Positions 1 through 64,000 of a stretch of DNA of 64,000 nucleotides are shown here, one piece after another (the stretch's first letter is position 1; every line of letters begins with the position of its first letter). The DNA is taken from positions 1-64,000 of the forward strand of contig JAGPCY010000038.1 of assembly GCA_018057825.1 (NCBI GenBank), given 5' to 3'. Made by a program: the position numbers and the translations under genes. The notes under the pieces are model-generated. The model ran no database searches, was not told the origin of the DNA, and worked only from the letters and a program-made list of their open reading frames with translations. Origin of the DNA: Kofleriaceae bacterium (lineage in GTDB: Bacteria; Myxococcota_A; Polyangia; Haliangiales; Haliangiaceae).

Positions 1-118
1 GGGTCGGGTTCGGGTCTCGGGTTCGGTCTCGGCCTCGGTCTCGGCCTCGGTCTCGGTCTCGGACTCGGGTTCGGGTTCGGGTTCGGGTTCGGGTTCGGGT
101 TCGGGTTCGGTCTCGGAC
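1..118 (-). repeat. Hexanucleotide tract R1 (GAGACC family, cut by window edge)
   Basis: This is a run of imperfect hexamers reading CGGTCT, CGGCCT and CGGGTT on the plus strand, which is GAGACC, GAGGCC and GAACCC on the minus strand. The right half is seven or eight successive GGGTTC units. One unit carries an extra base near position 10-18, so the six-base phase slips there. It is truncated by the window start. The 119-307 stretch between it and the kinase start shows no gene I can support. Confidence 0.95.
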
Positions 119-307
119 CTGGTCGTCAGCCCATGCGCGATCACCTGTCAACGTCGCCGACACGTGGTCGACCCTACTGTTTGTAGGCGTGGTGATCCGC
201 GGCGCTGGGGTTGGCGCCGTCCCTGCAAGGACGACGGGTGGACGTCGATCGACGACGTCGCCCGCCGCCTCGCCTTCATCCGTCCCGTCCATCGTCCCGA
301 GGATTTC

Positions 308-1282
308 ATGCTGAACGGCCACGCCCCCCAGTCGCACGCCGATGACGCTGACGCGGTCACGCTCCAGCTTGCCCCTGGCCGCCGTCCCACCTTGGCCTAC
401 GTGGCGCCGCCGCCGATGGCGATGCCCGAGCCACCGCCGCAGCTCGGCGACTACACGGTGCTCGGGCCCCTGGCCCGGGGCGGGATGTGTGGGGTCTACC
501 TCGGCCAGCACCGCCACACCGGCGAGCGGGTCGCCCTGAAGCTCCTCGACCCGCGCTGGCTCGACAGCCCGGGCGCCGTCACGCGCCTGCTCGGCGAGTA
601 CGCCCTGCGCCGGCGGATCCACCACGACGGCGTGGTGGCGATCCGCGCCGCGCACCTGTCGCCCGACGGGCAACCGTACCTGGTGATGGAGCTCCTCGAC
701 GGCGAGGACCTCGGCGCGCTGCTCGAGCGCGGCCGCCTGACGATCGGCGCCACCGCGGCGCTCGGGGCGCAGGTCGCCGACGCCGCCGCCGCGCTGCACG
801 CGGCCGACATCATCCACTGCGATCTCAAGCCCGAGAACATCATGCTCCTGTACCGCGATGGGCTGGCCGGCTGGCCCGAGGCCAAGCTGCTCGACCTCGG
901 GGTCGCGCGCGAGCGCGGCGTCGCGCTGCCGGAGGTCGCGGGCACGCCGGCCTACATGGCGCCGGAGCAATGGCAGGGTCGACCGAGCGCGGCGTCCGAC
1001 GTCTACGCCCTGGGCTGCACGCTCTACGAGCTCCTGACCGGGGTCGCGCCCTTCGAGGGCACGGTCCTCGAGGTCCGGCTGGCCCACCTCGAGGCCCAGC
1101 CGGCGCCGGCGTCGCACCGCCGCGCGCTGCCGGCCAGCCTCGACCACCTGATCCTGCGGTCGCTGGCCAAGGAGCCGCGGCTGCGGCCGCGCATGTCCGA
1201 GCTGACCAGCGCGCTGACCGACCTCGCCTTCGCCCATCCGCCGGGGGCGCGCGCCGAGGGCGTGCTGGCCGCGGTGGCCTGA
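308..1282 (+). CDS. Eukaryote-type Ser/Thr protein kinase, soluble
   Basis: This is a cytoplasmic Hanks-type kinase of about 324 residues that transfers phosphate from ATP to Ser/Thr of unknown targets. The glycine-rich loop is present (LARGGMCGVY), followed by the VALKLL lysine. The catalytic loop is HCDLKPEN, the DFG equivalent is DLG, and the activation segment ends GTPAYMAPEQ. No membrane segment or sensor domain follows the kinase. The ATG at 308 is chosen because GAGG lies just upstream and the kinase fold needs nothing before it; an in-frame start at 164 would add 48 unlikely residues. Such kinases are numerous in myxobacteria. Substrate unknown. Confidence 0.93.
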   Translation: MLNGHAPQSHADDADAVTLQLAPGRRPTLAYVAPPPMAMPEPPPQLGDYTVLGPLARGGMCGVYLGQHRHTGERVALKLLDPRWLDSPGAVTRLLGEYALRRRIHHDGVVAIRAAHLSPDGQPYLVMELLDGEDLGALLERGRLTIGATAALGAQVADAAAALHAADIIHCDLKPENIMLLYRDGLAGWPEAKLLDLGVARERGVALPEVAGTPAYMAPEQWQGRPSAASDVYALGCTLYELLTGVAPFEGTVLEVRLAHLEAQPAPASHRRALPASLDHLILRSLAKEPRLRPRMSELTSALTDLAFAHPPGARAEGVLAAVA

Positions 1283-1331
1283 CGCCGACGAAAGCCGCGC
1301 CGCTGGCGACCGTCGCTGGTATGGTGCCGCC

Positions 1332-1862
1332 ATGTTGCCCGGCCCGCTCGCCAAGCTCCTGCCCAACCTCGACGGCGATCGCAACGTCGTGCGCGACGCC
1401 TGGAACCTGATCGCCGGCCTGCCGGGCGGCAAGGCGGTGTTCTCGAAGTTGATCGGCCGCATGGCTCCGTACACCGGCTCGATCGGGGCCCGGGTGACCG
1501 CGCTCCGCCCCGGGTTCTGCCAGGTCCAGCTCGACGATCGGCGCGAGGTCCGCAACCACCTGGCCAGCATCCACGCGGTGGCGCTGGTCAACCTCGCCGA
1601 GCTGGCCGGCAACGCGGCGCTGGCGTACTCGCTGCCCGACGACGCCCGCTTCATCGTCGCAGGCCTGTCGATCGAGTACGTGAAGAAGGCGCGCGGCACG
1701 ATCACCGCCACCAGCGACTGCCCGATCCCGCCGTCGAGCGCGCGGGCCGAGTACGAGGTGCCGGTGACGATGACCGACGGCAGCGGCGAGGTCGTGGCGC
1801 GCGCGACCTTGCGCACGCTGGTCGGCCCCAAGCGGCCGACGCCGCGCGCCGACGTCAACTGA
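1332..1862 (+). CDS. DUF4442 hotdog-fold thioesterase-like protein
   Basis: This 176-residue protein resembles the DUF4442/YiiD-type hotdog family, which includes acyl-CoA thioesterase-like proteins. The supporting stretch is NHLASIHAVALVNLAELAGN, the usual long central helix with its conserved Asn-His, followed by the beta strands FIVAGLSIEYVKKARG and VVARATLRTLVG. Its length is typical of a single hotdog domain that works as a dimer. It starts 49 bp after the kinase and ends 12 bp before the convergent CHAT gene. The substrate cannot be inferred. Confidence 0.82.
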   Translation: MLPGPLAKLLPNLDGDRNVVRDAWNLIAGLPGGKAVFSKLIGRMAPYTGSIGARVTALRPGFCQVQLDDRREVRNHLASIHAVALVNLAELAGNAALAYSLPDDARFIVAGLSIEYVKKARGTITATSDCPIPPSSARAEYEVPVTMTDGSGEVVARATLRTLVGPKRPTPRADVN

Positions 1863-1874
1863 CGCGGGGCGACG

Positions 1875-4724
1875 CTACTCGAAGACCATGATCGAGGCCG
1901 CCCAGGCCTCGCCGCGCGCGAGGGCCGCAGCGCGCTCCGCCGCCACCGCGACCGCCGGCGCCGCCCCCGCCTCGATGCGGGCGCGGATCGCCGCGAACAC
2001 CGGGCCGGCCGCGACATCGGGGATGTCCTCGGCGGGCGCGATCACCGCGCGCGCCCCCGCGGCCAGGAGCGCGTCGGGCAGACTCCACCGCGCGTGGCGC
2101 AGCGGCGCGACCGCCGCGGCGCGACAGGCCGCGAGCACGACCACCGGCGCGCCGGCCAAGCGGACCTGGCGCAGGTCGGCGGCGGTCAGGGCCCATCGCC
2201 CGTCGCCGTCGGGAGACAGGGCGAGGAACGAGGCGTCGGCGCGGCCCAGGTCGACGCGGCCGTGGACGTGGAGCTCGGCGTAGGTCGCGTCGGCGAGGGC
2301 GCGCAGGACCGCGGTCGGGGTCGCGGCGCCGCCGCGCAGCGCGGTGGTGTCGACGGGCACGGCGACCGGCGCCAGGGCCGGCAGGCCGAGGGCCGACGGC
2401 GGAAGGGCGTCGCCGACCACGAGCCGACGCGGCGAGGCGACGGCGGCGCGGCTCGGCCCGCGCACGAAGGACCACGGGCGATCGGGCGGCACGAGTCCGG
2501 CCTGGCCGTGGAGCGGCGGCCGCGCCACCACCGCGACCTGGGCGCAGCCGTCGAGGTGCGCGCGCAGCCGCGGCGAGGTCAGCGCGGCGTCCCCGCGCTC
2601 GCCGGCCCGCGCCCCGCGCGGATCGATCGCGACCGCGACCGCGGTCGCCCGATCGCGCGACACCACCAGCGCGCAGGTCGCGGGCGCCGGCATGGCGACC
2701 TCGTCGGTGGCCAGGGTGACGACCTCGGCCCAGGCGCCGGCGGCCGCCGCGCGATCGATCGCGGCGCCGTAGACCCACGCTCGGACCTCGGCGGCCTCCT
2801 CGTCGGCCGACGGCAGGGCCCGCAGCGCGGCGGCCGATGGCGCGGCCGCGCCGTCGTCGACGAAGGTGGTCAAGACCGCGGCCATCGGCGGCGGCAGCGC
2901 GGCGGCGGTCAGCCAGGCCCGGGCCCGCACCCGATCGTCGTCGGCGCCGGTGGCCCGCGCGCGCTCGATCATCGCCACGACCTCGGCCGGGCTCGGGGCC
3001 TGACCGCAGGCATCGACCGCCGGGACCGCGTCGGCCGGCCAGGCCTGACCGCGCTCGACGGCGATCATGAGCCCGCCGAGCTGGGCGAAGCGGCGGGTCG
3101 CGCAGTCGCGCGCCTCGGCCCGGGCGGCGACCTCGACGAAGGTCGCCGCGGCCACCGCCAGCCGCCCCCGGCTGCGCTCGAGATCCGCGAGGTAGGCCAG
3201 CGCGTGATCCTCGAGGCGGCTGTCGCCGGCGGCGCGCAGCCCCCGCACCGCCTGTTCGGCGAACTCGGTGGCCTCGACGAAGCGGCCCTGACGGCCGTAC
3301 AGAGTCGCGACGTCGAAGGCGAGCTGGGCGCAGCGATGGCCGTAGCGACGATCGTCGCAGCCGTCGAGGGCGGTCCGCAGGGTCGCCTCGGCGCCGTCGA
3401 GGGCGCCGGCCGCCACCTGGGCCCGAGCCCGCTCGCGCTCGACCGCCAGCTCGAGCCAGGGATCGCCCGCGGCGACCTGGCGCGCGAAGGCCAGCTCGGC
3501 GCCGAGTTGACCGGCCAGGTTGAGCGCCCCGAAGCGCAGATCGGCCAGCGCCGGATCGTCGGCGCCGACGGAGGACACGAGCGACGTCACGGCCGCCAGC
3601 GGCGCGCGCCGGAGCAGGACCTCGCGGTAGGCCCGCGCCACCGGCGCCCGGACCCGGTAGTCGTACGCGAGGGCCCGGGTCCAGGCCGCGGTCGCGTCGT
3701 CGGCGCCGGCCGCCCGATCGAGGGCGCGCGCCAGGGGCTCGAGGGCCCGGACCTCGTCGACCGAGGTGGCCGTGCGCACGGCCTCGAGGAAGTAGCCGCG
3801 GGTCAGCCCCGGGTGGCGCTCGAGCGCGGCGGCGTCGAGCACCGGGCCGGTGCGATCGATCATGGCCTCGGCGGCGGCGAGGAAGCGCGCGGTGGTGGCG
3901 GCGCGGTCGGCCTGGGCCGAGGCCAGGGCGGCGGCGCGCGCGGTGGCCTCGTCGGACCACCCCGGCTCGCCGGCAGCGGCGACCAGCGCCAGCTCGGCGC
4001 CGGCGGTGGCGGCGTAGCCCAGCTCGCGCAGCGCCAGGGCGCGGTTCCAGCGGGCCGCGGTCGAGCTCGGCTCGCTCGCCAGCGCGCGATCGGCGGCGTC
4101 GAGGGCGGCGTCGGGGTCGCCCTCGACCAGGGCGAGGGCCGCCAGATCGGCGTCGCGCCGCGGGCCGGGCGGCAAGGCGTCGGCCAGCGCGCGCGCTCGT
4201 CGCACGTCGCCGGCCGCCAGGTGAGCGGCGAACAGGGCCGACGGGTCGCCGGCCCGCTCGACGGCGGCCAGGGTCGCGAGGGAGATCGACTCCCCGCCGG
4301 CCCCGGCCCGCTCGACCGCGTACGGTCGATGCGCGGCGAACGCGCCGCCGGTCAACCGGGCCTCGATCGCGCGCTCGGGCGCCAGGGCGAGCGCCGGCGC
4401 CGGCGCCGCGCCGCGCCGCGGCCACACCATCCACGCCGCCGCCGCCAACGCGGCGGCCGCGGCCGCGCCGATCGCGACCCGCGCCGGCCAGCGCCGCGGA
4501 CGCGGACGTCCGACGACGGACGGCCCGGGCACGACCTCGGCCAGCGCCGGGGCGCCGGCGCGCCGGCCCAGGGCGACCTCGAACCCGATCAGATCGCCGA
4601 GCTCGCGCTGGCAGCGCGCGCAGGTCGCCAGGTGCGCCAGGGCCGCGGCCTCGTCGTCGCCGGCCTCGCCGTCGAAGTAGCGGGCGGTCGCGGCGCACGG
4701 CTCGAGGTCGGCGTCAGCGCTCAT
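1875..4724 (-). CDS. Zinc-finger anti-sigma-like / TPR / CHAT-domain protein
   Basis: This is a 949-residue protein with three parts. The N-terminus has an anti-sigma zinc finger (H31, C35, C38 in HLATCARC). A single membrane helix follows at about residues 75-95 (IGAAAAAALAAAAWMVW). A long alanine-rich helical region of TPR type then leads into a C-terminal CHAT domain. CHAT is a caspase-like cysteine protease fold; the expected dyad is visible as H819/H821 (HVHGRVD) and C867 (VVVLAACRAA). The start overlaps the end of the upstream sigma-factor gene by 11 bp, so the two are translationally coupled. I infer that the N-terminus binds the sigma factor and that the CHAT domain may process something on the other side of the membrane or in release. 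Proteolysis is not demonstrated. Confidence 0.87.
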   Translation of the reverse strand: MSADADLEPCAATARYFDGEAGDDEAAALAHLATCARCQRELGDLIGFEVALGRRAGAPALAEVVPGPSVVGRPRPRRWPARVAIGAAAAAALAAAAWMVWPRRGAAPAPALALAPERAIEARLTGGAFAAHRPYAVERAGAGGESISLATLAAVERAGDPSALFAAHLAAGDVRRARALADALPPGPRRDADLAALALVEGDPDAALDAADRALASEPSSTAARWNRALALRELGYAATAGAELALVAAAGEPGWSDEATARAAALASAQADRAATTARFLAAAEAMIDRTGPVLDAAALERHPGLTRGYFLEAVRTATSVDEVRALEPLARALDRAAGADDATAAWTRALAYDYRVRAPVARAYREVLLRRAPLAAVTSLVSSVGADDPALADLRFGALNLAGQLGAELAFARQVAAGDPWLELAVERERARAQVAAGALDGAEATLRTALDGCDDRRYGHRCAQLAFDVATLYGRQGRFVEATEFAEQAVRGLRAAGDSRLEDHALAYLADLERSRGRLAVAAATFVEVAARAEARDCATRRFAQLGGLMIAVERGQAWPADAVPAVDACGQAPSPAEVVAMIERARATGADDDRVRARAWLTAAALPPPMAAVLTTFVDDGAAAPSAAALRALPSADEEAAEVRAWVYGAAIDRAAAAGAWAEVVTLATDEVAMPAPATCALVVSRDRATAVAVAIDPRGARAGERGDAALTSPRLRAHLDGCAQVAVVARPPLHGQAGLVPPDRPWSFVRGPSRAAVASPRRLVVGDALPPSALGLPALAPVAVPVDTTALRGGAATPTAVLRALADATYAELHVHGRVDLGRADASFLALSPDGDGRWALTAADLRQVRLAGAPVVVLAACRAAAVAPLRHARWSLPDALLAAGARAVIAPAEDIPDVAAGPVFAAIRARIEAGAAPAVAVAAERAAALARGEAWAASIMVFE

Positions 4725-5307
4725 CGCGCCCTCCGAGGAGCCCGCGGAGCTGCCGCCGCGCCCGCAGCACCCGGGTGCCGACGGTGGCCACCGGCACGCC
4801 CATGGCCGCCGCGATCTGCTTGTAGCTCTGGCCCTCGAAGGCGAACCGCTCGAAGGCGTCGCGCAGCTCGGGCGCGAGCTGGGTCGCGGCGGCCCGGATG
4901 TCGGCGGCGGTCAGCGCGTCCCACCACGCGGCGTCCTCGACCGGCGGGGCCACCGCCGGGGGCGCGGCGTCGAGCTCGACCTGGACCGGGGCGCTGGCCT
5001 TGGCCCGCACGCGATCGATGAACAGGTTCTTCATGACCCGGGCCATCCATGCCGCGTGGTTGACGTCGGCGGGCAAGGCGTCGAAGCGAGCGACGGTCTT
5101 CTCGAGGACATCTTGCACGAGATCTTCCGGATCGAAGTTGCCGCGACAGAGCTTGCGGGCCAGGGACGACAGGAACGCGTGGTGCTCGCGGGTCAACGCC
5201 GCCAGGCGACGTCGATCGCGGAGTTCATCGTGTTCGACGGAGACGGGCACCGTTGTTCCCGGAAGATCCTCGGACCACCCTGGCCGGGGGAGCCGGTTTG
5301 GGAACAT
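4714..5307 (-). CDS. ECF-type RNA polymerase sigma-70 factor
   Basis: This is an extracytoplasmic-function sigma factor of about 197 residues. Region 2 contains FDPEDLVQDVLEKTVARF and the NLFIDRVR helix. Region 4 contains LRDAFERFAFEG and a helix-turn-helix QIAAAMGVPVATVGTRV. The ATG at 5307 is preferred over the far upstream in-frame ATG at 5385, which would extend over the divergent lipoprotein promoter. The gene overlaps the downstream zinc-finger/CHAT gene by 11 bp. This is the classic sigma/anti-sigma arrangement, so its activity is probably held in check by that membrane partner. Confidence 0.93.
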   Translation of the reverse strand: MFPNRLPRPGWSEDLPGTTVPVSVEHDELRDRRRLAALTREHHAFLSSLARKLCRGNFDPEDLVQDVLEKTVARFDALPADVNHAAWMARVMKNLFIDRVRAKASAPVQVELDAAPPAVAPPVEDAAWWDALTAADIRAAATQLAPELRDAFERFAFEGQSYKQIAAAMGVPVATVGTRVLRARRQLRGLLGGRDER

Positions 5308-5374
5308 TAGCCCTGCGGTCCGTCGTACACATGACCCCAGCGCGCCGATCGACCTGGCGCGGGAGCGCTTTCCC

Positions 5375-5842
5375 ATGAGAACCAATCACTTCGCTGTCAC
5401 CCTGGGTCTCGCCGTCGCGGCCGCCGGCTGCGTCGAGACCGACACCGACCTCTCGACGGTCACCCAGGCCGTGTGTACCGGCACCACCTCGGCGAGCGAG
5501 CCGATGATCGGGGCCAGCCAGTGGACCGGTCAGCTCCCCGGCGACGTCGTCGGCGCCGCCGCCCAGCAGGTGTGGCTGCTCGAGGCCAACAACTCGCCGA
5601 ACTTCCCGGCCGGCAGCTTCACGCTGTACCAGGTCGACACCGTCAAGAAGAGGGTGAAGTGGCGCTCGACCCTCACGGCGACTCAGCGCACGACCGCGGC
5701 CGGCCTGGCCGCCGCGCGCAACGGCATCACGGTGTTCGGTCGGCTACCGCCGCCGCCGCCGTTCCCGCCGATCGATCTGTGGAAGTGGGCCGACACCATC
5801 GTCGATGACGCGATCGTCGGCCGCGCGGTCCTCGAGGAGTAG
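5375..5842 (+). CDS. Predicted lipoprotein, myxobacterial type
   Basis: This 155-residue secreted lipoprotein of unknown function has an N-terminus MRTNHFAVTLGLAVAAAGC with a lipobox AAGC. The stretch after the cysteine (TVTQAV) resembles the short segment seen after the lipobox in many myxobacterial surface proteins. A proline run (PPPPPFPP) lies near the end. The ATG at 5375 has GGGAG nine bases upstream. It is divergent from the ECF sigma factor, with only 67 bp between the two starts, so they may share a control region. Confidence 0.72.
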   Translation: MRTNHFAVTLGLAVAAAGCVETDTDLSTVTQAVCTGTTSASEPMIGASQWTGQLPGDVVGAAAQQVWLLEANNSPNFPAGSFTLYQVDTVKKRVKWRSTLTATQRTTAAGLAAARNGITVFGRLPPPPPFPPIDLWKWADTIVDDAIVGRAVLEE

Positions 5843-5890
5843 CCGGCGCAGCGGGCGGGAATATGTGGGCCCGCGCTCGTCGGGCCAGAC

Positions 5891-7861
5891 ATGAGCATGG
5901 ATCCCCGCCGGTGGCGCAGCGCCGGCGCCGCCGCCGCCGCCCCCGACCTCGCGCCGCCGAGCCCGGGCAAGGTGACCTTGACCCAGCGGCTGACGCGCGC
6001 GACCCGGCCGCCGTCACCGGCGCCGTCGGCCGCGCCGCCGAGCCTGCAGGCCGATCGCGGCGCGGTGCTGCCGCTCGAGCCCTTCGCGCTCCACGAGATC
6101 GCGGCGGCCGGCGTCGGCGATCGCGCCGAAGGCCTGCCCCACCTGCCCGCGCTGCAGGCCAGCTTCGGCCACCACGATCTGTCGGAGGTGCGGGCCCAGA
6201 TCGGCGGCCCGGCCGCCGGCGCCACCGCCGCTCTCGGCGCCCGGGCCTACGCCTACGGCGACGCCGTGGCCTTCGCGGCGCCGCCCGACCTGCGCCTGGC
6301 CGCTCACGAGGCCGCCCACGTCGTCCAGCAGCGCGGCGGCGTGCGCCTCGACGGCGGCGTCGGTCGCGTCGGCGATCCCTACGAGCTGCACGCCGACGCC
6401 GTCGCCGACCGCGTGGTCCGCGGCGAGTCGGCCGAGGATCTCCTCGACACCCTCGCCCACCGCGGCGCCGCCGGCGGCCCGGCGGTGCAGCGCGAGGCCA
6501 ACGCGGTCGGCATCGGCGCCGGCTGGCGCGAGGACCGCGAGGATCGCGTCGCCCTCGCCGCGCGGCTGAGCGACGCCCTCGGACACCCGGTCGAGCCCGA
6601 CGGCGTCGACGCGGCGATCGAGGAGTTCCAGGCCACCCACGGCGCCGAGATCGATCTGGTCGAGACCCACTCGGACGCCATGGCCCACGGCTTCGACGGC
6701 CCGGTGACGCCGTTCCCCGAGGCCCGCCCGGTCGATCCCGGCCGCGACGCCAGCGACGAGGACCGCGCCGCCTACCGCACCGAGCTGCGCGCCTGGTCGC
6801 GCCGGCGCACCACCTGGCTGCGCGCGCGTCGGCCGACCACCGCCGACGATGGCACCCGCTCCGAGCGCGGCGAGCTACGCCCCGACGACGCGACCCATAT
6901 CGCCCTGGCCAACGCTTGGCCGCGGCGGTTCTTCGGCGCGCTCTTGCAGACCGCCGAAGACGGTTACGACTACATCAAGAGTCAGGTCGTCGCTCGCGGC
7001 CTGCCGTTCAACGATCAGCGGGTCAACATCGTCGGCATCCGTGGCATGCAGGGCGGCACCTTGCACACCGACGTCGGCGTCGGGCTGGCGGCGTCGACCT
7101 TCGACGATACGTTCTTCGTCATGTGCCTCGACGAGGGCGGCGCCAAGATGATCCGCGAGTTCCGCGGCACCACCGAGCCCGGCGGCCGCAGCAGCGAGTT
7201 CCGCCGCGAACACCCCGATGAGTACGGCCCGACCGAGCAGAACGCCACGGTCCGCGACCACGACGTCGAGACCATGGAGGCCGACCAGCAGGTCGTCTAC
7301 CACTTCACCACCACCGACACCTCCAAGCTCGGGCGCCCGACCTTGACCCCGCGGGTCGAGACCGCCGACGGCGATCCCCTGGTGGTCGCGCCGCATCGCA
7401 CCGGCGCGGCCACATCCACCGAGGCCGACGCCACCCACGACGGCGACGCGGATGCCCTGGCGGTGCCGCCGGTCGACGGCGACCCGCGGCTCCACGATCG
7501 CCTGCGGACCCGCCGCGGCCGCGAGGTCCTCGACCGCAGCCTCGGCATCGCGATCCACAGCGGTGGCGCCGACGACACCGTCGACGCCGAGTCGACCGGC
7601 TGCCAGGTCGTCCAGGGCGACTGGTACGGCGACTTCATCGCCACGATCCAGCGCGGCTTGACCGCCGCGCGGGTCCGCGCCGGAGAGCGCGTCCGCCCGG
7701 GTCACCCGGCCACCGAGGGTGACGTGCTGTATTCGCTGCTCCAGGCCAGCGACCTGGCCCGCGACGAGGCCACCATGCGTGCCGCGATCGCCGGGATGCG
7801 CGCGCCGCGCCAGGAGACGGGGGCCGCGGTCGACGGAGACGGCGGCGCCGCCGCGGGTTGA
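5891..7861 (+). CDS. DUF4157 (eCIS-associated) protein with C-terminal H/GCQ hydrolase-like domain
   Basis: This is a 656-residue modular protein. Residues 85-165 match the DUF4157 domain, also called the eCIS core domain, as seen in myxobacteria: [23 protein letters not shown] and the metalloprotease-like [12 protein letters not shown] (HEXXH at 139-143). DUF4157 is often found in proteins linked to extracellular contractile injection systems and in polymorphic toxins. The C-terminal third contains H556 and C571 in IHSGG and STGCQVV, followed by W and F. This resembles the H-x(14-17)-[ST]-x-G-C active site of L,D-transpeptidase-like domains. It may therefore be a cell-wall-acting or toxic enzyme with a DUF4157 delivery or processing module. 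No injection-system structural genes are in the window. ATG 5897 is an alternative start. Confidence 0.8.
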
Positions 7862-8131
<270 letters not shown>

Positions 8132-8196
8132 CGCTGCCGGGCGGTCGATCCGTCCCCACCCGACGGGCATCTCGTGCGAAATACCGGCGCGCTACC

Positions 8197-9363
8197 ATGC
8201 GTCACATCGCCATGCGCGCCCTGGTCGTCGCCCTCACCCTCCTCGCGGTCGCCGCGCCGGCCCGCGCCGAGGCCCCGCGCGACTTCGTCGCCGAGGCCAA
8301 GCTCATGTACCGGGCGGTGGCGTGTGGCGGCGATGCCGCGCTGCCGCCGGAGCTCGACCCCCAGCTCATCGCCAAGCACTGCCAGACCATCGCGCCATGG
8401 TTCGCCAAGCTCCAGCGCACCTATGTCGAGCCGGCCGGGCCGTTTCTGGCCGGGCTCCGGCCCTCCGGCCTGCCGACGACGGTGGTCTACCCGTTCGGCG
8501 GCGGCGATCTGCTGAGCGCCCTCATCACCTTCCCCGACGCGACCGAGATCACGACCCTGTCGCTCGAGCACGCCGGCGATCCCAGCCGGCTCACCAGCGC
8601 CAGCCCGCGCCAGCTCAAGGCCGCCCTGGCGACCTATCGCGGCGCGCTGCGCGAGCTGTTCGCCCACCACGACTCGGCCAGCGAGAACATGCGCAAGCTC
8701 GAGCGCGGCGCAGTCCCGGGCCAGCTCGGCTTCTTCCTCGCGGCCCTGGTCGCCCTCGGCTACGAGCCGGTCAGCCTGCGGTTCTTTTCCCTCGAGCCCG
8801 ACGGCGCGGTCCGCTACCTGACCGCCACCGAGATCGCGGCCAGCCGCGGCGTGGCCAAGCGCAAGCGGCGGAGCTGGGTCGACACCGACTTCGCGCCCGC
8901 CTACACCAACTCGGAGCTGACGTTTCGCAAGGCCGGCGATCCCAGCGCGCGCGTGATCACCCACCGCCACATCGCCGCCGATCTCTCGGACGGGCCCCTG
9001 GCCGGCTCGCCGGTGTGGGCCTACCTGACCGCGCGCGGCCCGATCGTCGCCATGACCAAGGCCGCGAGCTACCTCCTGTGGCTGGGCTCGTTCTCGACGA
9101 TCCGCGGCTACCTCCTCGATCGGGCGACCTGGATGATCTCCGACTCGACCGGCGTGCCGCCGCGGTTCGCGCGCAAGGCCGGCTTCACGCAGACCACCTA
9201 CGGTCGGTTCGCCGGCAGCTTCTTGCCCGCCGGCGCCGGCGATAACGACGCCTTCCGAACGCTGTGGGCCAAGCAGCCGCGGCGACCGCTGCCGTTCCGC
9301 TACGGCTACCCCGACAGCGAGGGCCGCTACCACCTGATGGTGACCACGCGGGGGACGCCGTGA
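8197..9363 (+). CDS. Secreted hypothetical protein
   Basis: This 388-residue protein has a Sec signal peptide ending AVAAPARAEA, so it is probably periplasmic or released. I do not recognise the family. Visible features are a Gly-rich segment (PFGGGDLLSAL) and a Tyr/Trp-rich C-terminus (YLLWLGSFSTIRGYLL, DRATWMISDSTGVPP). The pattern TFPDATEITTLSLE is also distinctive and could help a database search. The start is the ATG at 8197, just downstream of repeat tract R2; extending upstream would translate the repeat as Arg-Pro. It overlaps the next gene by 4 bp (GTGA), so the two are probably co-expressed and may share a task outside the cytoplasm. Confidence 0.78.
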   Translation: MRHIAMRALVVALTLLAVAAPARAEAPRDFVAEAKLMYRAVACGGDAALPPELDPQLIAKHCQTIAPWFAKLQRTYVEPAGPFLAGLRPSGLPTTVVYPFGGGDLLSALITFPDATEITTLSLEHAGDPSRLTSASPRQLKAALATYRGALRELFAHHDSASENMRKLERGAVPGQLGFFLAALVALGYEPVSLRFFSLEPDGAVRYLTATEIAASRGVAKRKRRSWVDTDFAPAYTNSELTFRKAGDPSARVITHRHIAADLSDGPLAGSPVWAYLTARGPIVAMTKAASYLLWLGSFSTIRGYLLDRATWMISDSTGVPPRFARKAGFTQTTYGRFAGSFLPAGAGDNDAFRTLWAKQPRRPLPFRYGYPDSEGRYHLMVTTRGTP

Positions 9364-10160
9364 GCCGGCGCGCGCGGATCGTCGCCGTCGCGTTGGCCCT
9401 GGTCCTGGCGCCGAGCCTGGCCGCGGCCAAGCCCAAGCCCAAGCCGGCCGGTCGCCTCGAGAAGACCGAGGCCAAGCTGGCCGGCGGCACCCACTGGCGG
9501 GTCAAGACCGACGCCGGCGCGCTCCACGTCTGGATCCCGCCGGGCTACGACCGCGCGACCGCCGGCACCGTGGTCTACGTCCACGGCTACCACACCGACG
9601 CCGACGGCGCGTGGCGCGATCACGATCTCGCCAAGCAGTTCCGCGCCTCGGGCCAGAACGCGCTGTTCGTCGTGCCCGACGCGCCCAGCGGCAACGGCGA
9701 GGAGGTCAAGTGGCCGGCGCTGGCCGATCTGCGCAAGGCGGTGGCCCGCGCCAACATCCGCCTCCCCGACGGACCGACGATCGTGATCGGCCACTCGGGC
9801 GCGTTCCGCACCGTGATGAAGTGGGTCGACCACAAGCTGGTGCAGCAGATCATCTTGCTCGACGCCCTCTACGGCGGCGAGAAGGCCTTCGACGACTTCA
9901 TCGGCACCGGCAAGCGGGCCCGCCATCACAAGCTGATCGCGGTCGGCTCCGACACCGCCGAGGAGTCCAAGGCCTTCGCCAAGAAGTACCCGTTCGCGGT
10001 GGTCCGCGATCGCATGCCCGACACCTCGGGCGGGTTCAGCAAGCGCGAGAAGTCGGCCAAGCTGCTCTACGTGCGATCGCAGTACGGCCACATGCAGATC
10101 GTCACCGGCGGCAAGGTCATCCCGGTGCTCTTGCGCCTGACGCCGCTCAAGCGGCTGTAG
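9360..10160 (+). CDS. Secreted alpha/beta-hydrolase-like protein
   Basis: This 266-residue protein has a signal peptide ([12 protein letters not shown]) and an alpha/beta-hydrolase-like core. [12 protein letters not shown] matches the HG oxyanion region. [13 protein letters not shown] is a G-x-S-x-G nucleophile elbow with Ser as the likely nucleophile, and a late His lies in SQYGHMQIV. The substrate is unknown; an esterase or lipase role is possible. The GTG start overlaps the TGA of the preceding gene. It converges on a small gene, with both stop codons sitting inside a perfect inverted repeat. Confidence 0.8.
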
Positions 10161-10182
10161 CCGCGACCTCGACGGCTACAGC
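10154..10182. terminator. Bidirectional hairpin between convergent genes
   Basis: A perfect 10-bp inverted repeat occupies 10154-10163 and 10173-10182 around a 9-base loop. It contains the TAG of the hydrolase gene in one arm and the stop of the convergent small gene in the other. There is no T-run, so it is a hairpin candidate for termination or 3'-end protection rather than a classical intrinsic terminator. Confidence 0.6.
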
Positions 10183-10583
10183 GCGCGCAGCGGACCCGAC
10201 TCGTCCTCGGCGCGGCCGAGCAGCGCCGGGTCGGGGAGGTCGGGCAGATCCGGCAGGCCGGTCACCGCCGGGATCTCGATCACCGCCGGCGGATCGCCGA
10301 TCGGCTGACCGGCGGCGTCGAGGGGCTGGAGCTGGTACGACCCGGGCACGCGGTCGACCGCGGCCAGAAACTCCTCGCGGCTGATGCTGGCCGGCACGCG
10401 CAGGGGCACGCCAGCGCGGAACACCCGCGACCACAGGAGGCCCACGCCGGGCTGGTAGTACACCTGAAACGCGACCGCCGGTCCGACGCGATAACGTCGG
10501 CCTCGGCGATCGAGCAACCATCTTCGTGCGCGCGTCGATCGCTCCACGCCTCGAGGATACGGATCGCGGTGGTCGCGGTCCAT
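10176..10583 (-). CDS. Small conserved-looking hypothetical protein
   Basis: This 135-residue protein has a basic N-terminus ([16 protein letters not shown]), a central segment [20 protein letters not shown], and a region [22 protein letters not shown] Pro/Leu/Asp-rich tail follows ([10 protein letters not shown]). I do not recognise the family. The start at 10583 is chosen because the upstream in-frame extension crosses the palindromic intergenic region and has low-quality sequence. It is transcribed away from the deacetylase gene. The 175 bp between them is comparatively AT-rich near the start and probably carries both promoters. Confidence 0.68.
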
Positions 10584-10665
10584 CTGAGAAATTCGATTTT
10601 CACGATTCACCGAAGCCGGGTGGGTCGGGCTGCGCCTATCGAGGTTCTTGGCCCGGTTGAGTCCT

Positions 10666-10688
10666 CCCGGGCGGGTGAGCCGCCCGGG
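10666..10688. promoter_or_regulatory. Inverted repeat in a divergent intergenic region
   Basis: CCCGGGCGG and CCGCCCGGG form a perfect 9-bp inverted repeat around a 5-base loop. It sits between the small minus-strand gene and the deacetylase gene, where both promoters should be. It could be an operator or an RNA hairpin in the deacetylase leader. No regulator is identified. Confidence 0.35.
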
Positions 10689-10758
10689 GACGCCCGGGTG
10701 CGGATCGGACCGACCGCACCGCGACGCCCCGCCGCGATCGTGTAATGTCCGGCTGCGC

Positions 10759-11802
10759 ATGTTCGGCTACGTCCTGGATGATCGCTTCATCCATCACCTC
10801 GCGCCTGCCGGCCACCCCGAGCGTCCGGCCCGGCTGGCCGCGGTGCGCGACGCGATGGCCATGGCCGGGGTCGAGGGCCGCGGCCTCGCGGTGCCGATCC
10901 GCGCCGCCACCGACCTGGAGCTCGGGCGGGTCCACGGCGCGGCCTACCTGGCCGAGCTCGCCCGCACCGTGCCCGGTGCCACTGGCTGGCTCGACGGCGA
11001 CACCTACTACTCGCCGGAGACCTGGGACGTCGCGCTGGCCGCGGCCGGCGCCGTCACCGAGCTGACGCTGCGGGTCTGGCGCGGCGAGCTGACCTCGGGA
11101 CTGGCGCTGGTGCGTCCGCCCGGGCACCACGCCGAGCGCGATCGCGCGATGGGCTTCTGCTTGCTGAACAACGTCGCGGTGGCCGCCGCCGCGGCCCGCG
11201 CCGCGGGCGCCGCGCGCGTCGCGGTCCTCGACTGGGATGTCCACCACGGCAATGGCACGCAGCAGATCTTCTGGGACGATCCGACGGTGATGTACCTGTC
11301 GGTCCATCAGTTCCCGTTCTACCCGGGCACCGGCGCGCCCGACGAGGTCGGCGGCCCCGCGGCCCGCGGCGCCACGGTCAACGTCGGCCTCCCAGCCGGC
11401 TCGGGCGATCGCGACTACCTGGCCGCGTTCGATCACGTCCTCGGTCCGGCCCTCGAGCGCTTCGCCCCTGAGCTCATCATCGTGTCGGCCGGCTTCGACG
11501 CCCACCAGGCCGATCCGCTGGCCAGCATGAAGCTGTCGCGCTACGGCTTCGCGCGGCTCGCGGCCCGCGTCCGCGCCGCCGCCGATCGCCTGTGCCACGG
11601 CCGCTGGGTCGTGGCCCTCGAGGGCGGCTACGATCTCGGCGGGCTGGCCGAGGGTGTGACCGCGGCGCTCGACGCGCTGACCCTGCCGGCGGCGGCGCTG
11701 CCGGCGGTGACGCCGATCGCGCTGGCCGACGCCAGCCCCGAGGCGGTGCGCGCGATCGACGCGACCCTGGCCGCGCTGGCCGCGACCGGAGCCCACGCGT
11801 GA
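10759..11802 (+). CDS. Histone deacetylase family (acetyl-lysine/acetylpolyamine hydrolase) protein
   Basis: This 347-residue zinc-dependent deacetylase of the arginase/HDAC fold shows all signature blocks. GHPERPARL is the N-terminal signature and PPGHHAERDRAMGFC carries the catalytic His pair at 123-124. VLDWDVHHGNGT and SAGFDAHQADPL provide the Asp and His zinc ligands. LEGGYDLGGLAEG carries the catalytic Tyr loop. Bacterial members act on acetylated small molecules or proteins; the substrate here is unknown. The last codons overlap the GTG of the following Ser/Thr kinase by 4 bp, so the two are co-translated. A second, more distant family member lies at 45618-46538. Confidence 0.95.
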   Translation: MFGYVLDDRFIHHLAPAGHPERPARLAAVRDAMAMAGVEGRGLAVPIRAATDLELGRVHGAAYLAELARTVPGATGWLDGDTYYSPETWDVALAAAGAVTELTLRVWRGELTSGLALVRPPGHHAERDRAMGFCLLNNVAVAAAAARAAGAARVAVLDWDVHHGNGTQQIFWDDPTVMYLSVHQFPFYPGTGAPDEVGGPAARGATVNVGLPAGSGDRDYLAAFDHVLGPALERFAPELIIVSAGFDAHQADPLASMKLSRYGFARLAARVRAAADRLCHGRWVVALEGGYDLGGLAEGVTAALDALTLPAAALPAVTPIALADASPEAVRAIDATLAALAATGAHA

Positions 11803-13364
11803 CCGCGCCCCAGCCCGCGCCCCAGCCGAACGCCCCCGTCGCGTTCGGCCAGCGCTACTGGCTCCTGCGGCCGCTGGCCACCGGCGGCATGGCCGAGATC
11901 TACCTGGCGCGCCAGTCGGCGATGTCGGGCTTCGACAAGGACGTGGTCATCAAGCGGCTCAAGCCCGAGCTGGCCACCGATCCGCGGATCGTCGAGATGT
12001 TCCTCGACGAGGCCCGCATCGGCGCGGTGCTCAACCACCCCAACATCGTCCACGTCTACGACGTCGACGAGGAGGGCGGCATCCCGTACATCGCGATGGA
12101 GTACATCGTCGGCGAGGAGCTGAACGAGCTGTGCCGGCGCGGCCTGGGGCTCGGTCGGTTCTTGCCCCTCGAGCACGCGGTGGAGCTGATCCGCCAGGCC
12201 GCGGCGGGCATGGGCTACTTCCACGCCAAGCGCGGCGCCGAGGGCACGACCTTCGACGGCCAGAGCCTGGACATCGTCCACTGCGACATCTCGCCGACCA
12301 ACCTGCTCGTCACCGAGGACGGCTTCCTCAAGATCATCGACTTCGGGATCGCGCGCTCCAAGGATCAGCGGCCGCGCGAGGAGGGCATGATCCCCGGCAA
12401 GCTGTCGTACATGTCCCCGGAGCAGGCGACCCGCGGCGTGGTCGACTACCGCTCGGACCTCTTCTCGCTCGGCGTGGTCCTCTACGAGATCACCGTCGGG
12501 CGCCGCCTGTTCAAGGGGCCGGCCAACGAGGTCGTGCGCCGGCTGACCAGCGGCGAGATCGAGGCGCCGACCTTCGTGCGCCGCGACTTCCCGCCCCAGC
12601 TCGAGGCCATCATCATGCGCACCCTCGAGCGCCACCCCGAGAGCCGCTACCCGAGCGCCTACGATCTGGCCGACGACCTCGAGGGCTTCTTGCGCGAGGC
12701 CCGGCTGCACTCGGGCCCGGTGCGGATCGCCCGCTACCTCGACGAGCTGGCCGAGGCCGCCGGCGGCCAGCGCCGCCCCGAGCTGATCGCCGAGTCGGAC
12801 CTGGCGAAGATCGACGAGGATCTCGACTTCGACGGCCAGATGTTCGACGGCTACCGCGCCGCGCCGCGGAGCGAGTGGGACGAGTACCAGGAGGCCGACG
12901 CCGAGGTCGCCGCCGCGCTTGGGCTCGAGCTCGAGCAGCTCCGGCTGATGCGCACCCCGGTGCCGCACCGCAACGGCGATGGCGAGCTGGCGCTGCCCCT
13001 GCCGGCGCCCCGCGACTCGGCGCCGGGACCGTCGAGCTGGGGCCGCCCGCCGGAGAACTCCGACATCACCGCGCGCCAGGTGCGGCACGATCCGGCCGCC
13101 CTGCGCGAGCCGGCGTTCGGGCCAGGGCCGACGCCGTCACCGGGGCCGACGCCGTCACCGTCGCCGGGGCTGGCGCCGACGGGGGGGCCGGTCGGGCTGG
13201 CGCCGGGGCCGACGCCGACACCGTCGCCGGGGCTGGCGCCGACGGGGGGGCATGGACCGCTTGCGCCGATCGCCCCGTCGGAGCGGCGCAACCTGGCCCC
13301 GCTCATCATCATCTGCGTGTCGGCCGGCATCGCGCTCGGGATCTTGGTCTCGCTGCTCCTGTGA
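11799..13364 (+). CDS. Membrane Ser/Thr protein kinase with tail anchor
   Basis: This 521-residue kinase begins at a GTG overlapping the deacetylase stop. The kinase domain covers about residues 15-290: LATGGMAEIYLA loop, VVIKRLKP lysine, HCDISPTNLLV catalytic loop, IDFGIARSK, and GKLSYMSPEQ. A disordered Pro-rich linker includes a duplicated DNA segment near 13125-13250. The protein ends in one hydrophobic helix (LIIICVSAGIALGILVSLLL), so the kinase is tail-anchored and faces the cytoplasm. The HCDISPTN variant of the catalytic loop is common among myxobacterial Pkn proteins. Confidence 0.94.
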   Translation: MTAPQPAPQPNAPVAFGQRYWLLRPLATGGMAEIYLARQSAMSGFDKDVVIKRLKPELATDPRIVEMFLDEARIGAVLNHPNIVHVYDVDEEGGIPYIAMEYIVGEELNELCRRGLGLGRFLPLEHAVELIRQAAAGMGYFHAKRGAEGTTFDGQSLDIVHCDISPTNLLVTEDGFLKIIDFGIARSKDQRPREEGMIPGKLSYMSPEQATRGVVDYRSDLFSLGVVLYEITVGRRLFKGPANEVVRRLTSGEIEAPTFVRRDFPPQLEAIIMRTLERHPESRYPSAYDLADDLEGFLREARLHSGPVRIARYLDELAEAAGGQRRPELIAESDLAKIDEDLDFDGQMFDGYRAAPRSEWDEYQEADAEVAAALGLELEQLRLMRTPVPHRNGDGELALPLPAPRDSAPGPSSWGRPPENSDITARQVRHDPAALREPAFGPGPTPSPGPTPSPSPGLAPTGGPVGLAPGPTPTPSPGLAPTGGHGPLAPIAPSERRNLAPLIIICVSAGIALGILVSLLL

Positions 13365-13395
13365 CCGCGGGCTCCCGGCGCGCTACCTTCGGGGC

Positions 13396-14541
13396 GTGGT
13401 TCGCGTCCGGCTCCTCGCCGCGTGTGTCCTCGCCGCCTGCGCCGGCGACGGCGACAAGCCGCCGCCACGCCCGGAGCGCGAGCCGCCGCGACGGGTGATC
13501 GAACCGCCGCGCGGCGACCTGCGGGCCCTGCCTCCCCACGAGATCACCGCCGCCGGGATCGGCCCCTACCGGCTGGCGATGCCGATGGCCGAGATCCTGT
13601 CGACCCTGCCGTCGGGACCGCGGCTGGCGTTGATCCAGATCCCCGGCGTGGTCGATCACAGCGCGGTCCACGACGACGGGCTGATCATCGGCGGCGAGCG
13701 CGGCGGCGACGCGTCGTTCGTCGCGGTGGTGCGGCCGACCGTGGCCCGAACCAGCGATGGCGTCGGCGTCGGCAGCCCGCTCGCGCTCGCGGTCCGCGGC
13801 CTGGGCCCGGCCGTCGACGAGCCCGGCCTCGCGCGCGATCCGCGGCTGTGGATCGGCGCCGGGCTGCCGGGGGCGCGCCTAGTGCTGGCCGGCGATCGGA
13901 TCGTCGCGGTGGTGGTGACCGCGCGACCGACCCCGCCGGCCACCGCCGCCGTCGACGTGGTGGCGCCGTGCGTTCGCCCGTCATTGCCCGACGGACTCGG
14001 CCTGCCCGGCGCCGCCCGGGGCGCCTGCCTCGACGGCGCCGACGCGCTGGCCACCATCGGCGACGCCGTGGTCGCCCTGGCCACCGCCGACGGCAAGGTC
14101 CGCAAGGTCGCGAGCATCGAGCTGCCTGGCCTGCGCTGGGTGGCGCCGATCGACGCCGGCGGCAAGGATGAGCTGGTCGCGGTGCTCGAGCGCCGGGACG
14201 ACGCCACCCGCACGGTGTCCGTGGTGGCCCTGACCCTCGAGGGCGGGAGGCTGGTGCGGGTCGGCGAGATCGACGCCTACCGCCTGAGCGAGACCAACGC
14301 CGCGTGGATCGGCGCGCGCCTGGCCGACCTCGAGCTGCGCCTCGAGATCCAGCGCACGGCCGAGATGCTGACCATCGGCGGCGTCCTGGTCCACGGCCGC
14401 GACGCGGTGGTCGACGTCGCCCCGCTGGTGCCGGTGACCCTGCGCCTGCACCGCCGCACCGGCGACGACCGCGACCGCGCCAAGGTCGACGCCGGGGTCG
14501 GCGACGCCGGTCCCGATGGGCCGACCGGCCCGACCGATTAG
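13396..14541 (+). CDS. Predicted lipoprotein of unknown function
   Basis: This 381-residue protein starts at a GTG. The N-terminus VVRVRLLAACVLAAC has a lipobox (VLAAC), followed by a charged Pro/Arg-rich spacer. The body is beta-rich with several cysteines (DVVAPCVRP, GAACLDG-like region) and the pattern GIGPYRLAMPMAEIL near the N-terminus, reminiscent of secreted proteins that assess a stored value. I do not assign a family. It follows the kinase by 31 bp on the same strand. Confidence 0.7.
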   Translation: MVRVRLLAACVLAACAGDGDKPPPRPEREPPRRVIEPPRGDLRALPPHEITAAGIGPYRLAMPMAEILSTLPSGPRLALIQIPGVVDHSAVHDDGLIIGGERGGDASFVAVVRPTVARTSDGVGVGSPLALAVRGLGPAVDEPGLARDPRLWIGAGLPGARLVLAGDRIVAVVVTARPTPPATAAVDVVAPCVRPSLPDGLGLPGAARGACLDGADALATIGDAVVALATADGKVRKVASIELPGLRWVAPIDAGGKDELVAVLERRDDATRTVSVVALTLEGGRLVRVGEIDAYRLSETNAAWIGARLADLELRLEIQRTAEMLTIGGVLVHGRDAVVDVAPLVPVTLRLHRRTGDDRDRAKVDAGVGDAGPDGPTGPTD

Positions 14542-14639
14542 GTGACCACCTCGATCGCGCGGCCCACGCTTTGCGATCGGTCGGCAAGTTCTGCACAATA
14601 TGCAGACCCGTCCGCGCAGCGACCGCCAGCGCGCCCGCT

Positions 14640-16685
14640 ATGAAGTTCCTCTGCGATCGTTGCAAGACCCGGTACGCCATCGCCGACGAGCGCGTGCGCG
14701 GGAAGATCCTGAAGATCCGGTGCAAGAACTGCTCGGCGGTCATCACGGTCCGCGAGGGCATGGATGACGGCGGCAGCCGCCCCGATGCGCGCACGACGTC
14801 GGCGCCGCCCACCATGCCGCCGCCGGTCGCGGAGCCGCCGGCGCCGGCCGCCCTCGAGGAGGAATGGTACGTCTCGAAGGACGGCAACCAGGAGGGCCCG
14901 TTCACGTTGACCGAGGCCCAGGCGTGGATCGCCGCGCGCCCCGTCGCCGACGACCTGCACTGCTGGAACGAGGGCTTCGACGACTGGCTCCCGGTCGAGA
15001 AGGTGAGCCACTTCCGCGGCCTGCGGGGCACCGCCCGCCCTGCCCGCGCGGCCACGCGCCCGGGCCTGCCGTCGGAGCCCGAGCCGCAGCCGCTGTTCGC
15101 CGCGACCTTGGCGGCGATCGAGGCCGAGGCCGCCGCCGCAGCCGCCGCGGCGCCGCCGCCACCCGCGGTCGGAGGCGCCGCCGCGGTCGCCCAGCTCCCG
15201 CCCGCCAAGGTGCCCGCGCCCCAGCCGTGGAGCGTGCCCGAACCGGTCGCGCCCGCCGTCACGCCCGAGGCCGCGGCCGCGCCGACCCACGACGCGGCGA
15301 CGAGCCCCCCGGTCGCGCCGCGCGCGCCGACGCCGGCGGTCGGCGTCCCGACGGCGCCACGGGCGACGCCGGCCGTCGGGCTACCCGCGCTGCCGCGCAC
15401 GCCGACGCCAGCGGTCGGGGTGCCGGCGATGCCGAAGCCGGTCGCACCCAAGCCCGGCCTGCCGACGCCCTTCGGTGCGCCGCGGCCAGCGGCCGCCGAG
15501 GCGGCACCGGCCAGCCACGCGCCGGCTGCGCCCCCGGCGATCGCCGCGCCCCCGCCGGCTGCGCCCCCGCCGATCGTCGCGCCCCCGCCGATCGCCGCGC
15601 CCCCGCCGGTCGCGCCCCCGCCGATCGCCGCGCCCCCGCTGGTCGCGGCCCCGCCGATCGCTGCGCCCCCGCCGGTCGCGCCGCTGGCCGCCGCGCCGCG
15701 GCCGACGCGGACCGCCGCGCGCTTCGATACCGGCGAGGCCGACGACGATCCGCCGGCGCTGCAGGACGACGACGGCCCCGGGCCGAGCGCGACCGCCGCC
15801 CACGACGACGACCTCGACATCGGCGAGGTCTCGCGCGTGGTTCGCCTCGCCGACCTGATGGCGCCGCCGCCCGCCGCCGCGGCGCCGGTCGCGCCGATGC
15901 TCGCCAAGCCGCGGGCGCCCACCGCCTCGGTCGCCGCGATCGGCCGCGCGACGGGTGCGGTCCCGTCGCTCGGGCCCGCCGCGCCAGCCTTGCCCCCGCC
16001 GGTCGCCCTCGACGGCGAGCCCTTGCTGCCACCAGCTCCGGCCCCGCGCCGCCGGCCGGTCGCGCTCTACCTGGCCATCGGCGCCGCCGCGATCGGCGGC
16101 ATCGTCGCGACCGCGCTGATCGTCAGCTCGGGCGGCGAGGACACCTCCGGCAACGCCACCACCGGCACCGGCGACGACTACTCGGGCATCGGCTTCCGCC
16201 CGCCGGACAACCGCGGCACCGGCGCCAGCGCGGGCACCGGGTCGGGCACCGCCGCTGGCACCGGCTCGGGCCGCCCCGGCCCGGGCACCGGCCGCCGCCC
16301 GGTCGGCTCGGGGACGGGCACCGGCGCCGGGACCGCCGCCGGCACTGGCTCGGGCACCGGCTCGGGCACCGCCACCGAGGTCCCGGTCAACCCCGGCCTG
16401 CGCGAGCTCACCCCCGACGACGTCTTCACGATGTCGCGGCGGATGGAGACCGGCACCCGGCGCTGCTACGAGCGCGCGATCAAGGCCGATCCGTTCCTCA
16501 AGGTCTCGAAGATCCGCGCGACCATCACCGTCAGCGCCACCGGCGGCGTGAGCGACGTCCGGCTTTCGGACAAGGCAGATCACCCGCTCGGGCAGTGTCT
16601 ATCGGCGGCGATCAAGCGCTGGCCGTTCGGCCCGTCCAAGGCCGGCATCGTGAGCGAGTTCGCGATGGTCTTCGAGCAGAAGTAG
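14640..16685 (+). CDS. AgmX/GltJ-like gliding-motility protein (zinc ribbon, GYF, TM, TonB-like C-terminus)
   Basis: This 681-residue protein has the domain order of AgmX/GltJ. An N-terminal zinc ribbon (C5, C8, C28, C31) is followed by a GYF_2 domain at about 75-120 (EEEWYVSKDGNQEGPF). A long Pro/Ala linker rich in PPPIAAPPP-type repeats comes next, then one TM helix near residue 475-498. A Gly/Thr/Ser repeat linker (GTGSG) leads to a C-terminal AgmX/PglI domain ending RRCYERAIKADPFLKV...AIKRWPFG. In Myxococcus, GltJ sits in the inner membrane, binds the motility GTPase on the cytoplasmic side and contacts envelope components with its TonB-like end. Here no other glt genes are adjacent, so the role is inferred from architecture. 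An MglA-like GTPase lies 14 kb downstream. Confidence 0.88.
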   Translation: MKFLCDRCKTRYAIADERVRGKILKIRCKNCSAVITVREGMDDGGSRPDARTTSAPPTMPPPVAEPPAPAALEEEWYVSKDGNQEGPFTLTEAQAWIAARPVADDLHCWNEGFDDWLPVEKVSHFRGLRGTARPARAATRPGLPSEPEPQPLFAATLAAIEAEAAAAAAAAPPPPAVGGAAAVAQLPPAKVPAPQPWSVPEPVAPAVTPEAAAAPTHDAATSPPVAPRAPTPAVGVPTAPRATPAVGLPALPRTPTPAVGVPAMPKPVAPKPGLPTPFGAPRPAAAEAAPASHAPAAPPAIAAPPPAAPPPIVAPPPIAAPPPVAPPPIAAPPLVAAPPIAAPPPVAPLAAAPRPTRTAARFDTGEADDDPPALQDDDGPGPSATAAHDDDLDIGEVSRVVRLADLMAPPPAAAAPVAPMLAKPRAPTASVAAIGRATGAVPSLGPAAPALPPPVALDGEPLLPPAPAPRRRPVALYLAIGAAAIGGIVATALIVSSGGEDTSGNATTGTGDDYSGIGFRPPDNRGTGASAGTGSGTAAGTGSGRPGPGTGRRPVGSGTGTGAGTAAGTGSGTGSGTATEVPVNPGLRELTPDDVFTMSRRMETGTRRCYERAIKADPFLKVSKIRATITVSATGGVSDVRLSDKADHPLGQCLSAAIKRWPFGPSKAGIVSEFAMVFEQK

Positions 16686-16708
16686 CGGCCACGCGCGTCG
16701 CACCGCCG

Positions 16709-17839
16709 TCACCCGGCCAGATCGCGCACCGCCGCGGCGAGGATCGCCGCCGCCGCCGCCACCTCGTCGGCGGTCGTGGTCAGTCCGAAGGACAGCCGGA
16801 CCATGCCCCAGGTCGCCGGCAGGCCGATCGCCGCGAGCTGTCCCGACGGCTTGCCACCCGGGCTGGCGCAGGCCGACCCCGACGCCGCGATCACGCCGCG
16901 CGACGCCAGCACCTCGCGCAGCGCGTCGGCGCTGACCCGCTCGAAGGCCAGCGCCAGGAGGTGCGGCGCGCGCGGCCCATCGACCACTCGCCGCCACGGC
17001 ACGCCGCTGGCCGCCGCCGCCGCCTCGAGGGTCGCCGCGAACCCGAGCCACCGCGCGGTGGCCTCGGGCCGGGCCGCCACCGCGCGCTCGATCGCCACCC
17101 CGAGCCCGGCCGCGCCCGGCGCGTCCTGGGTGCCGTGGCGACGCCCGCCCTGCTGCCCGCCGCCGCCCCACAGCGCCACCACCGTCGCGCCGTGACGCAG
17201 CCACAGCGCGCCGACGCCCTTGGGCCCGTGCAGCTTGTGCCCCGCCAGGGCCAGGCTGTCGACGCCGAGCGCGCCGACGTCGATCGCCAGCTTGCCGATC
17301 GCCTGGGTGGCGTCGCAGTGGACGTGGACGCCGGGGGCCCGGGCCCGCGCCGCCGCCGCCAGCGCGGCCACCGGCTGCACCGCGCCCAGCTCGTTGGCGA
17401 CCGCGACCACCGCGACCACCGCGGCGTCGACAGGGATCCGCGCCGCCGCCGCCGCCACGTCGACGCAGCCGTCGCCGTCGACGCCGACGGTCACCACCGG
17501 CCAGCCCTCGCCCAGGGCCAGGGCGCTGGCCGCCACCGCCGGATGCTCGACCGCCGACACCACGACCGCGCCGCCGCCGCGGGCCCGGGCCGCGCCGATC
17601 ACGCCGAGCGCGTTGGCCTCGGTGCCGCCCGAGGTCCAGATCACGTCGCCGAGCGCGCCCTCGGGATCGCCGAGGGCTGCCAGCACCTGGCCACGGGCGA
17701 CCGCGATCGCTCGTCGGGCCGCGGCGCCCGCCGGGTGCGCGGCCGACGGGTTGCCGTAGGCGGCGCGCATGATCTCGGTCATCCGCGCGATCACCTGGTC
17801 ATCGACCGGCGTCGACGCGGCGTTGTCGAGGTAGATCAT
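16709..17839 (-). CDS. Cysteine desulfurase (NifS/IscS-type, PLP-dependent)
   Basis: This 376-residue class V aminotransferase mobilises sulfur from cysteine for Fe-S or thio-cofactor assembly. It begins [16 protein letters not shown], with the [11 protein letters not shown] substrate loop. The PLP lysine is K202 in [11 protein letters not shown], and the active-site cysteine lies in [11 protein letters not shown]. The start codon is separated by only nine bases from the start of the divergent hemW, so its ribosome-binding site lies within hemW coding sequence. No iscU or scaffold gene is next to it. Confidence 0.94.
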
Positions 17840-17848
17840 CGGACGAGT

Positions 17849-18985
17849 ATGGCCGACCCCGGAGCGCCCGCACCCGACCTCGGGGTCTACGTCCACTTCC
17901 CGTGGTGTCGCCGGCTGTGCCCGTACTGCGACTTCCCGGTGGTGATCGCGCTCGACCCGCCGCACCGCGCCTACCTCGAGCTGGTCCTGGGCGAGCTGGC
18001 CGCGCAGGCGCCGGGCTTCGCCGACCACACCCTGGCCACGATCTACGTCGGCGGCGGCACCCCGTCCTTGTGGGACCCGGCGTGCCTGGCCGAGCTGCTC
18101 GCCGCGATCGCCGCGACCTTCCCCGGCGCGCCGACCGAGGTCACGATCGAGGCCAACCCGATCGACTGCACGCCGACGCGGATGGCGGCCTGGCGCGCGG
18201 CCGGGGTGACCCGGCTGTCGATCGGCGTGCAGTCGTGGGACGACGGCGAGCTGCGCGCGCTCGGCCGCGATCACCGCATGGGCGACGGCCCGGCCGCCCT
18301 GGCCGCCGCCAAGGACGCCGGCTTCGCGTCGTTGTCGTGCGACGTCATCCTGGGCGCGCCCGGGGTCGCGATGCCGCCGGCCGGCACCGCGCCGTCGTCG
18401 ATCGCCGCGGCCGTCGCCAGCGGCGTCGATCACGTCTCGGTCTACGAGCTGACGATCGAGGAGCGCACCGCCTTCGGCGCCCGCCACCGCGCCGGGCGCC
18501 TGGCGGTCCAGCCCGAGGACACCCTGGCCGACCTGTACCTCGCGACCCACGCCGCGCTGACCGCCGCCGGCTTCGAGCACTACGAGGTGTCGTCCTACGC
18601 CCGGCCCGGGCGGCGCGCGATCCACAACCGGCGCTACTGGACCGGCGCCGACTACCTCGGCCTGGGCGTCGGCGCGGCCTCGTTCCGCGCCGCGCCCGAC
18701 GGCGGCGGCGCGCGCTGGCACAACCACCGCGCCCTGGCCCGCTACCAGGACCCCGCGACCCGCCTCGCCGAGCACCGGGCGATCGACGCCGACGAGCACG
18801 CCCGCGATCTGCGGTGGCTGGCGATGCGGACCAGCGACGGCCTGGCGGTCGCCGACGCCCCCCCCTCGGTGGTGACCTGGGCGGTCACCGCCGGCCTGGC
18901 CGAGGTCACCGACGGTCGGCTGCGACCGACCGCGCGCGGCTTCCTGTTCGCCGACCAGCTCGCGACCCGCCTGGTCGCGGCCTGA
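17849..18985 (+). CDS. hemW: HemW-type radical SAM protein (heme chaperone, formerly called HemN-like)
   Basis: This 378-residue radical SAM protein carries the CxxxCxxC cluster motif at C20, C24 and C27 (WCRRLCPYC), then [11 protein letters not shown] and the [13 protein letters not shown] stretch. The order and length fit HemW, a heme-binding chaperone often misnamed oxygen-independent coproporphyrinogen oxidase. The motif lacks the fourth Cys of true HemN (CxxxCxxCxC). In many bacteria hemW sits beside hrcA, as here: hrcA follows 50 bp downstream on the same strand. Confidence 0.92.
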
Positions 18986-18993
18986 CGGCGCGG

Positions 18994-19020
18994 TTGACGG
19001 CCGGGCTGACGGTGTACACT
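18994..19020 (+). promoter_or_regulatory. Possible sigma-70-like promoter upstream of hrcA
   Basis: TTGACG at 18994 and TACACT at 19015 are separated by 15 bp, shorter than the usual 16-18. They lie in the 50-bp gap before hrcA. They match housekeeping elements fairly well for such a GC-rich genome. I see no CIRCE inverted repeat here or upstream of grpE or dnaK. Confidence 0.35.
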
Positions 19021-19035
19021 CCCGGCGTCGCTGCC

Positions 19036-20085
19036 ATGTCGACGCCTGACCTGTCGCGCCGCGCGCGCAAGATCTTGCAAGCTGTCGTCGCTGAATACCT
19101 GCACAGCGGCGACGCCGTGGGCTCGCGCACGGTCACCCGCCGCCACGAGATCGGCCTATCGCCGGCCACGGTCCGCAACGTCATGGCCGACCTCGAGGAG
19201 CTGGGCATGCTCGAGCAGCGCCACACCTCGGCCGGCCGGGTGCCGACCGAGCAGGGGCTGCGGTTCTTCATCCAGTCGCTGCTCAAGGTCCGCGGCCTGT
19301 CGCCCAAGGAGAAGGACGACATCCGCGCCCGCGTCATCGGCGGCAGCCCCGACGACGTGGTCCAGAACGCGTCGCGGCTTCTGTCGGAGCTGACCCAGCA
19401 CGCCGCGATCATCGCCGCGCCCGATCCCCAGGTGGCGCGCATGAGCCACATCGAGTTCGTGCCGATCCGCGCCGGCAAGCTCCTGGCGGTCCTGGTCGGC
19501 ACCGACGGCCGGGTCGAGAACCGGGTGGTGACCCTGGCCGAGCCGATCGACGCCGCCCGCCTCGAGCGGATCCACAATTACCTGTCGACGCTCTTGGCCG
19601 GCCTCACGCTCGACGAGGCCCGGGCCAAGGTCGCCGGCGAGCTGGGCGCCGCCAAGCACGCCTACGACGGCGAGGTCGCGGCCGCCCTGCGCCTGGGCAC
19701 GTCGATCCTGGCCTCCGACGGGGCGCGCCCGGCGGACCTGGTGGTCTCGGGCCAGGCCAACTTGGTCGACCCGCGCAGCGCCGACCCCGACCACCTCGAT
19801 CGGATGCGCCACCTCTTGCGCACCCTCGAGGACAAGGAGGCGCTCCTGTCGCTCCTCGACCGCACCCGCACCGCCGAGGGCATCCAGGTCTTCCTGGGCG
19901 CCGAGACCGCCCACGCCGCGCTGTCGGACTCGTCGGTGGTCGCGGTGTCGTACGGCCCGGAGGAGCACCCGCTGGGCGCGATCGCGGTGATCGGGCCGAT
20001 GCGGATGAACTACGGCAAGGTCATGAGCGTGGTCGACTTCACGGCCGATCTGCTGTCGCAGCTCTTGATCGACGGCGAGCCCTGA
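19036..20085 (+). CDS. hrcA: Heat-inducible transcription repressor HrcA
   Basis: This 349-residue repressor has an N-terminal winged helix ([40 protein letters not shown]). The HrcA effector domain follows, with [17 protein letters not shown] and the C-terminal [22 protein letters not shown]. HrcA normally binds the CIRCE element to repress groE/dnaK operons and needs the chaperonin for folding. The gene heads the heat-shock cluster but is separated from grpE by hexamer tract R3. The stop codon abuts that tract. Confidence 0.97.
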
Positions 20086-20280
<195 letters not shown>

Positions 20281-20365
20281 TGCTGGCGCGGCGAAATCCG
20301 CCTCACCTGCGGGCGCGCCCCAGGGGGGTGGCGTTAGGATGGTTCCTGGTTATGGTGACCCGGTC

Positions 20366-20947
20366 ATGAACGACGACGTACCCGCCGCAAGCCCTCCCGA
20401 CGACCCCGGCATCCCGGTCGAGGTCGACGCGCCCCCGCCGTCGGCCCCGGTGGATCGGATGGCGGCCCTCGAGGCCGAGCTGGCCGAGGCCAAGGCCAAG
20501 GCCAAGGAACACTGGGACAAGGTCCTGCGCGCCACCGCCGACCTCGAGAACTACCGCCGCCGCGCCAAGCGCGACGTCGACGACGCCAAGGCCGACGCCA
20601 AGACCAAGGTGCTGAAGGAGATGTTGCCGGTGGTCGACAACCTCGAGCGGGCCTTGGCCCACACCGAGTCGACCGACGTGGCCTCGCTCCTCGAGGGCGT
20701 CCGCCTGGTCCTCAGGCAGTTCACCCACGCGCTCGAGAAGTGCGACGTCACCCCGGTCGACGCCGACGGCAAGCCCTTCGATCCCAACCAGCACGAGGCG
20801 ATCGGCCAGCAGGACAGCGACGCGCCGCCCGGCTCGGTCATCTCGGTGCTGCAGAAGGGCTACCGCCTGAGCGACCGCCTGCTGCGTCCGGCGCTGGTGG
20901 TCGTGGCCCGGGCCAAGGCCGAGGCCACGCCGGCTGAGACCCCGTAG
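20366..20947 (+). CDS. grpE: GrpE nucleotide exchange factor
   Basis: This co-chaperone of about 193 residues releases ADP from DnaK. It has an acidic disordered N-terminus, then the long coiled coil ([37 protein letters not shown]). The head domain follows, with the signature [21 protein letters not shown] and [22 protein letters not shown] 20366 is taken as start; ATG 20339 is in frame and equally possible. The gene lies in the order hrcA-grpE-dnaK-dnaJ. Confidence 0.96.
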
Positions 20948-21059
20948 TGTCGGGAACCCGTCGTGTCGCGGTCGGCGTGACCGGCACGCGCCGTGCCGCG
21001 ACCCCGATGAACGCGCGATGAACGCTCGACCTCCCCACTGTCAGGGCCTAACGTCGGTC

Positions 21060-21080
21060 GGCGGCCGGCGCTCGGCCGCC
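21060..21080 (+). promoter_or_regulatory. Leader hairpin upstream of dnaK
   Basis: GGCGGCC and GGCCGCC form a 7-bp perfect stem around a 7-base loop, ending eight bases before the dnaK start. It occupies the place of a Shine-Dalgarno sequence, which is not obvious here. A thermolabile leader is a speculative reading; it is a very stable GC hairpin. Confidence 0.3.
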
Positions 21081-21088
21081 TCTGCGCC

Positions 21089-22920
<1,832 letters not shown>

Positions 22921-22921
<1 letters not shown>

Positions 22922-23826
22922 TGGCCAAGCGACGCCGTGACTTCTACGAGGTGCTGGGGGTCAGCAAGACCGCTGACGAGGCCGAGATCAAGCGCGCCTA
23001 TCGCGACCTCGCGCGCCGCTTCCACCCCGATCTCAACCCGGCCGGGGCCGAGCAGTTCAAGGACATCAACGAGGCCTACGCGATCCTGTCCGATCCGCGC
23101 GAGCGCGCCCGCTACGATCGCTTCGGCGCCGACGGCGATGGCGCCGGTGGCTTCGGCTCGGTGGTCGACGCCGTCGAGGACGTGCTCGCCGGGCTGCGCA
23201 AGCGTCGGACCCGGCAGCGCGGCCGCGATCTGCGCTACACCCTCGAGGTCAGCTTCGAGGAGGCGGTATTCGGCTGCACCAAGACCATCGCGGTGCCGGT
23301 CGATCCGGGGGCCAGCGCCGGGCCGACCCGCGAGTTCTCGGTCGCGATCCCGGCCGGGACCAAGGAGGGCGGGATCAAGGTCATGTCGGGTGACGGCGAA
23401 CCGGGCAAGGGCGGCGGTCCCGCCGGCGACCTCCACGTCATCGTGCGGGTCAAGCCTCACGCGAGCTTCCGCCGCGAGGGCCACGACATCCTGTCCGACG
23501 TCGCGATCACGATGCCGCAGGCCGCGCTCGGCGCGGTGATCGAGGTCGCGACCGTCGACGGCCCGGTCAAGATGCGCATCCCCGAGGGCACCGCAAGCGG
23601 CGCGGTGTTTCGCCTGCGCGGCCGCGGCGTGCCGCGCGGGCCGGGCGACAAGGCGGCGCGCGGCGACCACCTGGCCAAGGTCGCGGTCGTGACGCCGCAG
23701 GCCTTGACCCCGCGCCAGCGCGAGCTGTTCGAGGAGCTGGCCAAGAGCTTCGGCGCCGAGGTCGCGACCCGGCCGACCGAGCGCAAGGGCCTGATCGACC
23801 GCATGCGCGACCTCCTCGATGGCTGA
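22921..23826 (+). CDS. DnaJ-family co-chaperone without zinc fingers (CbpA-like)
   Basis: This 301-residue J-protein has an N-terminal J domain ([20 protein letters not shown]) with HPD at 35-37. A short linker and two DnaJ C-terminal beta domains follow ([20 protein letters not shown]). The four CxxCxGxG zinc-finger repeats of canonical DnaJ are absent; only a single Cys remains in that area (VFGCTKTI). It is therefore a type II J-protein although it occupies the dnaJ slot next to dnaK. It stimulates DnaK ATPase and delivers substrates. Its last 8 bp overlap the next gene. Confidence 0.93.
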
Positions 23827-25417
23827 TCGCCGGGCGCTGGCGGCGCTGGTCATGGCCGTCGCGGCCGGGTGTCGCGCGCCGCGCCCCGGCGCCCCGCTGA
23901 CCCAGCCCCACGCCACCGCGCCGCGACCGGCTCCGGCTCCCGCGGCGACGCTGACCGCCGCCCTCGACGCGGGGGATCCGGCCGCGATCCTCGCCGCCGC
24001 GGCGGCCGCCCCGGCCGAGGCCGTCGCCGCCGCCCGGCCCGCGATCGCCAGAGCGATCGCCGCGCTGCCCGACGCCGCGCTGGCCGCCCATGCGGAGGCG
24101 CTGGCCAGCGACCAACCGCCGCGCGGCGCCATCGCGTTGGCCCTGGCCGACCGCGCCCGTCGGGCCGGCGATCGCGCCGGGCGGGAGCGGTGGCTGGCGG
24201 TCGCCGCCGCCAGCCCCGACGCCGACGCCGCGGACCGCGCGGCGCTGACCGCCCGCGCCGCGGTCGATCGCGCGGTGATCGCGGTGCTCCTGCCGCTGTC
24301 GGGGCCCCACGCGGCGATCGGCCGCGAGCTGCGCGCCGCGATCGCCCTGGCCCCGCCGGCCGGCGCGACCCCGCTGTGGCTCGACACCGGCGGCGATCCC
24401 GCCGGCGCGGTGCGCGCGGTCGAGGCCGCCGACGCCGCCGGGGCGCTGCTCGCCCTCGGCCCGGTCGGGGTGCGCGAGGCCGAGGCCGCGCGGCAGCGCG
24501 CCGCCGAGCTCGGCCTGCCGCTGGCGCTCCTGTCGCCGAGCGATCCGCCGCCAGCGCCGGGGCTGTGGGGCCTGCTCGACTCGCCGACCACCGAGGCGGT
24601 CGACGCCGCCGAGCTGGCCGCCGCCCTCGGCGTCGGGACGGTCGCGGTGCTGGCGCCGCGCGACGAGGTCGGCGCCGCGGCGGCCGCGGCCTTCGTCGCC
24701 GCCGCCACCGCCCTCGACCTGACGGTGGTGGCCCAGGGCGACTACGCCCTCGAGACCCGGACGCTGGGCGCCGACGTCAAGGCCTTCCTCGGCCTCGACC
24801 CGACGACCAACCCGCGGCTGGCCGCGCACCTGCGGCGCTTCGGCAAGCGCGGCTGGCAGACCTTCTCGCCCGACATCGGCTTCGCGCTCCTGTACCTCCC
24901 CGACCGCTACGAGCGCGCGGCCCTGGTCGCCAGCTTCTTGCCGTACTACGGCGTCGAGCTGCACCGCGAGGACTTCCCCGACCTCGACGCCCTGGCCCGC
25001 AAGCACGGTGGCCGCCTCCCGCAGGTCGTGCAGCTCGTCGGCTCGTCGAGCTGGCACCACCCCGGCCTGATCGCGCGCGGCGGGCCGGCGGTCGAGGGCG
25101 CGCTCGTGATCGCGCCCTGTCCTCTCGACGACGGCGACCCGGCGGCGACGGCCTTCGTCGACGGCTTCCGCGCCGCGACCCGCCGCGATCCGTCCCCGGC
25201 GGCGGCCGCCGCCCACGACGCCTGGCGCCTGCTCGAGGCCGCCCGGGTCGGCGTCGGTGGCCGCGACCTGCGCGCGAGCCTGGACGGCGCCCTGGCCGGG
25301 GCCAGCCTCGACGACGGCGCCTGCGGCCCGGCCCGCGTCGGACCCGACCGCCGCATCGACCGGACCCCGGCGGTGCTGAAGGTCGACGCCAGCGCGTTCG
25401 TGCGCGAGCCGATGTGA
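23819..25417 (+). CDS. LppC/LpoA-like periplasmic-binding-fold lipoprotein
   Basis: This 532-residue lipoprotein has a lipobox in MAVAAGC. An Ala-rich helical N-terminal region of TPR-like character (about 45-150) precedes a type I periplasmic-binding fold starting [19 protein letters not shown]. Later blocks are [18 protein letters not shown] and [20 protein letters not shown]. This architecture is that of penicillin-binding-protein activators (LpoA/LppC) or branched-chain amino-acid receptor-like proteins; no transporter genes are nearby. It overlaps dnaJ by 8 bp and the following sigma factor by 4 bp, an unusual junction between a chaperone operon and a sigma-factor operon. Confidence 0.75.
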
Positions 25418-26088
25418 CCGCCGCCACGTTCGGCACCGCGCCGTTCAACGATCCGCCCGCGACCGGGCACCGTAGGACGACCGAGTCGACCGTGGAGCTG
25501 ACCCTGCCCCTACCGATCGCGAGCGGCGCCGTCACCGGCGACGACGAGCTGGTCCTCGGCCTGCGCCGCGGCGACGCCGCCGCGATCGCCACCGCCTACG
25601 CCGCCCACCACGGCCCGGTCCGGGCCTTCGCCCGGCGGCTGCTCGGCGACGACGCCGCCGCCGAGGACGTGGTCCACGACACCTTCCTGGCGCTGCCGCG
25701 GGCGGCCGCCAACTTCCGCGGCGCGGCGCCGCTGCGCAGCTTCGTGATCGGCGTGGCCGCCAACCGCGCGCGCCGCCACGCCCGGGCCGCGGCCCGCCGC
25801 CGCCGCGCCCACGATCGACTGGCCGACGTCACCGCCGCGACCGGCGCCGCCACGCCACGCCCGGATCAGGTCGCCGAGCGCCGGGCCCTGGCCGCGCGCC
25901 TGTGCGCCGCCCTCGACGAGCTGCCCCACGATCAGCGGGTCGCCTTCGTGCTGTGCGAGGTCGAACAGCGGTCCGCGGTCGAGGTCGCGGTGATCCTCGA
26001 CGCTCCGGAGGGCACGATCCGCTCGCGGGTCTTCCACGCCCGGCGGCGCCTGCGCGAGCTCCTGGCGGCGGAGGTCGAGCGTGGCTAG
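25414..26088 (+). CDS. RNA polymerase sigma factor, ECF family
   Basis: This ECF sigma factor is up to 224 residues long. Region 2 contains RAFARRLLGDDAAAEDVVHD and FLALPRAAANFRG. Region 4 is LPHDQRVAFVLCEVEQRSAV with helix-turn-helix VAVILDAPEGTIRSRVFHAR. GTG 25414 overlaps the previous stop in the GTGA manner common here; GTG 25492 would give a 198-residue protein closer to the conserved domain. It overlaps the next gene by 8 bp. That gene encodes a single-span membrane protein likely to act as its regulator. Confidence 0.9.
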   Translation: MTAATFGTAPFNDPPATGHRRTTESTVELTLPLPIASGAVTGDDELVLGLRRGDAAAIATAYAAHHGPVRAFARRLLGDDAAAEDVVHDTFLALPRAAANFRGAAPLRSFVIGVAANRARRHARAAARRRRAHDRLADVTAATGAATPRPDQVAERRALAARLCAALDELPHDQRVAFVLCEVEQRSAVEVAVILDAPEGTIRSRVFHARRRLRELLAAEVERG

Positions 26089-26887
26089 CCGCGGCGATCA
26101 GCTCCTCGACGACGCGATCGCCGCGCTGCGCGACACCGCGCCGGCCGACGACGTCGTGGTCGACGCGACCCGCCGCCGACTCGCCGAGGCCACCGCGCGA
26201 CGGCCGCGCCGCCGCTGGCGCCTGCGGCTGCCGATCATCGGCGGGACCCTGGCCGGGGCGACCCTGGCGTGGGCCGCCGCGACCGATCGGCTGGCGCCGG
26301 CCCTCGAGCGCGTCGGGGTCCCCACGCCCACCACGCCGCTCGTGTCGTCGGCGCCCAGCCCAGGGCCATCGGCACGCGCGGCGGCGCCGCCGCCCACCAC
26401 CGCCGTCGCGGCGCCGACCCTCGTCACGCCCGCGCCGCCGGCGAGCCCGTTCGCGCCCCAGGCGAGCGCGTCCCCACCCGCCACCGCCAGCCCGACGCGC
26501 TCGGCGTCGCCGACCCACGCGCCGACCCACGCGCCGCGCCCGCCGCGCCTGGCGCCATCGCCGTCCGTCGCCGCTGCCACACCGCCGCCGTCCGTCGACG
26601 CGGACGCAGCCAGCGCCGACCTGGCCGCCTATCGGCACGCCCACCGCCTGCACTTCGCCGGCGGCGCCGCGGCCGAGCGCCTGGCCGCCTGGGATCGCTA
26701 CCTCGCCGACCACCCCGCGGGCGCCTTCGCCATCGAGGCCCGCTACAATCGCGCGCTGGTCCTCATCCAGCTCGAGCGCCGCGCCGAGGCCGCGGCCGCC
26801 CTGGCGCCCTTCGCGGCCGGCGCGATCGCCGACGGCTATCGCCAGCGCGAGGCGACGTCGCTGCGCGCGGCGCTGGGGACGCCGTGA
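26081..26887 (+). CDS. Single-span membrane protein with Pro/Thr-rich linker and TPR-like tail
   Basis: This 268-residue protein has a cytoplasmic N-terminus with an Arg-rich stretch (RRPRRRWRLRL), one TM helix (IIGGTLAGATLAWAAA) and a long Pro/Ala/Ser/Thr linker. A C-terminal TPR-like unit follows (WDRYLADHPAGAFAIEARYN, RALVLIQLERRAEAAAAL). From its position (8-bp overlap with the sigma factor, start GTG) and topology I infer an anti-sigma or signal-relay role. No zinc-finger motif is present, so this is not certain. Confidence 0.72.
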   Translation: MASRGDQLLDDAIAALRDTAPADDVVVDATRRRLAEATARRPRRRWRLRLPIIGGTLAGATLAWAAATDRLAPALERVGVPTPTTPLVSSAPSPGPSARAAAPPPTTAVAAPTLVTPAPPASPFAPQASASPPATASPTRSASPTHAPTHAPRPPRLAPSPSVAAATPPPSVDADAASADLAAYRHAHRLHFAGGAAAERLAAWDRYLADHPAGAFAIEARYNRALVLIQLERRAEAAAALAPFAAGAIADGYRQREATSLRAALGTP

Positions 26888-28566
26888 ACGATCGGCGCCC
26901 GAGCGGGAACCGGCCTGCGATGCCCCCCTTCGCCGCCTCGCTCCTCCCCTCCGCCGTCCTCCTCGGCGTCGCTGCGCTCACCGCAGGTGCGGCGCGCGGC
27001 GACGCCCCCCACGCCGCCACCGCGCCCGCCGCCGCGCCCCTCGCGCTCGCGGTCCGCGGCGCCCCCCCGCGGCCGATCGCCGACGCCATCGCCGACGAGC
27101 TCGGGGTCCCGGTCGCGATCGCGACCGGCGAGGCCTGCGCCGCGCCGTGCGTGTCGATCGCGGTCGCCGCCGATCGCACCGCGATCATCGCGGTCACCCT
27201 GCCCGACGGCGCCCACGCTCGCACGATCGGCCTGCCCGCCGATCCTGAGGACGCCGCGGAGATCATCGCGCTGGTCGTCGGCAACCTGGCTCGCGATCAA
27301 GCGGCGGCGCTCCTGGCGGCCCTCGCGCCGACCGAGGACGACGAGGGCGCCGAAGACGACGAGGACGTTGAAGGCGCCGAGGACACCGAAGACGCCGAAG
27401 ACGCCGAGAACACCGCCACCGCCGAGGACGACGAGTCGCCCCTCGCGCCGACCGCGCCCCTCGCGCCCCAGGTCGCCGACCCCGAGGCCACCTCGCCCGA
27501 CGCACCTCGCACCACCTTCGCCATCGGCCTGATCCCGCCGCTCGCCTTCGAGTCGACCCGCGCCCACCGCGGCGTCGCCATCGATCTCGTGATCGGCGCG
27601 CGCCATCGCCTCCACGCCTTCGCGGTCGCCGGCGTCGCCGGCATCGTCCGCGATGACGTCACCGGCACCCAGCTCGGCGGCGCGCTCGCCTACGCCGGCC
27701 AGCTCACCGGCACCCAGGTCGGCGGCGCGGTCGCGATCGCCGGCCTGACCCGCGGCACCCAGGTCGGTGGCGCGCTGGCGATCGCCGGCCCGCTGCGGGG
27801 CGCCCAGCTCGGCGGCGCGGCCGCGCTGGCCCGCCGCGTCGACGGGGTCCAGGTCGGCGGCGCGCTGGCGGTCAGCCGCGGCGACGCCCGCGGCCTCCAG
27901 GTCGGCGGCGCGATCGCGCTCGCCGGCGGCGCGGTCGACACCCAGATCGGCGGCGCGGTCGCGGTCGCCCGCCGCGTGCGCGGCCTCCAGCTCGCCGGCG
28001 TGGTCAACGTCGCCGATCGGGTCGACGGCGTGCAGGTCGGCGTGGTCAACGTCGCCCGCGGCGGCGACGGCGTGTCGATCGGCCTCGTCAACCTGGTGGC
28101 CGGCGGCCGGACCGACGTCGAGGGCACGATCGACACCGACCGCCTGGGCGCCGTGATCCTGCGCCACGGTAGCCGGCGCTGGCACAACGCCTACGGGATC
28201 GCCGGCCGCGCCGCCGACGACAGCCTCGATCGCGAGCTCGGCGACGACGAGCCCCTCGCGCTCGGGCTCGGCATGGGCCCGACCTGGCGCCGCGGCGCCA
28301 CCGCCGTCGACCTCGAGCTGATGAGCTGGGTCGTCAGCTACGGCGGGCGATTCGACGACCACCTGAACACCCTGAACCAGCTCCGGCTCACCGTCAGCCG
28401 TCGCCTCGGTCCGATGGCCGTGGTCGGCGGCGGCGCGCTCAACGTCTTCGTCACCGACGATCCACGGCGCGATCGCCTGGGCGCGACGGCGCGCATGCCG
28501 ACCAGCGACGACGACCAGCTCCGCGTCGAGCTGTGGCCGACCGCCTTCGTCGGCCTGCGGCTTTGA
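26884..28566 (+). CDS. LA_2272-type surface-repeat protein
   Basis: This protein of about 560 residues has a signal peptide (ASLLPSAVLLGVAALTAGAA) after ATG 26920 or the overlapping GTG 26884. An N-terminal domain is followed by an acidic low-complexity stretch (DEGAEDDEDVEGAEDTEDAE). A series of about nine 15-20-residue repeats of the form GTQVGGAVAIAGLTR comes next, passing into GVQVGVVNVARGGDG. Such repeats occur in the LA_2272 family of surface proteins and probably form a beta-helix or barrel. The C-terminal part, including MSWVVSYGGRFDDHLNTLNQ, looks like outer-membrane strands. It is the third gene of the sigma-factor unit, so it is a likely target or sensor of that pathway. Confidence 0.78.
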   Translation: MNDRRPSGNRPAMPPFAASLLPSAVLLGVAALTAGAARGDAPHAATAPAAAPLALAVRGAPPRPIADAIADELGVPVAIATGEACAAPCVSIAVAADRTAIIAVTLPDGAHARTIGLPADPEDAAEIIALVVGNLARDQAAALLAALAPTEDDEGAEDDEDVEGAEDTEDAEDAENTATAEDDESPLAPTAPLAPQVADPEATSPDAPRTTFAIGLIPPLAFESTRAHRGVAIDLVIGARHRLHAFAVAGVAGIVRDDVTGTQLGGALAYAGQLTGTQVGGAVAIAGLTRGTQVGGALAIAGPLRGAQLGGAAALARRVDGVQVGGALAVSRGDARGLQVGGAIALAGGAVDTQIGGAVAVARRVRGLQLAGVVNVADRVDGVQVGVVNVARGGDGVSIGLVNLVAGGRTDVEGTIDTDRLGAVILRHGSRRWHNAYGIAGRAADDSLDRELGDDEPLALGLGMGPTWRRGATAVDLELMSWVVSYGGRFDDHLNTLNQLRLTVSRRLGPMAVVGGGALNVFVTDDPRRDRLGATARMPTSDDDQLRVELWPTAFVGLRL

Positions 28567-28627
28567 TCGCGGCGCCCGGCGTGGCCGCGGCCCTTGCGCC
28601 CGGGCCCGGGCCTGGCACGATGGCGGC

Positions 28628-29566
28628 GTGACGCCCCCGACCGACGCGCTGGCCCCGGCGCTCGACGACGAGCCCGCGTCGGCGGCCCTGACCGCGCGCC
28701 AGTGGGCGCTCCACGTCGGCCTGTTCATCGCCGCCTGCGCGACCACGACCTGGGCCGGCGGGCCGGCCTTCGCCGCCACGCTCATGGCGATCCTCCTGAC
28801 CCACGAGATGGGCCACTACATCGCCGCGCGTCGCTTCGGCCTCGACGTCTCGCCGCCGTACTTCATCCCGCTGCCGCCGCAGATCTCCCTCGGCACGCTG
28901 GGCGCGGTGATCCGCATGCGCCAGCCGATCCAGGATCGCGATCAGCTCCTGATCGTCGGCGCCGCCGGCCCCCTGGCCGGCCTGGTGGTCGCGGTGCCGT
29001 GCTTGATCATCGGCCTGGCGCTGTCGGACACCGGCCCGATCGCCCCCGGCTCGGTCCTCGAGGGCACCTCGCTCTTCTACGGCGCGGTCAAGCTCGGCAT
29101 CTTCGGCCGCTGGCTCCCGGCCGGCACCGTCGACGTCCAGCTCCACCCCATGGCCTTCGCCGCCTGGTACGGGCTCCTCGTGACGATGATCAACCTGGCG
29201 CCGATCGGTCAGCTCGACGGCGGCCACGTCATGCGGGCCTGGCTCGGTGAGCGCCACGAGCGGCTGTCGGCGATCTTCCACGGCGCGCTGCTCGCGGTCG
29301 GCGCGATCGCCGGCGGCGTCCTGGTGGTCCAGGCCCGGGGCGCCGGCCTGGGCTGGGTCGATGCCGGGACCTACGCCCTGTCCGGAGTGCTGCCGTGGCT
29401 GGTGTGGGCGGCGGTCTTGTCGGCGCTGCGCCGCATGGCCGGCGACGAGTATCATCCCGAGGTCCACGGCCCACCGCTGTCGCCTGGGCGCCGGCGCCTG
29501 GCCCAGGCCATGGTCGTGGTGTTCCTGCTCCTGTTCGTCCCGGTGCCGCTGCGCCCCGCCCTATGA
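28628..29566 (+). CDS. Site-2-protease family (M50) membrane metalloprotease
   Basis: This 312-residue integral membrane zinc protease has HEMGH at 59-63 and the NLAPIGQLDGGH motif that supplies the third ligand, both within hydrophobic segments. There are about six membrane spans. S2P proteases cut transmembrane anchors such as anti-sigma factors. The GTG start is followed by an acidic soluble N-tail. It is the first gene of a tightly overlapping six-gene run to 34467. Confidence 0.92.
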   Translation: MTPPTDALAPALDDEPASAALTARQWALHVGLFIAACATTTWAGGPAFAATLMAILLTHEMGHYIAARRFGLDVSPPYFIPLPPQISLGTLGAVIRMRQPIQDRDQLLIVGAAGPLAGLVVAVPCLIIGLALSDTGPIAPGSVLEGTSLFYGAVKLGIFGRWLPAGTVDVQLHPMAFAAWYGLLVTMINLAPIGQLDGGHVMRAWLGERHERLSAIFHGALLAVGAIAGGVLVVQARGAGLGWVDAGTYALSGVLPWLVWAAVLSALRRMAGDEYHPEVHGPPLSPGRRRLAQAMVVVFLLLFVPVPLRPAL

Positions 29567-30120
29567 CCGCCGCTCCCGATCGCTGCCGCAAGTGCGACGC
29601 GCCCCGGCCGCGCGCCGACCAGGCGTGTCCGCGATGTGGCCTGGCGCCCGAGCACGCCGAGGCCTGGGCCGCGCGCGCCAGCCTCGCGCCCACCGGCAGC
29701 CTCGAGGCCGCGTGGGCCGAGGCCGAAGCGGCCTGGGAGGACCCGGCCGCCCACGAGCAGGCCAGCGCCGCCGCCCTCGCCACCAACGACTTCGCCTGGC
29801 TGGCCGCGCGCTACCGCGCGGTCCTGCGCGCCCGCCCCGCCGACGCGATCGCGACCTACCGCCTCGAGCTCCTCGGCAAGCGCGCCGCCGCGGCGCTGAC
29901 CGCCACCGCCGATCCGCGCGGCCCGGGTGCCGGCAAGCGGATGTCGCTCATCCCGGTCGCGGTCGCGGTCGCGGCCATCGCCGCGGGAACGATCTACGCC
30001 GCCTACGTCACCCGCCAGCGGGTCGAGGCCACCGGTCGACGTCGTCCGGTCGAGCCGGCCGTCGCGCCGACCCGGACCGCCCCAGCCCCGGCGATTGCTC
30101 CCGGCCCCGGCGGCAGGTAG
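29563..30120 (+). CDS. Zinc-ribbon single-span membrane protein
   Basis: This 185-residue protein has an N-terminal zinc ribbon (C8, C11, C22, C25), a helical Ala-rich middle region and one TM helix at about 127-147 (MSLIPVAVAVAAIAAGTIY). A short Pro-rich outer tail follows. The start overlaps the M50 protease stop by 4 bp. The function is unknown. With a ribbon inside and one span it resembles adaptor proteins of myxobacterial envelope machinery, and its single span could be an M50 substrate; both are inference. Confidence 0.75.
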   Translation: MTAAPDRCRKCDAPRPRADQACPRCGLAPEHAEAWAARASLAPTGSLEAAWAEAEAAWEDPAAHEQASAAALATNDFAWLAARYRAVLRARPADAIATYRLELLGKRAAAALTATADPRGPGAGKRMSLIPVAVAVAAIAAGTIYAAYVTRQRVEATGRRRPVEPAVAPTRTAPAPAIAPGPGGR

Positions 30121-30132
30121 CGTCGGAGCCCG

Positions 30133-30798
30133 GTGGCCCAGGTCGACTTCCACGAACGCCAGCTCACCCTCAAGCTGGTGTACTTCGGCCCGCCGCTGTC
30201 GGGCAAGACCTCCAACCTGCGCGCGCTGCACGCCCGGGTCGACGCCGCCGGACGCGGCCGGCTGATGACCCTCGACACCCGGGACGATCGCACGCTGTTC
30301 TTCGATCTCCTGCCGATCTTCTTCCGCACCAGCGCGCTGTCGTTCCGGATCAAGGTCTACACCGTGCCCGGCCAGCCGATGCACGAGGCGACCCGGCGGA
30401 TCGTCTTGCAGGGCGCCGACGGCGTGGTGTTCGTCGCCGACTCGAGCCCGACCCAGGCGGCGGCCAACCTCGAGGCCTGGGACGGCCTGGCCCGCGCCCT
30501 CACCGACCTCGACATGACCGTGCCGATCGTCGTGCAGTACAACAAGCGCGATCTGGTCGACGCCGTCGACCTGGCCGGCGTCGAGCGCTTCGACGATCCC
30601 GCGCGTCGCCTGTACCCGGCCCACGCGGTGACCGGCGACGGCGTGCTGACGACCTTCTTCGGCGCCCTGGCCGCGACCTGGGACGCCCTCGACGCCAGCC
30701 TGCGGTTGTCGCAGCGCTTCGGGCTCCCCCGCGACGCCTTCTTGGCCGCGGTGTGTGCCCATGTCGGTGGCGACGAACGTGATATCGTCCCGCCGTGA
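30133..30798 (+). CDS. MglA-like small Ras-family GTPase
   Basis: This 221-residue GTPase has a P-loop GPPLSGKT (19-26). TVPGQ at 77-81 replaces the DxxGQ motif, as in bacterial MglA, and NKRD lies at 137-140. The region QGADGVVFVADSSP also matches the MglA group. MglA switches cell polarity and gliding machinery in Myxococcus. No mglB (roadblock) partner is adjacent, and the product shows only family-level similarity. The gene overlaps the downstream histidine kinase by 4 bp, suggesting the GTPase and kinase share a pathway. Confidence 0.9.
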   Translation: MAQVDFHERQLTLKLVYFGPPLSGKTSNLRALHARVDAAGRGRLMTLDTRDDRTLFFDLLPIFFRTSALSFRIKVYTVPGQPMHEATRRIVLQGADGVVFVADSSPTQAAANLEAWDGLARALTDLDMTVPIVVQYNKRDLVDAVDLAGVERFDDPARRLYPAHAVTGDGVLTTFFGALAATWDALDASLRLSQRFGLPRDAFLAAVCAHVGGDERDIVPP

Positions 30799-31979
30799 CA
30801 AGTCGACCGAGCGGCGGACCGGCCCACGCCGCCGATCCCCTCGACCAGCCGATCGAGCTGGCCGCCCTCGTGGGCGCCGACCTGCCCGAGCTCCTGGCCA
30901 GCTTCGCCGCCGCCCACGACTGCGGGCTGGCGGTCCTCGACCCCCGGGGCGCGATGATCGCCGCGGTCGGGGCCGACGCCGACGCCGCGCTGACCGCGCC
31001 GATCGTGGTCGCCGGTGACCCGATCGGCACGGTGGTGGTCGACGCCGATCCGTCGCGCGGCGGCCTGGCGCGCCACGTCGCCCACGTGATCGAGCTCCTC
31101 GTCCATCACGCCCAGGCCCGCCAGCTCACCGGGGTCGTCCACCAGGCCGCGGTCGCCCACTCGGTCGGCGAGCTGACCGCCAAGAACAAGAGCCTCGAGG
31201 CCGCGGTCGCCCGCCTGCGCGAGGCCGATCGCGCCAAGTCCAACTTCCTCGCCACGATGTCCCACGAGCTGCGCACGCCGCTGACCTCGGTCATCGGCTA
31301 CTCCGAGATGCTGCTCGAGGGCCTGGCCGGACCGCTCACCCCCGATCAGCGCGACTACGTCAGCACGATCCTCGGCAAGGCCGATCAGCTCTTGCAGCTC
31401 ATCACCAGCGTGCTCGACATGTCGCGGGCCGAGGCCGCCACCACCGCGCCCGACGTCGCGCCGGTCGCGCTAGCCGAGCTGTGCGCCAGCGTGTGCGCCA
31501 GCTTCGCGCCCCAGGCCGACAAGCGCGGCGTGGCCCTGGTCCAGGACATCGAGCCGCTGCGCGCCCTCGGCGATCGCCGGCAGATCCGCCAGGTGATCTG
31601 GAACCTGGTGTCGAACGCGGTGAAGTTCGCCGCCGACGGCACCGAGGTCGTGATCGCGGTCCATCCCGGGCCCCTGGTCCCGGTCGGCTCTGGCACGCGC
31701 CCCGATCTGCGCCTGGGGGTCCACGTCGAGGTCCGCGATCGCGGCATCGGCATCCCGCGCGAGCAGCTCGCTCACATCTTCGAGCCGTTCTTCCAGGTCG
31801 ACTCGTCGTCGACGCGACAGTACGGCGGCACCGGCCTGGGCCTGGCCCTGGCCAAGGCCTACGTCGAGGCCCACGGCGGCCGGCTGTGGGTCGACTCGAC
31901 GCCGGGCCAGGGCTCGACCTTCGTCGCGTCGTTCCCGGTCGACGGCGACGACCTGGCCCAGCGCCGGAGCGCGCCATGA
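30795..31979 (+). CDS. Soluble sensor histidine kinase
   Basis: This 394-residue kinase has an N-terminal region of about 110 residues that resembles a small roadblock- or GAF-like sensing domain (CGLAVLDPRGAMIAAVG). A short coiled coil follows, then the H box FLATMSHELRTPLTSVIGYS with H157. The ATPase domain shows NLVSNAVKF, DRGIGIPREQ and GGTGLGLALAK. No membrane span. No response regulator is encoded nearby. Placement after the MglA-like GTPase is notable, since a roadblock-like N-terminus would be a candidate GTPase-interacting module; that is speculation. Confidence 0.92.
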   Translation: MTSRPSGGPAHAADPLDQPIELAALVGADLPELLASFAAAHDCGLAVLDPRGAMIAAVGADADAALTAPIVVAGDPIGTVVVDADPSRGGLARHVAHVIELLVHHAQARQLTGVVHQAAVAHSVGELTAKNKSLEAAVARLREADRAKSNFLATMSHELRTPLTSVIGYSEMLLEGLAGPLTPDQRDYVSTILGKADQLLQLITSVLDMSRAEAATTAPDVAPVALAELCASVCASFAPQADKRGVALVQDIEPLRALGDRRQIRQVIWNLVSNAVKFAADGTEVVIAVHPGPLVPVGSGTRPDLRLGVHVEVRDRGIGIPREQLAHIFEPFFQVDSSSTRQYGGTGLGLALAKAYVEAHGGRLWVDSTPGQGSTFVASFPVDGDDLAQRRSAP

Positions 31980-33219
31980 GCGCCACCGAGCTCGGCCTCC
32001 TCCTCGGGCTGGCGATCGCGCTCCTGTTCGTGTCGGGGTTCTTCTCCGGCTCCGAGGTGGCGCTGTTCGGCCTGCGCCGCGTCGATCGCGAGCAGCTCAC
32101 CAACTCCGGGCGCGCGGTCGACGCCGCGGTGCTCTCGCTCCTGGCCCAGCCCAAGCGCCTGGTGGTCTCGGTGCTGATCGGCAACGAGGCCGTCAACATG
32201 GCGATCGCGGCGATCGCGGCCTACCTGTGGGTCCCGGCCTGGCCGGCGGCGGAGCCCTGGGGCATCGCCGCCCTCGCGGTCCTGGCCTCGGCGGCGACCG
32301 TGATCCTGTTCGGCGAGGTCGTGCCCAAGACCCTCGCCATCCAGCAGCCGATCTCCTGGGCCCGTCAGGCGGCGCGGCCGATGGCGCTGTTCGCGCTGGT
32401 GATCGCCCCGGCGCGCTGGGTGATCCACGGCCTGGCCGAGCTGATCGCGCGGCCCCTCGGGGGCGCGACCCGGCCGCGCGCCGCCGATCTCTCCGAGGAG
32501 GAGTTCCGCACCCTGGTCGACGCCGGCAGCGCCCAGGGCCAGGTCGACGCCCGCGAGCGCCGGCTCATCCACAAGGTCTTCGAGTTCGGCGACAAGAACG
32601 TCGGCCAGGTCATGACCCCGCGCGACAAGGTCTTCGCGCTGTCCTACGACCTGCCGATGGCCCGCCTGGTCAAGGAGGTCGCGGCCCGCGGCTTCTCCCG
32701 GGTGCCGATCTACCAGCGCACCCTCGACAACGTCCGCGGGGTCTTGAACGCCAAGGATCTGGTCCGCGCCACCGCCGGCCAATCGCCGGCCCGGACCCTG
32801 GCCGAGCTCCTGAGCGAGCCGCTGTACGTCCCCCGCACCACACCGGTGGCGCGCCTGTTCACCATCATGAAGCAGAAGAAGGTGCACGTGGCGCTGGTGG
32901 TGAGCGAGTACGGCAAGCTCCTGGGGCTGGTGACGATGGACGATCTGCTGCGGCTCCTGTTCGGCGAGATCCACGACGAGCGCGACAACCTGCAGCAGGC
33001 CGCGCGCCGCGGTCGCGGTGGCCGAACCCCGGTGCCGGGGAGCCTGTCCGCGGTCGACGCCTCGGCCGGGGTCGCCAAGCTCGAGGCCGCCGACGTCGAG
33101 GCCCCCGCGATGGCCGAGTCCGCCGCCGAGGCCCCGGCCGAGCCCGCCGACGACGCCGCCTCCGCCGACGGTACCGACGCCACCAAGGCCGCGGCCACCG
33201 CGCCGGTCGAGGAGGCGCG

Positions 33220-33223
<4 letters not shown>
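31976..33223 (+). CDS. CNNM/DUF21-CBS membrane protein (magnesium/cobalt efflux type)
   Basis: This 415-residue protein has a DUF21/CNNM transmembrane domain of four hydrophobic segments (GLLLGLAIALLFVSGFFSGS) and the conserved LFGEVVPKTLA. A CBS pair follows (VGQVMTPRDKVFALSYDLPM and VALVVSEYGKLLGLVTMDDL). The CorC_HlyC C-terminal domain is missing; a Glu/Ala-rich low-complexity tail takes its place. Family members handle Mg2+ or related divalent ions. It is paired head to tail, with a 4-bp overlap, with a second family member that keeps the CorC domain. Confidence 0.9.
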
Positions 33224-34467
<1,244 letters not shown>

Positions 34468-34480
34468 TCGGCCGGCGCGG

Positions 34481-35494
34481 TCACCGCGTCAGCCACGGCC
34501 CGCCGTCGAGCCACCCGCCGCCGCTGGCCTCGACCTCGGGATCGTTGGTGTTGACCGGGCCGCGGTCGAAGCGCACCACCAGGCCGTCGCGGACGAACGC
34601 CGAGCCGTCAGCGGCGACCTGGGCCTGACCGAGCCAGCCCGCCCACTCGCCCTCGACGAAGGCCCGCCGCGCCGGATCGTAGAGGGCCCACTCGGTGTAG
34701 CAGCCGTCGCCGCAGGTGAACGAGGTCACGACCCGCCACAGCTTGGTCCCGGGCACCACCTGAGCCGTACCGCACGAGTCGTCCTCGCAGTTGCCGGGGT
34801 CGACGCCCGCGACCTTGTCGGGGACGACCACCGGCTCGGCCGGCGCGCGCGGCGCGGCGCCCCGCGCGGCCACCTCGATCACCCGGTCGCGCCCCGGCAA
34901 CGACGCCTTGGCGATCGCGGCGTCGAACCCGGCGGTCTCGCCCCACATGTCGAGGATGCCGCCCATCGTGGCCAGCCGGGGCGCCGGCCCCACCAGGAGC
35001 ACCACCGACGGCAAGATCGACCGGCTGTACTCGAGCTCGGCGAACATCGGGAGCGGCATGCCCTCCTCGGCGGTCGGCGGCGAGCCGTAGGCGATCCCGT
35101 ACTCCGGGCCTCCGGGCTCGACGCTCTCCGGCAGCCCAGACGCGATCACCTCGGGCGCGAGCGGGTCGGCGTTGGCGCCGCGCAGATCGAGCATCAAGAT
35201 CGACGTCCGGTCGGCGCTACCGAACCACACCACGCCGAGGCGATCGTCGACCAGGGCCCACGGCACCGGGCCGGTCACCAGGACGCGACGGCGCGCGCCG
35301 TCGGCCGAGAGCGCGACCAGCCCGTTCTTGCCCGGCACGATCGCGACCGGGACGCCGCGCCCGAGGTCGGCGCGGAGCGCATCAGCCAAGGTGCCGGCGG
35401 CGCCGACGTTGCCGACCGTGGTCCGGACCGGCGCGGAGCCGCCGCAGGCGGCGAGGAAGACGACAGCCGCCCAGGCGGCGAGCGATCGGGTCAT
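34481..35494 (-). CDS. Predicted lipoprotein of unknown function
   Basis: This 337-residue protein starts MTRSLAAWAAVVFLAACGGS with a clear lipobox. The body carries four cysteines grouped as NCEDDSC and CGDGC, probably two disulfides, and beta-propeller-like segments (DDRLGVVWFGSADRTSILML). No known family recognised. The start at 35494 is used because the upstream extension belongs to another gene. It ends 13 bp from the convergent CorC gene. Confidence 0.72.
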   Translation of the reverse strand: MTRSLAAWAAVVFLAACGGSAPVRTTVGNVGAAGTLADALRADLGRGVPVAIVPGKNGLVALSADGARRRVLVTGPVPWALVDDRLGVVWFGSADRTSILMLDLRGANADPLAPEVIASGLPESVEPGGPEYGIAYGSPPTAEEGMPLPMFAELEYSRSILPSVVLLVGPAPRLATMGGILDMWGETAGFDAAIAKASLPGRDRVIEVAARGAAPRAPAEPVVVPDKVAGVDPGNCEDDSCGTAQVVPGTKLWRVVTSFTCGDGCYTEWALYDPARRAFVEGEWAGWLGQAQVAADGSAFVRDGLVVRFDRGPVNTNDPEVEASGGGWLDGGPWLTR

Positions 35495-35553
35495 GGCCGC
35501 AGACGCTACCACCGCGGCCACCGGTCTACGCCCCTCGCGGCCGCGATGCCGCG

Positions 35554-35919
35554 CTACGCCGCCGGCGCCGGGCGCTCGACGCGTAGGCCTGGGCCCGGGC
35601 GCGGGCTGCGCAGGTTCGGGGCCGGGGCGCGCACCTTCGTCGAGGCGCGGTCGGCGTAGAAGTGCAGGAGGCCGCGGATCTTCGGGTTGAGTCGGAGCCC
35701 GCTGGTGTCGAGCCGCGCCAGGGCGTTGGCCAAGGTCACGACGCGCTCTTGCGGCGTGGCGCGCTTGTCGATGATCGCGCGCAGCTCGCCCTTCACCCGG
35801 CACAACCCGCCGTGGTTGCCGGCGCCCAGTCCAGTGGTCGCCAGCGGCTCGTAGCTGACGCGAACCCCCAGCTGGGTGGCGGTCGCTTCGAGCATCTCGA
35901 GCACGGCGGCGGGCTTCAT
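35554..35919 (-). CDS. Small soluble hypothetical protein
   Basis: This 121-residue protein begins MKPAAVLEMLEATATQLGVR, with a core GGLCRVKGELRAIIDKRATPQERVVTLANALARLDTSG and a basic Pro-rich tail. The core reads like a widespread delta-proteobacterial small-protein family that I recall only by pattern and cannot name. It has a well-formed helix-strand-helix profile, so I treat it as real. It lies upstream of the lipoprotein gene on the same strand. Confidence 0.7.
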   Translation of the reverse strand: MKPAAVLEMLEATATQLGVRVSYEPLATTGLGAGNHGGLCRVKGELRAIIDKRATPQERVVTLANALARLDTSGLRLNPKIRGLLHFYADRASTKVRAPAPNLRSPRPGPGLRVERPAPAA

Positions 35920-36083
35920 CGTCGGTTCACACTAACAAGCACGATCGGATTGTGAAGGGGCCCGAACCGAAAACCCGCGCGCCGAGATCGCGCGATCCCC
36001 GTCGGAGATCGCCAAGTGATCGAAATGATCCACAAACCGTCCGAGTTCCGGACCGTCGCGGATGGGGGGGAGATCTCTCCCGG

Positions 36084-36425
<342 letters not shown>

Positions 36426-36431
36426 GTGACG

Positions 36432-38017
<1,586 letters not shown>

Positions 38018-38021
<4 letters not shown>

Positions 38022-40189
38022 CGCGTCGGCCCTCGGCCGATCTTGGTCGGCTCGCGATCGCGGCTGCCCCCGCTCGACGAGTCGGCCGAGTCGTCGAGGA
38101 GCTCGTCGAGGCGGAGGTCGCTGGACCGCCCCGGATCGTGGACCGCGGCGAACACCCGGGTGCGCGAGCCGTCGAGCAGTTCGTCGGAGGCGTCGCCGCT
38201 GGCGTCGGTCGACGGCGGCTCGCCCGCGGTCGAGCGCTCGAGATCGATGATCGACGCGCCGCCGACGTAGGGCATGGTCTCGTACTTGGTGATACGACCG
38301 ATCTTCTTGACGATCTCGGCCATGCGCTCGGCCTCGGAGCGGATCACGCCGACCGCGCGCAGGTGCGGGGCGTCGCTCGGGCTCTGGCGCTGGATGAGCT
38401 GCGCGTAGCCGAGGATCGAGGTCAGGGGCTGGTTGAGCTCGTGGGCGGTGGCGCCGGCCAGCTCGGCGACCAGCGCCGCCTTCTCGGTGAGCTGGAGCTT
38501 CTCCTGGGCCACCAGCAGGCGCTGCTCGATCTTGATGCGGTCGCGCAGGTCGCTGAAGATCCCGACGGTGGCGACCTCGCGGCCGCCCTCGTAGACGATC
38601 GACGCGGTCATGTTGACCGGCACCAGCTCGCCGGTCTTGCGCTTGATCTCGCGCCGGGTCTGCTCGAGGTGGCCGATGCCACCGTGAGAGGTCGAGCGCA
38701 ACATGCGCATGACCTGACGCGGCACGCCGTCGGCGTACAGGTCCCACACCATCAGCTTGCCGATCACCTCGTCGGCCCGATAGCCGTACAGCCGCTCGGC
38801 GCCGCGGTTGAACAGGATGATGTGCCCGCGCAGATCGGCGGCGACGATCGCGTCGACCGTCGAGTCGATCAGCCGCTCGAGGAACTCCTTGGTCGCGCGC
38901 AGCTCGCCCTCGAGGGCGCGCTGGGCGGTGACGTCGCGGAAGGTGATGATCGCGGCGCCGGTGCCGGCCAGGACCGTCGACGTCGACGCCGACACCATCA
39001 GCCGATCGCCGGTGGTCGTGGTCAACCCGAGATCGAACGGGTCGAGGTTCTCCCCGGCCAGGACCTTGTCGACTACCTCGGCCGCGATCGGCGCGGCCTC
39101 GGCGACCAGCAGATCGATCAGCGGCCGGCCCAGGAGCCCATCGCGGGCGAACCCGGTGATGCGCTCGGCGGCGCGGTTGACGAACAGGATCAGACCGGCC
39201 TCGTCGACGATCACGACGCCGTCGGCGGCGGCCTCGAAGTGCTCCTTCAGCGACTCGATGCCGCGCAGGCGTCGCTCGGCCTCGTAGCGCAACCGCGAGA
39301 TCCGGTGGGTCTGATCGCGCAGGCTCTCGAGCACCGCGCCGTGGCGCAGGTGGGCGGCGGTCAGCGACACGATCAGCCGCGCGAACTCCTCGCCGCGGCC
39401 GACGACGTGGCGGGCCCCGGCGGTCTTCTTGCGCAGGAGCATCGCGCCCAGCGACCGGCCGCGCCAGGCCACCGGGAAGACCGCGACGCCGGCCACCGGC
39501 TCGACCAGATCGGCGACCGCGGCCCGGGTCAGCGGGTGCTCGCGGGCGTCGTCGATCAGGACCGGCTCGCCGGTGCGGATCGCCGCCACGACCTCGGGGT
39601 AGTCGGCGATCGCGATCGTGAACTGCGAGCGATCGGGATCGTCGGTCGCGGCGATCACGAAGCCGTGGACCGAGCCCTCGATGTGAGCGACCAGGGACGC
39701 GCGGTCGAAGCCCAGGCAAACCCGGGTCAGCTCGAGCACCTCGCCCAGGGCCTCGGCGTCGTCGCCGCGCGCCGCCAGCACGTCGTTGACCCGGACCAGG
39801 GCCGGCGCCAGCGACCCCGGGGTCCACGGCCCACGCAGCCGACCGACGTTGAGCAGCAGGCGAACCCGGTTGGCCAGGGCGCGGTCGGTCAGCTCTGCGG
39901 CCGCGACCTCGGTCGCGCCGTGCTCGAGCAGCTCGTCGTAGCGCGCCCGCTCGGCGGTCACGACCAGGATCGGGACATCGGCCAACGGCGGCGTGGCCCG
40001 GGCCTCGGCCACCAGCTCGGTAGGGTGATCGCCGACCACGACGACCACCGCCGGCAGGGTCCCGGGATCGTCGAGGCTCAGGTGGTCGTGTCCGGCGGCG
40101 CGCAGGTCGTGACGTCCGAGGGCGGCGACGATCCGATCGCGCTCGGCCAGGGGCCGTCCCACGACCGCGATGCGGCTATACCCGGGCAC
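38018..40189 (-). CDS. Multi-PAS sensor protein with HisKA domain but no ATPase domain
   Basis: This 723-residue protein begins with a degenerate receiver-like domain (about 1-115; the acidic pocket is not intact). A GAF region at about 135-280 and two PAS domains follow (AADGVVIVDEAGLILFVNRA; TVDAIVAADLRGHIILFNRG). The HisKA helix pair is ELAGATAHELNQPLTSILGY with H583. After it comes only about 110 residues of acidic, Ser/Asp-rich tail; no N, G1 or G2 boxes are present. It cannot autophosphorylate alone and is probably phosphorylated by, or dimerises with, the complete kinase encoded immediately downstream. Confidence 0.88.
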
Positions 40190-40310
40190 AGCCGGAACAT
40201 ACCGCAGGGAGGAACCGCGAGGGCTACCCGGCGATCCCGGAGCCGGAGGATCGGCGGCGAGGCTTGCGGGGGCTCACCCCGCTCGGGCCGCGGTGCCGGC
40301 GGCGACCCGC

Positions 40311-40580
<270 letters not shown>

Positions 40581-40657
40581 TACGGAGGAGGATCGCGGCG
40601 AAGATCCCGTCGAGGGCCGCGCGATGTACGCGGCATTGCGGCTAGAATCGCGGCGCC

Positions 40658-41905
40658 ATGCTGCACAGCTTGCATCTCAAGAACGTCGGGCCGGCGCCCG
40701 AGATGCGCATGAAGCTGGCCCGCCGGCTGAACCTGATCACCGGTGACAACGGGCTGGGCAAGAGTTTCCTCCTCGATCTCGCATGGTGGGCGCTGACCAG
40801 GACCTGGGCCTCGCTGCCGGCGATCCCGCGCGGCGCCGGCGAAGCGACCCTGGGTGTCCAGTACGAGGGACAGACCAAGCCCCATGAATACGAGAGCCGG
40901 TACGATCGGCGCCGACAGCAATGGATCGGCAAGAAGAGCGGGCGCCCGGCCAACCCCGGCATGGTGATCTACGCTCGGGTCGACGGTGGCTTCGCGGTGT
41001 GGGATCCAGCGCGCGCGAGCGAGGCCGGCGACGCGCCGGGCTTCGTGTTCGATGCCGAGGACGTGTGGGACGGGCTCGCACGTCGCTGCAATGGGCTCGT
41101 GCGCGATTGGGCGACCTGGCAGCTGGAGCAGAAGGAGGCTTGGCGCCTGTTGCAGAACGCGCTGCAGGTCATGTCCCCATCCGAGGACGAGCCCCTGCGT
41201 CCAGGGGCGCTGACCCGGGTCAGCCTGGACGACCCGCGCGACATCCCGACGCTGCGCTTGCCCTATGGGGAGGTCCCGATCCTTCATGCCTCCGCCGGCA
41301 TGCGGCGGATCTGCGCGCTGGTCTATCTCCTGGTCTGGACGTGGATCGAGCATCAGCGCGCTAGCAAGCTGATCGATCAGCCGCCGACGGACCGGATCAT
41401 CTTCCTGGTCGACGAGCCGGACACCCACCTGCACCCTCGGTGGCAGCGCGTCGTGTTGCGCTCGCTGCTCAACGTCGTGCATCAGCTGATGACAAAGGGC
41501 GACGCCAAGGTACAGCTCATCGCGGCGACGCATTCCCCCCTGGTCATGGCGTCGGTCGAGCCGCTGTTCGACCCTGCCCACGACAAGTGCTGGCACCTGG
41601 ACGCCGACGGCGAGCTGGTTCACCTGCGCGAGGAGGCATGGGCCAAGGAGGGGGACGTCCTGGCCTGGCTCGCGTCGGCGACCTTCGGGCTCAAGCACGC
41701 GCGTTCCCTCGAGTCCGAGGTGGCGATCGAGGCCGCCGAGGCCTTCATGCGCGATGACCTACCCGCGCCGCAGCACCTGCGAACCCGCGCTGCGATCCAC
41801 GCCGAACTCGTTCGGCTCTTGGCCGGTAGCGACCCCTTCTGGGCTCGGTGGATCGCGTCCCAGGATCGCGGCCCAGCCGCGCGCTCACCGCGGCGGAAGC
41901 GATGA
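40658..41905 (+). CDS. AAA/ABC-type ATPase, possibly PtuA-like defence component
   Basis: This 415-residue ATPase of the OLD/SMC-related AAA group has Walker A GDNGLGKS at 29-36 and the signature-like LHASAGMRRICALVYLL. Walker B is FLVDEPDTHLHPRWQ (D252, E253), with a switch His in IAATHSPLVM. No TOPRIM nuclease domain follows. It overlaps by 4 bp a gene encoding an HNH-like protein. ATPase plus HNH nuclease is the arrangement of Septu (PtuA/PtuB) anti-phage systems, to which I compare it without asserting orthology. The gene uses visibly more A/T-ending codons than its neighbours, consistent with transfer, and sits right after tract R5. Confidence 0.85.
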   Translation: MLHSLHLKNVGPAPEMRMKLARRLNLITGDNGLGKSFLLDLAWWALTRTWASLPAIPRGAGEATLGVQYEGQTKPHEYESRYDRRRQQWIGKKSGRPANPGMVIYARVDGGFAVWDPARASEAGDAPGFVFDAEDVWDGLARRCNGLVRDWATWQLEQKEAWRLLQNALQVMSPSEDEPLRPGALTRVSLDDPRDIPTLRLPYGEVPILHASAGMRRICALVYLLVWTWIEHQRASKLIDQPPTDRIIFLVDEPDTHLHPRWQRVVLRSLLNVVHQLMTKGDAKVQLIAATHSPLVMASVEPLFDPAHDKCWHLDADGELVHLREEAWAKEGDVLAWLASATFGLKHARSLESEVAIEAAEAFMRDDLPAPQHLRTRAAIHAELVRLLAGSDPFWARWIASQDRGPAARSPRRKR

Positions 41906-42537
41906 GGCGCGTCCCGCCGCCCGCCGAGCCGCCGACCTTCGACCGGCAATGTCGACAGAAGGGTGCCGTGGCGCTCACGGCCTGGCGCCTCGCGGGCAAG
42001 ACCGGCCGGCCGCGCGACCTGTGGTCGCCGTTCCGCGAGCAGCTCCGCGACGGCTTCGAGGGACGTTGTGGCTACACGGCGATGCTGTGCTCAGGCGGAT
42101 CGGTCGATCACTTCGTGAGCATCAAGACCAACCCGGCGCTGGCCTACGAGTGGTCGAACTATCGATTCATCGAGGAGTGGGTCAACAAGAGCAAGCAGAA
42201 CCTCGATGGCGCCGTGCTCGACCCGTTCGAGGTCCACGACGACTGGTTCGAGCTCTTGTTGCCCTCGCTCCAGCTCGTCCTCACGAGTCGCGTGCCGGCG
42301 AAACACCGCGCGCGCGCCCAGCGGACCATCGAACGGCTACACCTGCGCGACGACGAGCGGATCATCCGCCAGCGGGCGAGCTGGCTCGCCGAGTACGAGG
42401 CGCGGCGGATCACGCTCGAGGGGCTTGATCGATACGCGCCGCTCCTGGCGGCCGCGATCAGGAAGCGCGACGCCGGGCGCGGCGCCCGAGGTCAGCGCGT
42501 GGCGACGCCAGGTGCGCGGAAACGCGCGCGGAGTTGA
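41902..42537 (+). CDS. HNH-like nuclease, partner of the ATPase (PtuB-like)
   Basis: This 211-residue protein starts at the ATG overlapping the ATPase stop. The central region resembles an HNH fold: CGYTAMLCSGGSVDHFVSI with D69-H70, then YEWSNYR with N86, then WVNKSKQN with N95 and K98. The usual paired zinc cysteines of PtuB-type HNH proteins are mostly absent (only C65-region and C72-region equivalents), so activity is uncertain. Basic ends (KRARS) suit DNA binding. Co-occurrence with the ATPase supports a defence role by inference. Confidence 0.75.
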   Translation: MRRVPPPAEPPTFDRQCRQKGAVALTAWRLAGKTGRPRDLWSPFREQLRDGFEGRCGYTAMLCSGGSVDHFVSIKTNPALAYEWSNYRFIEEWVNKSKQNLDGAVLDPFEVHDDWFELLLPSLQLVLTSRVPAKHRARAQRTIERLHLRDDERIIRQRASWLAEYEARRITLEGLDRYAPLLAAAIRKRDAGRGARGQRVATPGARKRARS

Positions 42538-42558
42538 GCCGCCGACCGCGGTGACGCC

Positions 42559-44064
42559 TCACCCCGTCGGGCCGCGGTGCCAGGCGGCGATCGCGGCGGC
42601 GTAGACCTGCTTGAGCGGAACCCGGTGGGCCTGGGCCGCGGCCAGGCAGGCGTCGTGCTCGGGGGCGGCGTTGACCACCTGGCCGGCGGCGTCGCGGGCG
42701 ATCTTCATCGCGATCGGTCCGTACTCGGTCGCCACCGACACCAGCGCGCGCGCCAAGGTCGTGCGCTCGACCGCGGCGAAGCGCACGCCGATGGTCGTGG
42801 TCTCGCGCAGGATCGCGTCGACCACCGCGGTCCGCGCCGCGGCTGGGCACAGGGCGGCGAAGGCCAGGGCCGGGCGCCCTTTCTTCATCACGATCGGCGT
42901 CCACCACGCATCGACCGCGCCGGCGGCCAGGGCGTGGTCGATCGCGTGGGCCGCCAGCTCCGGGGTCGCGTCGTCGAGGTTGGCCTCGATCAGCCACATC
43001 GCGTCGGAGGTCAGCGCCGCCGGCGCGACCGCGGTCACCCGGACGACGTTGGCGCGATCGGCGAACTCGGCGTCGCCCGCGCCCCAGCCGACCGCCACCG
43101 GCGTCCCGGTCGGCGCCGGGGTCCACGCCGTGACCGCGTGGGCCAGGATCGCAGCGCCGGTCGGGGTCGTGAGCTCGCGGGGCAGCCCGCCGCTGGTCAT
43201 CACGCCGCCACAGCGGCGCAGGATCTCGAGGGCCGCCGGCGCCGGCACCGGCAAGACGCCGTGGGCGCAGCGCAGCGAGCCGTGGCCCATCGCCACCTGG
43301 GCGCAGGTCACCCCGACCGGCGCCAGATACGCCAGCGCCGCCGCGGTGCCGACGATGTCGACGATCGAGTCGATCGCGCCGACCTCGTGAAAAGCGACGG
43401 ACTCCACGGTCGTGCCGTGGAGCGTCGCCTCGGCGACCGCCACGCGATCGAAGATGTCGAGGGCCCGGCGCTTGGTGTCCGGCTCGAGCGCGGCGCCTTC
43501 GATGCGCGCGCGGATCTCGGCGTAGTGGTGATGGGCGTGTTCGTGGCTGTGATCGTGGCTGTGATCGTGGCTGTGATCGTGGCCGTGATCGTGGCTGTGA
43601 TCGTGCGCGTGATCGTGATCGTGATCGTGGCTGTGCTCGTGGCCGTGATCGTGCCTGTGCTCGTGGCCGTAGTCGTGGCTATGACTATGGTCGGCCTCGG
43701 ACTCGGTCTCGGACTCGGCCTCGGACTCGGCCTCGGTCTCGGCCTCGGTCTCGGTCTCGGTCTCGGTCTCGGACTCGGTCTCGGTCTCGGTCTCGGCCCC
43801 GGCCCCGGCCTCCCCCCACACCGTCCCTCCCGTCTCGACCTTCACGTCCACCGCGGCGATCCCTCCCTTCACCACCCGCGCCACGCGGAGCCGCGCCGGG
43901 TCGACGCCGACCGCGGCGATCGCGTCTCGCACCACCGCCTCCGGCACGCCCAGATCGAACAGCGCCCCCAGGGTCATGTCCCCCGCGATCCCGCTCGCGC
44001 AGTCGACGTGGAGATGTAGCCCCCGCACCGCGCCCACCGCGCCCACCGCGCCCGCCGGGCTCAC
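42559..44064 (-). CDS. larC: LarC, nickel-pincer cofactor biosynthesis protein, with repeat insertion
   Basis: LarC inserts nickel into the pincer cofactor of lactate racemase and related enzymes. Evidence is [22 protein letters not shown] at the start, [20 protein letters not shown] in the middle and [13 protein letters not shown] and VMKKGRPA near the C-terminus. The protein is about 501 residues, longer than the usual 400-430. The extra length lies at about residues 80-180, a run of Glu-Thr/Ser/Ala pairs followed by a His/Asp/Ser/Glu-rich segment. His-rich linkers occur at this position in other LarC proteins and may hold nickel; the Glu-x run is the hexamer repeat. GTG 44064 overlaps the larB stop; GTG 44028 is possible. 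No larE or larA in the window. Confidence 0.92.
43535..43680 (-). repeat. 12-bp-type coding repeat encoding His/Asp-rich segment of LarC
   Basis: Tandem GTGATCGTGGCT-like units on the plus strand encode alternating His and Asp/Ser on the minus strand ([13 protein letters not shown] pattern). The segment lies directly next to the Glu-x hexamer run. It is probably a metal-binding linker that varies by slippage. Confidence 0.9.
43692..43808 (-). repeat. Hexanucleotide tract R6 inside larC coding sequence
   Basis: Nineteen or so units of GAGACC, GAGGCC and GAGTCC on the minus strand read in the larC frame as Glu-Thr, Glu-Ala and Glu-Ser. It is the only tract lying in a well-supported coding region. 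Because the unit is six bases, expansion or loss changes the protein by two residues and never shifts the frame. Confidence 0.95.
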
Positions 44065-44831
44065 CGTCCACCTCGCGCCGCGCGCGCTCGGCGCGCCGCC
44101 CGCACCGCCGCCACCGCGGCACCGAAGCCGTTGTCGATGTTCACCACCGCGACGCCCGGCGCGCACGACGACAGCATCGCCGCCATCGCCACCAGCCCGC
44201 CCGCGCTCACCCCGTAGCCGACGCTGGTCGGCACCGCGAACAGCGGCGCATCCACCAGCCCGGCGACCACCGACGGCAGCGCGCCCTCCATCCCCGCCAC
44301 CACGATCAGCGCATCGACCGCACGCAGCTCGTCGAGGCGCGCCAGCAAGCGGTGCAGGCCCGCGACCCCGACGTCGACCACCCGGTGGACCTCGGCGCCC
44401 AGGAACGCCGCGGTCACCGCCGCCTCCTCGGCGACCGGGAGATCGCTCGTGCCGGCGCACGCGATCGCGACCGCGCCCGCCGGGTCTGGCGGCGCTGCCG
44501 GCGCCACGACGATGGCCCGCGCGAGCTCGTGATAGCGCGCGCCCTCGACCGCCCGGCACACATGGGCGGCCTTATCGGGGCTGCACCGGGTGGCCAGCGC
44601 GCCCGCCCCACCCGCGGCGAGGCCGGCCACGATCGTCGCGATCTGCTCCGCGGTCTTCCACTCGCCCAGCACGACCTCCGGCACCCCGGTGCGCGCGGCG
44701 CGGGCGCGATCGATCATGGCGTCCGGGACGTCGCGGCCCAGGCCGATCGCGAGCTGGTCGGCGGCCTGTTCGGGCCTGACCCGCCCGGCAGCGACGTCGT
44801 CGAGGAGTTGGCGCAAGGCGGCAGAGTCCAC
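44061..44831 (-). CDS. larB: LarB, nickel-pincer cofactor biosynthesis carboxylase/hydrolase
   Basis: This 256-residue protein of the PurE-like LarB family carboxylates and hydrolyses nicotinic acid adenine dinucleotide in nickel-pincer cofactor synthesis. The C-terminal PurE-like domain is recognised by [52 protein letters not shown] and [11 protein letters not shown]. The GTG at 44831 has AGAGG four bases upstream. Its stop overlaps the larC start by 4 bp. It lies downstream of aat in a minus-strand run. Confidence 0.93.
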
Positions 44832-44839
44832 GGCACCTC

Positions 44840-45583
<744 letters not shown>

Positions 45584-45617
45584 GGACCCTCACCCTACGG
45601 GCGCGGGGCCACCCAAG

Positions 45618-46538
45618 TCACTCGTTTTGGCGGCCGATCCACCCGTGGGTCACCGCGGCCACCCGGTACGTGTTGACGTGGGCCTCGATGGTCCGCTCGA
45701 TCGGGTCGGCGTAGCCGCCGCCGAGGGTCAGCGCCAGCGGCACCCCGCGGGCCGCGAAGTGCGTCAGCACCCGACGATCGCGCTCGGCCAGGCCGGCCGC
45801 GGTCATCGCGAGCCGCCCGAGCTTGTCCTCGGCCAGGGGATCGACGCCCGCCTGGTACAGCACCAGGTCGGGCGCGAACCGCCGCGCCACCTCGGCCAGG
45901 GCGCCGTCGATCGCGGCCAGCACCGCGGCGTCGTCGGCGCCGTCGGCCAGCTCGACGTCGAGGTCGCCGGCCGGCTTGACGAAGGGGAAGTTGCGGGCGC
46001 CGTGGAGCGAGCAGGTGAAGACCCGCGGCTCGTCGGCGAACAGGGTCGCGGTGCCGTCGCCCTGGTGGACGTCGGCGTCGAAGACCAGCACCCGCTCGAC
46101 CCGGCCCTCGGCCAGGAGCACCGCCGCCGCCACCGCCAGATCGTTCCACACGCAGAACCCGCTGCCGAAGGCGCGGTGGGCGTGGTGGGTGCCGCCAGCC
46201 AGGTTGCCCGCCCGGCCGTCGTCGAGGGCGGCCCGGGCCGCCGCCAGCGTGCCGCCCACCGAGGCCAGGGTTCGAGCCACCAGCGCCGGCGACCACGGCA
46301 GCCCGATCCGGCGCTGGGCCCGCTCGTCCAGCGTGCCCGCGCAGACCGCGTCGACGTACCCCGGATCGTGAGCGGCGCACAGCTCGGCGCGCGTCGCGGC
46401 TGGCGCCGGCGCCAAGGCCGACGCCGGCACCACCCCCTCCTCGATCAGCCGCTCGCGCAGGCGAGCGTACTTGCCCATCGGGAAGCGATGCCCCGGCGGC
46501 AGCGGCACCGCCAGATGGTCGCTGAAGTACACGCGCAT
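45618..46538 (-). CDS. Second histone deacetylase family protein
   Basis: This 306-residue arginase/deacetylase-fold protein has FSDHLAVPLPPGHRFPMGKY at the start, then LAGGTHHAHRAFGSGFCVWN with the catalytic His pair. VLVFDADVHQGDGTA and LYQAGVDPLAEDKLG give metal ligands, and LTLGGGYADP the late loop. It belongs to the short bacterial/plant subgroup distinct from the longer protein at 10759-11802. It starts the minus-strand run deacetylase-aat-larB-larC. The true start is ATG 46538; the upstream open frame is an artefact of tract R7 and antisense to the OPT gene. Confidence 0.94.
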   Translation of the reverse strand: MRVYFSDHLAVPLPPGHRFPMGKYARLRERLIEEGVVPASALAPAPAATRAELCAAHDPGYVDAVCAGTLDERAQRRIGLPWSPALVARTLASVGGTLAAARAALDDGRAGNLAGGTHHAHRAFGSGFCVWNDLAVAAAVLLAEGRVERVLVFDADVHQGDGTATLFADEPRVFTCSLHGARNFPFVKPAGDLDVELADGADDAAVLAAIDGALAEVARRFAPDLVLYQAGVDPLAEDKLGRLAMTAAGLAERDRRVLTHFAARGVPLALTLGGGYADPIERTIEAHVNTYRVAAVTHGWIGRQNE

Positions 46539-46594
46539 GACCGGCGCCACTCGACCACAGCCTCGCCGTCGCGACAACCGGTGTCCACCTATCG

Positions 46595-46856
<262 letters not shown>

Positions 46857-46928
46857 TTCACGCTCCGGCCCCAGTCGCCCCCCGCCACGAGTCGACACCA
46901 GCGCCCCCGCCATCGTACCGTCCTCGCC

Positions 46929-48659
46929 ATGTCCGCTGGCGAAGCCCCACCTCTCAAGCCTCCCGGCACGCGCGAGTTCACGATCCGCGCGCTCATCGCC
47001 GGCGTCGTGGTCGCCGCCATCATGGGCGGCTCGTACCCGTACATCGTGCTGAAGCTCGGCTTCGGCCCCAACGTCAGCGTGGTCGCCGCGTTCTTCGGCT
47101 ACCTGCTCCTCGGCCTCCTGTTTCGCGACTTCAACCGCTGGGAGAACAACATCGTCCAGACCGCCGGCACCTCGGCGGCCCAGACCGCGTTCATGTGCGT
47201 GATGCTGGCGGCCTACGATCTGGTCGCGCAGAAGACCGGCCTGGCCACCCCGACCGCCTTCGAGGCGTTCTGCTGGCTCACGGCCGCCAGCGTCCTCGGC
47301 ATCCTCCTGGCGGTGCCGATGCGCCGGCACTACATCGTCGACGAGCAGCTCGGGTTCCCCGACGGCATCGCCGCCGCCGAGACCATCACCGTCCTCGACT
47401 CGCGTGGGCCGGAGGCCCGCCAGGCCGCGCTCGCCTTGTTCGGCGCCACCGCGGTGTCGGCGGTCGGCTGGCTGCTCACCACCAAGTGGGGCGGCCACGT
47501 CCTGCCCGAGGTCGTCTTCGCGACCATGTTCGGCCTGGCCGCGTCGGCCACCGGCGCCGGCTTCGCGGTCAGTCTGCTCGGCATCGGCTCGGGCATGCTG
47601 GTCGGCAACCGCATCAACATCTCGATGGCGGTCGGCGCGGTGATCGCGTGGATCATCGTCCCCGACCTCCTGGTCGACGAGGGCATCATCAGCGAGGTCA
47701 AGAAGCGCGGCGAGGTGCTCCTGTGGATCATGTGGCCGGGCACCGGCATGTTGATCGCCGGCGGCCTGACCGCGCTGCTCCTCAAGTGGCGGACCCTGGC
47801 CCGGACCTTCTCGACCCTGTCGAGCAAGTCCATCGACCACGGCGAGTTTCCGCTGCGCTGGGTCGGCATCGGCGCCGCCCTGGCCACCGCCGCCCTCATG
47901 GTCATCCAGTACGCGTTCTTCGATCTGCCGCTGTGGCTGACCTTGATCGCGGTGGTGCTGTCGGTGCCGCTCATGCTGGTCGGCCTGCGCGTCCTCGGCG
48001 AGACCAACTGGGGCCCGATCAGCCAGCTCACGAACTCGATGCAGGCGATCTTCGCCGGCCTGGCCCCCGGCGACCTGGGCGCCAACCTGGCGGCCAGCGG
48101 CACCACCGGCACGATCGCCACCCAGTCCGAGGCGATCATGCAGGACTACAAGGCCGGCCACATCATCGGCTCGACGCCGCGCTTCCTCACCTACTCCCAG
48201 CTCATCGCCGCCCCGATCGGCGCCGCCGCGGTCGCGATCGCCTACCCGCTGCTCAAGGACACCTACGGCGTCGGTGGCGACGGTGGCCTGTCGGCGCCGA
48301 TCGCCCAGCGCATCGCCAACTTCGGCGAGGTCATGACCAAGGGCCTCGACGCCCTGCCCAAGGGCGCGCTCCTGTTCATGCTGATCGGCGCGGTGGTCGG
48401 CATCCTCATCACGCTGGGCGAGGTCAAGTGGAAGAAGTACCTGCCGTCGGCGACCGGCCTGGGCATCGGCATGATGGTGCCGGGCGCGGTGGTCTTCACG
48501 ATGCTGATCGGCGGCGTCGTCATGTACGCCTGGAACCGCACCCACCGCGCCAGCGCCGATCGCCTGGGCGCGCCGCTGGCCTCGGGCCTGATCGCCGGCG
48601 AGGCGGTGATGGCGATCGTGATCCCGATCCTCATCGCCGTGAAGCTGATCTCGCCGTAG
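46929..48659 (+). CDS. OPT-family oligopeptide transporter
   Basis: This 576-residue integral membrane transporter of the oligopeptide transporter (OPT) superfamily has about 14 hydrophobic segments. Family markers are FTIRALIAGVVVAAIMGGSY, WENNIVQTAGTSAAQTAF, LGFPDGIAAAETITVL, LGIGSGMLVGNRINISMAVG, and TQSEAIMQDYKAGHIIGSTP. Bacterial OPTs take up peptides or metal chelates by proton coupling. It reads from ATG 46929, just after tract R7. Confidence 0.93.
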   Translation: MSAGEAPPLKPPGTREFTIRALIAGVVVAAIMGGSYPYIVLKLGFGPNVSVVAAFFGYLLLGLLFRDFNRWENNIVQTAGTSAAQTAFMCVMLAAYDLVAQKTGLATPTAFEAFCWLTAASVLGILLAVPMRRHYIVDEQLGFPDGIAAAETITVLDSRGPEARQAALALFGATAVSAVGWLLTTKWGGHVLPEVVFATMFGLAASATGAGFAVSLLGIGSGMLVGNRINISMAVGAVIAWIIVPDLLVDEGIISEVKKRGEVLLWIMWPGTGMLIAGGLTALLLKWRTLARTFSTLSSKSIDHGEFPLRWVGIGAALATAALMVIQYAFFDLPLWLTLIAVVLSVPLMLVGLRVLGETNWGPISQLTNSMQAIFAGLAPGDLGANLAASGTTGTIATQSEAIMQDYKAGHIIGSTPRFLTYSQLIAAPIGAAAVAIAYPLLKDTYGVGGDGGLSAPIAQRIANFGEVMTKGLDALPKGALLFMLIGAVVGILITLGEVKWKKYLPSATGLGIGMMVPGAVVFTMLIGGVVMYAWNRTHRASADRLGAPLASGLIAGEAVMAIVIPILIAVKLISP

Positions 48660-48667
48660 CGACCCCC

Positions 48668-49195
48668 GTGGCGACCCGCGGCGACCTCCAGCGGCTGCGC
48701 GCCCGGCTCGCCGAGCTGCGGGCTCAGGGCGCGCGCGCGCCGCTCACGGCCGAGGGCCACGACGCCCTGGCCCGCCTGGCCCGGCACCTGCTCGACGTCG
48801 TCACCGCGGCCCGCCGGGTCGAGGCCCGGCTGGCCGACAGCCGCGGCCTGGCCCTCGAGGACGCCCGCGGGCTCCTGGCCGAGGCCGTCCGGCTTGAGCG
48901 CGAGGCCGCCGTCGAGGTCGTGGTCCAGCTCCGGCGGGCCGGCCGGATCCGCAGCGCCGCCCGGGCCTACCTGGCGCTGATCCAGCGGGCCGCGCGCGAT
49001 CACCAGTTCCACGATCTGCTGGCCGGCTTCGGCCACCTCCTCGAGGAGCACGGCCAGCCGGCGGCCGGCGCGGTCCGGGCCTTGGCCGCGTCCTTGCCCC
49101 CCGACCTCGCGACCGACGCCAACGCCCGCGAGCTCACCGACGAGGCCCTCGCGGCCCTGCGCGTCGACTGGCCCAAGCTGCCCGAGCGAGGTTGA
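48668..49195 (+). CDS. Helical hypothetical protein
   Basis: This 175-residue soluble, almost wholly helical, Ala/Arg/Glu-rich protein has possible coiled-coil heptads (LQRLRARLAELRAQ). A conserved-looking core is GRIRSAARAYLALIQRAARDHQF followed by HDLLAGFGHLLEEHGQ. I recognise no family. The GTG start is eight bases after the OPT stop, so it is probably co-transcribed with the transporter. Confidence 0.7.
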   Translation: MATRGDLQRLRARLAELRAQGARAPLTAEGHDALARLARHLLDVVTAARRVEARLADSRGLALEDARGLLAEAVRLEREAAVEVVVQLRRAGRIRSAARAYLALIQRAARDHQFHDLLAGFGHLLEEHGQPAAGAVRALAASLPPDLATDANARELTDEALAALRVDWPKLPERG

Positions 49196-49225
49196 ACCGG
49201 CGGCGCCGGCGCGCCATGGTAGTGC

Positions 49226-49819
49226 ATGCGCCGTGTCGTCCTGGTCGCGCTCCTCGCCTGCGGCTGTGACAACCGGTTCGAGGCCCGGGTCGGCGGCGCG
49301 ATCCTGCCTCAGGCCATGGGCACGATCGATCTCCCGGCCGGCGCCACCACGGTCGTGGTGACTCGCGGCGCCAACCCGGTCCTGCCGTCGGGACCGGTCC
49401 AGCTCGCGATCGACGTCGACGTGCCGTGGAGCCAGGTCGCGACGCTGGTCCGGACCGCGCCGCGGCCGGCCCTCGTGGTCGGCGATCGCGATCGCCTGCG
49501 CGGGTTCGTCCTCGAGGACGAGCTCGACAACGTCCGCACCCTCAAGGTCACCGCCAACGCCAAGGGCAAGTTCTGCATGTCGCCGCCGGGCGCCGACGAG
49601 GCCTACTGCGTCGAGAGCGGCGACCGCCGCCACATCAGCGCCGCCTTCGTGCGCGACGTCCTGCAACAGGCGGTCCGCGAGTACGACCTGCACCAGGCCT
49701 GGGTCATCCCCACGCCCGATCTGGCCTGGGCCGATCTGGTCCGGACCATCGACGGGGTGCGGACCTGCTGCCGCCAGCCGGTCAAGGTCGCGCTGCCGCC
49801 GCCGCGGCCGGCCGATTGA
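49226..49819 (+). CDS. Predicted lipoprotein of unknown function
   Basis: This 197-residue lipoprotein begins MRRVVLVALLACGC, with a short lipobox. The C-terminal part (HISAAFVRDVLQQAVREYDL and TPDLAWADLVRTIDGVRTCC) weakly resembles ExbD/TolR periplasmic domains, in which a conserved Trp/Val patch and an Asp precede a short C-terminal helix. That resemblance is not enough for assignment. The paired C-terminal cysteines are unusual. Confidence 0.7.
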   Translation: MRRVVLVALLACGCDNRFEARVGGAILPQAMGTIDLPAGATTVVVTRGANPVLPSGPVQLAIDVDVPWSQVATLVRTAPRPALVVGDRDRLRGFVLEDELDNVRTLKVTANAKGKFCMSPPGADEAYCVESGDRRHISAAFVRDVLQQAVREYDLHQAWVIPTPDLAWADLVRTIDGVRTCCRQPVKVALPPPRPAD

Positions 49820-49868
49820 GGCCCGGTCGCCGCTTCCCAAAGCCGATGAAGTTCGGCAGGGTGAGGGC

Positions 49869-51401
49869 GTGGAGCCCGACGACCGCGACGAGCGCGCCGC
49901 CGACCCGACAGGTCCGGCCGGCGCGGCCGACGGCGACGCCGACGTCGACGGGTCGCGCGAGGTCCGCCGCTACGATCCCGAGGCCGCCGCCGACATCACC
50001 CTCGAGATCCGCGAGATCGCCGAGGCCCGCGCCGACGACGGCTGGGTCGTCGAGGACGACGATCGCCCGACCACCCCGAGCCCGCCGGCGCCGGCCGACG
50101 AGCCCCTGGCGCAGGACGAGCTGCGCGACGCCTGGGCGGTGCTCGACGCCGCCGAGCGCGTCGACGGCCTGCACCTCCTGCCGCGCGAGGACGGCGAGGA
50201 GTTCTTCATCGCCCTGGCCGGCGACGATCAGGCGGCGATCCTGGCGGCGATGCGGCGCGGCGAGCGCCGGTCGTGGTTGCGCCTGCTCGAGCCCGACGAC
50301 GTCGCCGACGTGATCCAGGCCGCCGCGCCCGAGGACCGGGCCGATCTACTGGCGCTCCTCGACGGCCCGACCCACAAGGAGGTCGAGGCGCTCCTGGCCT
50401 ACGAGGAGGACGACGCCGGCGGGTTGATGAACACGCGCTACGCCCGGCTGCGGCCCAACATGACCGCCGACGAGGCCATCAGCTACCTGCGGCGTCAGGC
50501 CCGAACCCAGCTCGAGACCATCTACTACGCCTACGTCCTCGACCCCGAGCAGCGCTTGCTCGGCGTCGTGTCGTTCCGCGATCTGTTCGCCGCTGGCCCA
50601 ACCCAGCGGGTCAGCGAGATCATGGAGAAGGACGTGGTCTCGGCCGATCCCGGCCTCGATCAAGAGGCGCTGTCGCGGCTGTTCGCCGAGCACGACCTGA
50701 CGGTCATGCCGATCGTCGACGGCGACGGCCTGATGCGCGGCATCGTCACCGTCGACGACATCGTCGACGTGGTCCAGGAGGAGGCGACCGAGGACGCGCA
50801 GAAGTTCGGCGGCATGGAGGCCCTCGAGGTGCCGTACCTGCAGTCGCCGCGGCGCGAGATGTTGCGCAAGCGCGGGGTCTGGCTGACCGTGCTCCTGTTC
50901 GGCGGCATGCTCACGACCTCGGTCCTCGGGTTCTTCCAGGATCAGATCGCCCGGGCCCAGGTCCTCACCTTGTTCATCCCGCTCATCATCTCGAGCGGGG
51001 GCAACGCCGGCTCCCAGGCCTCGACGCTCATCATCCGCGCCATGGCCCTGGGCGAGGTCCGCGCCGCCGACTGGTGGCGCGTGTTGCGCCGCGAGGTCGG
51101 CATCGGCCTGGCCCTGGGCGCAGGCCTGGGCGTGCTGGGCCTCATCCGGGTCGTGATCTGGGGCGCGTCGGGGAGCTACGGCGCCCACTACGCCTGGATC
51201 GGCGTCACCGTCGGCGCCAGCCTGATCGGCGTCGTCATGTTCGGCACCCTGGCCGGGGCGATGTTGCCGTTCGTGCTGCGCAAGCTCGGCGCCGATCCGG
51301 CCTCGGCCTCGGCGCCGTTCGTCGCCACGCTGGTCGACGTCACCGGGCTGGTGATCTACTTCGCCCTGGCCACCTGGCTCCTGGGCGGCTCGCTCCTGTA
51401 G
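49869..51401 (+). CDS. mgtE: MgtE-family magnesium transporter
   Basis: This 510-residue Mg2+ transporter has an acidic N-terminal extension of about 70 residues. The superhelical N domain follows (LLEPDDVADVIQAAAPEDRA), then a CBS pair (VSEIMEKDVVSADPGLDQEA; VDGDGLMRGIVTVDDIVDVV). The membrane domain has the MgtE signature IPLIISSGGNAGSQASTLII. Cytoplasmic Mg2+ gates the channel by binding the CBS/N domains. The acidic extension is absent from most characterised MgtE proteins. GTG start. Confidence 0.95.
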   Translation: MEPDDRDERAADPTGPAGAADGDADVDGSREVRRYDPEAAADITLEIREIAEARADDGWVVEDDDRPTTPSPPAPADEPLAQDELRDAWAVLDAAERVDGLHLLPREDGEEFFIALAGDDQAAILAAMRRGERRSWLRLLEPDDVADVIQAAAPEDRADLLALLDGPTHKEVEALLAYEEDDAGGLMNTRYARLRPNMTADEAISYLRRQARTQLETIYYAYVLDPEQRLLGVVSFRDLFAAGPTQRVSEIMEKDVVSADPGLDQEALSRLFAEHDLTVMPIVDGDGLMRGIVTVDDIVDVVQEEATEDAQKFGGMEALEVPYLQSPRREMLRKRGVWLTVLLFGGMLTTSVLGFFQDQIARAQVLTLFIPLIISSGGNAGSQASTLIIRAMALGEVRAADWWRVLRREVGIGLALGAGLGVLGLIRVVIWGASGSYGAHYAWIGVTVGASLIGVVMFGTLAGAMLPFVLRKLGADPASASAPFVATLVDVTGLVIYFALATWLLGGSLL

Positions 51402-51405
51402 CCGG

Positions 51406-51759
51406 TCAGCGGGTGTAGAAGAACCGCTCGGCGATGATCTTGCCGTCGCGCCAGCGCCGCTGCGTGACCTGGGTGTACGTCATGCGCGGCAGGCCCTTCA
51501 GCGTGAAGTCGTTGGTCCACTCCGAGTACGACACGTCGCCTTCGACCGCGACGTTGTCGACGGTGGCGCCGTGGAACGCCTCGAGCATCTCGAAGAACTT
51601 GTACTCGTAGTCGCGGCACGCGGCCTTGCCGACGCGCGGCGGCTCGCCGTTCTCCTGCATCGTGACGTCGTCGGCGTACAGCTCCTCGAACGCCTCCATC
51701 GCCTTGCCGCTCAGGATCGCCTGGTTCATCTTGTCTTCGAGCTCGCGGATGGTCGCCAT
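51406..51759 (-). CDS. SnoaL/NTF2-like small protein
   Basis: This 117-residue protein has the cone-shaped SnoaL/NTF2 fold. An N-terminal helix (MNQAILSGKAMEAFEELYAD) is followed by DVTMQENGEPPRVG, RDYEYKFFEMLEAFHG and the strands YSEWTNDFTLKG and TQRRWRDGKIIAERFFY. Members are often monooxygenase-like, isomerase-like or small-ligand binders. A strong AAGGAGG lies five bases upstream of the ATG, unusual for this window, suggesting high expression. It converges on mgtE. Confidence 0.85.
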   Translation of the reverse strand: MATIRELEDKMNQAILSGKAMEAFEELYADDVTMQENGEPPRVGKAACRDYEYKFFEMLEAFHGATVDNVAVEGDVSYSEWTNDFTLKGLPRMTYTQVTQRRWRDGKIIAERFFYTR

Positions 51760-51899
51760 CGTGTCCTCCTTGGTGCCCGCACCGTAGGGTGACGCGCCGA
51801 CGACGACAACCGCCGCGCCGCGGACGGTCCGTTGCCGGTCGACAACAATCGCCGCCGCCGAATGGCGCGGCGCGTCGAAACCGGCTAGCGTGTGCCCGC

Positions 51900-52790
51900 G
51901 TGATCCCGACCCGCGTCTACCACTACCGCGATCCGGCGGCCGTCATCCTCGGCCTGAAGGAGCTGCGCAAGAAGGGCCTGACCCCACGCGGGCTCTTGTT
52001 CGTGGCCCTCGATCCGCGCGGCGAGACCTACCTGGCGGTGCCCGAGGATCTCGACGCGGTGGCCAACGTCCGGGTCGGCGACAAGATGTCGCTCGAGCCG
52101 CCGTGGCAGGGCCGCTACTTCCACCTCGACGCGGTCCACCGCCTGCCCGGCGACACCGTCTTGTGGAACGGCGATCGCCGCCTGGGCGACACCGGCAGCG
52201 CGCCCGAGGTGGCCTGCGCGATCGCCGAGTGGTGCAAGGGCTCGAGCGCGAAGAACGTGTTCCTCGGCTGCACGCCGCACCAGCCCGGCTCGTGGTGGAC
52301 CGCCGATCATCGCTCGCCGGTGGTCGATCTCCACGCCCGCGGCCTGGTCGACACCGTGGTCACGACCTCGGGTCTCTTGGCGCGCCGGATCAACGAGCCG
52401 AGCCTGTTCCACGTCGACTTCGCGTCGCTGGCCGCCCACAACGGCCCGCGCGACGGCTGGCAAGAGGTGTTCCGCTCGGCGATGGGCAACATCCTCTTGG
52501 TCGAGCGCCGCGTGCTCGGCTATCGCCTGGTCCTCACCTGCGAGCGCGGCCTGATCGAGATCGACGTCAGTCACCTGCCCGATCTGGTGATCGAGACCGC
52601 CCGCGTGCCGATGAAGTCGGGCTTCGGCGTGGTCGGCCGCATCGACGGCGGCGCCTTCGCGGTCACCGCCGGCGTCGTCGAGCCCTGGGGTCTGTCCGAG
52701 GTCAGCCCGGCCATGCTCGTCGGCTCGCCGAACGAGACGATCCTCGATCTGCCGCGGACCTTGCGCGCCCATCCCGACGAGGCGTCGTAG
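51900..52790 (+). CDS. Soluble hypothetical protein
   Basis: This 296-residue protein starts at GTG (VIPTRVYHYRDPAAVILGLK). Conserved-looking blocks are GETYLAVPEDLDAVANVRVG, PGSWWTADHRSPVVDLHARG, and VLTCERGLIEIDVSHLPDL. No signal peptide or membrane span. I do not recognise the family. The beta-rich, Trp-containing pattern could suit a ligand-binding or beta-sandwich protein, but I assign no role. Confidence 0.68.
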   Translation: MIPTRVYHYRDPAAVILGLKELRKKGLTPRGLLFVALDPRGETYLAVPEDLDAVANVRVGDKMSLEPPWQGRYFHLDAVHRLPGDTVLWNGDRRLGDTGSAPEVACAIAEWCKGSSAKNVFLGCTPHQPGSWWTADHRSPVVDLHARGLVDTVVTTSGLLARRINEPSLFHVDFASLAAHNGPRDGWQEVFRSAMGNILLVERRVLGYRLVLTCERGLIEIDVSHLPDLVIETARVPMKSGFGVVGRIDGGAFAVTAGVVEPWGLSEVSPAMLVGSPNETILDLPRTLRAHPDEAS

Positions 52791-53059
52791 CCCACCGCCC
52801 GAGGGCGGGTCGCGGACCGCGCCGCGGTCGATACTGGCGCACCGCTTGCTTTTCGATCAGGTCGATGACCGCCACCGGCCGCGGAGGCCTCACCGATCGT
52901 CCCCCGGGGCAGCCCGGCGGTGCAGATCGGTCGGGCCGATCGTGCGCAGCACCTCGACGCGCAAACGATGTCGCGCGTCGGCCGAGGTCGCGCAACGATT
53001 GCCTGCGACCGACCACCGCGCGCGCGGTGCGCGGCCCCGCCCTGCAAGGAGATCCTCGC

Positions 53060-53866
53060 ATGCGACGCCCGTTGACCACCACTCTCCTCATCGCCACCAC
53101 CACCACCCTCCTCGCGACCGCCGCGTGGGCCGACGCGCCCAAGCCCGGCCTGACCCTGCCGAAGGGCAAGCTCTCGGTCGCGGTCAACCTCGAGATCGAG
53201 ATGTCGGCCGATCGCGTGGCCAAGCCGATCTCGCTGTCGCCTGACGTGAGCTACGGCGTCACGCCGGACCTCACCGTCGCCCTGGTCCACTCGCGCGTCG
53301 GCCTCACCGGCTTCCGCGCCGCGGTCGGCGGCGGCCTGTGCCTGACCGGCGAGGACAACGGCTGCGTCGCCGTCTACAACAACGTCGGCGCCGAGGGCTG
53401 GTACAACGTCGCGCGGGGGCCGCTGGCCGCCGCGGTCGGCGCCGGCTTCCACGCCACCAACCTCGACGCCGGCTTCTACCACGCCAAGGTCGGCGCCCGG
53501 GTCCGCTACACCGCCGGGCAGCTCGGCGTCCACTTCTCGCCGAGCGTGCTCATCGCCGCCGCCAAGCGCGACGAGGGTGGCGTCGACTCGATCTGGTTGC
53601 CAGTCCAGGGCACGTACAAGGCGACGCCGGAGCTGACCGTCGGCGTCGGCACCGGCATCAAGGGGCCCCTCGACGGCTTCGGCGACGCGTGGCAGGTCCC
53701 GGTCGGCGTGATGGGCACCTACGCGATCGACCCGGCGACCACGGTCGGTGCGTCGTGGGTGTTCGGACAGCTCCTCGGCGGCGCGACCAACCCGCCGGAC
53801 CCGGCGCCGCCGGTCAAGGGCGTCGACTATCGCGGCCTGCAGATCTGGGGCGCGCGGACGTTCTAG
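53060..53866 (+). CDS. Outer-membrane beta-barrel protein
   Basis: This 268-residue protein has a signal peptide (LIATTTTLLATAAWADA) and alternating hydrophobic strands throughout. The chain ends in phenylalanine (LQIWGARTF), the usual BAM recognition signal of outer-membrane barrels. AAGGAGA lies eight bases upstream. The 52791-53059 leader shows nothing else that I recognise. Tract R8 follows a short distance after the stop. Ligand unknown. Confidence 0.8.
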   Translation: MRRPLTTTLLIATTTTLLATAAWADAPKPGLTLPKGKLSVAVNLEIEMSADRVAKPISLSPDVSYGVTPDLTVALVHSRVGLTGFRAAVGGGLCLTGEDNGCVAVYNNVGAEGWYNVARGPLAAAVGAGFHATNLDAGFYHAKVGARVRYTAGQLGVHFSPSVLIAAAKRDEGGVDSIWLPVQGTYKATPELTVGVGTGIKGPLDGFGDAWQVPVGVMGTYAIDPATTVGASWVFGQLLGGATNPPDPAPPVKGVDYRGLQIWGARTF

Positions 53867-53886
53867 CGTCGAGAGCTGAGGTCGGA

Positions 53887-54117
53887 GAGACCGAGGCCGA
53901 GGCGGAGACGGAGACGGAGGCCGAGACCGAGACCGAGGCCGAGACGGAGACCGAGGCCGAGACCGAGACCGAGACCGAGGCCGACCCCGAACCCGAACCC
54001 GACCCCGAGACCGACCCCGAGGCCGAGACCGAGACCGAGACGGAGACCGAGGCCGAGACGGAGACCGAGACCGAGGCCGAGACCGAGTCCGAGTCCGAGG
54101 TCGAGATAGAGGTGGAG
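53887..54117 (+). repeat. Hexanucleotide tract R8
   Basis: About 38 units of GAGACC, GAGGCC, GAGACG plus a block of GACCCC and GAACCC near 53980-54025. The last units diverge (GAGTCC, GAGGTC, GAGATA, GAGGTG) before a TGA. It begins some 20 bp after the barrel gene, in the same sense. Confidence 0.95.
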
Positions 54118-54129
54118 TGAGGGCTGCGA

Positions 54130-54348
54130 TCAGGGCGCGTTGCCGAGCACCGCAGCCCAGCACATCGCCGCGCCGGCCAGGGCGATCAAGGTCAGCGGCC
54201 ACAGCCCGAACACCGCCGCGACCACCGCGCGCGGCCGCGGACCCCAGCTCTCGACGGTGGCCTCGGCGCGCTGCGACCACGGCGCGAGACGTGGCGCCAC
54301 CACCACGCCGCGGTGCTTGAACGTACGAGCGGTCGGCATCGGGCTCAT
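54130..54348 (-). CDS. Possible small single-span membrane protein
   Basis: This is a 72-residue open frame with a basic N-terminus (FKHRGVVVAPRLAPWSQR) and one long hydrophobic helix at the C-terminus (AVVAAVFGLWPLTLIALAGA). A hydrophobic tail with a basic front is the profile of a real small membrane protein, but nothing else supports it. It lies just beyond tract R8 on the opposite strand. Confidence 0.45.
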   Translation of the reverse strand: MSPMPTARTFKHRGVVVAPRLAPWSQRAEATVESWGPRPRAVVAAVFGLWPLTLIALAGAAMCWAAVLGNAP

Positions 54349-54547
54349 TCGATCAGTATGCCGAAGGCCGCGCGCCGGGCGAGTGAGATCGCTTCGCCGC
54401 CCCGGTCATGGTGACCTGACGCGCCTCGGCCGCGACCAGAAGGCCCACCTCAGCGCACACCGCGGCACCTGGCAAAGCGCGGTCGCGCCCCTCGGCGGTG
54501 ACGAGTTCCGTTGCGTCTGCCCCTCCGACTACCGTAACGCTGATCAC

Positions 54548-54973
<426 letters not shown>

Positions 54974-55184
54974 CGCCGCCGACGACGACGGGGCGTGCTG
55001 GGGGGTGGCAGGATCTGGAACGCGAGCGACCACCGTTGGACCTTCTCGGCCGGCTGCTGATGCGGCACGGTGGCGTCGAAGGCGAGGGGAGACCGCCTGA
55101 CGAGCCGGCTCCATCCCGGGCCTGGCGGTCAGTCGCCGCGCGCGCGGCGGCGCGGGCCCACCCTCGTCCACGAAAGGACGCCCG

Positions 55185-58100
55185 ATGCGACTGCATCTCT
55201 CGCCACCCGCTTTGCGCCGACGCTCGGCGCTACGACGCCCCGCTCTCCTCGGCGCGCTCGCGCTCACCGTCGGCGCCTGCGCCGACGACCTCGAACCGAC
55301 CGCGGCGCCCGAGGCCACGGCGCCCCAGGCGGCGGTCAACCAGATCTTTCCCAACCACTTCATCCTGGTTCACGGCTACGCCCCACCCGGGATCCAGGAC
55401 GCGGCCGCGGCAGGCATCGACCCGGTGACCCAGACCAGCCACGAGGACAACTTCTGGTACTGGCGAAGCAAGTACTCAGACACGATCACGGCCTACGACG
55501 TGCCGGCCAAGCTCCGCGAGGAGGCCGCCGAGGTCGGTGAGGTCGTCCAGGTCCACGCCGCCAACTGGGACGGACGCAGCAAGATCGCGGACTCGGTGGT
55601 CTACCTCGAGCGCACCCTCGACGCCCATTGCCTGATCGCGAGCGCGCAGACCTGCGCCCTGATCGGCCACAGCACCGGCGACGCGATCATCGGCTACGTG
55701 CTCGACAAGCACCGCACCGCGGGCCCGACCGGCGGGCTGCCGTGGAACATCACCGGGGTCTACGTCGCCGGTGGCGCCGGCGGCGGCACCGAGATCGCCT
55801 ACGTCGCGAAGGCGTTCTTCAGCGATCCGGTGTTGACCGAGCTCACCCCAGACAAGATGCGGCGGGCCTACAACCACGACATGCCGGCCGGGGTGCCCAA
55901 CGTGCGCTTCGTGGGCGCCGGCTGGCGGCGCGATGACAACAGCGCGACCCCGTACCCCGAGGGCTCGATGTACTTGCAGGCGTTGGTCGGTGACAGCGAC
56001 GGGCTGGTGCCGTTCCACTCGCAGGCGGGCGTGAAGCCGTTCGCCGCCGACTGGTACGACTCGAGTCGCGCGAACGCGTACTGCATCCGGGCGAGGGCGA
56101 CCTATGCGTCGGGCTGCGGCCGGGTCTACCATGGCACCCGGCCCGCCGAGCGCTGGAACCCGTTGGTGCCCTGGGGCGGGGCGTGGAGCGAGGCCCCGCT
56201 GTTCGAGGGCTTCACCGTCGCGTTCATCGATAGCGACCGCCACTACAACCACAGCGATGAGGTCGGCAAGCTGGGCGACTGGGTGCCGGCGTACCTCCGC
56301 GAGCATGCCTCGCCGATCCAGCCACCGCCGCCGCCCCCGCCCCCGCCGCCACCGGGACCGATCACGACGTTTCCGACCGCGCGGCCCAAGCCCGGCATCA
56401 CGCTGCAGAACGCGACCACGATGGTCGAGTTCGCCGGCGCGCTCTACGCCGTCATGCGCGCGAACGACCCCGCGGGCACGGTCAAGATCGCGCGCAGCAG
56501 CGACGGCGTCGGCTGGAGCGAGGTCCCGATCCCGGGCGCGGGCACGGCGGTCGCGCCGTCGCTGACGGTGTGGAAGGGCACGCTCTACGTGTCCTACGTG
56601 GTCGCCGGCGGTCCCACGATCGCGATCGCGGCTTCGCCGGACGGCACGAGCTGGACCTCGTACCCGATCACCGGCAGTCACGCGAGCGAGGCTCCTCCGC
56701 AGACCGCCCAGCGACCGGCGCTCGCGGTCTTCGACCACACGCTGTACCTCGCCTACCGCGGACTCGATGGCGCACTGTGGACCAGCCGGTCGACCGATGG
56801 CCAAGTCTGGACGTCGAGGCGCGGGACCACGTCCGGCGGCACGCTCTCGCTCGTCTACGGCCCTGGCCTCGCGATCTACCAGGGCAAGCTGTTCGCCGGC
56901 TACCGCGCGCCGTCGGGTCACCTGGCCATCGCGTCGTCGAACGACGGCGCGACCTGGGACCGCTACGAGCTCACCGGCGACCGCAGCCGGAGCGGCCCGA
57001 TCACGACCGAGAGCGTCGCGTCCTTGGCGGTCTACAACGGCCGGCTCTACGCCGCCACCCAGGCGGTCGGCAGTCACCAGGTCCAGCTCAGCCACACCAC
57101 CGACGGCGCGACCTGGACCACCACCAACTCGCCGGCGGTGCTGACCGGGGGTGGGCCCGGCCTGGGCGTGTTCGGGCGCTCGCTCTACCTCACGCTGCGC
57201 GCCAACGATCCGTCGATGACGCTGTATGTGACCTCGGCGACCGCCGGGGCCGAGCCGGCGCCAGCGTGGGCGGTGTTTCCGACCGCCGCGGGCCAGGCCG
57301 CGATCCACACCGCGTCGGCACCGGCGGCGGCCCGGTTCAAGGGCGAACTCTACACGGCGTTCGAGGCCAACGACGGCTCGCGCCGGCTGTTCATCGCGTA
57401 CTCCGGCAACGGCACCACGTGGAGCCAGTACAGCCCGAGCGGGATCACCGTGGGGTCGGCCCCGTCGCTGGCCGCGTTCGGTGGTGTGCTCTACGCGGCG
57501 TACCGCGCCGCGCCGCAGCTCGGGATAGAGCACGAGAGCATCGTGCACATCGCGACCTCGACCGATGGCCGGACGTGGACCCACTACCAGCTCGACGCTA
57601 CCCGCACCGGCAGTGGGGTCTTCCGGTCCGCAGCACCACCTCGCCTCGGGGTGTGGAACAACCGGCTCTACCTCAGCGGCAACGATGGCATCGGCGGGCT
57701 GGTCCGGATCGCGTCGTCGAGCGACGGGCAGCGTTGGTCGACCCGCGCCCTGGTCGCGACCGTCGATGGCCCGGTATTCAGCGCCGACTCGGTCGCGCTG
57801 GCCGCGTTCGCCGGCTCGCTCTACGCCGCCTACCGCGCCAACGACGGCTCGAACCGACTGCGGATCGCCGTCAGTCACGACGGCACCACCTGGACCCACG
57901 ACGCGATCAACGGCGATCGCGCGCTCAACGTCGACGCCTTCACGAGCACCGCGCCGAGCTTGGCGACCTACGCCGATCGACTCTACGCGGGCTACGTCGG
58001 ACTCGGGGGCGCCGCGCTGTGGACCAGCGTCTCCGACGACGGCCTGCGCTGGTCGAGCTACCCGTCGCCACAGGTCTTGACCAAGAACGCGGTCGGCCTG

Positions 58101-58655
58101 GTGCGGTTCGGCAGCGGGCTCTACGTGATGCTGCAGGCCAACGACTCCTCGAACCTGCTGTACGTCTCGAAGATCGCGGGCACCGCGTTCGGGCCCCTGG
58201 CCGCACCGACGCCGATCCGGCTGCGGACCGAGAACGGCCAGTTCTTGACCGCGAACAACGGCGGCAACCTCGCGGGCCCGGCGGGCAAGGTCGCCGTCAC
58301 GACCACCGCCAGCGCGATCGGACCTCTCGAGACCTTCTCGTGCCGCGTCGTCGGGCTGAACACGTATGCGTTCCAGACCGTGAACGACCACTATCTCACC
58401 GCGGTCAACGGCGGCGGGGTCAACAGCCCCGGTGACACCTTCCGCACGGTCGCGACCGTCGCCGGCACTCTCGACAACTACACCCTCGTCTGGTTGGGCG
58501 GCCCCTACTGCGCGCTCAAGACCCGCGATGACACCTACCTGACCGCGCTCCAGGGCGGTGGCCGGCGCGGCGACGACCCAGCGTACACGCCGGCCCTGCG
58601 CACCGACGCCACCCGGATCGGCCCAAGCGAGACGTTCGCGATCCAGTCGCGCTGA
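55185..58655 (+). CDS. Large lipoprotein: alpha/beta-hydrolase, BNR-type propeller, trefoil-like C-terminus
   Basis: This 1156-residue surface lipoprotein has a lipobox VGAC at about 29-32. The N-terminal hydrolase-like domain contains FILVHGYAPPG and the nucleophile elbow ALIGHSTGDAI (S163), with a later Asp and His in DSDRHYNHSDE. A run of about 11 prolines near 379-389 joins it to repeated WTxY/SxDGxTW blades (SSDGVGWSE, ASPDGTSWTSY, SNDGATWDRYE). These resemble sialidase-type BNR repeats of a beta-propeller. The last 150 residues (RTENGQFLTANNGG, VNDHYLTAVNGGG, RDDTYLTALQGGG) are fascin-like trefoil repeats, usually carbohydrate or actin-like ligand binders. It probably acts outside the cell on a polymer or lipid; the substrate is not known. 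Confidence 0.85.
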   Translation: MRLHLSPPALRRRSALRRPALLGALALTVGACADDLEPTAAPEATAPQAAVNQIFPNHFILVHGYAPPGIQDAAAAGIDPVTQTSHEDNFWYWRSKYSDTITAYDVPAKLREEAAEVGEVVQVHAANWDGRSKIADSVVYLERTLDAHCLIASAQTCALIGHSTGDAIIGYVLDKHRTAGPTGGLPWNITGVYVAGGAGGGTEIAYVAKAFFSDPVLTELTPDKMRRAYNHDMPAGVPNVRFVGAGWRRDDNSATPYPEGSMYLQALVGDSDGLVPFHSQAGVKPFAADWYDSSRANAYCIRARATYASGCGRVYHGTRPAERWNPLVPWGGAWSEAPLFEGFTVAFIDSDRHYNHSDEVGKLGDWVPAYLREHASPIQPPPPPPPPPPPGPITTFPTARPKPGITLQNATTMVEFAGALYAVMRANDPAGTVKIARSSDGVGWSEVPIPGAGTAVAPSLTVWKGTLYVSYVVAGGPTIAIAASPDGTSWTSYPITGSHASEAPPQTAQRPALAVFDHTLYLAYRGLDGALWTSRSTDGQVWTSRRGTTSGGTLSLVYGPGLAIYQGKLFAGYRAPSGHLAIASSNDGATWDRYELTGDRSRSGPITTESVASLAVYNGRLYAATQAVGSHQVQLSHTTDGATWTTTNSPAVLTGGGPGLGVFGRSLYLTLRANDPSMTLYVTSATAGAEPAPAWAVFPTAAGQAAIHTASAPAAARFKGELYTAFEANDGSRRLFIAYSGNGTTWSQYSPSGITVGSAPSLAAFGGVLYAAYRAAPQLGIEHESIVHIATSTDGRTWTHYQLDATRTGSGVFRSAAPPRLGVWNNRLYLSGNDGIGGLVRIASSSDGQRWSTRALVATVDGPVFSADSVALAAFAGSLYAAYRANDGSNRLRIAVSHDGTTWTHDAINGDRALNVDAFTSTAPSLATYADRLYAGYVGLGGAALWTSVSDDGLRWSSYPSPQVLTKNAVGLVRFGSGLYVMLQANDSSNLLYVSKIAGTAFGPLAAPTPIRLRTENGQFLTANNGGNLAGPAGKVAVTTTASAIGPLETFSCRVVGLNTYAFQTVNDHYLTAVNGGGVNSPGDTFRTVATVAGTLDNYTLVWLGGPYCALKTRDDTYLTALQGGGRRGDDPAYTPALRTDATRIGPSETFAIQSR

Positions 58656-58698
58656 CGCGGGCAGATGAGCGTCACGACGATCGAGCTACAGTGTCGCC

Positions 58699-59601
58699 GT
58701 GGACCTCGACGAACTGCGCGCCTTCATCACGGTCGTCGAGACCGGCTCGATCCAGTCGGCGGCGCGGTCGTTGCGGTTCGCCCGGGCGACCCTGCGCCGT
58801 CGCCTCGATGAGCTGGCCGCGCGCGCCGGGGTGCCGCTCTTGCGCCGGACCGAGGGCGGCCTGGTGCCGACGGAGGCCGGGCAGGTGCTGGCCCAGCGCG
58901 GACGGTTGATCCTGCAGGAGGCCGGCGCGCTCCTCAGCTCGGTGCGCGAGGTCGGGCGCGAGCCGAGCGGCACCTTGCGGGTCCTCACACCGGTGGGCTT
59001 GCCGCCGATGATGATGGCGCCACTGCTGACGACCATGCGCCGCAACTTCGCGAAGCTTGGGTTTCGCATCGACCTGGCCGACGATCCGCTGAGCCGGCTC
59101 CTCGACGACATCGACGTCGCGGTCCACTACGGCGACGCGACCTTGACCGGGCCATGGCTGTCGTACGACCTGATGCGCGGCCGCACCTGCCTGGTTGCCT
59201 CGGCCTCGTACCTGCGCGTCCACGGCCGGCCTCGCGACCTCGCCGACCTCGCGGGCCGCGAGCTGTACCGATGGGTGATGCCCGGCGAGGACGGCCGTTC
59301 GTTGCCCTTGGTCGACGGCACCACGCTCGCGATCGCGCCCACGATCGCGTCGACCGACGTCCACCTGTTGCGGCGGTGCGCCGCCGTCGGCGACGCCCTG
59401 GCCTTCGTGCCCGACTCCCACGACGGGCCGGTCGGCCCCATCGACGACCTGGAGCCCGTGCTGCCCGACCTGGTCGGCGGCACCTGGCGCCTGCGCATGA
59501 CCGTCCCGGCCGCGCTCGCCGAGATCCCTCGGATCTGGGCGGTCGTCGAGGAGATCCGCCGCTTCGCCAGCGTGCCGCCCCCACGACCCTCGGCTCCCTG
59601 A
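58699..59601 (+). CDS. LysR-family transcriptional regulator
   Basis: This 300-residue regulator has an N-terminal winged helix (LDELRAFITVVETGSIQSAA, RATLRRRLDELAARAGVPLL) and a C-terminal type 2 periplasmic-binding effector domain beginning GTLRVLTPVGLPPMMMAPLL. GTG start 43 bp after the large lipoprotein. The regulated gene is not evident; LysR genes often control a divergent neighbour but none exists here. It borders gene debris on its downstream side. Confidence 0.92.
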   Translation: MDLDELRAFITVVETGSIQSAARSLRFARATLRRRLDELAARAGVPLLRRTEGGLVPTEAGQVLAQRGRLILQEAGALLSSVREVGREPSGTLRVLTPVGLPPMMMAPLLTTMRRNFAKLGFRIDLADDPLSRLLDDIDVAVHYGDATLTGPWLSYDLMRGRTCLVASASYLRVHGRPRDLADLAGRELYRWVMPGEDGRSLPLVDGTTLAIAPTIASTDVHLLRRCAAVGDALAFVPDSHDGPVGPIDDLEPVLPDLVGGTWRLRMTVPAALAEIPRIWAVVEEIRRFASVPPPRPSAP

Positions 59602-59686
59602 CCTGCCGCGCCGCTCGGGCACGTGCGCCATCGGGCCGTCAGCGCCGACTCATCGGTCGTGACCTCCTGGGGCTGGACGCCGGACC

Positions 59687-59743
59687 TTCGGCGACGCCGA
59701 GAACGCCAAGGCCACCTGCGCCCCGATCGGCGAGCCGCGGTAG
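59687..59743 (+). pseudogene. Detached 3' fragment of the polyglycine lipoprotein gene
   Basis: These 57 bases align without gaps to 54917-54973, the last 19 codons of the polyglycine lipoprotein, with four mismatches, and end with the same TAG. An in-frame TGA lies at 59660 and no start or lipoprotein body precedes it. It is therefore a relic of a second copy, the rest of which is lost. Confidence 0.85.
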
Positions 59744-59748
59744 CGCGG

Positions 59749-60675
<927 letters not shown>

Positions 60676-61190
60676 CTCGGCGGGTGCACCGCCGATCGCG
60701 CGTGCTCGACGCGGGCCGCGAGCGCACGACGCCCTCCGGGGCGCCCCGACCAACGTGCCCGGCACCAGGACGGCCATCCACGGGCGCAACCGTCCGATCC
60801 TCGTGACAAGGCGCGGCGCCCGTCCAGCCGAGTGGACGCTCAGCACCTCACCTCCGCCGTGACGAGCCGCACCGAACGCGGTCGAGCGCAGCGACCGGTC
60901 GATCCACGTCGTCGGATCGCGCCCACGACCGAGATGACGAGCGACCTGGGCCGGAGGGCATCTCCGCCATCGGACCGCGCCGGCGCGGCCAGCGGTGTCC
61001 ATGCCACTAGACGGCCGGTGTCCCAGCGGTGTCCCCCGACACGGCCGCGCCTGGCCTCACGGTTGCACACCGAGCAGGGCTGTGAGGTACGATGCGGCTC
61101 ACGTCCGGAGCGCGGCCGGGGGCTCTCGCGCCGAGGTGCGGTCCGCCGACGACGGCGGATCAGCGAACCGTCGCCGACCTCGCAGGCCCC

Positions 61191-61329
61191 CCGCGCCTCC
61201 CGCTCCAGCAGGCCCGCGAGTACGCGCTTGAGTTCGGGAAGGCCAACGACTGCAACCTCACCGCCACCGCGCGCCAACTCGATCGGGCGCGGACTCACGT
61301 CTACAACCTGATCGCGTCGCGGGCCTCGC
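61191..61329 (+). pseudogene. Fis-type helix-turn-helix fragment (end of a sigma-54-dependent or Fis-family regulator)
   Basis: The plus-strand frame here reads REYALEFGKANDCNLTATAR then QLDRARTHVYNLI. This is the C-terminal Fis-like helix-turn-helix typical of myxobacterial sigma-54 activators. The frame has no preceding AAA domain and runs without a stop into an unrelated gene in another frame, so it is treated as a fragment or relic. Confidence 0.55.
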
Positions 61330-61365
61330 CCGCGGCGGATCGCGATCGCGAAAGGACCCTTCGTC

Positions 61366-62154
61366 ATGGAAGCACCCACCAAGTTCCGCGCCGTCGGCTG
61401 CGCCATCGCCAAGCCCCTCGGCTACGAGTCCTGCTACGTCGCGGCAGTCTTGCAGGCCGGACAACCGATCGACCTCACCGACGAGAAGCGCTGGCTCCTG
61501 TTCGAGAGCCGCCGCACGCCGGTCGAGCACTTCCGGTACTGGCACGAGGTGCGCTTCGACGATCGCGGGATCGACAAGAACGGCGTCACGGTTCCGCCCC
61601 GGCTGAGCCCAGCCGACCACAAGGTCGCGCCGATCACGTCGATCGGCCCGCTGCCGGCCTTGCCCTTCGGGCAGTACATCGGCGCGGTGTACTTCGAGCA
61701 TGGCTACTTCATGTCGATCTTCGACGACTACATCAAGGACCCGAAGGGGAAGTTCCTGTGGAAGCTGGCGTCGTACGCCAACTACGAGCTCACGAGCATC
61801 GCGATCGAGACCGATGATCCCGTGGCCTCGCCGCAGCACAGGCAACCGCGCTATCACGGCGTCCACGCCAAGGTGATCGACCGCGCAAACCCGAAGGCGG
61901 TGACGGTCGACCTCTATGTGCCGGGCGACCACACCACCGTCGCGAAGCGGGTGACGCTCAACTTCGAGAGCGACCAGGTGCTGTTCGATGACAAGCCAGA
62001 CCTGATCGACCTCTGGGACCCGACCTCGGGGCACGAGAAGATGCTCACCGCGACGAGCGCCGACGGCGACGTCGGCGGGCTCTACGTCAACCTCCAGACG
62101 CTGGCCGCCGAGCTGTTCGCCGTCCCGAAGATCCCGCGGGGGATGGGACAATGA
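61366..62154 (+). CDS. Hypothetical protein, first gene of a two-gene unit
   Basis: This is a 262-residue soluble protein without a signal peptide. Visible patterns are LLFESRRTPVEHFRYWHEVR, LPFGQYIGAVYFEHGYFMSI and SDQVLFDDKPDLIDLWDPTS. I do not recognise the family. AAAGGA lies upstream of the ATG at a good distance. It overlaps by 4 bp the next gene, which encodes a protein with a caspase-clan-like domain, so it may be its partner or substrate. Confidence 0.75.
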   Translation: MEAPTKFRAVGCAIAKPLGYESCYVAAVLQAGQPIDLTDEKRWLLFESRRTPVEHFRYWHEVRFDDRGIDKNGVTVPPRLSPADHKVAPITSIGPLPALPFGQYIGAVYFEHGYFMSIFDDYIKDPKGKFLWKLASYANYELTSIAIETDDPVASPQHRQPRYHGVHAKVIDRANPKAVTVDLYVPGDHTTVAKRVTLNFESDQVLFDDKPDLIDLWDPTSGHEKMLTATSADGDVGGLYVNLQTLAAELFAVPKIPRGMGQ

Positions 62155-63125
62155 CCGGGTTCGTCAACCTGTCGTCGAACACCGCCGATTCGGTGATGGA
62201 CGAGGTGCGCGCCAAGCTTGACAACGACTACCCGGTGTCCGGCACCAAGGGACCCACCGGCGCGATCCAGTGCCTGCTCCAGCGCGACGAGCTCGATGAT
62301 GACGGGTCCTTCGCGCTCGATCTCATCGGCCACAGCCGGGGCAGCGTGCTCCAGCTCGGCGACTGGAGCCTGGACGACGCCACGCTGGCCGAGGCCGTCG
62401 CCGACGCCCTCGCCACCCGCGGGACTCGGCTCTCGGCCGTGCGCTTGCTCGGGTGCGAGACCGCCGTCGGCGCGGCCTGGGGCGTCTTGGGGCTGCTGTA
62501 CCGCGTGCTGCGGGAGCGCGGCGTACTGGTGACCGACACGGTCCAAGGGACCACGCTTCCGATCGTGAGCGATGACTTCAGCCCCAACCGCTTCAAGAGC
62601 ACGACCGTGCTAGAGACCTACGTCCCGCCCCCGCCACCGCCACCCGGTCCGGCGGTGCCGAACCCGAAGGTCCCACGAGACGACGCGGCCATCGATGACG
62701 TCCGAAGCGCCTGGGTGGCGCGGTTTCTGGCGTTTCACCCCGACGTTCGCCTGGACCTGCGGACCGCGGTGGCGGCGATGCGCATCGAGCCGCCGGCCCG
62801 CGCGCTCCGCGACTACCGCGCGTTTCGCCCCGACCTGCGCTGGCCAGTGCACTTCGTCGACGCGGAATCGCTCCAGGAGTTCCTCGAGCACTGCGGTCCC
62901 GACCTCGCCCCGGCGCCAGGACTCCTGGCCGTGCCGGACCGGGAGTTCTTCGCGTTCCGCAAGGCTCCCGATGGTCGACGCGGCGTGGTGCGCGCCTCGA
63001 TCATGCTGCGCGGCGCGCTGGCGCGGATCTACAGCGCGAGCGCGCGTCAGGATCTGGTGATCCGGATCCCGACGTCGCAGCGGATGGCGCTACGGACGTT
63101 GATCGCCGACTCGCTGACCCGGTAG
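62151..63125 (+). CDS. DUF4347/caspase-clan-like protein with proline linker
   Basis: This is a 324-residue protein. Residues about 40-150 show the pattern FALDLIGHSRGSVLQLGDW then VRLLGCETAVGAAWG. This is the His-Gly...Gly-Cys layout of DUF4347-type and CHAT/caspase-clan domains, which would put His and Cys in the active site. The linker of seven or eight prolines leads to a C-terminal helical region (AAIDDVRSAWVARFLAFHPD) of unknown family. The ATG overlaps the previous stop by 4 bp. The last 36 bp overlap the tail of the convergent FGE gene. Confidence 0.72.
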   Translation: MTGFVNLSSNTADSVMDEVRAKLDNDYPVSGTKGPTGAIQCLLQRDELDDDGSFALDLIGHSRGSVLQLGDWSLDDATLAEAVADALATRGTRLSAVRLLGCETAVGAAWGVLGLLYRVLRERGVLVTDTVQGTTLPIVSDDFSPNRFKSTTVLETYVPPPPPPPGPAVPNPKVPRDDAAIDDVRSAWVARFLAFHPDVRLDLRTAVAAMRIEPPARALRDYRAFRPDLRWPVHFVDAESLQEFLEHCGPDLAPAPGLLAVPDREFFAFRKAPDGRRGVVRASIMLRGALARIYSASARQDLVIRIPTSQRMALRTLIADSLTR

Positions 63126-64000
63126 GGGCGCCGCGGCGCAGCGCGCGCCGATGGAGTACGCGAGGAGGCCGGCCTGGCGCGAGTGAGCCACGGCCATGAA
63201 CTCGACCAGCTCGCTCGAGGCGGTCTCGTCCCAGTTGCCGCCGCGGAGGACCGGGAGCCCGCGCGCGTCCTTGCTGGCCGTCCACTCTTGCAGATTGCCG
63301 GCGAGATCACGGACGCCATACGGACTCACGTCCTCGCGGAACTCGCCGACCGCGACCGGACCGACCCGCCCGACGTCGTTGATGTTGGCCGGCACCGGCG
63401 CGCGCGGCGCGCCCCACGGCAGGTTGCGCCGGGGATGGGGGTTGGCGCGACCGTCCGGCAGGCGGGCGCCACCCCGCGCGGCCTTTTGCCACTCGTCCGA
63501 CGACGGCAGGCGCTTGCCGAGGAACGCGCAGTACCGACGCACGTCGTGCCAACCTACGCCCGCGACCGGGTAGCTCGGCTCGCGCGCCCGCGCTAGCGGC
63601 ACGGCGTCCACATAGATCGGCGCCTCGACGCCGGTCAGCGTCGGGACGCTCGCAAACATCTGGTACGCGGCGTTCGTGATCTCGGTCCGATCGATCGCGA
63701 ACGCGGGCAGGTCGACGACCTGCTCCTGCGCGGTCTCGGCGACCTCGAGCTGCAACTGCGACGGCGGGTCGCCGGGACCGCCGGCGACGAACGGCCCGGC
63801 CGGGATCTCGATCGTCCCGGCGTAGGTCGCCTGGCAGGTCGGCACGGGCACGGTGAAGACCGGGCTGGCATGGCGGCGCTGGGCGTAGCCGGGCAGCGCG
63901 CGCAACGGGAGGATCGACGCGCCGCACGGCGGCTCGCCCGAACGCCCACGACCGGTGACGACCAGGAAGGCCGGGCCACCGCTGGCCTCGACGGCGAAGC
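63090..64000 (-). CDS. Formylglycine-generating-enzyme (SUMF1/EgtB-like) domain protein, partial
   Basis: The frame is open to the window edge; the N-terminus is outside. The C-terminal domain is an FGE-sulfatase/EgtB-like fold. IEIPAGPFVAGG lies near the start, then FAIDRTEITNAAYQMF, YPVAGVGWHDVRRYCAFLGK and RLPSSDEWQKAARGG. GVRDLAGNLQEWTAS and LPVLRGGNWDE follow. Such domains in myxobacteria are often fused behind Ser/Thr kinases; the upstream residues seen here (ASGGPAFLVVTGRGRSG) are not kinase-like. The pair of Cys used by true FGE to bind copper is not evident, so enzymatic activity is doubtful. Confidence 0.82.
   Translation of the reverse strand, partial: FAVEASGGPAFLVVTGRGRSGEPPCGASILPLRALPGYAQRRHASPVFTVPVPTCQATYAGTIEIPAGPFVAGGPGDPPSQLQLEVAETAQEQVVDLPAFAIDRTEITNAAYQMFASVPTLTGVEAPIYVDAVPLARAREPSYPVAGVGWHDVRRYCAFLGKRLPSSDEWQKAARGGARLPDGRANPHPRRNLPWGAPRAPVPANINDVGRVGPVAVGEFREDVSPYGVRDLAGNLQEWTASKDARGLPVLRGGNWDETASSELVEFMAVAHSRQAGLLAYSIGARCAAAPLPGQRVGDQRP

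Follow-up and report, generated by a model that had tools for sequence, protein, structure and literature searches.

The window analysed here is a stretch of 64,000 nucleotides from a Kofleriaceae bacterium (contig JAGPCY010000038.1). Close to one end it carries an ECF sigma factor gene followed by the gene of a 949-aa anti-sigma protein, with a lipoprotein gene, here called the companion, lying divergent from them (Table 1). Pfam found Sigma70_r2 and Sigma70_r4_2 over cut-off in the gene upstream of the anti-sigma gene. The two genes overlap by 11 bases, the sigma gene ending at 4714 and the anti-sigma gene starting with an ATG at 4724. The pairing with an ECF sigma factor claimed in the first-pass annotation was confirmed. 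Judged from the sequence, the sigma gene likely starts with the TTG at 5196 rather than with the first codon of the open frame at 5385.

Table 1. Features of the sigma/anti-sigma locus and its companion gene, in window positions
Feature	Position	Strand	Basis
DdvA-like transmembrane anti-sigma factor (zinc finger, membrane helix, TPR, CHAT)	1875..4724	minus	ORF, 949 aa
Zinc-finger anti-sigma motif, residues 10-38 (C10, H31, C35, C38)	4611..4697	minus	Pfam and relatives
Single membrane helix, about residues 82-100, N side positively charged	4425..4481	minus	structure model and alignment
Helical TPR region, residues 149-675; includes the cysteine pairs C456/C465 and C541/C573	2700..4280	minus	Pfam, model, alignment
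CHAT domain, residues 763-936	1917..2438	minus	Pfam, fold comparison, alignment
CHAT dyad, H821 and C867	2262-2264 (H821); 2124-2126 (C867)	minus	
ECF sigma factor	4714..5196 (open frame reaches 5385)	minus	Pfam; putative TTG start at 5196
ECF-type promoter of sigma/anti-sigma, GGGAAC-N15-CGTCGAA	5233..5260	minus	motif scan
ECF-type promoter of companion, GGGAAC-N15-CGTCGTA	5300..5327	plus	motif scan
Companion lipoprotein, 155 aa, lipobox Cys19, divergent from sigma	5375..5842	plus	profile searches and neighbourhood

In the 949-aa protein, CHAT (PF12770) scored over the Pfam cut-off (E 2.5e-13; 50.6 bits, cut-off 24), and TPR_12 (E 4e-4) and zf-HC2 (E 0.0063) scored under theirs. The alignments indicate that the zinc finger is real despite its sub-cut-off score, because H31-x3-C35-x2-C38 is invariant in 58/58 relatives having the region and the zf-HC2 cut-off is passed by relatives L066 (E 1.9e-10), L067 (E 3.1e-9) and L074 (E 6.7e-7). 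The structure model of the protein had a pLDDT of 83.3 and a pTM of 0.78, with confidence under 50 at residues 868-877, just after C867.

Relation to DdvA and pairing with the sigma gene

A phmmer search matched the protein to DdvA of Myxococcus over residues 8-949 (E 1.9e-59), and Foldseek matched it to the DdvA structure (E 2.4e-36, 29% identity). VIA fold comparison with DdvA gave a Z of 38.1 (810 aligned, rmsd 5.3), whereas Craspase reached no more than 23 and separase no more than 19. On the strength of the full-length homology, the fold match, the zinc finger, the membrane helix and the adjoining ECF sigma gene, the protein is almost certainly a DdvA-like anti-sigma factor. That a single polypeptide joins zinc finger, membrane helix, TPR and CHAT, as first annotated, was upheld by Pfam, the 58/58 motif and the fold match. 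This architecture is not new, having already been solved for DdvA (PDB 8ROT/8RW5).

A search of relatives for the same fusion and synteny, as the first-pass annotation had proposed, found both to be widespread in myxobacteria. The sigma gene lies at most 30 bp upstream in 53/58 zinc-finger relatives, and 623 and 717 bp upstream in two further ones; it was not found for the remaining 3/58, one of which is cut by a contig end. Among full-length relatives without the zinc finger, a sigma gene was upstream in 0/11. A phylum search in which three candidates per genome were scored among the matches listed recovered the arrangement in 3/282 and missed known cases, and its low yield was not read as absence.

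Position of the CHAT domain and its dyad

In 44/44 full-length relatives the N side of the helix has the higher K+R count; among the rows without the zinc finger, this charge bias is undecided (4 for, 4 against, 1 tie). Three cysteine pairs are kept or lost together: both residues are present in 64 rows and neither in 3 for 456-465, in 58 and 6 for 541-573, and in 63 and 0 for 684-727, with one residue only in no row for any pair. Past the helix, the columns with at least 20% Cys are these three pairs and C867, and no others. The co-loss events are few, one for 541-573 and one for 456-465, the latter counted on the tree, outside which stand two more rows without 456-465. Because of the charge bias and the three co-retained pairs, we consider the TPR-CHAT part very probably periplasmic, on the side of the membrane away from the sigma factor. 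In that position the CHAT domain would have no direct access to either the zinc finger or the sigma factor as a substrate, and freeing sigma would take an extracytoplasmic cut and then intramembrane proteolysis. The first-pass idea of a sigma-release device carrying its own protease holds as to an anti-sigma factor that has a protease-like domain and lies next to its sigma gene, and is corrected as to the side of the membrane on which that domain lies.

Most characterised CHAT proteases, Craspase (excerpt of PMC10028731) and SAVED-CHAT among them, act in the cytoplasm. This favours a cytoplasmic CHAT domain which would directly cut the anti-sigma domain or some other substrate in the cytoplasm; however, the charge bias and the co-retained cysteines, the lipoprotein encoded by the neighbouring gene, and the title of the nearest solved structure, transmembrane anti-sigma factor, all stand against such a placing and leave it very improbable.

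H821 and C867 are invariant in 64/64 rows covering both residues, in agreement with the retained His and Cys seen at first. The CHAT region of the relatives has a mean identity of 49%, with 10/187 positions invariant, and an invariant dyad at this level of identity argues for catalysis. Whether CHAT catalysis takes part in sigma release is, on these alignments, an evenly balanced question. The dyad is also retained in TPR-CHAT proteins without zinc finger or sigma (11 rows), so it may serve a purpose other than sigma release. Conversely, anti-sigma proteins without CHAT adjoin sigma genes (L048, L066, L067, L074, L080, L100, L101 and L102), which indicates that some lineages can control their sigma factor without CHAT.

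These CHAT-less proteins also fit a non-catalytic CHAT domain, acting only as sensor or scaffold, with the first cut made by a separate DegS-type periplasmic protease. The low model confidence just after C867 points the same way, as does DdvA, whose His-Cys site is reportedly described as incomplete in the abstract of its structure paper; given such a site, catalysis may be absent. Set against this are the invariance of H821 and C867 at 49% mean domain identity and the keeping of the dyad in rows without the anti-sigma domain, and we regard a purely non-catalytic role as rather unlikely. That the dyad never varies across the family is relevant to whether CHAT functions as a protease, and the natural variants without zinc finger or without CHAT are ready-made controls.

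Facing promoters and the companion lipoprotein

The facing promoter motifs were perfect at 6/10 and 7/10 loci versus 0.12 and 0.05 expected, the motif having been picked out by eye in the regions upstream of the companions before it was scored on both strands, which makes the companion-strand count partly circular. Upstream of 55 sigma genes, the same motif was perfect in 8 (0.5 expected) and had at most one mismatch in 32 (8.8 expected, mononucleotide shuffles in both cases). The first scan of these 55 upstream regions, with NGAAC-N14-18-CGT, stayed at chance level (4 and 4 versus 3.6 and 3.6). Over the whole genome a stricter motif gave 6 matches versus 5 for the reversed control, and only the placing of two is telling. 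Since both transcripts start with an ECF-type promoter, the sigma factor probably drives both divergent transcripts.

No Pfam or NCBIfam family matched the companion lipoprotein, and a fold search gave no match at E <= 0.001. Its strand order looks similar to that of the pseudo-CHAT half, and both end in RPP. The lipoprotein family, searched in 36 genomes, gave 12 matches, 11 of them adjoining a DdvA-like gene, nine of these eleven being seeds of the search model. It was detected beside 34/55 full-length relatives and hence is not universal, a figure that includes many seeds of the models and some weak matches; the distance of 700 bp taken as near was set after the loci had been viewed. We regard the lipoprotein as likely to be a working part of the switch. 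Lying on apparently the same promoter, it is a concrete candidate for how a DdvA-class switch reads the cell envelope. In the literature searched, where the lipoprotein was not sought by name, no published link of it to DdvA-type genes was found.

Lipoproteins related to the companion occur alongside exported TPR-CHAT proteins. In SAVED-CHAT defence operons, a protein without a signal peptide weakly matches the companion models; with this operon group as query, neighbours were found no better than chance (3 matches, 1 near). A single family comprising all companion groups was not upheld, the pairs reaching up to 92% with signal peptides and 0.2 to 65% without; ties between the groups depend on weak HMM matches and provide a lead only. 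The idea that the lipoprotein is the pseudo-CHAT half existing as a separate protein was rejected for all groups (hhalign probability <1%). It is a tentative proposal that the system has three parts, namely the sigma factor, a membrane anti-sigma factor with a periplasmic caspase-like CHAT domain, and a small protein dedicated to CHAT whose sigma-dependent promoter faces that of the pair. This protein would be ligand, inhibitor or substrate of CHAT, and in myxobacteria envelope signalling and phage defence may share a single CHAT-partner family.

A candidate membrane switch and its known counterparts

The locus holds a DdvA-like pair of a known class, with a probable third component beside it. 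Taken as a whole, a DdvS/DdvA-type membrane switch with CHAT as a built-in site-1 protease is the reading we moderately favour. At rest, the cytoplasmic zinc finger would keep the ECF sigma factor at the inner membrane, with the periplasmic TPR-CHAT part as sensor. An envelope signal, perhaps via the neighbouring lipoprotein, would alter the TPR-CHAT part, and the CHAT dyad would then cut the anti-sigma protein near the membrane on the periplasmic side, possibly in trans, one partner cleaving the other. A site-2 (M50/RseP-type) protease would next cut within the membrane and free the sigma factor. Once free, sigma would activate its own operon together with the lipoprotein gene, transcribed from the facing promoter, and so close a feedback loop. 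The cleavage steps, the signal and the role of the lipoprotein are all what we infer; M50 genes are present in the genome, one of them within the window at 28766-29305. According to the excerpt of PMC4374960, the signal sensed by DdvA is not known.

The locus could also trigger phage defence in the manner of DdvS/DdvA, with a sigma factor that activates CBASS or CRISPR genes at other sites of the genome. In M. xanthus, DdvS controls a CBASS-CRISPR island (excerpt of PMC12288465), and a CBASS operon in L104 begins with relatives, so the defence link of CHAT suggested at first stands for that one sister clade and for DdvA itself. However, the rows with a defence link group in a clade of their own (SH-aLRT 100), in which the 541-573 pair was lost, whereas the window copy lies in another clade and retains it. 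Unlike DdvS/DdvA, the window pair has no CBASS or CRISPR genes, nor any other defence family, among the six window neighbours tested with Pfam (two kinases, DUF4442, eCIS_core, Hist_deacetyl and one without a family). A genome search gave no SAVED domain, and its positive control likewise gave no match. We hold a defence trigger to be improbable here.

With DdvA/DdvS of Myxococcus xanthus (PDB 8ROT, 8RW5, 8RLZ), the pair shares full-length homology, the zinc-finger anti-sigma domain, the membrane helix, TPR-CHAT with its His and Cys retained, and an ECF sigma factor as partner. It differs in its 541-573 cysteine pair, at which positions the phmmer alignment shows W and T for DdvA. Next to the window copy stands a lipoprotein gene whose promoter faces that of the pair. 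CHAT proteins near ECF sigma genes are also known from the ECF54 group (excerpt of PMC8999054). In Craspase, the TPR-CHAT protease Csx29 acts on Csx30, an inhibitor of an ECF sigma factor (excerpt of PMC10028731); there, unlike in the window protein, which is about 10% identical to Csx29, protease and inhibitor are separate and switched by the Cas7-11 RNA complex, and no Cas7-11 partner was found among the six neighbours and the companion lipoprotein. In CalpL/CalpT/CalpS a protease likewise frees an ECF sigma factor from its anti-sigma factor (excerpt of PMC11417357), but it is a Lon protease with a SAVED sensor, driven by cyclic nucleotides. The proposed order of events can be set beside RseA/DegS/RseP, in which an outside cut is followed by a membrane cut and sigma release; in that system a distinct protein serves as site-1 protease, whereas at the present locus this protease would belong to the anti-sigma factor itself.

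Anti-sigma protein and sigma gene

The fused protein and its ECF sigma partner were both found where the first-pass annotation had placed them, and its anatomy of a zinc finger, membrane helix, TPR repeats and CHAT domain was correct: in Pfam scanning of the 949-aa product CHAT passed the cut-off, and TPR and zf-HC2 scored below it. Both ECF regions are present in the sigma gene, which shares 11 bases with the start of the anti-sigma gene and probably begins with the TTG at 5196, since an ECF-type promoter precedes it on the same strand.

Structure prediction from an alignment of 17 full-length copies (A1) gave a pLDDT of 83.3 and a pTM of 0.78. The top PDB match was DdvA, titled transmembrane anti-sigma factor, with Craspase and separase far below. 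Sequence search found DdvA alone (E 1.9e-59), which was also matched by other branches of the family (relatives at loci L077, E 1.9e-134; L055, 1.2e-123; L035, 1e-126). The ECF sigma factor DdvS is inhibited by DdvA and acts on its own promoter (PMC4374960). Therefore, we conclude that the family is not new; it was known before the present analysis, with DdvA as its prototype.

Matches were found in 16 of the 95 genomes searched, with four in the window's own genome. Scanning of the named genome collection with A1 gave 52 loci, all titled myxobacteria or delta-proteobacterial metagenome bins; removal of 12 loci repeating the same contigs left 80 open frames. The search for the same fusion and synteny, suggested in the first-pass annotation, revealed an ECF sigma gene ending at most 30 bp upstream in 53 of 58 zinc-finger relatives. 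In L016 and L050 the upstream distance is 623 and 717 bp, and the companion lipoprotein gene lies in between; no sigma gene was found upstream in L041, L024 and L030, the last being cut by a contig edge. None was found upstream of the 11 full-length relatives without a zinc finger (L049 begins at a contig end). TPR-CHAT sisters with the full H821-C867 dyad, and with neither zinc finger nor upstream sigma gene, are those of L044, L048, L049, L051, L055, L056, L057, L064, L068, L072 and L075; a lipoprotein gene comes next after some of these sister genes.

Membrane orientation and possible CHAT catalysis

In each of the 44 aligned relatives that carry a zinc finger as well as CHAT, positive charge is greater on the N side of the helix, with a mean of 4.6 Lys and Arg within 15 residues versus 1.8 on the other side. 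By the positive-inside rule this puts the zinc finger on the cytoplasmic side and TPR-CHAT outside. Among 11 rows without a zinc finger, nine have a clear helix, and the bias was four for, four against and one tie. Apart from C867, Cys reaches at least 20% of rows in just six columns past the helix, and these form three pairs: both, neither or one only of the residues were present in 64, 3 and 0 rows for 456-465, 58, 6 and 0 for 541-573, and 63, 0 and 0 for 684-727. In the tree, the 541-573 pair disappears once, at the base of a clade, and 456-465 once among the rows included. Such pairing fits disulfides, which would put TPR-CHAT in an oxidising compartment. A metal site built from the same cysteines is the weaker alternative, as the pairs were lost independently of each other. 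With paired cysteines and charge bias both pointing outside the inner membrane, the side first assigned to the protease appears wrong.

All 64 rows that cover both sites keep H821 and C867. Of 187 CHAT positions only 10 are invariant, at a mean pairwise identity of 49%. In the predicted structure H821 comes after strand 815-819 and C867 after strand 861-864, the usual order for a CHAT-type fold. An invariant dyad in a divergent domain, in this order, favours an active enzyme, short of proof. Against catalysis, sigma-linked anti-sigma proteins end before CHAT in L048, L066, L067, L074 and L080, and more were found in the extra stretches L100, L101 and L102. No CHAT remnant was found beside them, save the separate zinc-finger-less TPR-CHAT genes within about 2 kb in L048 and L100. 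The CHAT-less copy of L099 has one TGA within the matched stretch; L100 has an open frame at its place. The DdvA structure authors reportedly proposed trans autoproteolysis, then RseP.

Companion lipoprotein and facing promoters

The lasting new point is a lipoprotein linked to the sigma/anti-sigma pair, with a facing promoter. As a single query against open frames of the fetched loci, the companion matched L002 (E 1e-11), L016 (5.5e-6), L062 (0.003), L050 (0.0067) and L032 (0.022), each of them next to a sigma or anti-sigma gene that runs on the other strand. A ten-copy model (A2), with signal peptides removed for the locus-neighbourhood test, gave nine further matches at E <1, five <0.02, three 0.08 to 0.7 and one 0.23 (L050, plus strand; probably spurious). 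Relative to a TPR-CHAT gene, all nine lie between -450 and 700 bp, as do 22% of comparable frames. In 36 whole genomes, 12 matches to A2 reached E <=0.01; 11 of them (nine being A2 seeds) adjoin a DdvA-like gene and one lies elsewhere (G011:C194). Counting this misplaced one, a match was present in 10 of the 13 genomes that have a DdvA-like gene and in 0 of the 23 that lack one. The companion stands beside 34 of 55 full-length CHAT rows, seeds and weak matches counted. In L066, L067 and L080, which have lost CHAT, none was found in the syntenic position. The gene directly after CHAT often encodes a secreted protein of about this size in Myxococcaceae and Archangiaceae.

No Pfam or NCBIfam family matched the companions in more than one member or at E <0.02. 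In the predicted structure (pLDDT 73.8), three strands are followed by a helix, a short strand and a second helix, and fold search found no PDB match at E 0.001. Cys34 is shared by all ten aligned copies in addition to the lipobox Cys19, and the alignment contains no invariant partner Cys for it.

Upstream of the companion, GGGAA[CG]-N14-17-CGT[CA], which has the -35/-10 shape of ECF promoters, was scanned on both strands at 10 loci. Perfect motifs were found on the companion strand in six (0.12 expected) and on the other in seven (0.05 expected); with one mismatch, in nine and eight (1.9 and 1.8 expected). Both facing copies in the window read GGGAAC-N15-CGTCG. The simple reading of these motifs is that the companion and the sigma operon would be jointly controlled by the neighbouring sigma.

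An eCIS_core gene begins about 50 bases past the companion, and the two may be co-transcribed. The genome has 70 eCIS_core matches; of 60 upstream stretches (L142-L201), 11 carry the motif on the coding strand and 1 on the opposite strand, against 0.85 in shuffles. An N17 spacer and a CGTAnnAT-like end are seen in most, so they probably represent another promoter type. In L123 of the same genome, another eCIS_core gene begins about 30 bases after a window-type promoter, GGGAAG-N15-CGTCGTA. A long short-unit repeat in the window reads SVSVSV in one frame and as another protein string in a different frame.

Coordinates of the features described
Feature	Location	Coordinates	Strand	Remark
ECF-type promoter	window	5233-5260	-	
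Companion	window	5375-5842	+	155-aa lipoprotein
eCIS_core gene	window	5891-7861	+	DUF4157-type
Short-unit repeat	window	~7860-8170		
Window-type promoter	L123	1501-1528		
eCIS_core gene	L123	from 1559		
CHAT-less anti-sigma	L048	9756-11446		sigma-linked, same family
CHAT-less anti-sigma	L100	10774-12728		sigma-linked, same family
CHAT-less copy	L099	G353:C190:115336-116757		
Open frame at place of L099 copy	L100	11331-12728		
CBASS operon	L104	7700-18477		Myxococcus sp. CA023

Comparison with defence-linked relatives

The window neighbours scanned encode a protein kinase, a DUF4442 protein, an eCIS_core protein, one family-less protein, a histone-deacetylase-like enzyme and a second kinase, and no defence gene was found among them. 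In contrast, L104 (the same locus as L077) is a CBASS operon headed by an ECF sigma/DdvA-like switch, in the order sigma, DdvA-like protein, 230-aa protein, C25 peptidase, SAVED-CHAT, CD-NTase and E1-E2 protein. SAVED-CHAT was also found in L076, CHAT with nSTAND1 in L054 and L081, and a C25 gene in L061. In the tree, these loci and L059 form one clade without the 541-573 pair, and the window's anti-sigma belongs to a different clade; DdvA, like the defence-linked clade, is without this pair.

What the first reader, a model, noticed from the sequence alone, without database searches (positions are those of the whole stretch)
40658..42537. Septu-like ATPase/HNH pair bordered by a hexamer tract
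Two genes overlapping by 4 bp encode an OLD/ABC-like ATPase and an HNH-like protein, the arrangement of Septu defence. The nuclease part departs from PtuB in its zinc cysteines, and the ATPase is shorter than PtuA as I know it, so this could be a variant type. Codon use differs from neighbours, suggesting transfer.
Basis: partly seen in the sequence, partly recalled or inferred. Interest (0 to 1): 0.68.

Follow-up and report, generated by a model that had tools for sequence, protein, structure and literature searches.

The report
Ordinary Septu antiphage gene pair
These two overlapping genes are a complete, recognisable copy of Septu, a known bacterial antivirus system (an ATPase plus a DNA/RNA-cutting HNH enzyme), newly inserted at one spot of this bacterium's chromosome; the features that looked unusual are shared by known Septu systems.

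Summary
ptuA (40658-41905, 415 aa) and ptuB (41902-42537, 211 aa) overlap by ATGA. The reading as Septu is also right, but not as a variant type. PADLOC's own Septu type I models match both proteins end to end (PtuA E 2.9e-165; PtuB E 2.4e-64). AlphaFold models match solved Septu/retron PtuA and PtuB structures (PtuB Z 12.7-15.9; PtuA best hit is E. coli Septu). Three of four zinc cysteines are missing, but the zinc set is incomplete in all 102 relatives aligned and in the solved E. coli Septu PtuB. The HNH core (D/E-H...W-x-N...N..K/R) is invariant, so the nuclease is probably active and zinc-free. The ATPase length is normal for this clade (median 426 aa). In 78 of 80 relatives across many phyla ptuB follows ptuA; in 16 of 80 the pair sits beside BREX genes, a context a 2026 paper already describes. 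Transfer is well supported: the site is empty in all 7 relatives examined, the insert is bounded by a 33-bp duplication of the larC 3' end, and GC is low. The hexamer tract is a genome-wide repeat, not part of the system. Verdict: new member of a known kind. The target (tRNA or DNA) cannot be told from sequence.

The parts
40658..41905 (+). ptuA: Septu ABC/OLD-like ATPase, 415 aa; Walker A GDNGLGKS (29-36), Walker B FLVDE (D252, E253), H-loop H292
41902..42537 (+). ptuB: HNH nuclease lacking a full zinc set, 211 aa; catalytic-motif residues D69-H70, W84, N86, N95, K98; lone invariant C56
41902..41905 (+). ATGA overlap of ptuA stop and ptuB start; the same 4-bp overlap is found in 49 of 80 homologous loci
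40273..40305 (.). left copy of a 33-bp imperfect direct repeat bounding the insert, a second copy of the larC 3' end
42558..42590 (.). right copy of the repeat: the real 3' end of larC (minus strand)
40314..40580 (+). GAGACC hexamer tract lying inside the insert; a genome-wide repeat, not specific to the system

Best explanation
A complete two-gene Septu type I defence system of the PADLOC PDLC00307/PDLC00348 clade, gained by horizontal transfer into the gap between a histidine-kinase gene and larC. Shown here: gene order and overlap, family membership, fold, intact ATPase and HNH motifs, an empty site in relatives, boundary repeat. Inferred from solved and tested relatives: PtuA assembles into an ATP-controlled oligomer that holds PtuB; phage infection perturbs it; PtuB then cuts nucleic acid, either host tRNA (as E. 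coli B88 Septu and retron-Eco7 act on tRNA-Tyr) or phage DNA (as reported for E. coli ATCC 25922 Septu), and stops phage growth, perhaps at the cost of the cell. The HNH domain probably works with a catalytic metal alone and no structural zinc.
For: Full-length PADLOC PtuA1 (E 2.9e-165) and PtuB1 (E 2.4e-64) models; all 67 PtuB sequences scanned hit the same PtuB1 model. A profile of the PtuB family finds PtuB structures first in the PDB (E 2.6e-4 to 4e-3). AlphaFold PtuB, pLDDT 94.6: the eleven best Foldseek hits are all PtuB, VIA Z 15.9 to retron Ec78 and 14.4 to E. coli Septu over 182 residues. AlphaFold PtuA, pLDDT 89.3: best hit E. coli Septu PtuA, Foldseek E 1.4e-16. Conserved pair in 78 of 80 loci. 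HNH residues unchanged in 102 sequences. Empty site in 7 of 7 relatives and boundary repeat. Copies on plasmids and viral contigs and inside BREX operons. No reverse transcriptase on this contig. Tested relatives: PMC13096335 (Walker and HNH mutants lose defence; tRNA-Tyr cleavage) and PMC11555353.
Against: No member of this clade was found with a phage test. Pfam gives no hit to ptuB itself, so the HNH assignment rests on PADLOC, the PDB profile and the fold. Trigger and target are unknown, and the assembly was not modelled as a complex.
Confidence: 0.9

Rival explanations
1. The pair is a BREX accessory (backup) effector that has become separated from its BREX operon, and needs BREX parts to be triggered.
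For: 16 of 80 relatives lie in operons with pglX and/or pglZ beside them; PMC12839542 describes OLD-ABC/HNH dyads as BREX backup effectors.
Against: In the window the pair is alone between housekeeping genes, and 64 of 80 relatives show no pglX/pglZ within about 5 kb (some contigs are short).
Confidence: 0.06
2. It is the effector of a retron (Septu type II / retron I-A) whose reverse transcriptase was missed.
For: PtuA-PtuB pairs are the effectors of retron I-A; PADLOC's retron HNH_I-A model gives a weak hit (E 6.7e-5).
Against: The two reverse-transcriptase matches of the genome lie on other contigs, C43 and C12. PtuA is 415 aa, not about 550 as in retron I-A. The retron-specific NCBIfam models score far below cut-off. 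No retron RNA in Rfam.
Confidence: 0.02
3. PtuB is a dead nuclease: loss of zinc cysteines abolished catalysis, and the pair works in another way.
For: Three of four zinc-ligand positions are not cysteine in ptuB.
Against: D/E-H, W, N, N and K/R are unchanged in all 102 relatives. The solved E. coli Septu PtuB lacks the same cysteines and is reported to act on DNA (cited in PMC11555353).
Confidence: 0.02

Closest known systems
Septu type I (PtuAB), PADLOC models PDLC00307 and PDLC00348
   Same: Full-length matches, gene order, overlap, lengths (415 vs 424 and 211 vs 198 model positions).
   Different: Nothing defining; the nearest named copy is 66% identical in PtuA (Myxococcales bacterium PRO3).
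E. coli Septu, PDB 8ee7/8eea
   Same: Same folds; also lacks three of four zinc cysteines and keeps the first (CCYS).
   Different: About 16% sequence identity; PtuA of that structure is somewhat longer (chain of 465 aa).
Retron I-A effectors PtuAB (retron Ec78/Eco7, Ec83)
   Same: PtuB fold, Z 12.7-15.9.
   Different: No reverse transcriptase or retron RNA here; retron PtuA is about 550 aa; retron PtuB has a CAYC zinc pair.
OLD-ABC/HNH dyads inside BREX operons (PMC12839542)
   Same: Same kind of pair between pglX and pglZ in relatives; that the published dyads are this clade is my inference.
   Different: The window copy has no BREX genes beside it.

Membership tests
Septu type I | PtuA: ATPase matching a PtuA model over its full length | tested here: met
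   PDLC00307 E 2.9e-165, residues 1-404 to model 1-419 of 424; fold match to 8eea
Septu type I | PtuB: HNH protein matching a PtuB model | tested here: met
   PDLC00348 E 2.4e-64, 1-191 to 1-192 of 198; PDB PtuB fold Z up to 15.9
Septu type I | ptuA directly followed by ptuB | tested here: met
   ATGA overlap; conserved in 78 of 80 loci
Septu type I | Walker A/B and HNH residues needed for defence | tested here: met
   K35, D252, E253 invariant; H70, N86, N95 invariant; requirement known from PMC13096335
Septu type I | no reverse transcriptase in the operon | tested here: met
   RT matches only on C43 and C12
Septu type I | protects against phage | not testable with these tools
   needs phage challenge
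Septu type II / retron I-A | reverse transcriptase and retron RNA next to ptuAB | tested here: not met
Zinc-type PtuB (CxxC...CxxC HNH) | four zinc cysteines | tested here: not met
   positions 56/59/91/94 read C-T-E-V; none of 102 relatives has more than two cysteines there; own-genome zinc-type PtuB on C38 for contrast
BREX accessory dyad | located within a BREX operon | tested here: not met
   flanked by histidine kinase and larC

The most novel reading that the evidence does not exclude
The PtuAB clade without a full zinc set is a mechanistically distinct Septu branch (own trigger and own nucleic-acid target) that shuttles as a bare two-gene cassette, inserted through short duplications of a host gene's 3' end and sometimes lodged inside BREX operons.
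Probability: 0.12. Interest if true: 0.45.

Novelty: new member of a known kind. Interest (0 to 1): 0.25.

Why it matters
It adds a clearly delimited insertion of Septu to a Myxococcota genome and shows, over 102 sequences, that HNH nucleases of Septu can keep their catalytic core while losing the structural zinc set, as the solved E. coli protein also does. That makes zinc cysteines a poor criterion for calling new Septu types. It is useful for annotation, not surprising to a specialist.

Tried and rejected
Variant or new Septu type: rejected, since existing PADLOC models cover both proteins and zinc loss is shared with PDB 8ee7. Retron: rejected. Hexamer tract as part of the system: rejected, about nine arrays in 64 kb and genome-wide. 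Short ATPase: rejected. Rfam hits in 40372-40483 are microRNA families far below gathering score on the simple repeat, chance. Search by single protein P0002 in genome and viral contigs found nothing; an alignment of PtuA found 80 and 31 loci. Flanking direct repeats at the second own copy (C63) were sought and not found, and at C38 only the hexamer tracts aligned. In one search my column numbering was off by four; corrected. Li et al. 2024 on E. coli Septu is not held in the library, so its DNA target is taken second-hand from PMC11555353.

Full report
Observation. Two genes on the + strand overlap by ATGA: ptuA 40658-41905 (415 aa) and ptuB 41902-42537 (211 aa). The same 4-bp overlap occurs in 49 of 80 homologous loci, and ptuB follows ptuA in 78 of 80, so this is a real, selected gene pair.

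What they are. PADLOC's Septu type I models match both proteins over nearly their whole length: PtuA1 PDLC00307, E 2.9e-165, and PtuB1 PDLC00348, E 2.4e-64. Pfam finds only generic AAA_21/AAA_15 in PtuA above cut-off and nothing significant in PtuB. NCBIfam's retron PtuA/PtuB models match weakly and far below cut-off. A profile of 23 PtuB relatives retrieves solved PtuB structures first in the PDB. AlphaFold models are confident (PtuB pLDDT 94.6; PtuA 89.3). The PtuB model's eleven best Foldseek hits are all PtuB from retron I-A and E. coli Septu, with Z 12.7-15.9 on realignment and HNH domains of Cas9 well below at about 5. The PtuA model's best hit is PtuA of the E. coli Septu complex.

The zinc cysteines. 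In zinc-type PtuB the HNH domain carries CxxC and CxxCN, as in the own-genome copy on contig C38 (CAYCEKR...VEHYRPK...WENLLFACFACN). Here the four positions read C56, T59, E91, V94. Over 102 aligned relatives C56 is invariant, 59 is not cysteine in the residues listed, and no sequence has more than two of the four, the second being position 91 in 40 of them. The HNH residues (D/E69, H70, W84, N86, N95, K/R98) never depart. The solved E. coli Septu PtuB (8ee7/8eea) reads CCYSE...DYQNLAASALDS, i.e. it too keeps the first cysteine and lacks the other three. Why a lone cysteine is kept everywhere is unexplained.

Length. PtuA of this clade has a median of 426 aa (390-552), and most PADLOC PtuA1 models shown run from 386 to 455 positions. 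The 540-550 aa PtuA known from retrons is the longer form.

Distribution. The clade occurs in Myxococcota, Pseudomonadota, Cyanobacteriota, Chlorobiota, Planctomycetota, Acidobacteriota, Verrucomicrobiota, Thermodesulfobacteriota and others, with Myxococcota rows scattered over the tree. The nearest named relative is Myxococcales bacterium PRO3, 66% identity. Copies occur on plasmids, several typed mobilizable or conjugative, and on contigs classed as viral. In 16 of 80 loci pglX and/or pglZ of BREX lie beside the pair, some with GmrSD or another defence ATPase between. OLD-ABC/HNH dyads as BREX backup effectors are already described (PMC12839542).

Transfer. The histidine kinase upstream and larC downstream are adjacent in all seven relatives examined, from the same genus to the same order, with gaps of about 200-420 bp between the query matches against about 2.5 kb here. 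The insert lies between two imperfect copies of the larC 3' end, 40273-40305 and 42558-42590 (32 matched positions, two single-base gaps; none of 5,000 simulated pairs scored as high), and the whole genome has no third close copy. GC of the pair is lower than in 99.7% of equal-sized stretches of the window outside it. Other Septu genes of this genome have similar GC. The hexamer tract inside the insert is a genome-wide repeat (1,429 matches).

How it most likely works. Shown here: membership, fold, intact motifs, transfer. Inferred: an ATP-controlled PtuA oligomer carries PtuB; infection relieves its control, and PtuB cuts nucleic acid. Walker and HNH mutations abolish defence in E. coli B88 Septu, which cleaves tRNA-Tyr (PMC13096335); retron-Eco7 PtuAB depletes tRNA-Tyr while ATCC 25922 Septu is reported to attack DNA (PMC11555353). 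Which of these applies here cannot be decided from sequence.

Verdict.

Noticed in passing
window 40273-40305 and 42558-42590: The insert is bounded by a 33-bp imperfect direct repeat copying the larC 3' end, with no recombinase gene inside; looks like an integration scar.
   Followed up: partly
L033 1474-1665 (contig C48:67160-67324, about 3 kb beyond the window): A 63-aa remnant of the start of another PtuA of this clade lies directly after a Mrr-like restriction gene, 25 kb from the intact pair; a decayed second Septu.
   Followed up: partly
L056 4834-6884 (contig C63): A second intact PtuAB pair without a full zinc set in the same genome, only distantly related to the window copy, so probably separately acquired.
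   Followed up: partly
L057 3903-6022 (contig C38): A zinc-type PtuAB pair in the same genome, flanked on both sides by hexamer tracts.
   Followed up: partly
window arrays starting at 4, 7862, 20088, 36084, 40314, 43691, 46628, 53887, 60397, and genome-wide: GAGACC-type hexamer tracts, about 100-340 bp, roughly one per 7 kb, some inside coding sequence such as larC; 1,429 exact 24-mer matches in the genome. Origin and role unknown.
   Followed up: partly
L062, L069, L076, L077, L081, L086, L088, L095, L097, L106, L109, L112, L115, L117, L121, L124: The PtuAB pair lies next to pglX and/or pglZ of BREX, sometimes with GmrSD or a second Septu PtuB (L088) beside it.
   Followed up: yes
L013 1333-3264: The PtuB match lies in a 644-residue open frame; not checked whether this is a fusion or a chance open frame.
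   Followed up: no
window 42067-42069 (PtuB C56): A single cysteine invariant in 102 relatives although its zinc partners are gone; reason unknown.
   Followed up: partly
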